DNA of 37,084 nt from a virus. The notes below the pieces were generated by a model. It did not search any database. It worked only from the letters and a program-made list of their open reading frames with translations, and was not told the origin of the DNA. The stretch covers positions 1 through 37,084 of the IMG/VR virus record IMGVR_UViG_3300035670_000673; one strand, 5' to 3'. Below, piece by piece: positions 1-37,084 of the stretch; within the stretch, counting starts at the first letter, position 1; the number at the start of each line of letters is the position of its first letter. A program made the position numbers and the translations under genes.

Positions 1-3000
1 TGACAAATGCGGCAGGGCTGCCAACGGTAAAGGAAATTACACTTGGATAGGTAACGCCGTAAAAAGTGTTTTGTCCGCTGTCGTGTACATAAATCCTACC
101 TGAGCGCCAAGAGACAAGCACCTCTCCGAGTGCGTCCATCCACTCCGGCTGAAAGGTAAACGCCGTATTCCATCCTTGTAGTTCCGCTAAATAGGAATAG
201 ACAAGACCTGTGCGCAATACATGCGGGCTATTTACCGGTGGCGTATAATCGGTGAGCTTTTCCGTTGCCCCGATTTCAGGAAGGAAAAACAGATAGCTTT
301 GCGTGCGCTTGTCCACAACGCCAAAGAGCTTTCTGTTTTGCGGCGATATTTCAAAAAGATTGGATGCAAAGAACCGTGCCATACCGTTTTGACTTATCGG
401 CTCAAGTCCGTTTGAACTATACCGGATCACATCGCCCTGAACGGCATCCACAAAATAAACACTTCCCTCGCTTGCATAAACACTCTCCGGGTGCATCGTG
501 CCGTAAGAACCTTTGAGCGGGTTTACCGTACCGATCACCTCTCCGGAAGTTGCAAGAATTACGTTTTCGGCATTGTCCACAATGCGTGTTTCGCCAAGAT
601 AAATACTCGACGTTTCGTTTTCGCAAATTGCAAGCATGACACTGCCGTATTCCTGCGTCCTGTTGGTCAGCACGAGCTTTCTGATTGCGCCCGTACTTAG
701 GTCTAAGTCCCTGAAGTCAAGTGCGTCAAAGGAAGATAGGCCATTAATCTGCGTGCTTTGCAAGAACACGTTTGAGTAGCAAATATTGGTAGGCCGAACG
801 CTTCTGCCGGAATTTAGCGGCTCGATATTTATCCGGCCAATATCGGTCAACCACTCCGCCCAGTGCCCGTCGTCCGGGTTCATTAGCTCGATCAAAAACG
901 GCAGCGTGTCAAAGGTGCGCGTGCGGATATAAATATCTCCAAGCACCGTTACGACGGTCTTTGAAAGCGAACGGTTCTCAAGTCCTGCGGAATTGACGGC
1001 ATAGCTCTCGCCCAGCTCATAGAAGGGCTCCTCCAAAAACGTCTTTCTATCGTTTACGATTTCGTAAAGCAGGCCATTGGTGTTGAAAAAAGGCAGTGCG
1101 CCATAGTCTTTTGCCTGGACAATGATAAACTGTCCGACTTGATCTATGACCGCTGCCCTGAAGATGCTACCGTTTTGAAAGTATAAGTTGACGTAATCCC
1201 CGGCGTTATACGCATAGCCTAAGCCATAAGCGGTAACGCCGCTTAGGTCTATTGCAACGCCTGCGACTTTAGATGTGTCGTAGTTTTCCGAATAAACAGT
1301 GTTTTGTCCCGTGCCAAAAAGGTAAACCCCATCTTTGTCCTTGCCCACATATTGTACGCTTTTGGTAAAGCCTTGCACAAAAGATGCGTACGTTAAGTTT
1401 TTTGTCCTTACAATTTGATACGAAACGGCCCATATAGGTATTTGTTGTGGCGTAAAATTCAAAGCAACATTTACCGCGCTGACGTAGGAAGGATCGGAAA
1501 AAGTCCTTGCCTTTAAGTTGAGCGAAGCGCTCGGCAAAGTATAAACCCCTGCGCTCCTGCCTGCAAAATCGTAAAACACAACGCCGAATTTATAGCGGCT
1601 ATCCGACTTATAACCCTTGTCCGCTTTGCCCTCAAAGCCTGTCTGCCCAACGCCCCGGACTTCAACGTCAAGACCATTAGGCAGCTTTACCGTATAGTTG
1701 TCAAACTTTGAATACCTTTCCTCAATAAACTGTATGCCGCTGCCAAAGTCAGGCCACCGCTCTATCATATAGGCTTGCAGGATTGAATCCTCTGATATGT
1801 CCGTCCTGATTGCACTAAACCGCATACCGGGGTTTACAGTAATGGTTTTTGGAAGGCTTGCCGGATCGGTAGAATAAGTAGGGCCGAAGTTTAACACGCT
1901 TGCAATTTCGCTTACGTCGTAATAGCCGTTGACCTCTGCATTTTGCGAAGTCGTAATCTTTACAATCAATCGCGACTCGTCCCAAAGCCACTGCGTACCG
2001 TCGTAAATAACTTCCAATCGCTGAACGATGTAAGTACCAAAGACGGTTTCTCCGGGCACAAATGACCCTGTAATCTCACTCAGGGATATTTCGCCGCTTG
2101 CATCAAGGTTGTACCCAAAAGTATTGTTGCCCAGGAATATGCGGTTACGCGCACTTGAAAGCGCCCGGCTTGTGATTGGCACGTTGTCAAAGGGCTTTGC
2201 ACTTTCTTCTTCCGATATGGCAACTCCGTTTTGATCGTTGTAAAACATGTATGACAGCGCTGCGCCGTTGTTGTGCGCAAGCAGCTCTGCATTGTCAAGC
2301 GCCCTTGTCCACTGCTTGACAATAAAGAAAGTACCAATGTTGCCGGACCTGACAAGTAATTGCACTTTGTCAACCTCGTGCCCAATGCGTTCCGTCTGCG
2401 GGATTGTCAAGCGTATCGCGTCAAGACCTGCTGCGTCCTCATCCGCGCCGTTGTAGTTGACAAGTTTACTATATGGCGACAAGACGCTAAGTTCGCCCTC
2501 TCGATAGATGTAGCGGTATGCAAACTGAAAAGCATTGTCGCCGACAAAGTTGTACGGCTGACTTGTCGCCTCTTTTATTGCGCTGACAGGATAGGCCGGA
2601 TTTGCCCGGATGATTGTAATGTCCTTGAGCAAAGGCTCTCCGTCTTGCCCAATGTAGCTGACAACCTCTTCCGGCAAAGCAAGGCCGCCATAAGTCTTTA
2701 GCCCTCGCTCAACGTTTACTTTCTTCGGCGGCTTTTCGTCCTCCGTCCAGTACAAAATATCCCCTACCTTGTCTATTCCGGTAATGGGTACGCCTGAAAA
2801 ATCAAGGTAGCTTGAATGGAAAACCAAACGGATAACGTTTTCCCGGTGGAAGTAGCAAAGGATTTGATGTAGCGAGGCTGCATTATCGCGGATAAAGTAA
2901 TAAACCCGCCCGGTCTGTTCCTCCGTAAAGGAACCGACGCATGTTGCAGAATCCGGGAATGGATAGACTTCCGGTGCAGTGTATGCAATTTGACGATTGC

Positions 3001-3145
3001 CAATAGCAGGCTTCATTGCCGCAATGCGTCCATCTGTTGCGATAACGTGCGATATGTTCTCGGAGTTGAGCAACTCGTTTTCCGGGAACACGGAGATATC
3101 CGCATCGGAGTTCAGCCTTCCTATAAACGCTTTGCGCTCTTTCAT
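1..3145 (-). CDS. Large virion (tail stabilization-type) protein, C-terminus cut by window
   Basis: The reading frame is open from the ATG at 3145 down to the left edge with no stop seen in any codon, giving at least 1048 residues; the C-terminus lies outside the window. The protein begins MKERKAFIGRLNSDADISVF and ends, within the window, with segments such as WMDALGEVLVSWRSGRIYVH, FYGVTYP and ISFTVG. That pattern (a W/M segment, then a short 'S-W-R-x-G-x-I-Y-x-H' stretch, then FYG and a beta-rich tail) resembles the large tail stabilization proteins of crAss-like and other podovirus-like Bacteroidetes phages. The resemblance is recalled, not searched. Its ATG shares one base with the stop of the upstream adaptor gene (TGATG), so translation is probably coupled. 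It is the last visible gene of the neck operon that begins at 5752. A role as a structural neck/tail protein is inferred from context and pattern. Confidence 0.72.
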   Translation of the reverse strand, partial: MKERKAFIGRLNSDADISVFPENELLNSENISHVIATDGRIAAMKPAIGNRQIAYTAPEVYPFPDSATCVGSFTEEQTGRVYYFIRDNAASLHQILCYFHRENVIRLVFHSSYLDFSGVPITGIDKVGDILYWTEDEKPPKKVNVERGLKTYGGLALPEEVVSYIGQDGEPLLKDITIIRANPAYPVSAIKEATSQPYNFVGDNAFQFAYRYIYREGELSVLSPYSKLVNYNGADEDAAGLDAIRLTIPQTERIGHEVDKVQLLVRSGNIGTFFIVKQWTRALDNAELLAHNNGAALSYMFYNDQNGVAISEEESAKPFDNVPITSRALSSARNRIFLGNNTFGYNLDASGEISLSEITGSFVPGETVFGTYIVQRLEVIYDGTQWLWDESRLIVKITTSQNAEVNGYYDVSEIASVLNFGPTYSTDPASLPKTITVNPGMRFSAIRTDISEDSILQAYMIERWPDFGSGIQFIEERYSKFDNYTVKLPNGLDVEVRGVGQTGFEGKADKGYKSDSRYKFGVVFYDFAGRSAGVYTLPSASLNLKARTFSDPSYVSAVNVALNFTPQQIPIWAVSYQIVRTKNLTYASFVQGFTKSVQYVGKDKDGVYLFGTGQNTVYSENYDTSKVAGVAIDLSGVTAYGLGYAYNAGDYVNLYFQNGSIFRAAVIDQVGQFIIVQAKDYGALPFFNTNGLLYEIVNDRKTFLEEPFYELGESYAVNSAGLENRSLSKTVVTVLGDIYIRTRTFDTLPFLIELMNPDDGHWAEWLTDIGRINIEPLNSGRSVRPTNICYSNVFLQSTQINGLSSFDALDFRDLDLSTGAIRKLVLTNRTQEYGSVMLAICENETSSIYLGETRIVDNAENVILATSGEVIGTVNPLKGSYGTMHPESVYASEGSVYFVDAVQGDVIRYSSNGLEPISQNGMARFFASNLFEISPQNRKLFGVVDKRTQSYLFFLPEIGATEKLTDYTPPVNSPHVLRTGLVYSYLAELQGWNTAFTFQPEWMDALGEVLVSWRSGRIYVHDSGQNTFYGVTYPSVISFTVGSPAAFV

Positions 3146-3903
3146 CACGTTTTAACACTTTGCCTGAAACTTTCCCTTGCCTGGCGGATCATGTCCTCTT
3201 TAGTAAGCCCATTGAGGCGTGCCCGAAGCAAGCGGTATTGGTTGTAAAAATCTTTTTGCGATCTACTTACGTCGGCCAAGCGCGACGTGCGCTGTTCAGC
3301 GTAACGGTATTTGATGTACGCCTCAAGTGTGCTTTCGGCGTAAGGATGAAATACAGCATCTGCGTCGGCATAATTCCCTGCGGCGAGGTATTCCATGTAA
3401 AGGGTGTCCGTGCCGCTGAATTTATCGCCGAATATCACAACATTTCGCTCCTCGATCAACTGAAAAATATCATTGCGCGTTCCCCCGCCAAGACCGTAAA
3501 GACGACCTAAGTCCTCGCCGTAAGGGGAAATGTGGTAAGATGCAAACGGGTCGAAGGTCGCAGCACTGATGAGTGCTCCCTCGCCACTGGGGTATCCGGT
3601 TTGCTTTCCGTCGCTTCCAATGTTTGCAGAGCGAATGTACGATCTTGTCGAACCAATGGGTATCAGATAGCGGTTGCGCAAATAGCCAAAGCGGATATAG
3701 TCAATGTAGTCTGCCGGCAAAGCAGCTTCGCCAAAAGCGTTTGGCACAAGTTTGATTGTTGCGATTTTGCCGACGGTATCAAAAGAAATTTCCCTCAAGC
3801 CCTGCAAAGCGAAGTGCAAGAAGGTAAGGTAGTAATGTATCGTAAGCCCTTGCGACATAAGCGCAGAGCGCACTAAGCTGTTTATGGTGGTGTATCCGGT
3901 CAT
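3145..3903 (-). CDS. Neck/ring adaptor protein (252 aa)
   Basis: This 252-aa protein lies third in a four-gene neck operon. It starts at the ATG at 3903, which overlaps the upstream stop by four bases (ATGA). Residues about 62-80 contain LPADYIDYIRFGYLRNRYL, a 'PADY-x-D/N-Y' stretch typical of head-tail connector or ring proteins in crAss-like and related phages. The rest is mixed alpha/beta with Gly/Tyr-rich loops near residues 85-140 and a basic helical C-terminus. No signal peptide or membrane segment is seen. It most likely forms part of the ring stack below the portal. The specific ring position cannot be assigned from sequence alone. Confidence 0.68.
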   Translation of the reverse strand: MTGYTTINSLVRSALMSQGLTIHYYLTFLHFALQGLREISFDTVGKIATIKLVPNAFGEAALPADYIDYIRFGYLRNRYLIPIGSTRSYIRSANIGSDGKQTGYPSGEGALISAATFDPFASYHISPYGEDLGRLYGLGGGTRNDIFQLIEERNVVIFGDKFSGTDTLYMEYLAAGNYADADAVFHPYAESTLEAYIKYRYAEQRTSRLADVSRSQKDFYNQYRLLRARLNGLTKEDMIRQARESFRQSVKT

Positions 3904-5021
3904 GGCAATTTATCGGTTTTAACGTCCGGCTGCCCGTCCGCCTTGAGTATTTCCAGCACCCGGACAACTACTGCCTCTTCCATATCTGCCGGAATAGGCA
4001 GCAAGTCGTACTCGCCAAGTGTTTCAGGATCAACAACGACCAATCTGACAAGCACCTTTTCCGGCATTTGCCCGGCAGTTTTATTGAAGTACACTGTGCT
4101 ATTGCCGTACCATTCATAAGCGACAAGCCTTCCGAGTGCAGAGTTAAGGCCGGTGTGCGAAACCCCTTTAAGTATGGCGTGCTCTCCCGCCTGAATAGGG
4201 ATGTAGGCGCTATCCACGTCGCGATAATCCCCGATATGCCAAATGCCCATGCCCCGGGGAAGGGCAATAGGCTGCGCCGGAAGGGTAATCTTTGCCCTGC
4301 CGCGCGTGTCCACGACGCCGTAATCGCATCGCTCAAAGTCTGTGATAAATTCGTTGTAAACTTCCGTCTTTAACAAATCTGTCGTAGGCCCAATAACAGG
4401 GATCAGCTCTTCGTCAACGGTATTTGCAAGATTGACAAAATACTTAAAGCTAATCGTACTGTTGCTCACGGCAATATCCTGCATCCCAATAATTGCAAAC
4501 GTGCTTGGCGTTGTAGGTTCAGTGCCCACAAAGGTAAGTACCGAATTAGAAGTGCCCGCCTTGATGAAGTTCTCAAGCTCTTGTGCGGTGCGGTTTTTAG
4601 GCAGCGCAAGCCCGGTAATCAAAACGTCGTAATAAGTTTGCTCATCCGCAATACTGATTGTTGCCCCTCCAAATCCGTCAACCGTCCAGTTGTCGCCGTT
4701 TTCAGTCTGCCACGGATCATTGCCCGTTGTTGCCCAGGGAAAAGCTGTTGAGCCAAGTTTTCCAAATCGGGCACAAACTTTTTCTGTAAAGATAAGGCCG
4801 GTATCGGAGGCAACATCAACAACGTAGGTCGCAAGTCCTGCGTTTGAGACAAAGCGTTCCGACTGCGGCAAATTTACGTTGAATTGCTCCAGCTTGATTT
4901 GCGCGTTGATCGCCTTTATGATAAGATCATAAATTTCCCGTTCGTCCAAGTCGGTATCTGCCGTTGGCCGGGAACCTTTGTAGCGCAGCAGGATTTGTTC
5001 GGCAAGTTTTTTTAGGGTCAT
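3900..5021 (-). CDS. Neck/ring adaptor protein (373 aa)
   Basis: The second gene of the neck operon encodes 373 residues. Both junctions are ATGA four-base overlaps, with the gene before (5018) and the gene after (3903), which implies translational coupling and fixed stoichiometry. The N-terminus is helical (LKKLAEQILLRYKG). The middle is beta-rich. The C-terminus carries PIPADMEEAVVVRVLEIL at roughly residues 340-357, a motif I associate with Bacteroidetes podovirus-like structural proteins. There are no catalytic motifs and no membrane segments. A virion connector role is inferred from the neighbours and the motif; it could also be a tail-hub or fibre-attachment protein. Confidence 0.62.
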   Translation of the reverse strand: MTLKKLAEQILLRYKGSRPTADTDLDEREIYDLIIKAINAQIKLEQFNVNLPQSERFVSNAGLATYVVDVASDTGLIFTEKVCARFGKLGSTAFPWATTGNDPWQTENGDNWTVDGFGGATISIADEQTYYDVLITGLALPKNRTAQELENFIKAGTSNSVLTFVGTEPTTPSTFAIIGMQDIAVSNSTISFKYFVNLANTVDEELIPVIGPTTDLLKTEVYNEFITDFERCDYGVVDTRGRAKITLPAQPIALPRGMGIWHIGDYRDVDSAYIPIQAGEHAILKGVSHTGLNSALGRLVAYEWYGNSTVYFNKTAGQMPEKVLVRLVVVDPETLGEYDLLPIPADMEEAVVVRVLEILKADGQPDVKTDKLP

Positions 5022-5752
5022 TGCATTGCCTTATTGTAGTTGTTATTGCCAATTTCCCCTTCCTGTAAGTTCTCTCCAAGTACGGCGATTGCGCGTTCGA
5101 TGATTCGCTCTATTGCCGTGTCCGGCCATTGTAGTTGAACGGAAGAAAGTCGGTCGTATGTAAATACCCTTCCGTTTGTAACGCCTCTCAGCGAGGGCTC
5201 AAGTGGCCTTGAGAGGTAGTACAGTGTGGCGTTGTAAGCACCCTCTGGGAAAAGTTGTGCGCGGTTTTTACCGGCAACAAAATTAAAGCCATTGATACTT
5301 GCTCCGCCCAGTACGGCGATCGGACGCTCTTTGCTCGGAGGCCGCATAGCACTGCCTAAGCGGATAGCGATTTCATCCTCGCTCACAATTTTTACCATTC
5401 TGGGAACGCCGCCCTGCAATACGGTTATCGCGATAGGGAACATGTAGTCAAAGGGAAAAATCAAAACGCCTACCGGGCCTGTGCCGACGGTATTCGATCC
5501 TTCGTTGTATAAGTTCTCGTTGTAGCTTACCGTCTGTTTGAACGGGTTTAAATCGGCGTGTATCTTTAGCGTCATCCCATACGCAAGCGGGCTATTGGGC
5601 AATTTCCTGTCGTCCCCGTACAGGTGCCGCATCTCAGATAGCTGCGCCCGGTCTAAAGCGCGGTCTATCTCTTCCGGGCTTAGGTACCCGGTGAGGTCTT
5701 TATTTAATGCTAATCTTATCCTGCGGTGGACTTCCAGCAAATCCATTGACAA
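5018..5752 (-). CDS. Neck/ring adaptor protein (244 aa), first gene of operon
   Basis: This 244-aa protein opens the neck operon. Its N-terminus (LEVHRRIRLALNKDLTGYLS, then PEEIDRALDRAQLSEMRHLYG) is an all-helical segment like those of head-tail adaptor proteins. The central part contains RPPSKERPIAVLGG and a beta stretch ending YYLSRPLEPSL. The C-terminal helix is IERIIERAIAVLGENLQEGE. This order resembles ring proteins of crAss-like phages (recalled pattern). The ATG at 5752 lies 11 bases downstream of a TACTTTTG -7 element on the minus strand, so the mRNA leader is very short. A hairpin just upstream separates it from the preceding transcription unit. Confidence 0.65.
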   Translation of the reverse strand: MSMDLLEVHRRIRLALNKDLTGYLSPEEIDRALDRAQLSEMRHLYGDDRKLPNSPLAYGMTLKIHADLNPFKQTVSYNENLYNEGSNTVGTGPVGVLIFPFDYMFPIAITVLQGGVPRMVKIVSEDEIAIRLGSAMRPPSKERPIAVLGGASINGFNFVAGKNRAQLFPEGAYNATLYYLSRPLEPSLRGVTNGRVFTYDRLSSVQLQWPDTAIERIIERAIAVLGENLQEGEIGNNNYNKAMQ

Positions 5753-5763
5753 TCATTTGCCTA

Positions 5764-5796
5764 CAAAAGTAAGCAAAAAATAGCAAGTGTGCGCAA
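5764..5796 (-). promoter_or_regulatory. Probable promoter for the neck operon
   Basis: The minus strand carries TACTTTTG at 5771-5764, which fits the Bacteroidetes -7 consensus TAnnTTTG. A TTG at 5796-5794 is the nearest -33-like element, with a spacing of 22 that is slightly long. The start codon at 5752 follows only 11 bases after the -7 box. This would allow late neck genes to be transcribed independently of the upstream leader transcript. Confidence 0.5.
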
Positions 5797-5823
5797 TTAC
5801 GGCTTGTGCGTCAATAATTGCGC
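5791..5823 (-). terminator. Hairpin terminator between leader gene and neck operon
   Basis: A perfect 9-bp stem (GCGCAATTA at 5791-5799 with TAATTGCGC at 5815-5823) encloses a 15-base loop. On the minus strand it overlaps the stop codon of the 86-aa gene and is followed by a T-rich stretch containing TTTTTT (about 5780-5775). It probably ends the transcript from the 6336-6366 promoter. Confidence 0.5.
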
Positions 5824-6071
5824 CTGGCAAAGTCGATCATGTCTATTAACTTTTGCGCCTCTTCTAAAAGATTGTCGCGTCTTTTTTGCATATTCTCCAA
5901 AAGCGCGTCCTTTGCCCGGAAGTAGTTGGTATGATAGGAGGCGTAATCGTTCATAATATCCTCCGCTTTTTCGTAGCGCGTATTGCCAATGAGCACCATG
6001 CCGTCGCGGTGTTCCTTTGCTTTTACGGGCACAATTCGCCCGGTCGTATAATCTGCTTTAAAATAATCCAT
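5811..6071 (-). CDS. Small protein with C-terminal coiled coil (86 aa)
   Basis: The protein begins MDYFKADYTTGRIVPVKAKE (ATG at 6071; an in-frame ATG two codons upstream at 6077 is also possible). The N-terminal half is a small, probably beta-rich domain. The C-terminal half (YFRAKDALLENMQKRRDNLL and on to the end) is a charged helix suited to coiled-coil formation. The frame stays open further upstream through the hairpin-rich leader, but that extension is Phe/Arg-rich and overlaps RNA structure, so I take 6071 as the start. I do not recognise the family. Its place between lysis-like genes and neck genes suggests an assembly or late regulatory role, but nothing in the sequence proves it. Confidence 0.6.
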   Translation of the reverse strand: MDYFKADYTTGRIVPVKAKEHRDGMVLIGNTRYEKAEDIMNDYASYHTNYFRAKDALLENMQKRRDNLLEEAQKLIDMIDFARRNY

Positions 6072-6077
6072 AATCAT

Positions 6078-6329
6078 AAAGATAAAAAAGCCGCCGGGGT
6101 ACAACCGGCGGCGCGAAACAAACCCATTGAAACCATGAAAAAGCAAAAAGCCGCCGGCAATAGGATGGGACCGGCGGCGCATACGCATCTCAAAAAACAG
6201 TACGATATGAAAAAACAAAATGGTTGCAAAAAAAAGGCCGGGTGCTTTTACCCGGCTATATGGAAAAAACGTTCTTTTCAAAAAAGGCCGGGACATATTG
6301 TCCCGGCTATAACCGCTAAAACCTTAAAT
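6078..6329 (-). promoter_or_regulatory. Leader RNA with four tandem terminator-like hairpins
   Basis: Downstream of the promoter at 6336-6366 the minus-strand transcript would meet four G+C-rich hairpins in about 220 bases: 6287-6307 (GCCGGGACA/TGTCCCGGC, 3-base loop), 6237-6256 (GCCGGGT/ACCCGGC), 6150-6178 and 6090-6112 (both GCCGCCGG/CCGGCGGC). On the minus strand each 3' arm is followed by a run of five to eight T. Each therefore looks like an intrinsic terminator or attenuator. The first two share a GCCGGG arm and the last two share an identical 8-bp arm, so the array may have arisen by duplication. This leader fills the 300-base gap between the 34-aa and 86-aa genes. Confidence 0.65.
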
Positions 6330-6335
6330 GATGCA

Positions 6336-6366
6336 CAAATATAAGAACAAAAATTGATTGCACAAA
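6336..6366 (-). promoter_or_regulatory. Bacteroidetes-type promoter (minus strand)
   Basis: The minus strand reads TTTG (6366-6363), 19 bases, then TATATTTG (6343-6336), a full match to the Bacteroidetes sigma-A consensus. It fires into the four-hairpin leader and the 86-aa gene. It lies immediately downstream of the 34-aa membrane peptide gene. Confidence 0.75.
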
Positions 6367-6372
6367 TTTTTG

Positions 6373-6477
6373 TTACTTTTTTTGTTTGATTTCTTCTCCG
6401 TCTGCATACTTTGCAAGTAGGATCATGCCGACGAAAAAACAAACAATGAAAATTGCGCTGAAAAGTAGGATGTTCAT
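6373..6477 (-). CDS. 34-aa membrane peptide, candidate holin
   Basis: A short frame encodes MNILLFSAIFIVCFFVGMIL followed by LAKYADGEEIKQKK. It has one hydrophobic segment of about 20 residues and a short charged, Lys-rich cytosolic tail. The start overlaps the stop of the upstream basic protein by four bases (ATGA). It sits two genes below a GH73 endolysin in the same tightly coupled cluster, which makes a holin or small lysis regulator the simplest idea. Its size is very small for a classical holin, so a membrane accessory peptide is equally possible. Confidence 0.5.
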   Translation of the reverse strand: MNILLFSAIFIVCFFVGMILLAKYADGEEIKQKK

Positions 6478-6638
6478 TTGCCTTTGTTTTTGATTTTACG
6501 TTCTTGTTCCAGCATCTCTTTGCTTGGTGCCTTGCCTTTCTTGCCGGCTTTCTTATTGGCGGCAGCCTTTGCCCGGATGTTGTCCCAAAGGCCGCGACGG
6601 CTTTTGCTGCCGTCCTTTCGTTTAATCATTTCACTCAT
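6474..6638 (-). CDS. Small Lys-rich protein (54 aa)
   Basis: This 54-aa protein begins MSEMIKRKDGSKSRRGLWDN and continues with an Ala/Lys/Gly-rich stretch and the helical end KEMLEQERKIKNKGK. It is very basic and predicted to be mostly disordered with one C-terminal helix. Small proteins with an 'RGLWDNI' core and a Lys-rich body recur in phages of Bacteroidetes (recalled), without a known function. It is embedded between the endolysin and the 34-aa membrane peptide with ATGA overlaps on both sides, so it is certainly translated if they are. Nucleic-acid binding is plausible from charge only. Confidence 0.6.
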   Translation of the reverse strand: MSEMIKRKDGSKSRRGLWDNIRAKAAANKKAGKKGKAPSKEMLEQERKIKNKGK

Positions 6639-7144
6639 AGGCTTTGAATTTCGCGGATTACAGAATGAAGTTTTCTTGTGTAGTCAGGATCGGTCGCATA
6701 GCCTGCCTTAGCAATCGCTTCAGCAAACAAAAACGGATCGTGCTTGACGCTCAATGCTGCGCGATAGCGTCTGTTGCGCTCAAAGAACTTAGCATGATCG
6801 GTAAAAGATTCTTCCGGCGTTTTGTATTTTCTGAAGTAGTCGCGAATGCGATAACGGAACCACTCAACGCCTTTGCGCACCTCTTTTGTAACGCTCAAGA
6901 TCACCGGGAATTTAAGGTTCGGATTGCGACTGTACTCCGTTGTGGTAAGGAGTTGCTCATTACCGTTAATCCCGTCGGTGTCCTTTACGCCGAAGTACAT
7001 ATTGCCCGGGGCACTCCTTCCCCAGCCGCTTTCAAGGGCGGCTTGAGCAAGAATAAAGTCGGCGTGTATTCCGGTTTTGTTCTGCGTTTGGATTGCAAAA
7101 GGACGCAAGTCCTGGACAAATTTCTTTTTTACAGATAGGCTCAT
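6635..7144 (-). CDS. Glucosaminidase-type endolysin (GH73, FlgJ-like)
   Basis: This 169-aa enzyme should cleave N-acetylglucosaminyl linkages in host peptidoglycan at lysis. The family hallmark is ILAQAALESGWGRS at residues 31-44, with Glu38 as the predicted catalytic acid, followed by MYFGVKDTDG (residues 49-58). The conserved late motif AEAIAKAGYATDPDYTRKL lies near the C-terminus. There is no signal peptide, so it needs a holin or another export route; a 34-aa membrane peptide follows at 6373-6477. The start and stop each overlap a neighbouring gene by four bases. The length is that of a bare catalytic domain without a cell-wall binding repeat. The GH73 fold assignment is strong; the exact bond specificity is inferred. 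Confidence 0.88.
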   Translation of the reverse strand: MSLSVKKKFVQDLRPFAIQTQNKTGIHADFILAQAALESGWGRSAPGNMYFGVKDTDGINGNEQLLTTTEYSRNPNLKFPVILSVTKEVRKGVEWFRYRIRDYFRKYKTPEESFTDHAKFFERNRRYRAALSVKHDPFLFAEAIAKAGYATDPDYTRKLHSVIREIQSL

Positions 7145-7653
7145 ACTATTGGGTTATTGATTAACAATTTTTTTGCGTCGCCGCCTTGTAGCTGCGATAC
7201 ATACCCATCTATAATCTCTTCCCCCAGCCTTTGAAAAACGTACTCAATGGTGTTGTTCTTCATCCAAAGGTACAAATTTTTGCCCAATTCTTTATCGCCG
7301 TTGACTTCAAAAGCAACAATGCCGTCGTTAATTACCTCGTAAATACTGCCTTCGTTTGCGCCGCTGACAACGCAAAGCGGAACGCTCAACAAACCGTGCT
7401 GCAACATCTGCGTGCCCTCACCGAAAGACGGGCCAATGAAAATCTTACTCCAAATATGGTCGGGCAAAATCGCATCTTCGTCCCCTTCCTCAAAGTATTT
7501 GAAGATCATAAATTCCCTGCCCTCTGTATCTGTCTTGTAAAGACTTACCTCGTACTTACCGTTTTTACAGTTGCAGTCCTTTAGCCGTTTTATCTGCCCG
7601 GCAATTTCTATCGCAGCGTATTCGTCAAAATCGAGCATCTTGAATGGTGTCAT
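7141..7653 (-). CDS. Unknown protein in the lysis-like cluster (170 aa)
   Basis: I do not recognise this 170-aa protein. It is acidic. The N-terminal half holds a single Cys pair-like element (KDCNCKNGKYEVSLY), and the second half is alpha/beta with Asn/Gly turns (ANEGSIYEVINDGIVAFEVN). No signal peptide or membrane segment is visible. Its stop overlaps the endolysin ATG by four bases, and it is the first gene after the terminator at 7674-7699, so it starts the cluster 7653-6373. A candidate promoter directly upstream was not found. Confidence 0.6.
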   Translation of the reverse strand: MTPFKMLDFDEYAAIEIAGQIKRLKDCNCKNGKYEVSLYKTDTEGREFMIFKYFEEGDEDAILPDHIWSKIFIGPSFGEGTQMLQHGLLSVPLCVVSGANEGSIYEVINDGIVAFEVNGDKELGKNLYLWMKNNTIEYVFQRLGEEIIDGYVSQLQGGDAKKLLINNPIV

Positions 7654-7673
7654 GGTATTGTGGTTTGTAAAAG

Positions 7674-7699
7674 CTCGCCGGGAACGAATCCCCGGCGAG
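7674..7699 (-). terminator. Terminator after the SSB-like gene
   Basis: A perfect 9-bp stem (CTCGCCGGG with CCCGGCGAG, 8-base loop) lies just after the stop of the SSB-like gene. On the minus strand it is followed by CTTTTAC, a short T tract. It probably ends or attenuates the replication transcript before the lysis-like cluster. Confidence 0.6.
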
Positions 7700-7724
7700 T
7701 ACCTATGGCAATAAACTCCAAAAC

Positions 7725-8681
7725 CTAAAACGGCAAATCATCGCCACTTTCAAAGGGGTCGCTCTTTGCAGACATCATTGCCTGCGCAACGTTCGCCCCT
7801 GGTAGCGGCTGCTTCCAGTCAATGTCCTTGAGGCTTTCCACGATTTCCACGTCCTCCTCCTCCTGCCGTGCTGCCGGAGCACCCTGCCGCTGTTTTTCAG
7901 CGAGTGCGGTAAAGAACGCTTTTCTGGTTTCGCTCAGCGCTTGCGCTACGTTTGGCGATTTTTCGCGCCTCAAGATGACGCATTCAAAGTGGGGCATACA
8001 GTATCCGTCCCCTTCTCCTTTTTCCCCCTTGTAGGGCATCCCTTTGGCATTGGCCATATTTGCGCCCCTTAGAATAAAGCAGTGGAAGTTATCCGGGCTA
8101 TCGAAAAGTCCGAAGAGTCCTTCGCGCTCGATGCTTTGTGCGGTAACGGGTTTTGAATAAGCCTTCAAAACAGCGCGCTTAATACCGTTTTTAACGGTAT
8201 TGGATAACTCCATTGCAAAGAGGCGGTCGCTCACCAATTCCATGACTACCCAATAAAGGGAAATCCGCGTTTCCTTTGTCCAGATGTTTTGCTCTTTGAG
8301 CTCGCGGTACGTGCCCTTGTACTTGGTCGGCTCTCCGTTTCGGTACACTTGCATTTCGTCTTTTTTGATGTCGAGCACCATGTTTGACGTGTAGCGGTCA
8401 ACGTCGTTTTTGCCCCCGGTGTAGGTGTTGAGTTTCCAGTACATTCCAAGTAGCGCAAACGTTCCTTCCTGTACGTTTGTTGTTCCGATTTCCTTGTCGT
8501 AAAAGCTAAAGCCAATATCGCCATTAGCAAAAAATTGCTTGACTTGCTCGGGCGTTGTGGCTTTCGCGTGCAACTCTCCGGTCTTGCCGGACTTGTAATT
8601 TAGCACCTTAAACGGTGGCATTGAGCTTTGCCGTTCGGCGCGATCGCCCTCTGCGGGCTTGTCAAATTCGAAATCTGCCAT
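7725..8681 (-). CDS. Single-stranded DNA-binding-type protein with DDLPF tail
   Basis: This 318-aa protein probably coats single-stranded phage DNA during replication and recombination. The clearest sign is its last eleven residues, DPFESGDDLPF, an acidic tip ending Pro-Phe exactly like the C-terminal tip with which bacterial SSB recruits partner proteins. Before it lies an acidic, low-complexity linker (EEEDVEIVES). The N-terminal two thirds is a single alpha/beta domain (YKSGKTGELHAKATTPEQVK, YWKLNTYTGGKNDVDRYTSN) that does not look like a standard bacterial OB-fold SSB, so this is a phage-type ssDNA-binding protein. It is next to the primase-helicase operon and shares a promoter (8931-8961) with the small gene before it. 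Function is inferred from tail and context. Confidence 0.7.
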   Translation of the reverse strand: MADFEFDKPAEGDRAERQSSMPPFKVLNYKSGKTGELHAKATTPEQVKQFFANGDIGFSFYDKEIGTTNVQEGTFALLGMYWKLNTYTGGKNDVDRYTSNMVLDIKKDEMQVYRNGEPTKYKGTYRELKEQNIWTKETRISLYWVVMELVSDRLFAMELSNTVKNGIKRAVLKAYSKPVTAQSIEREGLFGLFDSPDNFHCFILRGANMANAKGMPYKGEKGEGDGYCMPHFECVILRREKSPNVAQALSETRKAFFTALAEKQRQGAPAARQEEEDVEIVESLKDIDWKQPLPGANVAQAMMSAKSDPFESGDDLPF

Positions 8682-8709
8682 GTTTTGAAATATTAAAAGT
8701 GTGAAATAA

Positions 8710-8913
8710 TCAAGTGTTTTTCCTTCTGCTCTTCCACATGTTGAAGCTTTGAATTGTCTTGAAGCGATTGGTTGTTGCCCCGTACTCGCGGCGGATTTTT
8801 TCGTACTCCTCCCAAGCCTGCTTTTGGCTCATACCGTCTTTTTTCTTAGCCTCGATGTAGTTGAGCATCTCTTCGTCGTCAACGAACATGCGTGCAATTT
8901 TCTCCTCTGTCAT
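8710..8913 (-). CDS. Small charged helical protein (67 aa)
   Basis: This 67-aa protein (MTEEKIARMFVDDEEMLNYI at the start) is rich in Lys and Glu and is predicted to be helical throughout. It has no cysteines and no membrane segment. I do not recognise it. It is the first gene after the minus-strand promoter at 8931-8961 and is followed 28 bases later by the SSB-like gene, so the two are co-transcribed. A role as a small replication accessory protein fits the context but is unsupported by any motif. Confidence 0.6.
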   Translation of the reverse strand: MTEEKIARMFVDDEEMLNYIEAKKKDGMSQKQAWEEYEKIRREYGATTNRFKTIQSFNMWKSRRKNT

Positions 8914-8930
8914 AACTCTTTTTGTTTGTG

Positions 8931-8961
8931 CAAAGATAAAATAAAGTTAGAATAAATCAAA
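8931..8961 (-). promoter_or_regulatory. Bacteroidetes-type promoter for the SSB-like operon
   Basis: On the minus strand TTTG (8961-8958), 19 bases, then TATCTTTG (8938-8931) match the Bacteroidetes consensus. The ATG at 8913 follows 17 bases after the -7 box. The -33 half lies inside the 3' end of the primase-helicase gene. Confidence 0.75.
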
Positions 8962-10647
8962 AACTTCATCTTCTTTTTGTTTACGCATTTCGAGTTCTTG
9001 CCCGCTTACCGTTCGATAAAGCCCGCCTGTTGCCCGATCGAATACCAGCTCCCGCATACCGAGTTTTCCAAGTGGCGAGACAAATTCCATGTTCTTTACC
9101 TTTCTTGTGGCAATTTCAACAAACTCTTCCCTGAGCGCCATTGCGATAATGTTGTCCGCTAAGTTGTAAAAGTGCGACGATCCTAAAATATCATACCCGT
9201 TTGGCAGCTCAAAGCCGTTGGCATTGCTTTGTAGCTTTCGCGGGTGCGCCACTAAAAAAACGATAAGACGGTATTTTTTGGCAAGGCTTTTTATCTTGCT
9301 CATCATTGCCGCTGCCCCATCGCTAATACTGCTGTATCCGGTCTGATCAACACAAGATAGGTTGTCAATGATAAGTGCTTTTATGCCCCGCGTTTTTACC
9401 AAACGCTCTGCCCTGGACAAAACATCTTCGAGCTTGTAAAGCCCGTCGCCGGAGATGTAAAATATATAGTCGTTGAGTTTTTCCAGCGCTTTTAAAGCCT
9501 CCTGACCGGGCACAACGGCACTCTTACAGTGTTTTTTGACAAGTCCGGTAATATGTAGCGGCGTGCTTTTCTCTGCGCTCACAACGGCCATACGCATGTT
9601 GTGCGCATCCATTAGGTTTACCATCATCGCGTCCACTAAGTTGGATTTACCGCTTCCCGGTGCGCCGGTAATGATCGTTACCTCTGAAGGGAAAAGCGAC
9701 ATAAGCATACAAAGTCCCGGAATACCTATGTCAAGGGTTTCAGGATAGCCGTTTACCAAATAGGTGTAGCTTTCGTCCAAATGATCGTGCACCATCTCAA
9801 CGCCTTCGACCGGGAAAGGCTTTGCGTTTTCAAAGCACTCGCGCAAAAGTTCTTTTCCTTGCTCCAGACCGTACCTTTGCAGGCATTCGTTGGCATCCTT
9901 TACACCTATTGGAAAGCTGACAAGTTTACACTTATCGCGCCCGATCCGATCTGCAAGGGTAAGGTCAAGATTATACCCTGCCGGGTCTTGATCGCCGGAG
10001 ATGTAAACCGTTTCGATGTGGTCAAATTCATAGATGTGCGGGTCTAAATAAGACGTGTTATTTGCCGCTCCATTGGGTACGGATGTAGAAAAAACAAAGC
10101 CTGCGCTCATCCAAGAAAGGGCATCAATTTCGCCTTCGGCAATTATGGCGTACTCTTTAGCCGTCTTTAAAGCATCGCCGTTATAAAGGCAAAGCTGTGC
10201 GCCTGTTTCCATGTGGAAGGCTTTTTGCGCTATGCCTCGGTACTTTGTATTGACGTGCTTAAAGTCTAAAAAATAGTTGAACGCTACATAGTCCCCTTTG
10301 CTCGGGCTATATCCGCTGCCTATGTGCGTTCCCTCTATAACCAGTTCGTTCAATCGGCGATCCTGCAACAAAAACGTTTTGGCTTTTTCCGTCATTTCTA
10401 TATGCGTAAAAGCCGGACGCTTATAAACCTTCTCCTCTTTTCTCCTGAGCGCTACCCCTGATTTTTGGCAGTTGTGGCATTTGTACTGCCCGTTCTTAAT
10501 GTTTACGCTCATGGAGCGGTCGAGCGAATGCTTGCGCGTTTCGCTACAATACGGGCAGCGGATTTTCACATTGTCGCTCGACCCTTCCGGAATAGGCGCG
10601 TGTTTTCCTGTTTGTTCGAAGAAGTACTTAGATATTTCAGATTTCAT
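8947..10647 (-). CDS. Bifunctional primase-helicase (T7 gp4/Twinkle type)
   Basis: This 566-aa enzyme should synthesise primers and unwind DNA at the phage fork. The N-terminus has a zinc ribbon (C31-x2-C34 ... C57-x2-C60). A TOPRIM domain follows with IIAEGEIDALSW (Glu171) and GDQDPAG (Asp219/Asp221). The C-terminal half is a RecA-type replicative helicase with Walker A GAPGSGKS (328-335) and Walker B ALIIDNL (Asp428), followed by VAHPRK. Domain order and length match the T7 gp4 family. It ends with a short acidic tail (EDEVFDLF). The helicase-loader-like gene is directly upstream and the SSB-like gene directly downstream, so a complete replisome core apart from a polymerase is present here. 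No DNA polymerase is visible in this window. Confidence 0.92.
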   Translation of the reverse strand: MKSEISKYFFEQTGKHAPIPEGSSDNVKIRCPYCSETRKHSLDRSMSVNIKNGQYKCHNCQKSGVALRRKEEKVYKRPAFTHIEMTEKAKTFLLQDRRLNELVIEGTHIGSGYSPSKGDYVAFNYFLDFKHVNTKYRGIAQKAFHMETGAQLCLYNGDALKTAKEYAIIAEGEIDALSWMSAGFVFSTSVPNGAANNTSYLDPHIYEFDHIETVYISGDQDPAGYNLDLTLADRIGRDKCKLVSFPIGVKDANECLQRYGLEQGKELLRECFENAKPFPVEGVEMVHDHLDESYTYLVNGYPETLDIGIPGLCMLMSLFPSEVTIITGAPGSGKSNLVDAMMVNLMDAHNMRMAVVSAEKSTPLHITGLVKKHCKSAVVPGQEALKALEKLNDYIFYISGDGLYKLEDVLSRAERLVKTRGIKALIIDNLSCVDQTGYSSISDGAAAMMSKIKSLAKKYRLIVFLVAHPRKLQSNANGFELPNGYDILGSSHFYNLADNIIAMALREEFVEIATRKVKNMEFVSPLGKLGMRELVFDRATGGLYRTVSGQELEMRKQKEDEVFDLF

Positions 10648-10666
10648 GCCATAGGTTTAAGGTTGT

Positions 10667-11467
10667 TTACTCCTCTTCCGAACGAATATTTCTTTCCACG
10701 TCCCTTTCGCTCCTTTCTACCTTTGATCCCCGTCTCCTGTCCCGTTCGTTCTTGAGCTGGTCAATTTCAAAGGTTGCGGATGTGTAGTAGTTCTGCCACT
10801 TCATCAACGACATTGCCCTGGAAGGCTTTATCAGGTGCCGGTATTGGCTCTCCCAAGACTTTACCATCCACTTGAGCACGCCGCAAACATGGATTGGTTC
10901 CATGTTTGGGAATCGGTACATGAAGGCCTCTGTTGCCTTGAACAAAGTTTCAAAAGCCTCCTTTTGATAGGACGGATATTTCTTTTTCCACCCTAAGTAC
11001 TCATCAAAAAAGCGCTCAACGGTTTTTGCAAACTTCGCGATTTGATCCGGCGTTGGTATTTCGTCCAAATAGCGACGCTGCCGCAAATACACTACGGGTT
11101 GACACTTTGCAATGCCGGATATTTCAATGTAGCGGTTGTATCGCGGCACCGCTACGTTGACAATCGTCTTTTGCTTTTCATAGGATAGCTTATCCCAACT
11201 CTTTTTAGCGTTGGTTTTGCTGCCCCGCTTATATCCATAAGCCTCCCAAAAAGCGTCAAAGGGCATTTTCTCTGTTACCTCGAGCGCTTTGCTCACCGCA
11301 ACGGTCAGCATCCCGGAGTGGTGCAGCATCAAAATTTCTTTGATTTGCTTTAAGTCGTACTCTTCGACCAGACGCTTTGCCCAGCCCTCGACGGTAACTG
11401 GGAATTTAGGCACGCCTAAGTCCCCGGAAGTCCTGCCGTCAAAGATTTCTTTGATTTCCTCTGCCAT
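10667..11467 (-). CDS. Replication protein, helicase-loader-like (266 aa)
   Basis: This 266-aa protein has a central segment FDAFWEAYGYKRGSKTNAKK followed by SWDKL, VPRYNRYIE, CQPVVYLRQRRYLDE at residues about 76-137. The pattern 'F-x-x-F-W-x-x-Y-x-x-K...A-x-x-x-W...Y...R-Y-L-x-E' is common in phage replication proteins of the DnaT/helicase-loader sort. The C-terminus is highly basic and charged (KNERDRRRGSKVERSERDVE). It lies directly upstream of the primase-helicase, 19 bases apart, which supports a role in loading or regulating it. Assignment is by motif recall and neighbourhood; it lacks an AAA+ P-loop, so it is not a DnaC-type ATPase. Confidence 0.6.
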   Translation of the reverse strand: MAEEIKEIFDGRTSGDLGVPKFPVTVEGWAKRLVEEYDLKQIKEILMLHHSGMLTVAVSKALEVTEKMPFDAFWEAYGYKRGSKTNAKKSWDKLSYEKQKTIVNVAVPRYNRYIEISGIAKCQPVVYLRQRRYLDEIPTPDQIAKFAKTVERFFDEYLGWKKKYPSYQKEAFETLFKATEAFMYRFPNMEPIHVCGVLKWMVKSWESQYRHLIKPSRAMSLMKWQNYYTSATFEIDQLKNERDRRRGSKVERSERDVERNIRSEEE

Positions 11468-11849
11468 AGATGGTAAGTTTTAGCCCTTTGTCAAAGGCTT
11501 TTTGTTTCAAATAACGATTGATTTGGTGCTCCTTTTCGCACTTATCGCAGTAATAGCCGGCGTGCACCGGCCTTCCTGAAGCTAAATCAATGTCGCTTAT
11601 CCGGTATCCGGGAAGCCCGCATACCCTTTGCAAGTCAATTTTGTAGATGCGTTTGCTCACCTTTCTAAACCTTGCCCGAACAAGTTTGGAAGCATGGCAA
11701 ATGTAGCAATATTCAATTTGCGAACAAATTAATGTTATGCTTTTATCTGCCCGCTCATCTGCCCTGCCAAGCACCTCGTGCGCAATGCACTCAAGCAGGA
11801 CGGATAAGCTTACTTTCGGTATCTCTAAAGGCATCTTTTCTTGATCCAT
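11439..11849 (-). CDS. Zinc-finger-containing protein (136 aa)
   Basis: I chose the ATG at 11849 (MDQEKMPLEIPKVSL) because a purine-rich stretch precedes it; an upstream in-frame start at 11888 is possible. The protein has two CxxC pairs, YCYICHASK and YYCDKCEKEHQ, which together probably bind one zinc ion. The C-terminal tail is basic. It overlaps the end of the 100-aa gene before it by 59 bases and the start of the replication protein after it by 29 bases, which is typical of compact phage operons. DNA or RNA binding is suggested by the zinc site and charge; no specific family is recognised. Confidence 0.6.
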   Translation of the reverse strand: MDQEKMPLEIPKVSLSVLLECIAHEVLGRADERADKSITLICSQIEYCYICHASKLVRARFRKVSKRIYKIDLQRVCGLPGYRISDIDLASGRPVHAGYYCDKCEKEHQINRYLKQKAFDKGLKLTIYGRGNQRNL

Positions 11850-12093
11850 AATGCTCTTCTCCGTTTTTGTTGGTGGTAACGCCGTCAAGCAGGGTATATA
11901 TATCGCCCTGATTGGTAATGTGGCGAACGGCTTTTACCACAAAAAAACATCTAAACCCTCTTTGCTCGCGGCAAAGGTCGCCTACCTTAAAAAGCGTGTA
12001 TTCTTTTTTATACGCCTCCTGTAAGCCAAGCACCTCTTGCCGGTAACGCTCAATGATTTCTTTTAAGCTTTCGTCGTATTTTTCCTTTGTCAT
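11791..12093 (-). CDS. Unknown protein (100 aa)
   Basis: This 100-aa protein starts with a long charged helix (MTKEKYDESLKEIIERYRQE) followed by a small beta-rich part (FKVGDLCREQRGFRCFFVVK) that looks like an SH3/KOW-type barrel: a V-G-D turn followed by alternating hydrophobic strands. Its function is unknown. It overlaps the upstream 147-aa gene by four bases and the downstream zinc-finger gene more extensively, so it belongs to the replication/recombination operon. Confidence 0.55.
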   Translation of the reverse strand: MTKEKYDESLKEIIERYRQEVLGLQEAYKKEYTLFKVGDLCREQRGFRCFFVVKAVRHITNQGDIYTLLDGVTTNKNGEEHYGSRKDAFRDTESKLIRPA

Positions 12094-12533
12094 TTTTCTG
12101 TTGCTTCTCGTTCCCGGACAAAATTGTAGGGAAAATCAGGAATAATTTTGCTTGCGAGCGCGTCGTTAAAACGCCTTGCAATTTGATTGTGCTTTAGGGC
12201 ATAGACCTTGAAGGAGTAATCCGGATTTTCCCGCATGATTTCTTTTGCCGCCAAGTCGTATTTACGCTTCAGCGAGGCAAGGTTTTTTGTTACCTGCTGC
12301 GGGGTCTCGCCCAAGTCCATTGCGGAAGGCTCTCCGATGGCAAGCGGCTCGATACCAACTCCGAGCGCGATCCCCGCAACAATTACCCGGGGCATTTCAA
12401 TTACCCCTATTTCCACTTCGCTGTTCTTTGCGCTGAAAGCTGCCGCTTTGTTGCCACTTAGCGGCCCTGCGTCGGATGCAAAAACTTTCTTTGCAATCTT
12501 GACCAATAAGATCATTTTCTTTTCGTCGTCCAT
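12090..12533 (-). CDS. Unknown protein (147 aa)
   Basis: This 147-aa protein starts MDDEKKMILLVKIAKKVFAS. It has an Ala/Gly-rich middle (PRVIVAGIALGVGIEPLAIG) and a helical C-terminal half with basic residues (LKRKYDLAAKEIMREN). The hydrophobic middle is too polar at its edges to be a confident membrane segment. The family is not recognised. It sits between the YqaJ-type exonuclease (two-base gap) and the 100-aa gene (ATGA overlap), so it is co-expressed with recombination functions. Confidence 0.55.
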   Translation of the reverse strand: MDDEKKMILLVKIAKKVFASDAGPLSGNKAAAFSAKNSEVEIGVIEMPRVIVAGIALGVGIEPLAIGEPSAMDLGETPQQVTKNLASLKRKYDLAAKEIMRENPDYSFKVYALKHNQIARRFNDALASKIIPDFPYNFVREREATEK

Positions 12534-12535
12534 TG

Positions 12536-13552
12536 TCAGATTTTTTTAAAGGTTAAACGTTTGTTGTAGTTTACGCGATAAGACGTGCCCTCGATAGAGA
12601 GTACCCTTTTGTTTACGATAGCCATACAGATTTCGTTTTCAAGTTGTCTTTTCAACTTGTCGGCACGGGAAGCCTCACTTGTCGCCCCTTCGTATTGCTC
12701 AAACAAACTGTCAAACTCACTTGTCCTGAGCAGCCCTTTTCTGCCGTCCTCCGACAAAGCATCTATTGCCGTTTTTGACAAGTCGGTAACGCGGATGATG
12801 TCAGAGTACTCTGCGAGTACTTCCATAAACAAGTTCTCTTTGTCGTGCTTGTCAAGATCAAGTGATAGGACTTGTCGCGCGTCAAGTACGGCTTGATAAA
12901 AGCGCGGGCAAATCTGCTCGATCATTTCTTTTATCGCATGAAAGTCCTCCATGCCCTTGTCAAGTGTGCGAACGTGCAAGCGAACGCCGTCCTCGAGCAA
13001 AGCAATGCGGCCAAACTCCGCGTTTAACCCGATCATATACGCCGTAACTTGAGCAAGGTAAGAGGGTGGGCAATTTCCGGGGTAAGACTGAAAAGATTTA
13101 AAGCCTATTTTTTTAGCCTCCGCAATGCCGGTGCCGGAATATTCGGGATCGCTTTCAATTAGCCCGTCCACGTTTAAGGCAAGATAGGGGTGGCTTTCGG
13201 GCAGGAAGGTAACGTTAGGCTTTACAATTTCCCTGAACTTTCTACCGTCGCGAAAATGTTGTGCCCAGGAATAGCCGTCGTAATGCTCCAGCCTTGTAAG
13301 GATTGCCGCCTCATCCAAATGCCCGCCTTCGGTGGCTTCGTTGGGCACAAATTCGGAAGGCATAAAACCGGATTTTTTAAAGAATAAGGTCATTGGGTCT
13401 TCATAAACATTGAGGCCCAAAACCGTACCGATTTCGCTTCCGCCTATCCTTAGAGAGTTTTTGCGATAAACGTCCCATTCCTGGGAAGTCATTTCGCTAA
13501 GGTCAATCGCCGGGACAACATTTCCGTTTATGTAAAAATCAAGTTCCTTCAT
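12536..13552 (-). CDS. YqaJ-type viral exonuclease (PD-(D/E)XK)
   Basis: This 338-aa protein matches the YqaJ-like family of phage 5'-3' exonucleases, which resect double-strand ends for annealing recombination. The N-terminal signature RIGGSEIGTVLGLNVYEDP lies at residues 35-53. The expected catalytic set is visible: Glu81 in GHLDE, Asp129 in ALNVDG, and Glu145-x-Lys147 in IAEAKKIG. The C-terminal third is helical and variable, as usual. It overlaps the putative annealing protein at 13549 by four bases, forming an exonuclease-annealase pair like lambda Exo/Bet or SPP1-type systems. Codons in its second half are unusually rich in CTTGTC/GACAAG (see finding). Confidence 0.86.
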   Translation of the reverse strand: MKELDFYINGNVVPAIDLSEMTSQEWDVYRKNSLRIGGSEIGTVLGLNVYEDPMTLFFKKSGFMPSEFVPNEATEGGHLDEAAILTRLEHYDGYSWAQHFRDGRKFREIVKPNVTFLPESHPYLALNVDGLIESDPEYSGTGIAEAKKIGFKSFQSYPGNCPPSYLAQVTAYMIGLNAEFGRIALLEDGVRLHVRTLDKGMEDFHAIKEMIEQICPRFYQAVLDARQVLSLDLDKHDKENLFMEVLAEYSDIIRVTDLSKTAIDALSEDGRKGLLRTSEFDSLFEQYEGATSEASRADKLKRQLENEICMAIVNKRVLSIEGTSYRVNYNKRLTFKKI

Positions 13553-14016
13553 AACGCTTTGTTTAAAGCCTCCTTTGTCATCAAAGACTCCAGATAGGTT
13601 TGCCCCTTGATCCGCAAGTCCTCGTTTGAGATGTCGTTGACGTACTGACGTGCCCCGGAATAGGAGATTTGGTAAAGCTCAAATATCCGCTTACAGGTCA
13701 TCAAGACAAGTTCCTGATATTCTTCCTCTGTTGCGGTTTCTTCCTCCTGGAAAAGAAAACCGATCGCCCTACCGATTGCAATGGTTTCTGCCGCTGCCAC
13801 AAAAGTAGCATCCGGCACGCCTTGCGCATCCGGCTTTCGGTACATCATTTTGTGCGCCGTTGACTTTATGCCGTCGTAGGATACAGTGGCCTTTGCAACG
13901 CAATAGGATAGGTCAGGGGCGAGGCTTACCTCTGTTTCGATTTGATGTTCAAGGCCTATTTCTTGGCACCATTCAATGAGCTTGTTAATGCGGTCCCTTG
14001 CCGTTTGTCGTTTCAT
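13549..14016 (-). CDS. Putative ssDNA-annealing recombination protein (155 aa)
   Basis: This 155-aa protein contains TFVAAAETIAIGRAIGFLFQ at residues 71-90. That is the 'A-E-T-x-A-I-G-R-A-x-x-F-L' motif shared by many phage annealing proteins of the Rad52/Erf/Sak3 types. A beta-rich half precedes it (ETEVSLAPDLSYCVAKATVS), consistent with a Rad52-like beta-beta-beta-alpha core. The C-terminal helical tail may contact SSB or exonuclease. Its pairing with the YqaJ exonuclease through a four-base overlap strongly supports the role. It is short for Erf, so it may be a minimal core. The subfamily cannot be fixed without profile searches. Confidence 0.7.
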   Translation of the reverse strand: MKRQTARDRINKLIEWCQEIGLEHQIETEVSLAPDLSYCVAKATVSYDGIKSTAHKMMYRKPDAQGVPDATFVAAAETIAIGRAIGFLFQEEETATEEEYQELVLMTCKRIFELYQISYSGARQYVNDISNEDLRIKGQTYLESLMTKEALNKAL

Positions 14017-14218
14017 GTTGATAGATTAAGAGTTGAAATAATTTCTGCCCGAATACGCCCTGCCAGTCTATGTGCAGCATGACTTGTTCTTTTTTTACCT
14101 CGCGTTTGACAACATAATCGGAGAGCAAATGCGGATAGTTTTCACACAAAAATTTTTGTGCGCTGCTTGTCCGCACTTGAATGCCCCGAAAGTAAAGATA
14201 GCTTGTGTCAAAACGCAT
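13985..14218 (-). CDS. Unknown protein (77 aa)
   Basis: This 77-aa protein (MRFDTSYLYFRGIQVRTSSA at the start) is mixed, with a basic centre (VVKREVKKEQVML) and no cysteine pairs usable for zinc binding. It overlaps the annealing protein gene by 32 bases and follows a 35-aa membrane peptide. The family is not recognised. Its conserved operon position suggests an accessory to recombination or replication, but no motif supports this. Confidence 0.5.
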   Translation of the reverse strand: MRFDTSYLYFRGIQVRTSSAQKFLCENYPHLLSDYVVKREVKKEQVMLHIDWQGVFGQKLFQLLIYQHETTNGKGPH

Positions 14219-14239
14219 CGGTATTTGTGTTTGTGGCCA

Positions 14240-14347
14240 CTAATTTAAGGGCTTTTTCGTATGCCGTGCGGTAAAACTTTGCGCTACGATTAGGGCGCAC
14301 ATTGCGCCGCACCATACGCCTATTAGGAAAATCAGGAAGTAGGCCAT
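14240..14347 (-). CDS. 35-aa single-span membrane peptide
   Basis: A short frame encodes MAYFLIFLIGVWCGAMCALI then VAQSFTARHTKKPLN: one hydrophobic helix of about 22 residues with two cysteines, then a short basic tail. It starts inside the 3' end of the tyrosine recombinase gene (16-base overlap) and ends 21 bases before the next start, so the position fits a real coupled gene. The function is unknown; such peptides in phage early regions may be anti-host or superinfection factors. Confidence 0.45.
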   Translation of the reverse strand: MAYFLIFLIGVWCGAMCALIVAQSFTARHTKKPLN

Positions 14348-15411
14348 TTGCCTTTAATTTTTTTTGGTTCATCATAATTGTCAAAAATTTCTTGTAACTT
14401 ATCTCCGTCTGAAATGTGCGGAAGGATAAATCTCTCTCTAAATAGCTCCTTTGCCCCGGTAAAGTCGTCGGATGTAATGTAGTAGTCTTGTAATACGCGG
14501 CGGTTTTCGTGCCCGGTAAACCAACGCGCGACGCTTTCCGGTGTCATGCCCCGCTGTACTAAATACGATGCCCCGGCGCTCCTGAAAAGGTGCATTGGAC
14601 GGTGCACCTTCCAAAGCGGAATTTCAATGGTTTCGCCCTCTATGTTTGTCCCCTGAATCGTCGTTCGGCGCAGGAATTGATCTGAGTTCAGCATTGCCCG
14701 GACAAGTTCAACGCAGCGTGCTTCTGTTAGGACAAGTCCGGTTGGATGCTTGAGCAACTTTTCCCCAGGACTGACATGGTAGCGGCGCATGATCTCCCGG
14801 ACAAGCTTTCGTGGTACCGGCGTTTGCATTACCTTCTTTGTCTTTTTGGTCATCCGCATAACCCAAGTACAGGGCTGCCCCATAAACTCGCCGTCTTTTA
14901 AATCTGATGTGCATATCTCAAGCAAATCGCTAATACGCCAGCAGGTGTAAAGGGCGAGTTTTGCGATAAGCACGCCGTGGTGCTTACCGGGGTTCATGGT
15001 CAGGATGTGGCGCACTACATTGTCCGGAATTTTCAGCTTTGCGAATTGTGCCGCTTCCCGTTTTTCCTTCGGCATGGTCAGCTCTATGCCAAAATCCCGT
15101 CGCGCATAGTTTACGATCATCCGGATAGTCCGGATATATAGCCTTCGCGTAACGGTTCCCAGTTTATGAAAGTCTTTAAGCCAAGTCATAAAGTCCCTTA
15201 CATAGTCCTGAAAGGCTTTAATGCGTTCGCGTCGCTGCTCAACGGGAATACCCATGATGTCGTAGTCCGCAAGGTTTATGTCCCGCCCCGTGTTCTTATC
15301 GAACATGTTCAGCTTATGCTGAACTGCCTTGTAGTTCGTCAATGTCCTTTTTTCGAGTTCATTCTCCGCAAAATAGGAATCAAAAAGAAAATCAAAATCA
15401 ATTTTTTCCAT
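14332..15411 (-). CDS. Tyrosine recombinase / integrase
   Basis: This 359-aa enzyme is a site-specific tyrosine recombinase. The N-terminal SAM-like core-binding domain covers about residues 1-125. The catalytic domain shows all expected residues: Arg159 in TCWRISDLL, Lys near 190-193 in MTKKTKK, the His274-x-x-Arg277 pair in HLFRSAGASYL, His301 in WFTGHENRR, and the nucleophile Tyr310 or Tyr311 in VLQDYYITSDD. It could integrate the phage, resolve multimers, or invert a segment. No attachment site or repressor gene was recognised in this window, so lysogeny is not established. It lies three bases after the HTH-membrane gene, in the transcription unit that starts at the 16406-16436 promoter. 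Confidence 0.9.
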   Translation of the reverse strand: MEKIDFDFLFDSYFAENELEKRTLTNYKAVQHKLNMFDKNTGRDINLADYDIMGIPVEQRRERIKAFQDYVRDFMTWLKDFHKLGTVTRRLYIRTIRMIVNYARRDFGIELTMPKEKREAAQFAKLKIPDNVVRHILTMNPGKHHGVLIAKLALYTCWRISDLLEICTSDLKDGEFMGQPCTWVMRMTKKTKKVMQTPVPRKLVREIMRRYHVSPGEKLLKHPTGLVLTEARCVELVRAMLNSDQFLRRTTIQGTNIEGETIEIPLWKVHRPMHLFRSAGASYLVQRGMTPESVARWFTGHENRRVLQDYYITSDDFTGAKELFRERFILPHISDGDKLQEIFDNYDEPKKIKGKWPTS

Positions 15412-15414
15412 TGT

Positions 15415-16203
15415 TTATGCTTTTCGGTTTTCCTCCATATATAAATTGGCATAGCCCAAAAGCGCAATGGGCATAGCGAGTGCGACTATGACAGTCCCCA
15501 CTGCCGGATTTTTTATAATGCCAAAGAGGCAAAGGTCGCTTATGACCTGCACCGCGAAAAAGGTAAAGAGCCAGATGGAGCGGGCGCTAATCCCGTCGTA
15601 CTGGTTCCCTATTTTGCGGTCGTTGAAACTGGCTGCTATCAAAATGCCAGTGCACTCGAAGATCAGGGCCATTATAAAATGGAACCAGAAGGGGGCCGGT
15701 ATATTGATTCCGGCAAAGGTTTTGTGCGCCAAATGGGCAAACAAATAGGCCTGCCCGAGCAGGGCGAAAAGTGTAAAAATCATGGCCGTCACCGGGTTAA
15801 TTAGTAACGCCATACCGATATTCAGATTTTTCCTTTGCATTGGTTTTGTTTGTGGTTCTGTTTTTTCTTCTGCCTCCTCTATTGCTGTTTCGTATTCCGT
15901 CTTTGCCTCCGGTTCTGCCTCCGGTTCTGCGTCCTGTATTGTCGGGTCTTGCTCAGATAAATTTAACAGCTTTGCCCAGTCTTCGGAGTATGGCCCGGAC
16001 ATTTTTTTTAAAGTGTCTTGGGCTTTGCTGCGCGTGTCTGCGTCCGTTGTCCGGTCGGCAATGTGTTCCAGGAGTAACTTAGCTTCCTGCAAACTTATCC
16101 TTCCCTCTTGATCCGGCAGAATATTACGGCGCTGCAAAAACCGTCGGGCTGCAAGTCTATCGTGCCCGACGGTTTTGCAGATTTGGGATAGACTTACCCT
16201 CAC
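15415..16203 (-). CDS. HTH domain fused to a four-helix membrane domain (262 aa)
   Basis: I place the start at GTG 16203, which overlaps the upstream stop as GTGA; a TTG start at 16254 would add 17 residues. The first 50 residues (VSLSQICKTVGHDRLAARRF) look like a helix-turn-helix followed by a wing. A long acidic linker with an EPEAEPEA repeat follows. The C-terminal half has four hydrophobic segments (around MALLINPVTAMIFTLFALLG, PFWFHFIMALIFECTGILIA, SIWLFTFFAVQVISDLCLFG and VGTVIVALAMPIALLGYANL). A DNA-binding head on a membrane anchor suggests tethering of phage DNA, or a membrane-bound regulator. No known family is recognised. It is coupled to a signal-peptide microprotein upstream and the recombinase downstream. 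Confidence 0.65.
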   Translation of the reverse strand: MRVSLSQICKTVGHDRLAARRFLQRRNILPDQEGRISLQEAKLLLEHIADRTTDADTRSKAQDTLKKMSGPYSEDWAKLLNLSEQDPTIQDAEPEAEPEAKTEYETAIEEAEEKTEPQTKPMQRKNLNIGMALLINPVTAMIFTLFALLGQAYLFAHLAHKTFAGINIPAPFWFHFIMALIFECTGILIAASFNDRKIGNQYDGISARSIWLFTFFAVQVISDLCLFGIIKNPAVGTVIVALAMPIALLGYANLYMEENRKA

Positions 16204-16376
16204 TGTACTTTTGTTTTGGCTGGTGCCGGCAGTGATCGGATTACCCAGACGCAAACGGGTTTCAACTCTTGTACCTTTGGCCGGGTCTTGGTCGTGTCCT
16301 GCGGTGGGCTGTTTTGCGCTGTTGCGGTGCCCAATGCAAAGAGCAGGAGCAACAAAAATAAAACGGTGGTTTTCAT
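16200..16376 (-). CDS. 58-aa exported microprotein with signal peptide
   Basis: The frame starts MKTTVLFLLLLLLFALGTAT followed by AQNSPPQDTTKTRPKV. The N-terminus is a textbook signal peptide: two Lys/Thr residues after Met, a Leu-rich core, and a signal-peptidase-I-like AxA|Q site near residue 20. The mature part would be only about 38 residues, Pro/Thr/Lys-rich, with one Cys. It begins 29 bases after the -7 box of the 16406-16436 promoter and its stop overlaps the next start as GTGA. The gene product likely acts in the periplasm or cell envelope. Its pairing with a membrane HTH protein is noteworthy. The function is unknown. Confidence 0.6.
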   Translation of the reverse strand: MKTTVLFLLLLLFALGTATAQNSPPQDTTKTRPKVQELKPVCVWVIRSLPAPAKTKVQ

Positions 16377-16405
16377 GGTTAAAAATTTTGGTTAAATAAT
16401 GAACA

Positions 16406-16436
16406 CAAATATACCTTGCTTTATCTTAATATCAAA
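16406..16436 (-). promoter_or_regulatory. Bacteroidetes-type promoter for microprotein/recombinase operon
   Basis: On the minus strand TTTG (16436-16433), 19 bases, then TATATTTG (16413-16406). This matches the consensus. It sits just after the terminator at 16445-16484 and so begins a new transcription unit with the 58-aa microprotein first. Confidence 0.75.
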
Positions 16437-16444
16437 ATGTTACT

Positions 16445-16484
16445 ACAAAAAAATACCCGCAAAGAAAAAAGAATCTTTGCGGGT
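16445..16484 (-). terminator. Strong intrinsic terminator (minus strand)
   Basis: A stem of 10-11 bp (ACCCGCAAAG at 16455-16464 with CTTTGCGGGT at 16475-16484) has a 9-10-base loop. On the minus strand it is followed by TATTTTTTT. It lies between the 74-aa gene and the next promoter. Confidence 0.8.
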
Positions 16485-16503
16485 GCCGGCTTTTGCGGTG
16501 GCT

Positions 16504-16728
16504 TTAGTCTCCTTCCGGATATTCAAGGCCTTGATCGTCGAAGATCGCTTTTGCGCGTTGTATGCCGGCTTTATGCCAGCTTTCCGGCCAGCTATCCGGG
16601 TGCACCACTTCGCCTATTTGCCGGCTATAAGCCTGCAAAATGTTGTTTTCAATTTTCCGGATCGCGGTACGCTGCGGAAAATCTTTAGCAAGGTTTTCCG
16701 CTTTTTGGAAAAATTCTTGGATTTTCAT
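16504..16728 (-). CDS. Small unknown protein (74 aa)
   Basis: This 74-aa protein begins MKIQEFFQKAENLAKDFPQR; an in-frame extension upstream exists but crosses a hairpin, so I use the ATG at 16728. The first half is a basic/amphipathic helix. The second half contains HPDSWPESWHKAGIQRAKAI and an acidic end. The family is not recognised. It sits between a hairpin at 16744-16768 and a terminator at 16445-16484, giving an isolated single-gene segment within the small-gene region. Confidence 0.55.
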   Translation of the reverse strand: MKIQEFFQKAENLAKDFPQRTAIRKIENNILQAYSRQIGEVVHPDSWPESWHKAGIQRAKAIFDDQGLEYPEGD

Positions 16729-16743
16729 TTTTAAAAAGGTTTT

Positions 16744-16768
16744 GCCCAGGACAAATTTTGTCCCGGGC
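16744..16768 (-). terminator. Hairpin before the 74-aa gene
   Basis: GCCCAGGAC at 16744 onward pairs with GTCCCGGGC ending at 16768 (one G-T wobble, A/T-rich loop). On the minus strand it is followed by AAAACCTTTTT. It may terminate or attenuate transcription from the RadC side, or act as a 5' leader structure for the 74-aa gene. Confidence 0.45.
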
Positions 16769-16774
16769 TGTTGG

Positions 16775-16843
16775 TTAATTAATGAAAAATAGGAGCGCGG
16801 CAATGATGCCGGCCAAGATTCTGTTTGCTGTTTTTTTTGTCAT
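16775..16843 (-). CDS. Possible 22-aa hydrophobic peptide
   Basis: A very short frame encodes MTKKTANRILAGIIAALLFF followed by IN. It has a basic N-terminus and one hydrophobic stretch long enough to span or lie in a membrane. It lies between the RadC-like gene stop and a hairpin. It resembles toxin-like or leader peptides in layout only. Evidence is limited to the frame and composition. Confidence 0.25.
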   Translation of the reverse strand: MTKKTANRILAGIIAALLFFIN

Positions 16844-16846
16844 GGC

Positions 16847-17287
16847 TCAAATTTTTCCTTCGTCTGCAAATGAGTAATGCCCCTCTTCGGTCAATATTAC
16901 ATGGTCTAATAGTTGAATATCAAACAGCTTTAACCCTTCTTTGATTTTCTTAGTAATACTTATATCTGCGTTGCTTGGCTCCAATGCTCCTGAAGGGTGG
17001 TTGTGTGCGCAAACAACGGCAGTACATAATGTTTCAATCGCGTATTTGGCAATAATACGGGGGTCAACGATGGTGCCCGCCACTCCTCCTTGTGATATTT
17101 TTGCCCAGGCAATAGGCTTGAGCTGGCGGTTCAGGAGTAGGATAAAAAACGATTCATAAATATTTATATCCTCGTGCCAAAATTCGCGGCAATATTCGGC
17201 CGCTTTCGTTGAGCTTGTGATTTTCCCAAGGTTGGGAATTTTGTTGCCAGTCTTTTCGGTTGTTAACTTTACTTCTTTGATAAGCAT
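16847..17287 (-). CDS. radC: RadC-like JAB/JAMM domain protein (146 aa)
   Basis: The start is the ATG at 17287 (MLIKEVKLTTEKTGNK); the open frame further upstream crosses a terminator and is not used. The protein shows the RadC-type core: ITSSTKAAEYCREFWHED, then ESFFILLLNRQLKPI with the JAMM Glu, then CAHNHPSGALEPSNADI, which is the metal-binding H-x-H-P-x-G...S-x(2)-D motif. It lacks the N-terminal helix-hairpin-helix part of chromosomal RadC, as phage and plasmid copies usually do. The biochemical role of RadC is not firmly known; it is common on mobile elements of Bacteroidetes. Here it follows a terminator and precedes small unknown genes. Confidence 0.88.
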   Translation of the reverse strand: MLIKEVKLTTEKTGNKIPNLGKITSSTKAAEYCREFWHEDINIYESFFILLLNRQLKPIAWAKISQGGVAGTIVDPRIIAKYAIETLCTAVVCAHNHPSGALEPSNADISITKKIKEGLKLFDIQLLDHVILTEEGHYSFADEGKI

Positions 17288-17317
17288 TTGATTTTGTTTT
17301 AGTGGTTTGAAAAAATT

Positions 17318-17342
17318 GGGAACCGGACATTTGCCAGTTCCC
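17318..17342 (-). terminator. Terminator after the 148-aa gene
   Basis: On the minus strand GGGAACTGG pairs with CCGGTTCCC (9 bp, one wobble, 7-base loop) and is followed by AATTTTTTC. It lies between the stop at 17352 and the RadC-like start at 17287. Confidence 0.7.
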
Positions 17343-17351
17343 GGTGGTTGG

Positions 17352-17798
17352 TTAATCCTCGAACATTGTTGCAACCTCTTCCAAAGCGAACTTTGCAAGG
17401 GTGTCGTAAATTCCGGTAAACTCGTCATTGTAGCGTCCAAAAATAGCTTTTCCGATTTCGGTTGTTGTATAATCTCCTTTGATGCTGTTGAAGCTGGAGA
17501 CCATACTAATAACGTCTTCGCCCAAATCATTTGCAAGTTGTTCTAATGCTGCGGTAATAGCTGTCCGGTTTTTGCGCCAAAAATTAACTGTATCTGAGTA
17601 CCAAATAAAACCGTTGATCCCACAATTTGCACCCCCGTGCAAGGTGTTTTTAATTTGCAGTTCATAAAATGGGCGTTCTTGCGTCTTTCCGTTTGTGCTG
17701 GTTCTTTCCAGCTCGGTGCCTCCGAGTTGGTTAATAACGGCTTTAATAAGCTGTTTTTGGTGGCTGTTCTCTTGGAGAACGATTTTTAAAGGTTTCAT
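17352..17798 (-). CDS. Unknown protein (148 aa), Bacteroidetes mobile-element type
   Basis: Starting at the ATG at 17798 (MKPLKIVLQENSHQKQ), the protein has a helical N-terminus, then a central GGANCGINGFIWYSDTVNFW followed by RKNRTAITAALEQLANDLG, and an acidic helical end. The G-F-I-x-Y-x-D-T-x-x-F segment followed by a helix recurs in uncharacterised proteins on Bacteroidetes plasmids and phages (recalled; possibly a DUF7222-type domain). No catalytic motif is evident. It is the second gene after the tandem promoters at 18045-18126 and ends at a strong terminator, so it forms a two-gene unit with the 69-aa gene. Confidence 0.6.
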   Translation of the reverse strand: MKPLKIVLQENSHQKQLIKAVINQLGGTELERTSTNGKTQERPFYELQIKNTLHGGANCGINGFIWYSDTVNFWRKNRTAITAALEQLANDLGEDVISMVSSFNSIKGDYTTTEIGKAIFGRYNDEFTGIYDTLAKFALEEVATMFED

Positions 17799-17808
17799 TT
17801 TTGTATAT

Positions 17809-18018
17809 TTAGTGGTTATCAAAAAAATAAGATTCTTTAACAAGTTTTTCGAACTCTTCCTTTGTCAGTGTTTCGAGTGGTTCCAGGCACAAAATTTTTG
17901 TGCGCTGTGGGTTTTCGCTGTTTTCAATGTAGGCAAATAGCTTTTGCAGCTTTTTTTCTGTATACTCTTTGTAAGGTTGCGGCAGTTGGCCGGCCATTTT
18001 TAGCGCGTTGGATTCCAT
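17809..18018 (-). CDS. Small unknown protein (69 aa), first gene after tandem promoters
   Basis: This 69-aa protein (MESNALKMAGQLPQPYKEYT at the start) is mostly helical and charged, ending LTKEEFEKLVKESYFFDNH. It has no HTH that I can identify. It is the first gene transcribed from two stacked Bacteroidetes-type promoters, one of which contains a 13-base palindrome. It is therefore likely made early and under control. A regulatory or anti-host role is possible but only from position. Confidence 0.58.
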   Translation of the reverse strand: MESNALKMAGQLPQPYKEYTEKKLQKLFAYIENSENPQRTKILCLEPLETLTKEEFEKLVKESYFFDNH

Positions 18019-18044
18019 AGGTTGTGTATTAGTGGTTAAAAACT

Positions 18045-18076
18045 CTAAGGTAGGATTTTATATTGATAGTAACAAA
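18045..18076 (-). promoter_or_regulatory. Proximal promoter P2 of the 69-aa gene
   Basis: On the minus strand TTTG (18076-18073), 20 bases, then TACCTTAG (18052-18045), one base off the -7 consensus. The start codon at 18018 follows 26 bases later. Confidence 0.55.
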
Positions 18077-18094
18077 TATTTACCTATGATGATG

Positions 18095-18126
18095 CAAATA
18101 TACAGTAACAATTTGTTATTTGTCAA
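18095..18126 (-). promoter_or_regulatory. Distal promoter P1 of the 69-aa gene
   Basis: On the minus strand TTGA (18126-18123), 20 bases, then a perfect TATATTTG (18102-18095). Its spacer contains the palindrome at 18106-18118, so repressor binding there would block it. Confidence 0.65.
18106..18118. promoter_or_regulatory. Palindromic operator candidate TAACAATTTGTTA
   Basis: TAACAA-T-TTGTTA is a perfect inverted repeat with one central base, centred between the -33 and -7 boxes of P1. A related half (TAACAAATATTTA) lies at 18070-18082. The position is typical of a repressor site. The cognate protein is not identified; the winged-helix protein at 20337 or the HTH-membrane protein at 15415 are candidates. 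Confidence 0.45.
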
Positions 18127-18723
18127 TAGTTAGGGCAATATTTTTTTTGCTGCTTTGTAAAAGATCAATGTTTATAAGGGTTTTGGGCTGAATTTTTGTA
18201 GGTGTGTTGTTAGGTGTTTCGGGGTTTGGTGGGTGGTTTGGTTCTGGGTTTGGCCGGTGGCTGCGCTGCTGGTTGTGGTTGGTCGTGGTGTTTCCAGGAA
18301 GGTCCTTTTTGCTGCTGGTTGTGGTTGTAATGAGGAGAAGTTTTTTTTGCACCCCAAAAAGCAGGGGTGCCGGCACTGCGCACACTTCCAATATATTTGC
18401 CCTTTGATCCGTTCATTTGCCCAAAATTGCAAATTTTGTACCAATTTAATTTTCGCCCGCATAAAGTGTTGAATAACAAAAAGTTAGGGAAATGACTATT
18501 TGCAATAGTCATTTCCGGAGTGCGTATTTGTCTTGTTGTGCGGTCGAAAATCGCATCGCGCGCGAAATACGCGCGTACCCGGGCACGCGCACCCGTTCGC
18601 CCGAGCGTGCGCGCGCCCGGGCAAATCAATGATCTCCCCTACCTCTCCCCGCTCTCTCTTGCCTTTTCTCCAAACCCCCTTTGCAACCTTTCCCGCTTTC
18701 AAAACCCAAAACGCCTCCCATTT
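18127..18723. other. Non-coding, strand-asymmetric block (origin or RNA candidate)
   Basis: About 600 bases hold no convincing gene. Going left to right on the plus strand they show: a G/T-rich tract with many GG/GGG runs (about 18178-18330); a perfect hairpin at 18488-18516; a very G+C-rich, CG-dinucleotide-rich stretch at 18552-18622 with nested inverted repeats (for example CGCGCG-AAATA-CGCGCG and GCACGC/GCGTGC); and a C/T-rich tract (about 18630-18725). Frames that stay open here encode low-complexity Pro/Gln/Thr or Arg/Ala runs typical of skewed DNA. A replication origin or a long structured RNA would fit. The block separates two minus-strand transcription units. Confidence 0.5.
18488..18516. 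repeat. Perfect 13-bp hairpin
   Basis: GGAAATGACTATT (18488-18500) and AATAGTCATTTCC (18504-18516) form a perfect stem with a three-base loop. No T tract follows on either strand, so it is not a standard terminator. It may be a protein-binding dyad or an extruded cruciform within the non-coding block. Confidence 0.6.
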
Positions 18724-19224
18724 TTAACTCTCCTTACTTTCGTCCTTTACTACCTTCGCACTACTCACACTCAGGAAAGCATTTTTCCTGTACGCTTCCC
18801 CGCCATTGACATTTTCCTGAGTCCACGTGCTTTTAGATGCGTAAGACATCACCCTATCGCTTTGCACATCATAGAGCTTATAGATAAGATAGTGGCGGCT
18901 TATGCTTAGATAAGCGATCAGATAAAAGTCCAGCCGCATTTGTTTTGCCATACTCACGCCGCTAATAATTTTATCCTCGCTCAAGATAAGCGAATCAAAG
19001 CCCTTGCCCTTAAAAACGATTTCGCCATTTTGAAATGCGGCATCTCTAATTTTGCACTCAAAAAGCCCAACAATATCGTTTCCGCTTACGATAAAGCCGT
19101 CAACTGCATAGTAGTTATCCGAAGGGTACCAAGCAAAAACGTATGGCGGCTTTTGTAGGCGCAAGACCGCCTCGCGCACGGCCTGCTCTGCCGCTTTGCC
19201 CTTTTCGGTCTTAACGCCAAGCAT
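18724..19224 (-). CDS. PD-(D/E)XK nuclease-like protein (166 aa)
   Basis: This 166-aa protein shows a restriction-endonuclease-like core. A helix (AAEQAVREAVLRLQKP) is followed by a strand with Asp in AVDGFIVSGNDIVGLFECKI, giving D-x(n)-E-x-K (the ECK triplet), and then a helix/strand pair. This arrangement is seen in Hjc-type resolvases and VRR-NUC or other phage nucleases. The start at 19224 overlaps the glucosaminidase-like gene by 14 bases. With RusA two genes upstream it forms a DNA-processing group. The substrate is not predictable; branched DNA or host DNA are both possible. Confidence 0.62.
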   Translation of the reverse strand: MLGVKTEKGKAAEQAVREAVLRLQKPPYVFAWYPSDNYYAVDGFIVSGNDIVGLFECKIRDAAFQNGEIVFKGKGFDSLILSEDKIISGVSMAKQMRLDFYLIAYLSISRHYLIYKLYDVQSDRVMSYASKSTWTQENVNGGEAYRKNAFLSVSSAKVVKDESKES

Positions 19225-19921
19225 TAGGAGAAAAACTTAAGTAGCGTTGGTAAGACTTTGCGATCCTTGCCCGCTGCCGGTAATTTTTTGCGGTATGATA
19301 CCCGGCCTGCTCTAAGCATTTGCAGGTGGCCTCTATTGGAAGGTCCTTACATGCGGAATATCGAGCTGCATTAAAAACCGAAGCCCAAAGCGCTACCGCA
19401 TTTTCAAAACTACCCGGATTTTCAAAAGCGCAAGGCACGGCTTTACCGTTTTGCCTACAATCATCGTAGGCATAGTAGGCGCTATAAACGCCCCGGTGCT
19501 TAACCCCGCCCGGGTTCCATGTTGCCAAAAACATCGGGCTTTCAACGCCCTCTTTTGTTGCCTCCATGATAAAGTAGGCAAAGAGCACGTCCTGCGATAT
19601 GCCGCAGCGAACTGAAGTGGAATCAAAAAGCGGTTTGTAAAAATTTGCAAGAACGGCACGCCTAAGCTCATGCAAGGTTAAAATAGCATCAGTTTTAAAG
19701 CCCCTTGCGGATAAATAAGCCCTTAGTTGCGCCTCATCCATGTGTTTTAACTCATGCCCAATACTATTGCTTATCAAAACTGGTGCAACATTGATTTTTT
19801 CGGCGGCCTTTTTTGGCTTTCCAAACCCGGCCTTACCCATTGCAACGGTAAACGAAATAATCGAAACGATACCTAAACAAGCGGAGACCGCGTTACGATA
19901 CGCCCTTTTCCTGTCGTCCAT
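19211..19921 (-). CDS. Membrane-anchored glucosaminidase-like protein (236 aa)
   Basis: This 236-aa protein begins with a basic start and a hydrophobic helix (residues about 10-28, AVSACLGIVSIISFTVAMG), so it is probably anchored in the inner membrane with the rest outside. Residues about 110-145 (DVLFAYFIMEATKEGV, then FLATWNPGGVKHRG) resemble the lysozyme-like core of GH73 enzymes, with Glu120 as the possible catalytic acid. The end (LEQAGYHTAKNYRQRARIAK) resembles the 'AGYATDP-x-Y' motif of the same family. It is a divergent second peptidoglycan-active candidate beside the endolysin at 6635. It lies in an early-type DNA-processing operon rather than a lysis cluster, which is odd. Confidence 0.6.
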   Translation of the reverse strand: MDDRKRAYRNAVSACLGIVSIISFTVAMGKAGFGKPKKAAEKINVAPVLISNSIGHELKHMDEAQLRAYLSARGFKTDAILTLHELRRAVLANFYKPLFDSTSVRCGISQDVLFAYFIMEATKEGVESPMFLATWNPGGVKHRGVYSAYYAYDDCRQNGKAVPCAFENPGSFENAVALWASVFNAARYSACKDLPIEATCKCLEQAGYHTAKNYRQRARIAKSYQRYLSFSPNAWR

Positions 19922-20250
19922 ATCTTTTTCGCTTTGATGGTGTGAACGGTTTTATCTTCGCCAAAGCAGTCAAGGAAGGCTTTGATGAGATTATCTATGT
20001 CCGGCTTTTTGGTGTGCGGCACGCCTTCGTAAAGTACACGCTCTTTTTCTTTGACCTTCGGCGCCGGTATGTAAAATTCCATTTCGATCACGCCGGTAAG
20101 TTCGTAGTTACAGAGGTTGCCCTGAAGGCGCACCGCGTCGCGATAGGCGAAATAGCGCTCGACAATATCGCGCTTTTTCCACTTGTCGCGCTGTGTCATT
20201 CGAGGTGCGCCCATCGGGTCAACAAAAAATACGTCCTCCCTGTACTCCAT
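19873..20250 (-). CDS. rusA: RusA-type Holliday junction resolvase (125 aa)
   Basis: The start at ATG 20250 (MEYREDVFFVDPMGAPRMTQ) gives 125 residues, the normal RusA length. The diagnostic motif KKPDIDNLIKAFLDCF at residues 81-96 carries the paired Asp84/Asp86 and Asp94, and a further acidic residue follows (GED, Asp99). RusA dimers cut four-way junctions with Mg2+, resolving recombination intermediates before packaging. It is the first gene leftward from the divergent region, and its 3' end overlaps the next gene by 49 bases. A leftward -7-like TAACTTTA precedes it but the -33 is poor. Confidence 0.9.
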   Translation of the reverse strand: MEYREDVFFVDPMGAPRMTQRDKWKKRDIVERYFAYRDAVRLQGNLCNYELTGVIEMEFYIPAPKVKEKERVLYEGVPHTKKPDIDNLIKAFLDCFGEDKTVHTIKAKKIWTTGKGRIVTRSPLV

Positions 20251-20300
20251 AAACGATTGGTTATTTGCTAATGTAAAGTTACGAAAATAAAGACTTTCTT

Positions 20301-20332
20301 TTTGCATTTGTTCCGAAAAAACACTATATTTG
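20301..20332 (+). promoter_or_regulatory. Rightward promoter, almost leaderless
   Basis: TTTG (20301-20304), exactly 20 bases, then TATATTTG (20325-20332). The ATG of the winged-helix gene is at 20337, four bases after the -7 box, so transcription would start at or next to the start codon. This is the only clear promoter of the divergent region and is likely the master early rightward promoter. Confidence 0.8.
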
Positions 20333-20336
20333 CCCC

Positions 20337-21323
20337 ATGTCTTATACCATTGACGCAGATATTGCCCTCTTTGCCGTCCGGCACAAGCTTGAAAAAGAGC
20401 TAAGGGCATATCTATGCTTGAGGGATTTCGCCAAAGATAAAAGCGGGTATTTGAACCGCGCCCAGGGCGCTGCCCTACTTAGCGAGACTTTTAAGTATTC
20501 AAGGTCAACCCCCCAGAGGCACATTAAGACGCTCATCGAAATGGGCTGGGTATCTAAGGCCGGCAAAGGCAATGTCCACATCAATGGCCTACTCCGGGTT
20601 AAGGCGATCTTACAGGCGCACGTCGAAGGTTTCCAAATAAGGAAACGTATCATACGGACAAGCAAGCTGCGCATTTTGGGGGGCAATGAGCAGCGCTCCT
20701 ACATGCTGCGCACCTTCAAAGCGAATTTGTGCTCAGGCCTCACCTGGGACAAAATCAAGCGCAACGAATCTAAAGTTATCAGGGACCTGCTACCGCAGGA
20801 GCGAAAAAACAAAGCTGTTATAGGTACGGCTTTAGCAAAAGCGCCGCAGGTAAGGTCTTATAGTTTTTCGCTTAAATCACTTGACTGGCACATGTCTCCT
20901 GCAACGGTCAACATCAGGAAAGTTACCGCAGAGGACGAGCGTTTAGAGTGGTACCGCTGGAACGAACTTGGAGGGATGACCTTCAGGAGCGAACGCGAAG
21001 CGGTGCAGTTTGGCAACGCCCACCTGCCCGGCTTTCACAGGGGCTACCTGAAAAAGCGGGGCAACTATTATTTGGTCTGCATAGGCGAACGGGTCAACAA
21101 AGGCAGCAATGCCGTTGAGCTTGGCTATCGGAACAACAATAAGGTGAAGCCGGAGATGCTCAGCATTGTGATTTCAGGTGTAGCACATCAGCTCAAAGCT
21201 GAAAAGATTAAGCCTTTAAAGGTCTCCAAACCTAAAAAAATTTTTGTTTCGACCGATTTTCGACCGTTTGTGGATGTAAACAAGGCTTTTTCTTTTGATC
21301 CCTTTGCTGGCTGCTATACCTAA
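20337..21323 (+). CDS. Winged-helix DNA-binding protein (328 aa)
   Basis: This is the first rightward gene. Residues about 40-90 (RAQGAALLSETFKYSRSTPQ, RHIKTLIEMGWVSKAGKGNV) form a winged helix-turn-helix with a clear recognition helix and a basic wing. The remainder is basic and alpha/beta, with a central RTSKLRILGG and a Tyr-rich later part (FHRGYLKKRGNYYLVCIGER). Being adjacent to a nearly leaderless promoter at the divergence point, it could be the regulator of the early switch or a replication initiator binding nearby DNA. It is not similar to CI/Cro-type small repressors. No family name is assigned. Confidence 0.68.
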   Translation: MSYTIDADIALFAVRHKLEKELRAYLCLRDFAKDKSGYLNRAQGAALLSETFKYSRSTPQRHIKTLIEMGWVSKAGKGNVHINGLLRVKAILQAHVEGFQIRKRIIRTSKLRILGGNEQRSYMLRTFKANLCSGLTWDKIKRNESKVIRDLLPQERKNKAVIGTALAKAPQVRSYSFSLKSLDWHMSPATVNIRKVTAEDERLEWYRWNELGGMTFRSEREAVQFGNAHLPGFHRGYLKKRGNYYLVCIGERVNKGSNAVELGYRNNNKVKPEMLSIVISGVAHQLKAEKIKPLKVSKPKKIFVSTDFRPFVDVNKAFSFDPFAGCYT

Positions 21324-21364
21324 TAAGTAATTCATTTTTTGCGACAAGCCTAAAAACAAACATC

Positions 21365-21808
21365 ATGGACAAAGCCTCCAATCAGGAAAGGCATAACCTC
21401 AACATGCAAGCACAACTCTACAACCTATACCGGCAAAGGCAAAGCCTGAATAGCGAATACGAGCCTACGCTAAGTACGGAGAAGAAAGGCAAAGCAACAA
21501 GCAAAACAGAAAGCAAAGCACAAAGCAAAACCCAAAACCAAAAAGAAAACACCTCAGAAAAAAACACGCCGAAAAAAGAAAACATCCCCGGGAAAAACAA
21601 GATTTTTGTTACCGAAATTGTGGCATTGGATGCAACGGACGGCGGCTTAAAGAATTTTGCAGGACCGCATATCATAGCAAGTGATGAAGAAGAGGCGGAG
21701 TTCCTCTGTCAAAATACCGGTCTTGGATATTGCCGCATCATCGGAGAACTTGTCGGCTTAATAGACGGAAACGGAAATGATGTAAAGGATGCTTATAAGT
21801 TGAATTGA
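21365..21808 (+). CDS. Unknown protein with Lys/Thr/Gln-rich linker (147 aa)
   Basis: This 147-aa protein has an N-terminal helix (NLNMQAQLYNLYRQRQSLNS), a disordered Lys/Ser/Thr/Gln-rich middle (residues about 38-78), and a compact C-terminal domain of about 65 residues (FVTEIVALDATDGGLKNFAG, ASDEEEAEFLCQNTGLGYCR). The C-terminal domain recurs in unknown Bacteroidetes phage proteins (recalled). No membrane segments. Function unknown. Confidence 0.6.
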   Translation: MDKASNQERHNLNMQAQLYNLYRQRQSLNSEYEPTLSTEKKGKATSKTESKAQSKTQNQKENTSEKNTPKKENIPGKNKIFVTEIVALDATDGGLKNFAGPHIIASDEEEAEFLCQNTGLGYCRIIGELVGLIDGNGNDVKDAYKLN

Positions 21809-21832
21809 TATAAAGAAAAAAGGAAAAACAAC

Positions 21833-22204
21833 ATGAAAACACTCCTACTCGAAGGCGCAATATTCTTTGCTTTTATTGCGCTGAATTTGATCTATTACAA
21901 GCAAGTCTTAGCTTTTTTCAGAACGATCTACAAAAAGTTTGAAAGGCGAAATGTAAATGAGCACGGCGTGGAGTGCCCGGTGCCTCTGCGCTTTTGGCCT
22001 GAAGGCTACGGTTTTATGGTCTTAGACAAAAGAAAGACTTTCTACCGGGCTTACTTTTTCAATCGCGAACCGCAGCTCTGGACAGAAGAGGACGGTCAGC
22101 AGTATTGGATAGCGGAATATCCTTATGAGATAAAGTCCTTTAAGGATTTTGAAATTGAGCGTTTTATGAAAATTCCGCTTGATTTTTTAAAATGGGAAAG
22201 ATGA
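21833..22204 (+). CDS. Membrane-anchored unknown protein (123 aa)
   Basis: The N-terminus has one membrane helix (LLLEGAIFFAFIALNLIYYK) followed by a basic stretch (FRTIYKKFERR). The rest is a soluble domain rich in aromatic residues (RFWPEGYGFMVLDKRKTFYR). By the positive-inside rule the soluble domain is most likely cytoplasmic. The stop overlaps the co-chaperonin start as ATGA, so the two are translationally coupled. Function unknown. Confidence 0.55.
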   Translation: MKTLLLEGAIFFAFIALNLIYYKQVLAFFRTIYKKFERRNVNEHGVECPVPLRFWPEGYGFMVLDKRKTFYRAYFFNREPQLWTEEDGQQYWIAEYPYEIKSFKDFEIERFMKIPLDFLKWER

Positions 22205-22815
22205 GGACACCTGCAAATAAATATTTGATCTGCGTTGAAAAAGAACAAAAACTGGGCAAATTGTTCGTTCCTATTGCAAAGGGTGCAGAGGAAAGCGTCT
22301 TGCGTCCTGTAAGCGGGACGATCAAGGCAATGCCCATGAAGTTTACTAAGCAATTTGGTATTGCCTCTAATACGGGTTCTGCGATGCTCAACGCTGAAAT
22401 TATCTCTAAGAGTTTGACCGCTTTAAAGCAGGGCGATGAAGTGATAATTTCGTACATGGCAACGGACAGGGAAAACTTTTTTTATTCGACTGAGGAAGGC
22501 GATTTTTACATTGTCCCGGTGCATCATTTAATTGCGCTAAAGACAAAGGAAGCGCAACCTTATCAAGCGATTGCCGGCAAAGTCTTAATTAAGCCTTTAG
22601 AAAAAGCGGAATTTGAAAGTCAGTACTTAATTAGCCTCCATAAGAAAAAAGACCTCGGCGTTGGCGAAATCGTATCTTGTGCCGAAGGGATGCGGGAAAA
22701 GTATGCTCCTGGGCAAAAAGTGGTGTACTTAGAAAAACTCGCCGAATGGATTGAATTGGACGGGGTGAAGTACGATTTTGTTTATACCGGGGAAGTTTTA
22801 GCTTTGTTGGATTAA
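22201..22815 (+). CDS. Co-chaperonin with two tandem GroES-like domains (204 aa)
   Basis: I start it at ATG 22201, where it overlaps the previous stop as ATGA; an ATG at 22192 is also in frame. The C-terminal half (residues about 125-204) follows the GroES layout: AGKVLIKPLEKAEF, a short mobile-loop-like segment (ESQYLISLHKKKDLG), VGEIVSCAEG, APGQKVVYLEKLAEWIELDG, and the final YDFVYTGEVLALLD. The N-terminal half (about 5-114) repeats the same plan: NKYLICVEKE, GKLFVPIAKGAE, SGTIKAMP, KQGDEVIISY, and GDFYIVPVHHLIALK. A double GroES is known in chloroplast Cpn20; single-domain phage co-chaperonins such as T4 gp31 help GroEL fold the capsid protein. Here the gene precedes packaging and head genes. 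The fold call is from pattern reading. Confidence 0.75.
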   Translation: MRTPANKYLICVEKEQKLGKLFVPIAKGAEESVLRPVSGTIKAMPMKFTKQFGIASNTGSAMLNAEIISKSLTALKQGDEVIISYMATDRENFFYSTEEGDFYIVPVHHLIALKTKEAQPYQAIAGKVLIKPLEKAEFESQYLISLHKKKDLGVGEIVSCAEGMREKYAPGQKVVYLEKLAEWIELDGVKYDFVYTGEVLALLD

Positions 22816-22829
22816 AAAATGTATGGCAA

Positions 22830-23138
22830 ATGGAAGAATCAAAACGGCAAACAATTTTTATAGTTTCTTTTTCTGAAGAGGTTATCGTTGAAAAGAAAGT
22901 TGATAGAGAAACAGAAAACTCTTACTACTTAATATCAGGGGCGGAGGGCCATGAGTATACATATAGGGAGAGTAAAAACAACTGGCGGGTTTCTTTTCAC
23001 AAGGATTATGACAGTGCAAGGAAAGCGCTGATTGAGCACTTAAATGAGAAGATTAAAAAATCTTACAAAAGGATTGCAGATACAAGGGCTTATATTAAAG
23101 TCCTGCAAAATAAAACCCTTAGCAACTCTCCATATTAG
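22830..23138 (+). CDS. Unknown protein (102 aa)
   Basis: This 102-aa protein has a beta-rich N-terminal half (IFIVSFSEEVIVEKKVDRET) and a helical, basic C-terminal half (ALIEHLNEKIKKSYKRIADT). No cysteines or membrane segments are present. Its position, 14 bases after the co-chaperonin, suggests co-transcription. The family is not recognised. Confidence 0.5.
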   Translation: MEESKRQTIFIVSFSEEVIVEKKVDRETENSYYLISGAEGHEYTYRESKNNWRVSFHKDYDSARKALIEHLNEKIKKSYKRIADTRAYIKVLQNKTLSNSPY

Positions 23139-23183
23139 CTATCCATCTTAACTCTCCATCTTAACACAGGCAAAAGGAAAAAC

Positions 23184-23375
23184 ATGCAAAACAAAGTAAC
23201 CCTTTTAGAATACGGCGGAAGCGATAAAACGCACGCCCTCGCCGCTTGGTCGTCAACTTTCCTTGATCTTGATACGGAGATTCCGTTAAGTATCGAAGGG
23301 CGCGTGGATAGCTTAATTGATGCGATAAAAACCAAAGGCGGCAAAGTAAAAACCCCTGAGCAACTTATCGCTTGA
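23184..23375 (+). CDS. Small conserved-type phage protein (63 aa)
   Basis: This 63-aa protein has a core TLLEYGGSDKTHALAAWSST and a C-terminal helix (EGRVDSLIDAIKTKGGKVKT). Short proteins with a 'Y-A/T-L-A-A-W-S/T-S-T-F' segment are recurrent in Bacteroidetes phages near terminase or methyltransferase genes (recalled). The function is not known. The next gene starts four bases after its stop. Confidence 0.55.
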   Translation: MQNKVTLLEYGGSDKTHALAAWSSTFLDLDTEIPLSIEGRVDSLIDAIKTKGGKVKTPEQLIA

Positions 23376-23378
23376 TTA

Positions 23379-23906
23379 ATGGATGCGTCTCACGATCCGC
23401 ACACTTCGCCCTTTCGTGCTTCTTTTTTTATGTTTGCAACAACAAACGATATTGCAACGCATATTCAGTTTTTAAAGCACGCGGTGGCGATGCAGGCAGA
23501 GAATGCAGAGAGTGCAAGATATAAGGAACTGAAGGAGGATAAGTTTTATTTGCCGGAGGATTGGAAGGACTACGGAAATATTGGCCTTTATTGGTACGAT
23601 GAACTCTGTGAGAGTGCAAAAATAATGAACAGGAAATACCACTTCTGTTTGCGAGACCTGATCGCCGTCGGAATGCCAAAAGCAAGGGCAAAGGAAACAG
23701 CGCGGTACTTTAAGCTGTACAACTCACAAATCAACTCTACAAAGATGTTTTCTTTTGACGGGCTTATGCAGGTGTATTTTAAAAGACAGGCAAGCAAAGG
23801 CGCTCAAAGGGAAATCAGCGATATGGTTTCGGCAATGGTTGAAGAGGTAAAGAATATTCCGGGCAATCCCTTTAAGGCTTCACTGGAGGCTTTTGGGGTA
23901 AAGTGA
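23379..23906 (+). CDS. Unknown helical protein (175 aa)
   Basis: The frame opens at ATG 23379; an internal ATG at 23430 (MFATTNDIATHIQFLK) may be the true start because the first 17 residues look unstructured. The protein contains FYLPEDWKDYGNIGLYWYDE and ends with SAMVEEVKNIPGNPFKASLE. It is mostly helical and aromatic. I recall similar proteins in Bacteroidetes phages, always unnamed. It lies in the packaging-side operon ahead of the methyltransferases. A regulatory or terminase-accessory role is only a guess. Confidence 0.6.
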   Translation: MDASHDPHTSPFRASFFMFATTNDIATHIQFLKHAVAMQAENAESARYKELKEDKFYLPEDWKDYGNIGLYWYDELCESAKIMNRKYHFCLRDLIAVGMPKARAKETARYFKLYNSQINSTKMFSFDGLMQVYFKRQASKGAQREISDMVSAMVEEVKNIPGNPFKASLEAFGVK

Positions 23907-23908
23907 AA

Positions 23909-24008
23909 AAAGATGCTTACGATAACGAATGAAGATTGCATGGAGCTTATGAAACGCTATCCCGATAAGCATTTTGACCTTGCTATTATTGATCCGCCGT
24001 ATGGGATA
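23909..24008 (+). repeat. Direct repeat copy A (5' end of methyltransferase 1)
   Basis: This 100-base segment, from just before the ATG to just past the DPPYG codons, matches 24565-24664 at about 97 of 100 positions (three substitutions found by eye). The similarity then drops abruptly. It marks a tandem duplication whose ends have been kept nearly identical. Confidence 0.85.
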
Positions 24009-24563
24009 GGGCAGGACGGCAGTAAAAACCATACCAGGGGTAAATTATCCAAGGCTAAGGATTATAAAAGTTTTTCGGGCAAAGACTTAAAGCCACCGGA
24101 TAAAGAATTTTTTGCCGAATTATTGAGGGTATCGAAAAATCAAATTATTTGGGGAGCAAACCATTTTGTCGAAAACATACCAAATGCAAATAGTAGTTGT
24201 TGGATAGTGTGGGATAAAGAAAATAGTGGCGATTTTGCGGACTGTGAATTAGCTTATACAAGTTTTAAAACCGCTGTAAGGAAATTTTCTTTTATGTGGA
24301 ATGGTATGCTTCAGGGTGATATGAAAAATAAAGAAACCCGCATCCACCCCACCCAGAAGCCCGTCGCCTTGTACAAGTGGCTCCTGCACAACTACGCCAA
24401 GCCCGGCGACCTTATTCTCGACACCCACATGGGATCGGGCTCAATAGCTATCGCCTGCCACGATTACGGATACGACCTGACCGCGTGCGAACTTGATTCG
24501 GAGTATTATCAAGCTGCAATGAAACGCATTAACGCCCATGTTGCACAACAAAAACTGTTTTGA
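23913..24563 (+). CDS. DNA adenine/cytosine-N4 methyltransferase 1 (beta class, 216 aa)
   Basis: The protein begins MLTITNEDCMELMKRYPDKH and has motif IV DPPYG at residues 27-31. A variable central region (about 35-140) should recognise the target. It then shows motif X (HPTQKPVALYKWLLHNYAKP) and motif I (LDTHMGSGSIAIAC), which binds S-adenosylmethionine. The order IV - target region - X - I is that of beta-class N6-adenine or N4-cytosine methyltransferases. No restriction endonuclease is adjacent, so it is probably an orphan enzyme protecting phage DNA from host restriction or timing packaging. A paralogue follows directly at 24569. Confidence 0.88.
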   Translation: MLTITNEDCMELMKRYPDKHFDLAIIDPPYGIGQDGSKNHTRGKLSKAKDYKSFSGKDLKPPDKEFFAELLRVSKNQIIWGANHFVENIPNANSSCWIVWDKENSGDFADCELAYTSFKTAVRKFSFMWNGMLQGDMKNKETRIHPTQKPVALYKWLLHNYAKPGDLILDTHMGSGSIAIACHDYGYDLTACELDSEYYQAAMKRINAHVAQQKLF

Positions 24564-24564
24564 T

Positions 24565-24664
24565 AAAGATGCTTACGATAACCAATGAAGACTGCATGGA
24601 GCTTATGAAACGCTATCCCGATAAGCATTTTGACCTTGCTATTATTGATCCGCCGTATGGAATA
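24565..24664 (+). repeat. Direct repeat copy B (5' end of methyltransferase 2)
   Basis: This segment is the partner of 23909-24008. The 3' ends of the two genes also share an identical 31-base stretch (24534-24564 and 25205-25235). Confidence 0.85.
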
Positions 24665-25234
24665 AACATGTCTCAAAATTTATTTAAAAACGGGCAAAAC
24701 TGCAAAAACAATGGTTACAAAGAGCATTTGGATAAAGACTGGGATAAGCAAATACCTAAAAAAGATTATTTTGACGAACTTTTTAGGGTTAGCAAAAATC
24801 AAATTGTTTTTGGAGCAAACTACATGACTAAATATTTACCCGAAAGCATGGGCTGGCTTGTTTGGAATAAAATTCAAAGGGATTTTAGCTTTGCAGATGG
24901 CGAACTCGCTTGGACAAGTTTTAATAAAAAATTAAAAATATTTGACTACGGAAGGGCTTGCGAAAGCGGATTCGCCCCTAAGCTAACAGACATTGAAAAA
25001 CCTTTTGCAAATATTCACCCAACTCAAAAACCTATCGCCCTTTACAAATGGCTCTTACACAACTACGCAAAACCCGGCGACCTTATTCTCGACACGCATA
25101 TAGGTTCAATGTCAATAGCAATAGCCTGCCATGATTACAACTTCGATTTGGTCGGCTGTGAATTGGACGGCGAATATTATGAAAGGGGGATGCAAAGGGT
25201 GAATGCCCATGTTGCACAACAAAAACTGTTTTGA
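24569..25234 (+). CDS. DNA methyltransferase 2 (beta class, 221 aa), paralogue of neighbour
   Basis: This is a second beta-class methyltransferase with the same N-terminus and DPPYG motif, an unrelated central target-recognition region (KNGQNCKNNGYKEHLDKDWD onward), and the same HPTQKP and C-terminal core. Motif I is altered: LDTHIGSMSIAIAC has Met where the first enzyme has Gly in GSG, which might affect cofactor binding. An in-frame TTG lies nine bases before the ATG. The pair likely arose by duplication with replacement of the middle, giving two sequence specificities. Whether copy 2 is active is uncertain. Confidence 0.85.
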   Translation: MLTITNEDCMELMKRYPDKHFDLAIIDPPYGINMSQNLFKNGQNCKNNGYKEHLDKDWDKQIPKKDYFDELFRVSKNQIVFGANYMTKYLPESMGWLVWNKIQRDFSFADGELAWTSFNKKLKIFDYGRACESGFAPKLTDIEKPFANIHPTQKPIALYKWLLHNYAKPGDLILDTHIGSMSIAIACHDYNFDLVGCELDGEYYERGMQRVNAHVAQQKLF

Positions 25235-25236
25235 TT

Positions 25237-25458
25237 ATGCTATTCGTAAAAAGCGCAAAACTCCCTAAGCGTATCAAACTTGGTGAACGAGACTATGAGG
25301 TGCTGGGTTTTTATAACGACAACTACTCTGCTAAAGCCGGAACTAAGCCGAAGGCAGATGAGCGGCATATTGTCTTGCAGGAAAAAGAAAAAGAAGCGAT
25401 TGTTACTGACTGGCCAATCAGGCGGCATAAGGATACCTATTATGAAGAAATTAACTGA
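25237..25458 (+). CDS. Unknown small protein (73 aa)
   Basis: I start it at ATG 25237 (MLFVKSAKLPKRIKLGERDY). The protein is basic and probably alpha/beta, with the stretch ERHIVLQEKEKEAIVTDWPI. No known motif. Its end overlaps the next start by 17 bases, which supports real translation of both. Function unknown. Confidence 0.5.
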   Translation: MLFVKSAKLPKRIKLGERDYEVLGFYNDNYSAKAGTKPKADERHIVLQEKEKEAIVTDWPIRRHKDTYYEEIN

Positions 25459-25675
25459 GCTAAATATCGGGGACACACTCCTTGTCGGCGATATTGTTGT
25501 TGAGCAGCGAAGCGGAATGGATGTTCGCTATACGGTTTATAAGTCTAACCCTAAGACGGTTAGCGCTTATTCGGAGTATATGAAAAGGCGCACGTTTCCT
25601 TTAGAGTACGCTGAAGGCTTTAAAGGGCACATGTGCAAATATCCGGCAAAGGTTTATAGATACGATAAAAATTGA
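25442..25675 (+). CDS. Unknown small protein (77 aa)
   Basis: It starts at ATG 25442 (MKKLTELNIGDTLLVGDIVV). The protein looks like a small beta barrel (I-G-D-T-L-L-V-G-D turn, alternating strands) with a Tyr/Lys-rich end. An upstream extension in this frame overlaps the 73-aa gene and is low in complexity, so it is not used. Function unknown. Confidence 0.5.
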   Translation: MKKLTELNIGDTLLVGDIVVEQRSGMDVRYTVYKSNPKTVSAYSEYMKRRTFPLEYAEGFKGHMCKYPAKVYRYDKN

Positions 25676-25680
25676 ATTTT

Positions 25681-26691
25681 ATGCAAAAAAGGTTTATCAT
25701 TGGTTTTGCAGGGCAGATGGGCAGCGGTAAAGACGCTGCGGCAGTGATTGCCCAGCACGCTTATCCTGAGCTTGGCTTTGTGCATGTTGCTTTTGCGGAT
25801 GCGTTAAAAGAGGCTTATTCCCTTATGACGGGCAGAAAGTTTTTGCCGTACAAGGAATTTAAGGAAAGTATTTGCCCGGTCTTTAAAATACCGGTACGGG
25901 AAGTTTTACAGCGTATGGGCACGGATGCGCTGCGCAACAACTTTGACAAAAACATCTGGATCAACATCTTGGCAAACCGCTATCCGACGCAAAATTTGAT
26001 TATCTCCGATGTGCGCTTTGACAATGAAGCCGCTTGGATAAGGCAAAACGGTGGAACGATTATCCGCGTGGAGCGAACGGACGGTATGACCAAAAGCATC
26101 TGGGCAAACCATGAAAGCGAAGGCGGGGTGAAGGGGGATTTTACCGTGGCCAATGATTTTTCGCAGAACGGTTTTCTGCGCTTTAAGGCTACGGTGGAAG
26201 GTATTTTACAGACGATTACCGGCCTTGAGGTAAAGAAAAAAGTCGAGCTGCCTGAGTTTGCCTCGCCTATCGAGGCGGTTGATTATTGGATGAACGAATT
26301 TGATGTTTTTGAAAATGGACCTGCCGAAGCGCACAAGATTTACTTAAAGCTCGTTCAGGAGGAGTTAAACGAAGTGATGAACGAAAAATTCGGATCGCAA
26401 AGGCAGGCAGAGGAAATTTGCGATTTGCTCTGGGTAACGATTGCCCTTGCACTTTGCAGTATGAACGTTGAGCACATTGTTGCTTACATGAAGGTGTTGT
26501 TCCAGGCCAATATGTCAAAGGCAACAACGCGCTTGGACTTGGTTAATGCAGAGTGCAATAAGGAAGAAAACAGGGGCAAGCTCGAGGTAAGAAAGTCTGA
26601 ATCCGGGCGTTATTACATTGTGGACAAAGAGACGGGTAAAATTCAAAAAGGGCCGGTGTACGAAAAATTTACGCTCGATGGGTTATTTTAA
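25681..26691 (+). CDS. Deoxynucleotide monophosphate kinase fused to MazG-like pyrophosphohydrolase (336 aa)
   Basis: Start at ATG 25681. Residues 1 to about 180 are a P-loop kinase like T4 gp1: GFAGQMGSGKDAAAVIA with the P-loop at 11-18, FADALKEAYSLMTG, RMGTDALRNNFDKNIWI and IISDVRFDNEA. It would phosphorylate deoxynucleoside monophosphates. Residues about 195-280 form an all-helical MazG/HisE-type domain: YLKLVQEELNEVMNEKF with the E-E-x-x-E cluster (227-231), then AEEICDLLWV with E-x-x-D (245-248), which would hydrolyse NTPs or dNTPs to monophosphates. A short phage-typical tail follows (ESGRYYIVDKETGKIQKGP). Joining the two activities in one chain suggests channelled remodelling of the nucleotide pool. 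Confidence 0.82.
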   Translation: MQKRFIIGFAGQMGSGKDAAAVIAQHAYPELGFVHVAFADALKEAYSLMTGRKFLPYKEFKESICPVFKIPVREVLQRMGTDALRNNFDKNIWINILANRYPTQNLIISDVRFDNEAAWIRQNGGTIIRVERTDGMTKSIWANHESEGGVKGDFTVANDFSQNGFLRFKATVEGILQTITGLEVKKKVELPEFASPIEAVDYWMNEFDVFENGPAEAHKIYLKLVQEELNEVMNEKFGSQRQAEEICDLLWVTIALALCSMNVEHIVAYMKVLFQANMSKATTRLDLVNAECNKEENRGKLEVRKSESGRYYIVDKETGKIQKGPVYEKFTLDGLF

Positions 26692-27322
26692 AGACGGCGA
26701 TTTTCGCTATATGCGATATAAAGTGTACCGGGCAAAAGACTATGGCGCAACCGGCCTTGATACGGTAATGGCCATGCGGCGTATAACGCAAAGAAACCGC
26801 ATGAAGATAGGGGCGTACTTTGCCTATATGTACGATGCCAACTCGCCGGTGCCCAGACGGGTGCAGGATTTAAAAGAGCGCAAAGCAGTTGCCGCAAAAC
26901 TTGCCGGATTTGACTTGACACAAGCTGAAGAGTACAATCTTGTCAGTCAGATTTTTGGCTTGTCGGCAGAGGTCTATGTTGACATAGCAACTGAGATGCT
27001 CCGGGCGCAGCACAACCGCGATTTTTCAAGGATTTCTGCATTAGAGAAATTCTTTGACGAGTGCGTTGAGAAAATGTTTGCTATTGTCGAGGAAGGCGAC
27101 AAGATGGATGCAAAGAAAGTCTTAGACGCAATGACTGTCAAGGACGGACTTAGAAAATACATGAAGGCGACAAGCGAGGAACTCGAAGGGCTTTATGCTA
27201 AGATATACGGTGGCGACAAGCAATTAGAGGAACTTGTCGGGCAAAAGATGTCGTATTCGCCGGAACTTGTCGCAGGTCTTACGGAAGCAGAAGATTATGA
27301 CGCAAAAGAATTTGAGTGGTGA
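26678..27322 (+). CDS. Candidate small terminase subunit (214 aa)
   Basis: Start at ATG 26678 (MGYFKDGDFRYMRYKVYRAK), which overlaps the previous gene by 14 bases. The protein is mostly helical. An N-terminal part with basic residues (MAMRRITQRNRMKIGAYFAY) is followed by a helical core and an acidic end (TEAEDYDAKEFEW). It overlaps the large terminase start by 26 bases. The small terminase, which recognises packaging sites, commonly precedes TerL, so this is the best candidate, but I see no firm HTH and would call it by position only. Its second half is dense in CTTGTC/GACAAG words. Confidence 0.5.
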   Translation: MGYFKDGDFRYMRYKVYRAKDYGATGLDTVMAMRRITQRNRMKIGAYFAYMYDANSPVPRRVQDLKERKAVAAKLAGFDLTQAEEYNLVSQIFGLSAEVYVDIATEMLRAQHNRDFSRISALEKFFDECVEKMFAIVEEGDKMDAKKVLDAMTVKDGLRKYMKATSEELEGLYAKIYGGDKQLEELVGQKMSYSPELVAGLTEAEDYDAKEFEW

Positions 27323-29381
27323 TAAGAAAGCTTGGCAGCTTGTCGGCGAGGGCAAATCGGCTTATGTCGCTTGTCCTGTTCCGACAGGCTACTCAAGTAC
27401 GGTAATTCAGGGCGTTGAAATAGCTATTCCGCCGGAAGGGTACGTCTTTGATCCGACGACAAGACAAATGGTGTATATAGGGGTTGATAAAAAAAATACG
27501 GAAGAGGATGACTTTTACTGGACGCGGCAGGGCTTGCCAAAATGGTACGCCGAAAAGATTGCAGATGAGGCCATAAAGCAGGCGCAGGACCCGGGCTATT
27601 TTGACGTGGACGTGGAGAATTTTCGTCAAGGCGCTTGGCTTAGGCGTTTGGGCGGCTGCTGGTTTGCAAATGGCAAAGGCGGAAATGCGACCTACATTAC
27701 CGGGCTTCATTACTTTTATCTCGAGTGGTGTTTTATTGCGGCGTATGGAAATAAGGGCTATCCGTCTTTTCGGGAAACCGATAGGCGGTTTTTTCTTTTC
27801 CTGGAACATGTAATGCGAAACCCGAATTGCTTTGGCACGGTTTTGCTTACAAAACGTCGGATGGGCAAAACGCAAATGAGCGTAGCCTTCGGTCTTGAGG
27901 CTGTTACCCGGACAAGTTTTGCAAACTTTGGCATTCAGTCAAAGACGGATGAGGATGCACATAAGGTGGTTTTTAAGGATAGCGCGATCCGGATGTTTGC
28001 CCGTCTGCCGGACTTTTTTAAGCCCGTACACGACGATCGCCGCCTTGCCAATATCTCCAATACCTTAATGTTTAAGCCAAAACAAACCGACCTGGAAACC
28101 TTCAAGTCGGGCAATTTCTTAGGCGGCTGGGTAGAGCATAGGAGTAGCTCAGAGACGGCATTTGACGGAACCAAGCTACTTCGATACGTTGGCGATGAAG
28201 TCTTTAAGACGCGATCCGGTGTGGACGTGTACGAACGCTGGAACGTTGTCAAGTTCTGCCTTATCGTGGACGGGAAAATTCGCGGAAAAGCGATGCTTAC
28301 CTCGACGGTTGAGGAAATAGAAGGCAGTACGGATAACTACGTCAAGATGTATTCCGACTGCGATCAATTAAAGCTCGACGATGAAACGCACCGGACAAAG
28401 ACCGGGCTTTTTCGGTATTTTATTTCGGCAGATGAAGCACGCGACTTTGATAAGTACGGTCAGGTAGATAGGGAGAAAAACCGCGATAGGATTATTGCAG
28501 AGCGAAAAGCGTACAGCGACGATGTGATGGGTTATAATAGTATCATCCGAAAAGAGCCGCTTACGGTGGAAGAGGCGTTTAGGTTTTTAGGCAGGGAAAG
28601 CATTTTTGATGTGGCGAAAATATCCGATCAAATTGACGCTATCGTCTGGAGGCAGGATGAATTTACAGAGCGCGGGAACTACGTCTGGGAAAGCTATGGC
28701 AAAAGCGTGCGCTGGGTGCCGACGCAAAAAGGAAGATGGTTAAGGGTAAAAGCAGATGTGCACCCGCATGAATCTTTGAGTAGTGAAAGCCCCGGATATA
28801 GGACGGACTATCAACCGGGCGCAACTGATCTATACTGCTGCGGCATTGACCCGTTTTCGCACTCTAAGGTAGAGGGAAAGCAAAAATCGGACGGCGCTTT
28901 TTATATCAAGCGCAAGCACGATCCGCTAAAGCCGGATACGACAGATATGTTTGTGGTGCAGTACATTTATAGGACGCAGGAGGTAGAGGCGTTTTATGAA
29001 GATGTCTTTATCACGCTATTTCATTACGGCTGCTTAGGCCTTATCGAAAATCAGAAAATTGGCCTTGTCGGATATTTTGAAAATGCCCGGGTACAGAATT
29101 ATTTGGTCAAGCTAAAGAATCAAAAAAACTACGGCATTGCCGCCTCGCGGAAAACAACGCAGGCTATGTGCGAGCTAATTGAAAAGTACATTTACGATAA
29201 CATTCATAAGGTCTATTTTATAGAACTCCTCAAAGACTGGGCAAACTTTGATATCGAGCGCACGCAGACTTATGATGCGGCAATGGCCAGCGGCTATACG
29301 CTACTTGCGGATTCTAAGATTTTGCTTAAGAAGGGCGCTGAAAAAGCGCTAAAAATAATTGACATCAACGATTTATTTTAG
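27297..29381 (+). CDS. terL: Terminase large subunit (TerL, 694 aa)
   Basis: I start it at ATG 27297, inside the end of the previous gene. This ATP-driven motor packages DNA into the prohead and cuts it. The ATPase shows a Walker A variant LLTKRRMGKT (residues 183-192) and Walker B LLRYVGDE (Asp300-Glu301). An adenine-binding or arm region precedes it (YITGLHYFYLEWCF). The C-terminal nuclease begins at CCGIDPFSHSK with its first acidic residue, and later ENQKIGLVGYF and DAAMASG fit the RNase H-like fold. The length is on the large side, as in crAss-like and other Bacteroidetes podovirus-like phages. A promoter follows its stop at 29391. Confidence 0.9.
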   Translation: MTQKNLSGDKKAWQLVGEGKSAYVACPVPTGYSSTVIQGVEIAIPPEGYVFDPTTRQMVYIGVDKKNTEEDDFYWTRQGLPKWYAEKIADEAIKQAQDPGYFDVDVENFRQGAWLRRLGGCWFANGKGGNATYITGLHYFYLEWCFIAAYGNKGYPSFRETDRRFFLFLEHVMRNPNCFGTVLLTKRRMGKTQMSVAFGLEAVTRTSFANFGIQSKTDEDAHKVVFKDSAIRMFARLPDFFKPVHDDRRLANISNTLMFKPKQTDLETFKSGNFLGGWVEHRSSSETAFDGTKLLRYVGDEVFKTRSGVDVYERWNVVKFCLIVDGKIRGKAMLTSTVEEIEGSTDNYVKMYSDCDQLKLDDETHRTKTGLFRYFISADEARDFDKYGQVDREKNRDRIIAERKAYSDDVMGYNSIIRKEPLTVEEAFRFLGRESIFDVAKISDQIDAIVWRQDEFTERGNYVWESYGKSVRWVPTQKGRWLRVKADVHPHESLSSESPGYRTDYQPGATDLYCCGIDPFSHSKVEGKQKSDGAFYIKRKHDPLKPDTTDMFVVQYIYRTQEVEAFYEDVFITLFHYGCLGLIENQKIGLVGYFENARVQNYLVKLKNQKNYGIAASRKTTQAMCELIEKYIYDNIHKVYFIELLKDWANFDIERTQTYDAAMASGYTLLADSKILLKKGAEKALKIIDINDLF

Positions 29382-29390
29382 GTAGATAAA

Positions 29391-29422
29391 TTTGCTTTAC
29401 TTGTAACGATTTTTTACCTTTG
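29391..29422 (+). promoter_or_regulatory. Bacteroidetes-type promoter after TerL
   Basis: TTTG (29391-29394), exactly 20 bases, then TACCTTTG (29415-29422). It drives the small-gene patch at 29444-32406. The start codon is 21 bases downstream. Confidence 0.8.
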
Positions 29423-29443
29423 TCAAAACAAAAACAGCAAACT

Positions 29444-29611
29444 ATGGCAAAAGAAATGACAAAGGAAGAAGCGCTGCAAATCTTAAAAGACTATCAGCTC
29501 TGGCGCACCGGTAAGCTGGACTACTTCCCGGTAAGCCCAAAAAAACTAAGCGAGGCAATCGTCCTTGCCACTAAGCTACTCGAAAAAAGTATTGAAGATG
29601 GAGAAGAATAA
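29444..29611 (+). CDS. Small unknown protein (55 aa)
   Basis: Starting at ATG 29444 (MAKEMTKEEALQILKDYQLW), this 55-aa protein is helical, with a short RTGKLDYFPVSPKKL linker and a second helix. It overlaps the next gene by 14 bases. It resembles small helical phage proteins with the 'L-x-x-Y-x-x-W-R-x-G' pattern (recalled) of unknown function. It is the first gene from the 29391-29422 promoter. Confidence 0.6.
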   Translation: MAKEMTKEEALQILKDYQLWRTGKLDYFPVSPKKLSEAIVLATKLLEKSIEDGEE

Positions 29612-29909
29612 CTGCTACGAATGCCCAATGAGGGGCGAGGTTGCGGGCAGCGCACATAGCTCCTGCTCTCTGATTTCCGATTACAGACTAAGAATGATGA
29701 CATCCATATCTGTATCTGCCGGTAAAATAAAAGAGGTTGAAGTGGAAGGCGATGAATCTGTGGTATTTGATCGGCACGGCGTTGAAAGCGGCTGGTGTGC
29801 TTGGCCGGTAAATTTTGATCCTGTTTGGGTAAAGTGCACGGTCAATATGGATAAAATCAAACAAATACACGAACAAAGAAACTCAAATGATCGAAGCATC
29901 AATCAATAA
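29598..29909 (+). CDS. Cys-rich small protein (103 aa)
   Basis: Starting at ATG 29598 (MEKNNCYECPMRGEVAGSAH), it has an N-terminal CxxC with further Cys (SSC), and later SGWCAWPVNFDPVWVKC. The 'CPxRGxVxGSAHSxC ... G-W-x-x-W-P-x-x-F-D-P-x-W' pattern recurs in phage small proteins (recalled) and suggests a zinc-bound fold. No function is known. It overlaps both neighbours. Confidence 0.6.
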   Translation: MEKNNCYECPMRGEVAGSAHSSCSLISDYRLRMMTSISVSAGKIKEVEVEGDESVVFDRHGVESGWCAWPVNFDPVWVKCTVNMDKIKQIHEQRNSNDRSINQ

Positions 29910-30027
29910 ACTCGAAGGTTCTTGGTGGTTTGATCTTGGGCTTAGCTATACCAAAACGCACTATCACAAAAAGAAAAACGTTTTCTCGATAGGGTTTGGG
30001 TTTTTTACAGTGTATGTAAGATGGTAG
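29887..30027 (+). CDS. 46-aa aromatic protein
   Basis: A short frame encodes MIEASINKLEGSWWFDLGLS, then YTKTHYHKKKNVFSIGFGFF and TVYVRW. It is rich in aromatic and basic residues and may form a small beta hairpin. Its start lies inside the previous gene's end. Evidence is limited to the frame and its position in a compact operon. Function unknown. Confidence 0.4.
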   Translation: MIEASINKLEGSWWFDLGLSYTKTHYHKKKNVFSIGFGFFTVYVRW

Positions 30028-30157
30028 AACGTAACGTTGTTCGATTTTAAAACATAGCCTTGTCCGCACCATGCAGGCCCCGGGCGCGGTGTTTTTTCGT
30101 AAAGGCAGGTTTATCCCCACTGCGCTGCGACAGGGGATGCGGGCAAGGCTTATTTAA

Positions 30158-30257
30158 CGCCGGGAAGAGCTTTGGTAAGCTCGAATATGTGATCGCTGCT
30201 TTAATTAGAGGAGGAGCGCAATAGAATTAGGTTCGGGTTCGATTCCTGACTCGGCGG
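30158..30257 (+). tRNA. tRNA-like element 1 with oversized anticodon/variable region
   Basis: The acceptor arms CGCCGGG (30158-30164) and CTCGGCG (30250-30256) pair over 7 bp with one wobble. A canonical D arm follows (GAGC-TTTGGTAA-GCTC, 30167-30182). The T arm is canonical: TCGGG-TTCGATT-CCTGA (30233-30249, one G-U). No CCA is encoded. However, 49 bases lie between the D and T arms, against about 22-40 in normal tRNAs, and no 5-bp/7-loop anticodon stem could be found there. It may be a tRNA carrying an insertion, a tRNA pseudogene, or a tRNA-like RNA. The amino acid cannot be assigned. It fills the gap between the 46-aa and 69-aa genes. Confidence 0.45.
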
Positions 30258-30271
30258 CAAATCAAAACAAT

Positions 30272-30481
30272 ATGGCAAAGAAATTTGAAGTAGGCGATTT
30301 TGTTCGCTATACTGCTGCTCCAGGCACAGAACCGGAATACGGATATGTAAAGCAAATTCGGTTGGATGCGAATGGTTTGAAGGTGTGGGTTACTTACGTT
30401 CTGGGCGAAGGCAGAGAAATAGATTGGAAAAACAAGACGGCAGCTTTAACGCCTATTGACAAGCTGGAAAAAGTTGATTGA
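30272..30481 (+). CDS. Small SH3/KOW-like protein (69 aa)
   Basis: This 69-aa protein (MAKKFEVGDFVRYTAAPGTE at the start) has the V-G-D-x-V-R-Y opening followed by strands (YGYVKQIRLDANGLKVWVTY) typical of small SH3-like barrels. Such proteins are common in phages with no fixed role. It starts 15 bases after the tRNA-like element, and its stop is followed at once by the zinc-ribbon gene. Confidence 0.65.
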   Translation: MAKKFEVGDFVRYTAAPGTEPEYGYVKQIRLDANGLKVWVTYVLGEGREIDWKNKTAALTPIDKLEKVD

Positions 30482-30482
30482 T

Positions 30483-30656
30483 ATGATGCGGGGGAAATGC
30501 GATAATTGTGGCAAAAAAGCCACAAGTGAATGGTTGGTTCAGCATAAAAGCATGGCTTCAACACTAAAATTCTGTGATAAATGCGAGCCAAGATATTTCA
30601 AGCCTGAATTGCAAAAGATATATGGCTATACAAAAACACAAAAAACAAAACCATGA
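30483..30656 (+). CDS. Zinc-ribbon protein, copy 1 (57 aa)
   Basis: Starting at ATG 30483 (MMRGKCDNCGKKATSEWLVQ), it has two CxxC pairs, CDNC and CDKC, about 25 residues apart, forming a four-Cys zinc ribbon, then a Lys/Gln-rich tail (YTKTQKTKP). The same layout (GKxxCGKKA-S-E-L-Q-x-K, then FCDKCEP) returns at 31850, so this is one member of a duplicated pair. Nucleic-acid binding is likely for this fold. Its stop overlaps the next start as ATGA. Confidence 0.68.
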   Translation: MMRGKCDNCGKKATSEWLVQHKSMASTLKFCDKCEPRYFKPELQKIYGYTKTQKTKP

Positions 30657-31192
30657 CAATATTCGAAAACAGTTGGGGCTATAAATGTCCGATTCCTTTA
30701 GAGAATGTACCTGAGAAAGTAAGGTTTATCACTGCTGAGCTTAATCTTGGAAGCTGCGTAAGCCCGATAAAAATCAAAGTGCAGGGATTTTCTGAAAAGC
30801 CTTATCCTGTTGTTAGTTTGGCCTATCGTCCAAACGTAGGGGAGGATGATATTCGATGGCTTTGCGATGAAAAACATTACGAATTAATCCTTGAAGGCGA
30901 TTACTTGCAAACCGCATTGTCGGTAATTAACAACAGTCGTGTCTTGTGTTTTGGTAAGTGTATCTGGGAAGTGCCTTTGTATAAATTAAACACCTACGAG
31001 GTAAAGCAATTTGTTTCAACATACGACATTGAAGCTGTTGGCATTGAAATTATAAACAAAGACATTGCAAAAATGCTTGTTGATGATATGCCTATGTATG
31101 CTTTGCGGAGCATACTTAATTTTAAACAAGAAGATCATCCAGATTCGTTTGACGAAACTACGAAGGTCATTACTTGTTCAGTAAAAATATAA
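30653..31192 (+). CDS. Unknown protein (179 aa)
   Basis: This 179-aa protein begins MTIFENSWGYKCPIPLENVP and is mixed alpha/beta with several Cys (GSCV, LCFGKCIW) that are not in clear zinc pairs. It sits between zinc-ribbon copy 1 and the IYHKTFW protein copy 1, and is absent from the second copy of that cassette. The family is not recognised. It might be an inserted gene. Confidence 0.55.
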   Translation: MTIFENSWGYKCPIPLENVPEKVRFITAELNLGSCVSPIKIKVQGFSEKPYPVVSLAYRPNVGEDDIRWLCDEKHYELILEGDYLQTALSVINNSRVLCFGKCIWEVPLYKLNTYEVKQFVSTYDIEAVGIEIINKDIAKMLVDDMPMYALRSILNFKQEDHPDSFDETTKVITCSVKI

Positions 31193-31198
31193 TTGACT

Positions 31199-31447
31199 AT
31201 GGCAGAAATCTACCATAAGACTTTCTGGAAAAACGAACATCAAGTAGAAGTGCCTGTTGCCTTAGATGACTGGCCGCAAAAAGCTGTTTTTCTTACGGTG
31301 GACAAGAACGGAAGCGCAAAATTTTGGACTGTTAAACCGTATTACGGCGAACATTTTGATTGGTGCAATGGCGGAGGAGAACTTATTGACGAAGAAAAAT
31401 TGGGAATAATTGGCGGGGCTCATAGCATTTGGCAAAGACCATATTAA
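31199..31447 (+). CDS. IYHKTFW-motif protein, copy 1 (82 aa)
   Basis: Starting at ATG 31199 (MAEIYHKTFWKNEHQVEVPV), it is a small beta-rich protein ending HSIWQRPY. Copy 2 at 32014 shares IYHKTFW-x-NEHQ, DDW/EEW-P-x-x-A-x-F-L-T and the ending SIWERPF. No known domain or catalytic residues are evident. The paralogous pair and its link with zinc-ribbon genes point to a small functional module of unknown role. Confidence 0.62.
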   Translation: MAEIYHKTFWKNEHQVEVPVALDDWPQKAVFLTVDKNGSAKFWTVKPYYGEHFDWCNGGGELIDEEKLGIIGGAHSIWQRPY

Positions 31448-31453
31448 AACAAT

Positions 31454-31580
31454 GCCCGGGCAGGATTCGTAAATGTAGAAAGCCAAGCCGTAGGTGGAAG
31501 CGGCTTTAAAAAACACACTTTGGTTCGTGGCCTGCGTTAGCGGCTGGCACCAATATGCAGTTCGAATCCTGTCCCGGGCG
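31454..31580 (+). ncRNA. Structured RNA / tRNA-like element 2
   Basis: A long imperfect inverted repeat closes this element: GCCCGGGCAGGATTCG (31454-31469) pairs with CGAATCCTG-T-CCCGGGC (31563-31579), one bulged T. Inside are two smaller hairpins: AAGCCG/CGGCTT (31485-31490 with 31501-31506) and TTGGT/ACCAA (31520-31524 with 31549-31553, with an inner GCC...GGC), giving a three-way junction. The 3' arm also reads like a tRNA T-loop plus acceptor (TTCGAATCCTGTCCCGGGC) but lacks one G to close a normal T stem. No CCA is encoded. It separates the two copies of the zinc-ribbon/IYHKTFW cassette. Whether it is an RNA, a degenerate tRNA, or a DNA recombination site is open. Confidence 0.42.
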
Positions 31581-31605
31581 CAAAAAAACAAAACAAACTA
31601 ATTGC

Positions 31606-31839
31606 ATGGAACAAAAAAACTTACTAAGACCTGCATTCCCAAGCGTACTCCCAGAAGGAATGTGTTACAATGAAGAGGGATTAAGTAGGGTTGAATATTA
31701 CGCCCTTCATTTATTAGCCGCAAGATTGAGCTACGGCTCGACTTCTTGGGAGGAAGATGCAAAAAATTGTGTGGCATTAGCTATCGAACTTGACAAAGAA
31801 ATCAACAAGCACTATGCTAAATCTAATCCCTCGCGCTAA
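31606..31839 (+). CDS. Small unknown protein (77 aa)
   Basis: Starting at ATG 31606 (MEQKNLLRPAFPSVLPEGMC), it has a helical core (VEYYALHLLAARLSYGSTSW) followed by a helix with an acidic face (CVALAIELDKEINK). The 'G-L-x-x-x-E-Y-Y-A-L-x-L-L-A' pattern is common in small phage proteins of unknown function. It lies between RNA element 2 and zinc-ribbon copy 2. Confidence 0.6.
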   Translation: MEQKNLLRPAFPSVLPEGMCYNEEGLSRVEYYALHLLAARLSYGSTSWEEDAKNCVALAIELDKEINKHYAKSNPSR

Positions 31840-31849
31840 AATAAATACG

Positions 31850-32017
31850 ATGCACGGCAAATGCAACTGCGGCAAAAAAGCCGTAAGCGAGTACTTGATT
31901 CAAGACAAATCATCAGCCTGGACAATAAAGCTCTGCGATAAGTGCGAGCCAAAAAGCGTTCGCTCCGGGCTGGTAAAGATAGACGGAGGCGCAAAAACAC
32001 AAAAGCAAAAGCCATGA
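31850..32017 (+). CDS. Zinc-ribbon protein, copy 2 (55 aa)
   Basis: Starting at ATG 31850 (MHGKCNCGKKAVSEYLIQDK), it has Cys at C-N-C and C-D-K-C, so the first pair is CxC instead of CxxC, one residue shorter than in copy 1. The remainder (LCDKCEPKSVRSGLVKIDGG) and the Lys/Gln tail match copy 1 well. The stop overlaps the next start as ATGA. The altered first knuckle might change or weaken zinc binding. Confidence 0.65.
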   Translation: MHGKCNCGKKAVSEYLIQDKSSAWTIKLCDKCEPKSVRSGLVKIDGGAKTQKQKP

Positions 32018-32262
32018 CGCAAATCTACCATAAGACTTTCTGGCAGAACGAACATCAAATGGAAGCACCTCTTCCGCTTGAGGAATGGCCAAAAAGAGCA
32101 AAATTTCTTACCATAGGAAGTGATGGATATACGATTTTTTGGAGCGAAAAACCTGTTTACGAAGAGATTGTAGAATGGAATGGTGTTCCAAAAACAGTAG
32201 TTGATGGTTTTGAATCTCACGTTACTGGTTCTTACATGAGCATCTGGGAAAGACCTTTTTAA
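32014..32262 (+). CDS. IYHKTFW-motif protein, copy 2 (82 aa)
   Basis: Starting at ATG 32014 (MTQIYHKTFWQNEHQMEAPL), it is the same length as copy 1 at 31199, with clear residue identity at both ends and a diverged middle. It directly follows zinc-ribbon copy 2. An open frame upstream of the ATG is the shadow of the zinc-ribbon gene. The family is not recognised. Confidence 0.62.
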   Translation: MTQIYHKTFWQNEHQMEAPLPLEEWPKRAKFLTIGSDGYTIFWSEKPVYEEIVEWNGVPKTVVDGFESHVTGSYMSIWERPF

Positions 32263-32271
32263 ATCAAACCA

Positions 32272-32406
32272 ATGAAATTCAACTTCAAAGTAAAAAACCA
32301 AATCATTGCAATCGAAGCCCCGGATATTGCAACCGCATATCGCCTGCTTCTTGAAAAATACCCTGCAAAGGATATTGAAAACTGCGATCACGATCACAAT
32401 AACTAA
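32272..32406 (+). CDS. 44-aa unknown protein
   Basis: A short frame encodes MKFNFKVKNQIIAIEAPDIA then TAYRLLLEKYPAKDIENCDH and DHNN. It looks like a small beta-beta-alpha unit with a His/Asp-rich tail (NCDHDHNN) that might bind a metal. It starts nine bases after the previous stop and ends before the terminator at 32457. Function unknown. Confidence 0.45.
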   Translation: MKFNFKVKNQIIAIEAPDIATAYRLLLEKYPAKDIENCDHDHNN

Positions 32407-32456
32407 TTGCATATAATCGTGCCGCAATCTGCATAAATGCGTGTAAAATCATATAA

Positions 32457-32505
32457 AAATGCCTAAAGAAGCAACAAGTTTCGCTCTCTTTAGGCATTTG
32501 TTTTT
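32457..32505 (+). terminator. Strong intrinsic terminator before the head genes
   Basis: AAATGCCTAAAG (32457-32468) pairs perfectly with CTTTAGGCATTT (32488-32499), followed by GTTTTT. This closes the small-gene patch transcript. Confidence 0.85.
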
Positions 32506-32525
32506 AGGTGCTTATCCTGTAAATT

Positions 32526-32556
32526 CTTTTCCTTTCGCAAAATAACATTATATTTG
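32526..32556 (+). promoter_or_regulatory. Promoter for the head operon
   Basis: A perfect -7 box TATATTTG lies at 32549-32556. The -33 region is T-rich (CTTTTCC around 32526-32532) but lacks TTTG at the right spacing. The portal ATG is at 32571, so the leader is only a few bases. The terminator just upstream isolates this unit. Confidence 0.6.
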
Positions 32557-32570
32557 CGCCAAAGAATTTA

Positions 32571-34859
32571 ATGGAACCGATATTTCCGTCCGCAAATATT
32601 GACCCGCGTAAGAAAGATAAGGCTTATGCTTTGCAGTACTGTCGTGCTGCGTGGCAGTCTTATTCTTCCGGCGGATGGAACTCGCTTTATTCAAACCGCA
32701 ATAAGTACCGGGAACTTACCGATTACGCCCTATCAAAGCAAAGCATTAGCCGCTATAAGAAAATCATCAAAGCGGACGAAAGCCCGGACCCGTCCTACTC
32801 CAACATGAACTGGGCACCGCTTGCTATTTTGACCAAATTTCGCGAACTCGCCCTAAGTATTACTAAGCGCTCAGATTACGACATCTTAGCTACTCCGATA
32901 GACCCAAAATCGCAAGGACAAATTGACCGCTATTTTAAAGAGCAGGAGGCAAAAATCCGTATGCGGGACGCGCTCAAAAAAGTTGCGCCGGACATGGTAG
33001 AAATGTCCCCGGTAAGGCAAAAAGAAAGCGAACCCGCAGACTTAGAGGAACTCGAGGTACAGCGGATGTACTCGTTTAAGCACGCCCTTGCAACGGAAAT
33101 GGAGCAATGGATGCAGCAAATTTTCCTGATGAACAACATGGATCAGGTGCGTGCAGAGGTAAAGCGCTGTCTTTTTGACTACGGTATTGGCGGCGTAAAA
33201 GAGTACGTTGACCAAGACGGCATTATAAAAATACGCGCTGTCAACCCGGCCAACATGATTTGTTCCCGGGTAACAAGGCGCGATTTTAAGGACGCGGAAT
33301 TTATCGGCGAAATCACTGAAATCAATATTCAGGATTTGGCCGAAATGGCAAACGGCGAACTTGACGACAAGGATTTAGAGGATATAGCAAGGAAGAGCGT
33401 CAACGGAGAAAGCGCCTTTACCGGCATCAACATGTGGGCAAGGAGCAACATGCGCGATAGCAAGGTGCGTGTCATGGAGATTGAATGGTTGTCATACAAC
33501 TCCCTTGCTTATGAAGAAAGTGTTGACAAGTATGGCAACATCCATTTGATTAGGACAAGCCCGGGCAAAGGCGACAAGCAAAAACTTGTCAAGGTTGTCT
33601 ATCAGGCCAAGTGGGTAATGGGCACGGATTATATTTTTGGATTCGGCCTTGCTACGAACATGAAGCGCAAAAGAAGTGCGCTCCAGGAGACCAGCTTGTC
33701 ATATCATATCTTTGCGCCAAACTTTGACTACTTCGATATGTCAAGTGTGGGTAAGGTCGAGCAAAGCATGAACGTCGTTGACCAAATTAACTTGGCGTAC
33801 TACCGTCTGCAACACGTTATCGCAAAAGCCCGGCCAAAAGGCATAATGATCGAAATAGGCGCACTCGAAGATGTGCCTATCGGTAAAGGCGGTCAGGCCT
33901 TTACGGCAAAAGACTTGATTGACATATACGAAAGTACCGGGAATATCTACTATCGCCTGCGCGACATGGAAGGCAATGCCGCAAATTACCGGCCTATCAC
34001 GGAACTCGAAGGCGGCATTGGTGCTCAAGCTCAGGAGTACTTCAATATCATTCAGCAGAACATACAGCTTTTAAGGGACGTTATCGGGCTTAATGAGGTA
34101 ACAGATAGCTTTGCCGGGCAAAGGACCTACTCAGCGGCAGTAAACGCCGGAATAGAGGCAACCAACAATTCCCTTTATGGCATAATCGAAGCCGACCGGG
34201 AACATATGCAAAGTGTCGCAGAGAGTATTTCGCTTCGCATTCAAACCCTTGCCCGGACGAAAAACATCAATAAGTCTTACCTATACTCACTTGGAAAACC
34301 TACCCTTGATTTTATGAAGCAAGGGGATTTGGAACTATCAAGTGTTGAGTTTGGTATTTTCTTAGACGCGATCCCTACGCCTGAAGAGCGCGGTGCGTTT
34401 AAAATGCGCCTGGAGAAATTTATTGATTCAGGGCAACTTGACATTGACGATGCGATTATGATAGAGGGCTTGCGCTCGCTTAAAACGGCGAACGGTATTT
34501 TGGCCTATAAGGTCAAAAAGAAAAGGGAACGGGCGGAGCAGCAGGCTATGATGATGCAACAGCAAAACGCGCAAATCCAACAGCAAAGCGCAATGATCGC
34601 CGAAGAGGAAAAGCGCAAAACGTTGCAGTTGGAGTATCAGCTCAAGATGGAGCTTTTACAGGCAGAGGTGCAAAAGGCAATGGCCGTTGAGCAAATGCGC
34701 CTGGAGGCAGAATTTGTCAAGAACAAAATGATCGCGGACGCTTCGCTGACAAACGAACAGCTAAGGGCGGAAAGCAAAGAATATATTGCCGAAACAATGG
34801 CTTCGGTAAGAAGGGCAGGACGCAATCCGGCACAGGTAGCGTCAGATACAATGAAATAA
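32571..34859 (+). CDS. Portal protein (762 aa)
   Basis: This large protein would form the dodecameric ring through which DNA enters the head. The N-terminal part (KYRELTDYALSKQSISRYKK, SYSNMNWAPLAILTKFRELA) and the middle with repeated 'stem/wing' helices fit portal proteins of podovirus-like Bacteroidetes phages. The C-terminus is a long Gln/Glu/Ala-rich coiled coil (QQAMMMQQQNAQIQQQSAMI), suggestive of a barrel. It starts the head operon and is followed 12 bases later by the scaffold-like gene and then the capsid gene. A dense patch of CTTGTC/GACAAG words lies at about 33360-33800. The assignment is by length, composition and order. Confidence 0.82.
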   Translation: MEPIFPSANIDPRKKDKAYALQYCRAAWQSYSSGGWNSLYSNRNKYRELTDYALSKQSISRYKKIIKADESPDPSYSNMNWAPLAILTKFRELALSITKRSDYDILATPIDPKSQGQIDRYFKEQEAKIRMRDALKKVAPDMVEMSPVRQKESEPADLEELEVQRMYSFKHALATEMEQWMQQIFLMNNMDQVRAEVKRCLFDYGIGGVKEYVDQDGIIKIRAVNPANMICSRVTRRDFKDAEFIGEITEINIQDLAEMANGELDDKDLEDIARKSVNGESAFTGINMWARSNMRDSKVRVMEIEWLSYNSLAYEESVDKYGNIHLIRTSPGKGDKQKLVKVVYQAKWVMGTDYIFGFGLATNMKRKRSALQETSLSYHIFAPNFDYFDMSSVGKVEQSMNVVDQINLAYYRLQHVIAKARPKGIMIEIGALEDVPIGKGGQAFTAKDLIDIYESTGNIYYRLRDMEGNAANYRPITELEGGIGAQAQEYFNIIQQNIQLLRDVIGLNEVTDSFAGQRTYSAAVNAGIEATNNSLYGIIEADREHMQSVAESISLRIQTLARTKNINKSYLYSLGKPTLDFMKQGDLELSSVEFGIFLDAIPTPEERGAFKMRLEKFIDSGQLDIDDAIMIEGLRSLKTANGILAYKVKKKRERAEQQAMMMQQQNAQIQQQSAMIAEEEKRKTLQLEYQLKMELLQAEVQKAMAVEQMRLEAEFVKNKMIADASLTNEQLRAESKEYIAETMASVRRAGRNPAQVASDTMK

Positions 34860-34871
34860 AAACGGGGACAA

Positions 34872-35870
34872 ATGGAAGTATTAGGAAAAAAAATCGAGGA
34901 CATTTTACCGGGCCTTGCAAGCAATCCGCCGGAAAATAAGGAAAACGAAACGACCAATGATGTGCAGCCACAAGAGGCGGCGCAACAAACGGAAGGGGCA
35001 AACACAGAGGCACAAGCGCCGGCACAAAATCCTTATGGCGAAATCCTTGAGGACGAATTTGTGCAAAAGTTTTTGGATGTGTATTCTGCCGGGGACGATG
35101 CAATGGAGGATTTGTTGCAGGCGGAACTTGAGCGGGTGCGTATCGCGAAAACGAATTACAATGAAATGGCGGATGCGGACGTTATCCGTGCCTCGCTTCA
35201 AAAAGAATGGCCGGAGCTTAAAGGCGCTGCCTTTGAGCGTGCGGTAAAAAAATACTTTGACGCTAATTTCGGCGAGGAAATCGAGGTCTATGACGATGAT
35301 GAGGAATCGCAAAGCGAAAAGCAGGTGCGGGACGCTCAGATTCGTAGGAAGGCCAACGAGTTGCGTAAATACCTTGAGGCTGAACAATCAAAAGTCAAGC
35401 GAAAAAGCGCTGTCGAAACTAAAGCGGAAAAGGAGGCAAGGTTGGCAGAAGCCAAAAAGAAGGCGGAAGATGACCTTGTTGCCTGGGAAAAGATGGTTAC
35501 AGGCGATGCTTTTGTTTCAAAGGCTTTGGCGGAGGGCGAAGTGAAAGTCGGGAAAGCCGACAGCGAACTCGCATATCGGGTCAAAGACGTGGAACAATTC
35601 AAAAAAGCATTGCTCGATGACAATTCTTTTTTCAAGGTGTTTGCAACAGGCGACGAAAAAAGCCCGATCGACCTTAAGCGTTGGGCAAAAGTTGTCGCCT
35701 ATGCACTTGACCCGGAAGGGTTTGAATCCCTAATCTATGCCTCCGGCAAAAATGCCGCGACAGGGAAGCTGCTCGATGAACTTGAAAACCCGGCAAAGCC
35801 CGATGCGATCAAGCCCTCAGCGCCTTCTACGCTTTCGCAGGCATTGCTTGGGGCGATTTCTAAACGCTAA
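34872..35870 (+). CDS. Scaffold-like protein (332 aa)
   Basis: This 332-aa protein between portal and major capsid is rich in Glu, Lys and Ala and is almost all helical (AVETKAEKEARLAEAKKKAE). It has a disordered, Asn/Gln/Pro-rich N-terminal part and a Ser/Ala-rich C-terminal tail that could bind the capsid shell. Position, charge and helical content are those of scaffolding proteins that shape the prohead and then leave. No protease triad is visible. Confidence 0.7.
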   Translation: MEVLGKKIEDILPGLASNPPENKENETTNDVQPQEAAQQTEGANTEAQAPAQNPYGEILEDEFVQKFLDVYSAGDDAMEDLLQAELERVRIAKTNYNEMADADVIRASLQKEWPELKGAAFERAVKKYFDANFGEEIEVYDDDEESQSEKQVRDAQIRRKANELRKYLEAEQSKVKRKSAVETKAEKEARLAEAKKKAEDDLVAWEKMVTGDAFVSKALAEGEVKVGKADSELAYRVKDVEQFKKALLDDNSFFKVFATGDEKSPIDLKRWAKVVAYALDPEGFESLIYASGKNAATGKLLDELENPAKPDAIKPSAPSTLSQALLGAISKR

Positions 35871-35883
35871 AAATTAAAGAGCA

Positions 35884-37084
35884 ATGCCCTCTAATTTTGG
35901 AACTACTTCAAAAAATTACGTCTCGACGTTGATGGTCCCGAACCTTGTGGATCGCCGCGAGATACTCAACAAAGTGCTCAATGTAACCAATGAGGACTTG
36001 TCCTTCTTGGAACTACTTGAGTTTATGAACCGCTCCGAAGCCACTGCGCAACCGGAATACCACAACTTCATCAACGAAGAACTCAGCGTGAACATTACCG
36101 CAACTACGGTAACGACTTCCGCGAGTTTCTCTACTGCCAACCCGAAGGTTGCCGTTTCTACTGATGATTTTGCAAAGGTGCGCGTGGGCGAACTCGTTAT
36201 GTGCCCGAACGGCAAAGTGGGCTACATCAAGGCCAAAAGCTCCTACGGCTCTATCACCTTGAACGGCACGACCGAATTGCACATCCTCAGCGTTGACAAC
36301 TCCGATCTTGGCCTTGCCACTTCCGACAAGCTTGCCGTATTCTCCAATGCAGCCGGCGAAGGCAGTGCCGAACCCGCTTCGCGTCGCTACAAAATCAGCA
36401 AAGAGACCAACCATATCCAAATCTTCAAAGAAAGCTATGAGGTAACGGATATCGAAATGGGCTCTCAGGTTGAATTTGAGTACAACGGCCAGTCGTACTA
36501 TTTCAGTTACGAGCAGGCTCAGGTGTACGCAAAGTTCCTCTCCGCGGTGAGCGCCGCAATGATTCTTGGCCGTCAGTCTACCGACACGTTCAACGATACC
36601 GCAGGTGCAAATACGATCACGGATATTAACTCCAACATCGTCAGCACCACTAAGGGTCTGAACCAGTACGCGGAAGAAGGCATTGTTGCCCCTGCTGCCG
36701 GAATCAACACGACCAACTACGCCGACATCACCCGCTTGCTTTCAAAAGCGCGTGCGCCCCGGGACTACATGATTCTGATGGGCAGCGAAATGAGTATTGC
36801 GCACGACAACATGCTCAACGCCCTGACGCAAGCAGACGCAATTTCGCCTTTCGCGCAGCTCAACGTGGGCGGTCGCACGATTGATCTCGGCGTTGATGCC
36901 TTCAACCTTTACGACTATCGGTTCACCAAGAAGCGCATTCCGTTCTTCGATCACCCAGTGCTCGTCAATTTCACCGGTTCTGCCGGATTTGAAAAGCGTG
37001 CATGGTTCCTGCCAATGGACAACATCCGCACGGCAGACGGTCAGACGCTTCCCCGCTTCATGATCCGCTACATCAAAATGCCTA
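35884..37084 (+). CDS. Major capsid protein, C-terminus cut by window
   Basis: The frame is open from ATG 35884 (MPSNFGTTSKNYVSTLMVPN) to the right edge, 400 residues so far. It has a helical N-arm, a beta-rich stretch (ATTVTTSASFSTANPKVAVS), then HK97-type features: a long helix (AQVYAKFLSAVSAAMILGRQ), a central sheet and P-loop-like region (DYMILMGSEMSIAHDNML), and IPFFDHPVLVNF near the edge. Length and order (portal, scaffold, this) agree with a major capsid protein. Few residues should be missing. The co-chaperonin at 22201 is a plausible folding helper for it. Confidence 0.85.
   Translation, partial: MPSNFGTTSKNYVSTLMVPNLVDRREILNKVLNVTNEDLSFLELLEFMNRSEATAQPEYHNFINEELSVNITATTVTTSASFSTANPKVAVSTDDFAKVRVGELVMCPNGKVGYIKAKSSYGSITLNGTTELHILSVDNSDLGLATSDKLAVFSNAAGEGSAEPASRRYKISKETNHIQIFKESYEVTDIEMGSQVEFEYNGQSYYFSYEQAQVYAKFLSAVSAAMILGRQSTDTFNDTAGANTITDINSNIVSTTKGLNQYAEEGIVAPAAGINTTNYADITRLLSKARAPRDYMILMGSEMSIAHDNMLNALTQADAISPFAQLNVGGRTIDLGVDAFNLYDYRFTKKRIPFFDHPVLVNFTGSAGFEKRAWFLPMDNIRTADGQTLPRFMIRYIKMP

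Follow-up and report, generated by a model that had tools for sequence, protein, structure and literature searches.

A phage protein with two GroES-like domains in tandem, a probable co-chaperonin with double-length relatives upstream of the terminase gene

The window (the whole stretch of DNA analysed, a virus record of 37,084 bases) encodes a protein that carries two GroES-like domains in tandem, and the gene neighbourhood of its double-length relatives in other phages is conserved. Most likely, with a probability of roughly 0.7, the protein is a two-domain phage co-chaperonin which caps GroEL via its mobile loop or loops and takes part in the folding of late proteins; the binding to GroEL, the composition of the ring and the clients are what we infer. 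Coordinates of the features are given in Table 1.

Table 1. Position of the tandem GroES-like gene, its two domains and the related packaging and head genes in the window.
Feature	Position	Strand	Basis
Tandem GroES-like (Cpn20-type) co-chaperonin gene (putative)	22201..22815	+	ORF, conserved start and sequence, full-length fold match to chloroplast Cpn20
N-terminal GroES-like domain, residues 1–116	22201..22548	+	hhalign to GroES, strand order in the model, full-length superposition
C-terminal GroES (Cpn10) domain, residues 117–204	22549..22812	+	PF00166, hhalign, single Cpn10 structures
Terminase large subunit (TerL)	27234..29381	+	phrog_6681, E = 8e-78
Portal protein, possible client	32571..34859	+	phrog_6547, E = 4e-63; tblastn to phages

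The reading frame begins with ATG 22201 and ends with the stop codon 22813–22815, giving a product of 204 amino acids; its 5' end reaches into the stop codon of the gene before it. An alternative ATG is possible upstream, at 22192, and this position is also open. We prefer 22201 because the conserved start of two relatives, L002 and L004 (MKTPSNKYLI), aligns with it. Relatives of the window protein in IMG/VR are few, namely L001 (98% identity), L002 (60%) and L004 (61%), which are referred to below with the window as the window lineage. The base changes between the window and L001 comprise 13 synonymous and 5 nonsynonymous ones, a ratio that fits the expectation for a protein under selection. 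A chance reading frame is ruled out by conservation, and both the frame and the tandem organization are confirmed as more than chance.

The C-terminal half is the clearer match to GroES, as a sequence-only reading of this DNA had stated. It matches the Pfam Cpn10 model PF00166 at residues 122–202, just below the cut-off (E = 3.5e-4, 21.0 bits at a cut-off of 21.1, which is exceeded by the relatives from phi38:1 and phi46:3). In hhalign comparison with a profile of single-domain GroES (11 sequences, of which 10 are from phage records and one is E. coli GroES) it aligns in the GroES register with P = 2.1e-6, the reversed control giving 0.13; all hhalign P-values reported here apply to single comparisons. 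The N-terminal half has no Pfam match in the window protein or in any other member checked. With the same profile its residues 1–116 are placed onto columns 7–91, again in the GroES register, at P = 3.4e-4 and a probability of 38% (P = 0.55 for the reversed control). When the N-halves of distant double-length relatives were compared with this profile, the window lineage being excluded, P was 9.6e-4 (0.028 when reversed), and the N-half of the elemoA tandem protein matches the single-domain PHROG_3188 at 3e-4. Two in-register matches to a GroES HMM are found in L002, L004 and many distant relatives, the first match being insignificant alone. Internal comparison of the two halves of the window protein by hhalign was not significant (P = 0.31). 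The hydrophobic triplet of the mobile loop reads LFV or LIV in the N-domain and YLI or VLI in the C-domain; the GG-I-V-L signature of GroES loops is absent from the loops of the window protein, which contain no GG.

The structure was predicted by AlphaFold2 from 49 double-length homologues (alignment A6). The resulting model (pLDDT 79.4, pTM 0.78) replaced one made with three close sequences only (pLDDT 37). Both halves repeat one strand order, with strands 7–12, 37–45, 80–83, 93–96, 101–106 and 110–114 in the N-half and 127–132, 152–160, 173–177, 182–186, 189–195 and 199–203 in the C-half. Residues 20–33 (22258–22299) at the position of the N-domain mobile loop are disordered and have very low model confidence, as expected of a flexible loop. 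The N-domain also bears an insertion in the roof region at about residues 46–78. The best PDB match found by Foldseek is 7ekq chain R, named in the PDB as Cpn20 co-chaperonin subunit (E = 1.4e-7, 218 columns, TM 0.58/0.60). VIA-align superposes residues 1–204 of the model on residues 11–194 of this chain with Z 11.2 and rmsd 4.1 over 159 residues. Single Cpn10 chains match the C-half (117–204) at Z 8–10, and T4 gp31 does so at Z 8.6–8.9. The GroES-like domain of the alcohol-dehydrogenase type was considered and rejected, such chains scoring Z 5–6, below Cpn10. Among predicted viral structures the best four matches are double-length or longer, with alignments exceeding 200 columns, and include Chaperonin cpn10 of Cellulophaga phage phi18:3.

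According to the model, the window protein is predicted to have the GroES beta-barrel fold. The half-by-half profiles together with the full-length match to Cpn20 show that a single chain contains two consecutive GroES domains, which is a statement on architecture and not on common descent; for the N-half the support comes from hhalign and from its share of the full-length superposition. The architecture proposed by the sequence-only reading (two tandem GroES-like domains, the GroES strand order in both halves and a mobile-loop-like segment) is thereby supported. Structure prediction, suggested there as a check, was run on the whole protein and in substance agrees with the proposal, the tandem Cpn20 being the best match over the full length.

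That reading named only single-domain phage co-chaperonins (T4 gp31, CocO) and cited the double form from chloroplast Cpn20. A double-length phage form does have precedents: PHROG_13932 and many annotated phage genes are of the same kind. PHROG_13932 (“co-chaperonin GroES”, double-length) has members in Pervagoviridae, Pachyviridae and Elemovirus and on hundreds of environmental contigs, where the gene usually lies immediately upstream of the one for terminase. A gene for 180–200 amino acids annotated as co-chaperonin GroES stands directly before TerL in phi38:1 (gp089, which matches PHROG_13932 at 2e-82), elemoA (gp33) and Panino; phi46:3 gp092, annotated likewise, is one gene before TerL. 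The same gene, labelled hypothetical protein, is found one gene before TerL in the environmental phage ctfjg026 (MW202828), and its product has 540 relatives among 545 IMG/VR pattern matches. Chaperonin cpn10 is listed among the core genes of Pervagoviridae by Bartlau et al. (PMC8776804), so the gene as such was already known. We found no published description of the tandem GroES architecture in phages, which is weak evidence of absence given the thin coverage of subscription journals. The double form is a common, under-described variant of phage co-chaperonin and is not unique to the window phage. Annotated GroES genes were not found in the ~5.5 kb before TerL of the Pachyviridae phage Gundel, filled by a large structural gene, or before TerL of crAss phage cr4_1, and the elemoA tandem protein has no match in plasmids. 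Single-domain phage GroES genes retrieved with E. coli GroES as query were set aside as not double.

The window protein matches the PHROG_13932 profile at E = 0.012 over residues 89–202 only, and its hhalign match to the wider Pervagoviridae-type family is nearly full-length and weak (P = 0.0098). As the direct similarity to this type is weak, common descent is argued from architecture, fold and gene position. Search of the phage collection with the window protein by tblastn gave chance matches only, and a weak match in IMG/VR (L103) turned out to be a chance match inside an unrelated ORF. In most relatives the C-domain mobile loop is short; a GG-I loop motif is common in the N-domain of relatives. 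The N-domain of the distant double GroES proteins also contains an invariant HHN at residues 66–68 (L016:3349–3909 and relatives), followed by the highly conserved VFKFYND..G..KSGKS; HHN is absent from the window lineage. A neighbour of 231 amino acids upstream of TerL in L105 (1784–2476) has borderline similarity to the double GroES proteins (E = 4.7e-4) and an LFHHN motif, and no other TerL from beyond the window lineage is as similar to that of the window as the one of L105 (37% identity).

In the window TerL lies 4.4 kb downstream of the GroES-like gene on the same strand, with ThyX, methylases and a kinase in between; L002 and L004 have about 2 kb between the two genes. The double protein is encoded upstream of TerL in 63 of the 64 environmental loci with enough upstream DNA, a count that describes only this group, chosen by likeness to the window TerL; it ends there 232–1420 bases before the matched part of TerL. 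The nearest relatives of the window TerL and portal (~24–29% identity) are those of Flavobacterium elemo phages, Cellulophaga phi38:1/phi40:1 (Pervagoviridae), Maribacter phage Panino and Pachyviridae, and the portal sequence places the phage near Pervagoviridae/Elemovirus. Searches of the collection of bacterial genomes (GTDB) with the window protein and its TerL yielded no relatives, so no host was assigned. The integrase at 14332–15411 (phrog_1) indicates that the phage may be temperate, yet no GTDB relative was found.

The genes between the GroES-like gene and TerL show some features of their own. ThyX (23184–23906) is interrupted in frame by TGA 23373; the corresponding codon of L001 is TGG (Trp). 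Of 18 genes counted in the window genome 10 end with TGA, more than with any other stop codon, which makes recoding unlikely; the interruption would be due to a nonsense mutation or to an error of assembly. The DNA methylase genes at 23913–25234 are neighbours and both match phrog_67; no such pair was observed upstream of TerL, behind the GroES-like gene, in L002 or L004. The deoxynucleoside monophosphate kinase match of 25672–26691 is limited to residues 1–182, and the C-terminal part looks MazG-like by eye, so a fusion is possible.

GroEL (PF00118) was found in 19 of 25 records searched; the six others are four records of the window lineage, the record of L098 and the 18 kb fragment of L105. 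A study of infected cells detected the GroEL of phi38:1 in methylated form (PMC13288928). Each of the 21 records that do not belong to the window lineage has a single-domain Cpn10 over the cut-off as well as the double protein (borderline in L105); such a Cpn10 is present in none of the 4 that do. Phages with the double protein mostly carry GroEL and single-domain GroES as well, a three-part set resembling that of chloroplasts, of which the window lineage shows the double protein only. Phage GroEL was not found in the four window-lineage records, which may be fragments and may thus only seem to lack it.

GroES caps GroEL with seven mobile loops. The tandem protein would cap GroEL through its own mobile loop or loops, helping late proteins of the phage to fold, and the best candidate clients would be terminase, portal or capsid. 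In the window lineage it would work with the GroEL of the host, and host GroES subunits possibly join the cap, bringing its domains to seven, one for each GroEL subunit. In the relatives with phage GroEL and single GroES, three double subunits and one single subunit would likewise make seven domains. Cpn20 works as tetramers or in mixed rings with Cpn10 (PMC4242682; PMC5780408), and in E. coli the Cpn20 of the apicoplast can take the place of GroES (PMC3542282). From the place beside TerL in the relatives, packaging and head proteins would be the likeliest clients; this adjacency fits the client idea and is not proof of it. A broader picture, which we offer tentatively and hold to be possible rather than probable, is that a three-part chaperonin set operates in a large group of phages, mixed seven-domain caps folding proteins of the packaging motor and head. 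The window lineage would then be a stripped-down version where the tandem protein alone redirects host GroEL, and phages and plastids would have evolved their tandem forms independently.

Several points speak against the co-chaperonin reading: the loops of the window protein lack the GG-I-V-L signature, most relatives have a short C-domain loop and, in the N-domain, an invariant HHN with no link to any known function of GroES, the direct similarity to the Pervagoviridae type is weak, searches of the window lineage revealed no phage GroEL, and the gene does not adjoin TerL here. It is conceivable, if rather unlikely, that the GroES fold has been reused in a dedicated packaging or assembly factor which binds TerL or portal directly, without GroEL. 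Such a factor would agree with the constant place beside TerL in the relatives, with their shortened C-domain loop and invariant HHN and with the divergence of the N-domain from Cpn10. Most relatives already have a single-domain GroES by their own GroEL, and the double protein may therefore serve another purpose. However, chloroplasts keep single and double co-chaperonins together, both acting on the chaperonin (PMC5780408); besides, the N-domain retains a flexible segment as its mobile loop, the GG-I motif is common in relatives, and the C-domain matches Cpn10 structures well.

Much less probable is that the C-half alone is a true co-chaperonin domain, fused to an unrelated beta domain that makes up the N-half. 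The N-half escapes Pfam in every member tested and its hhalign probability is modest, but its end-to-end alignment to GroES is in the right register while the reversed controls fail to align so, the strand order in the model is the same in both halves, and the 159-residue superposition on Cpn20 is twice what the C-half alone can give; the match of the elemoA N-half to PHROG_3188 argues in the same direction. That the protein caps a protease such as ClpP and not a chaperonin, like the Chlamydomonas Cpn11/20/23 ring in 7ekq, can practically be dismissed: the best structural match does come from a ClpP complex entry, but that is because this entry is the one with a solved Cpn20, a scan of window proteins showed nothing of Clp type, and the relatives carry GroEL.

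Tandem co-chaperonins were previously described for plastids and the apicoplast, for which the even number of domains facing a seven-fold chaperonin is a standing question. Taking the window protein and its relatives as co-chaperonins, hundreds of phage contigs and some culturable phages (Cellulophaga phi38:1, Flavobacterium elemo phages) would be new systems for the study of ring stoichiometry, of mixed caps and of client specificity, and the tandem design in phages suggests that packaging or head proteins are the likely clients. The annotation is also refined: genes called “co-chaperonin GroES” or “cpn10” in such phages encode two-domain proteins.

Compared with known systems, the window protein shares with bacterial GroES (PF00166) the match of its C-half to the Pfam model, whereas GroES has a single domain and the N-half is not recognized by this model. 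T4 gp31 and other single-domain phage GroES proteins have the same fold and are also phage-encoded, but gp31 is single-domain and heptameric (PMC6318259), whereas each chain of the window protein comprises two domains. PHROG_13932 (phi38:1 gp089, elemoA gp33, phi46:3 gp092, Panino) resembles it in double length, in both halves being GroES-like, in being encoded by phages and in the terminase/portal neighbourhood; in contrast, these proteins are only 11–20% identical to the window protein in alignment A6, their phages mostly carry GroEL and single GroES, and the window gene is 4.4 kb away from TerL. Closest in design is Cpn20 of chloroplasts and the apicoplast (7ekq chain R; PMC5780408; PMC3542282), with two GroES domains head to tail in ~200 residues and the best full-length match in the PDB. 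Cpn20 is a plant or algal organelle protein, ~21% identical over the aligned part; unlike it, the window protein, known from its sequence and model, has a roof insertion in the N-domain and loops of another sequence than GG-I-V-L.
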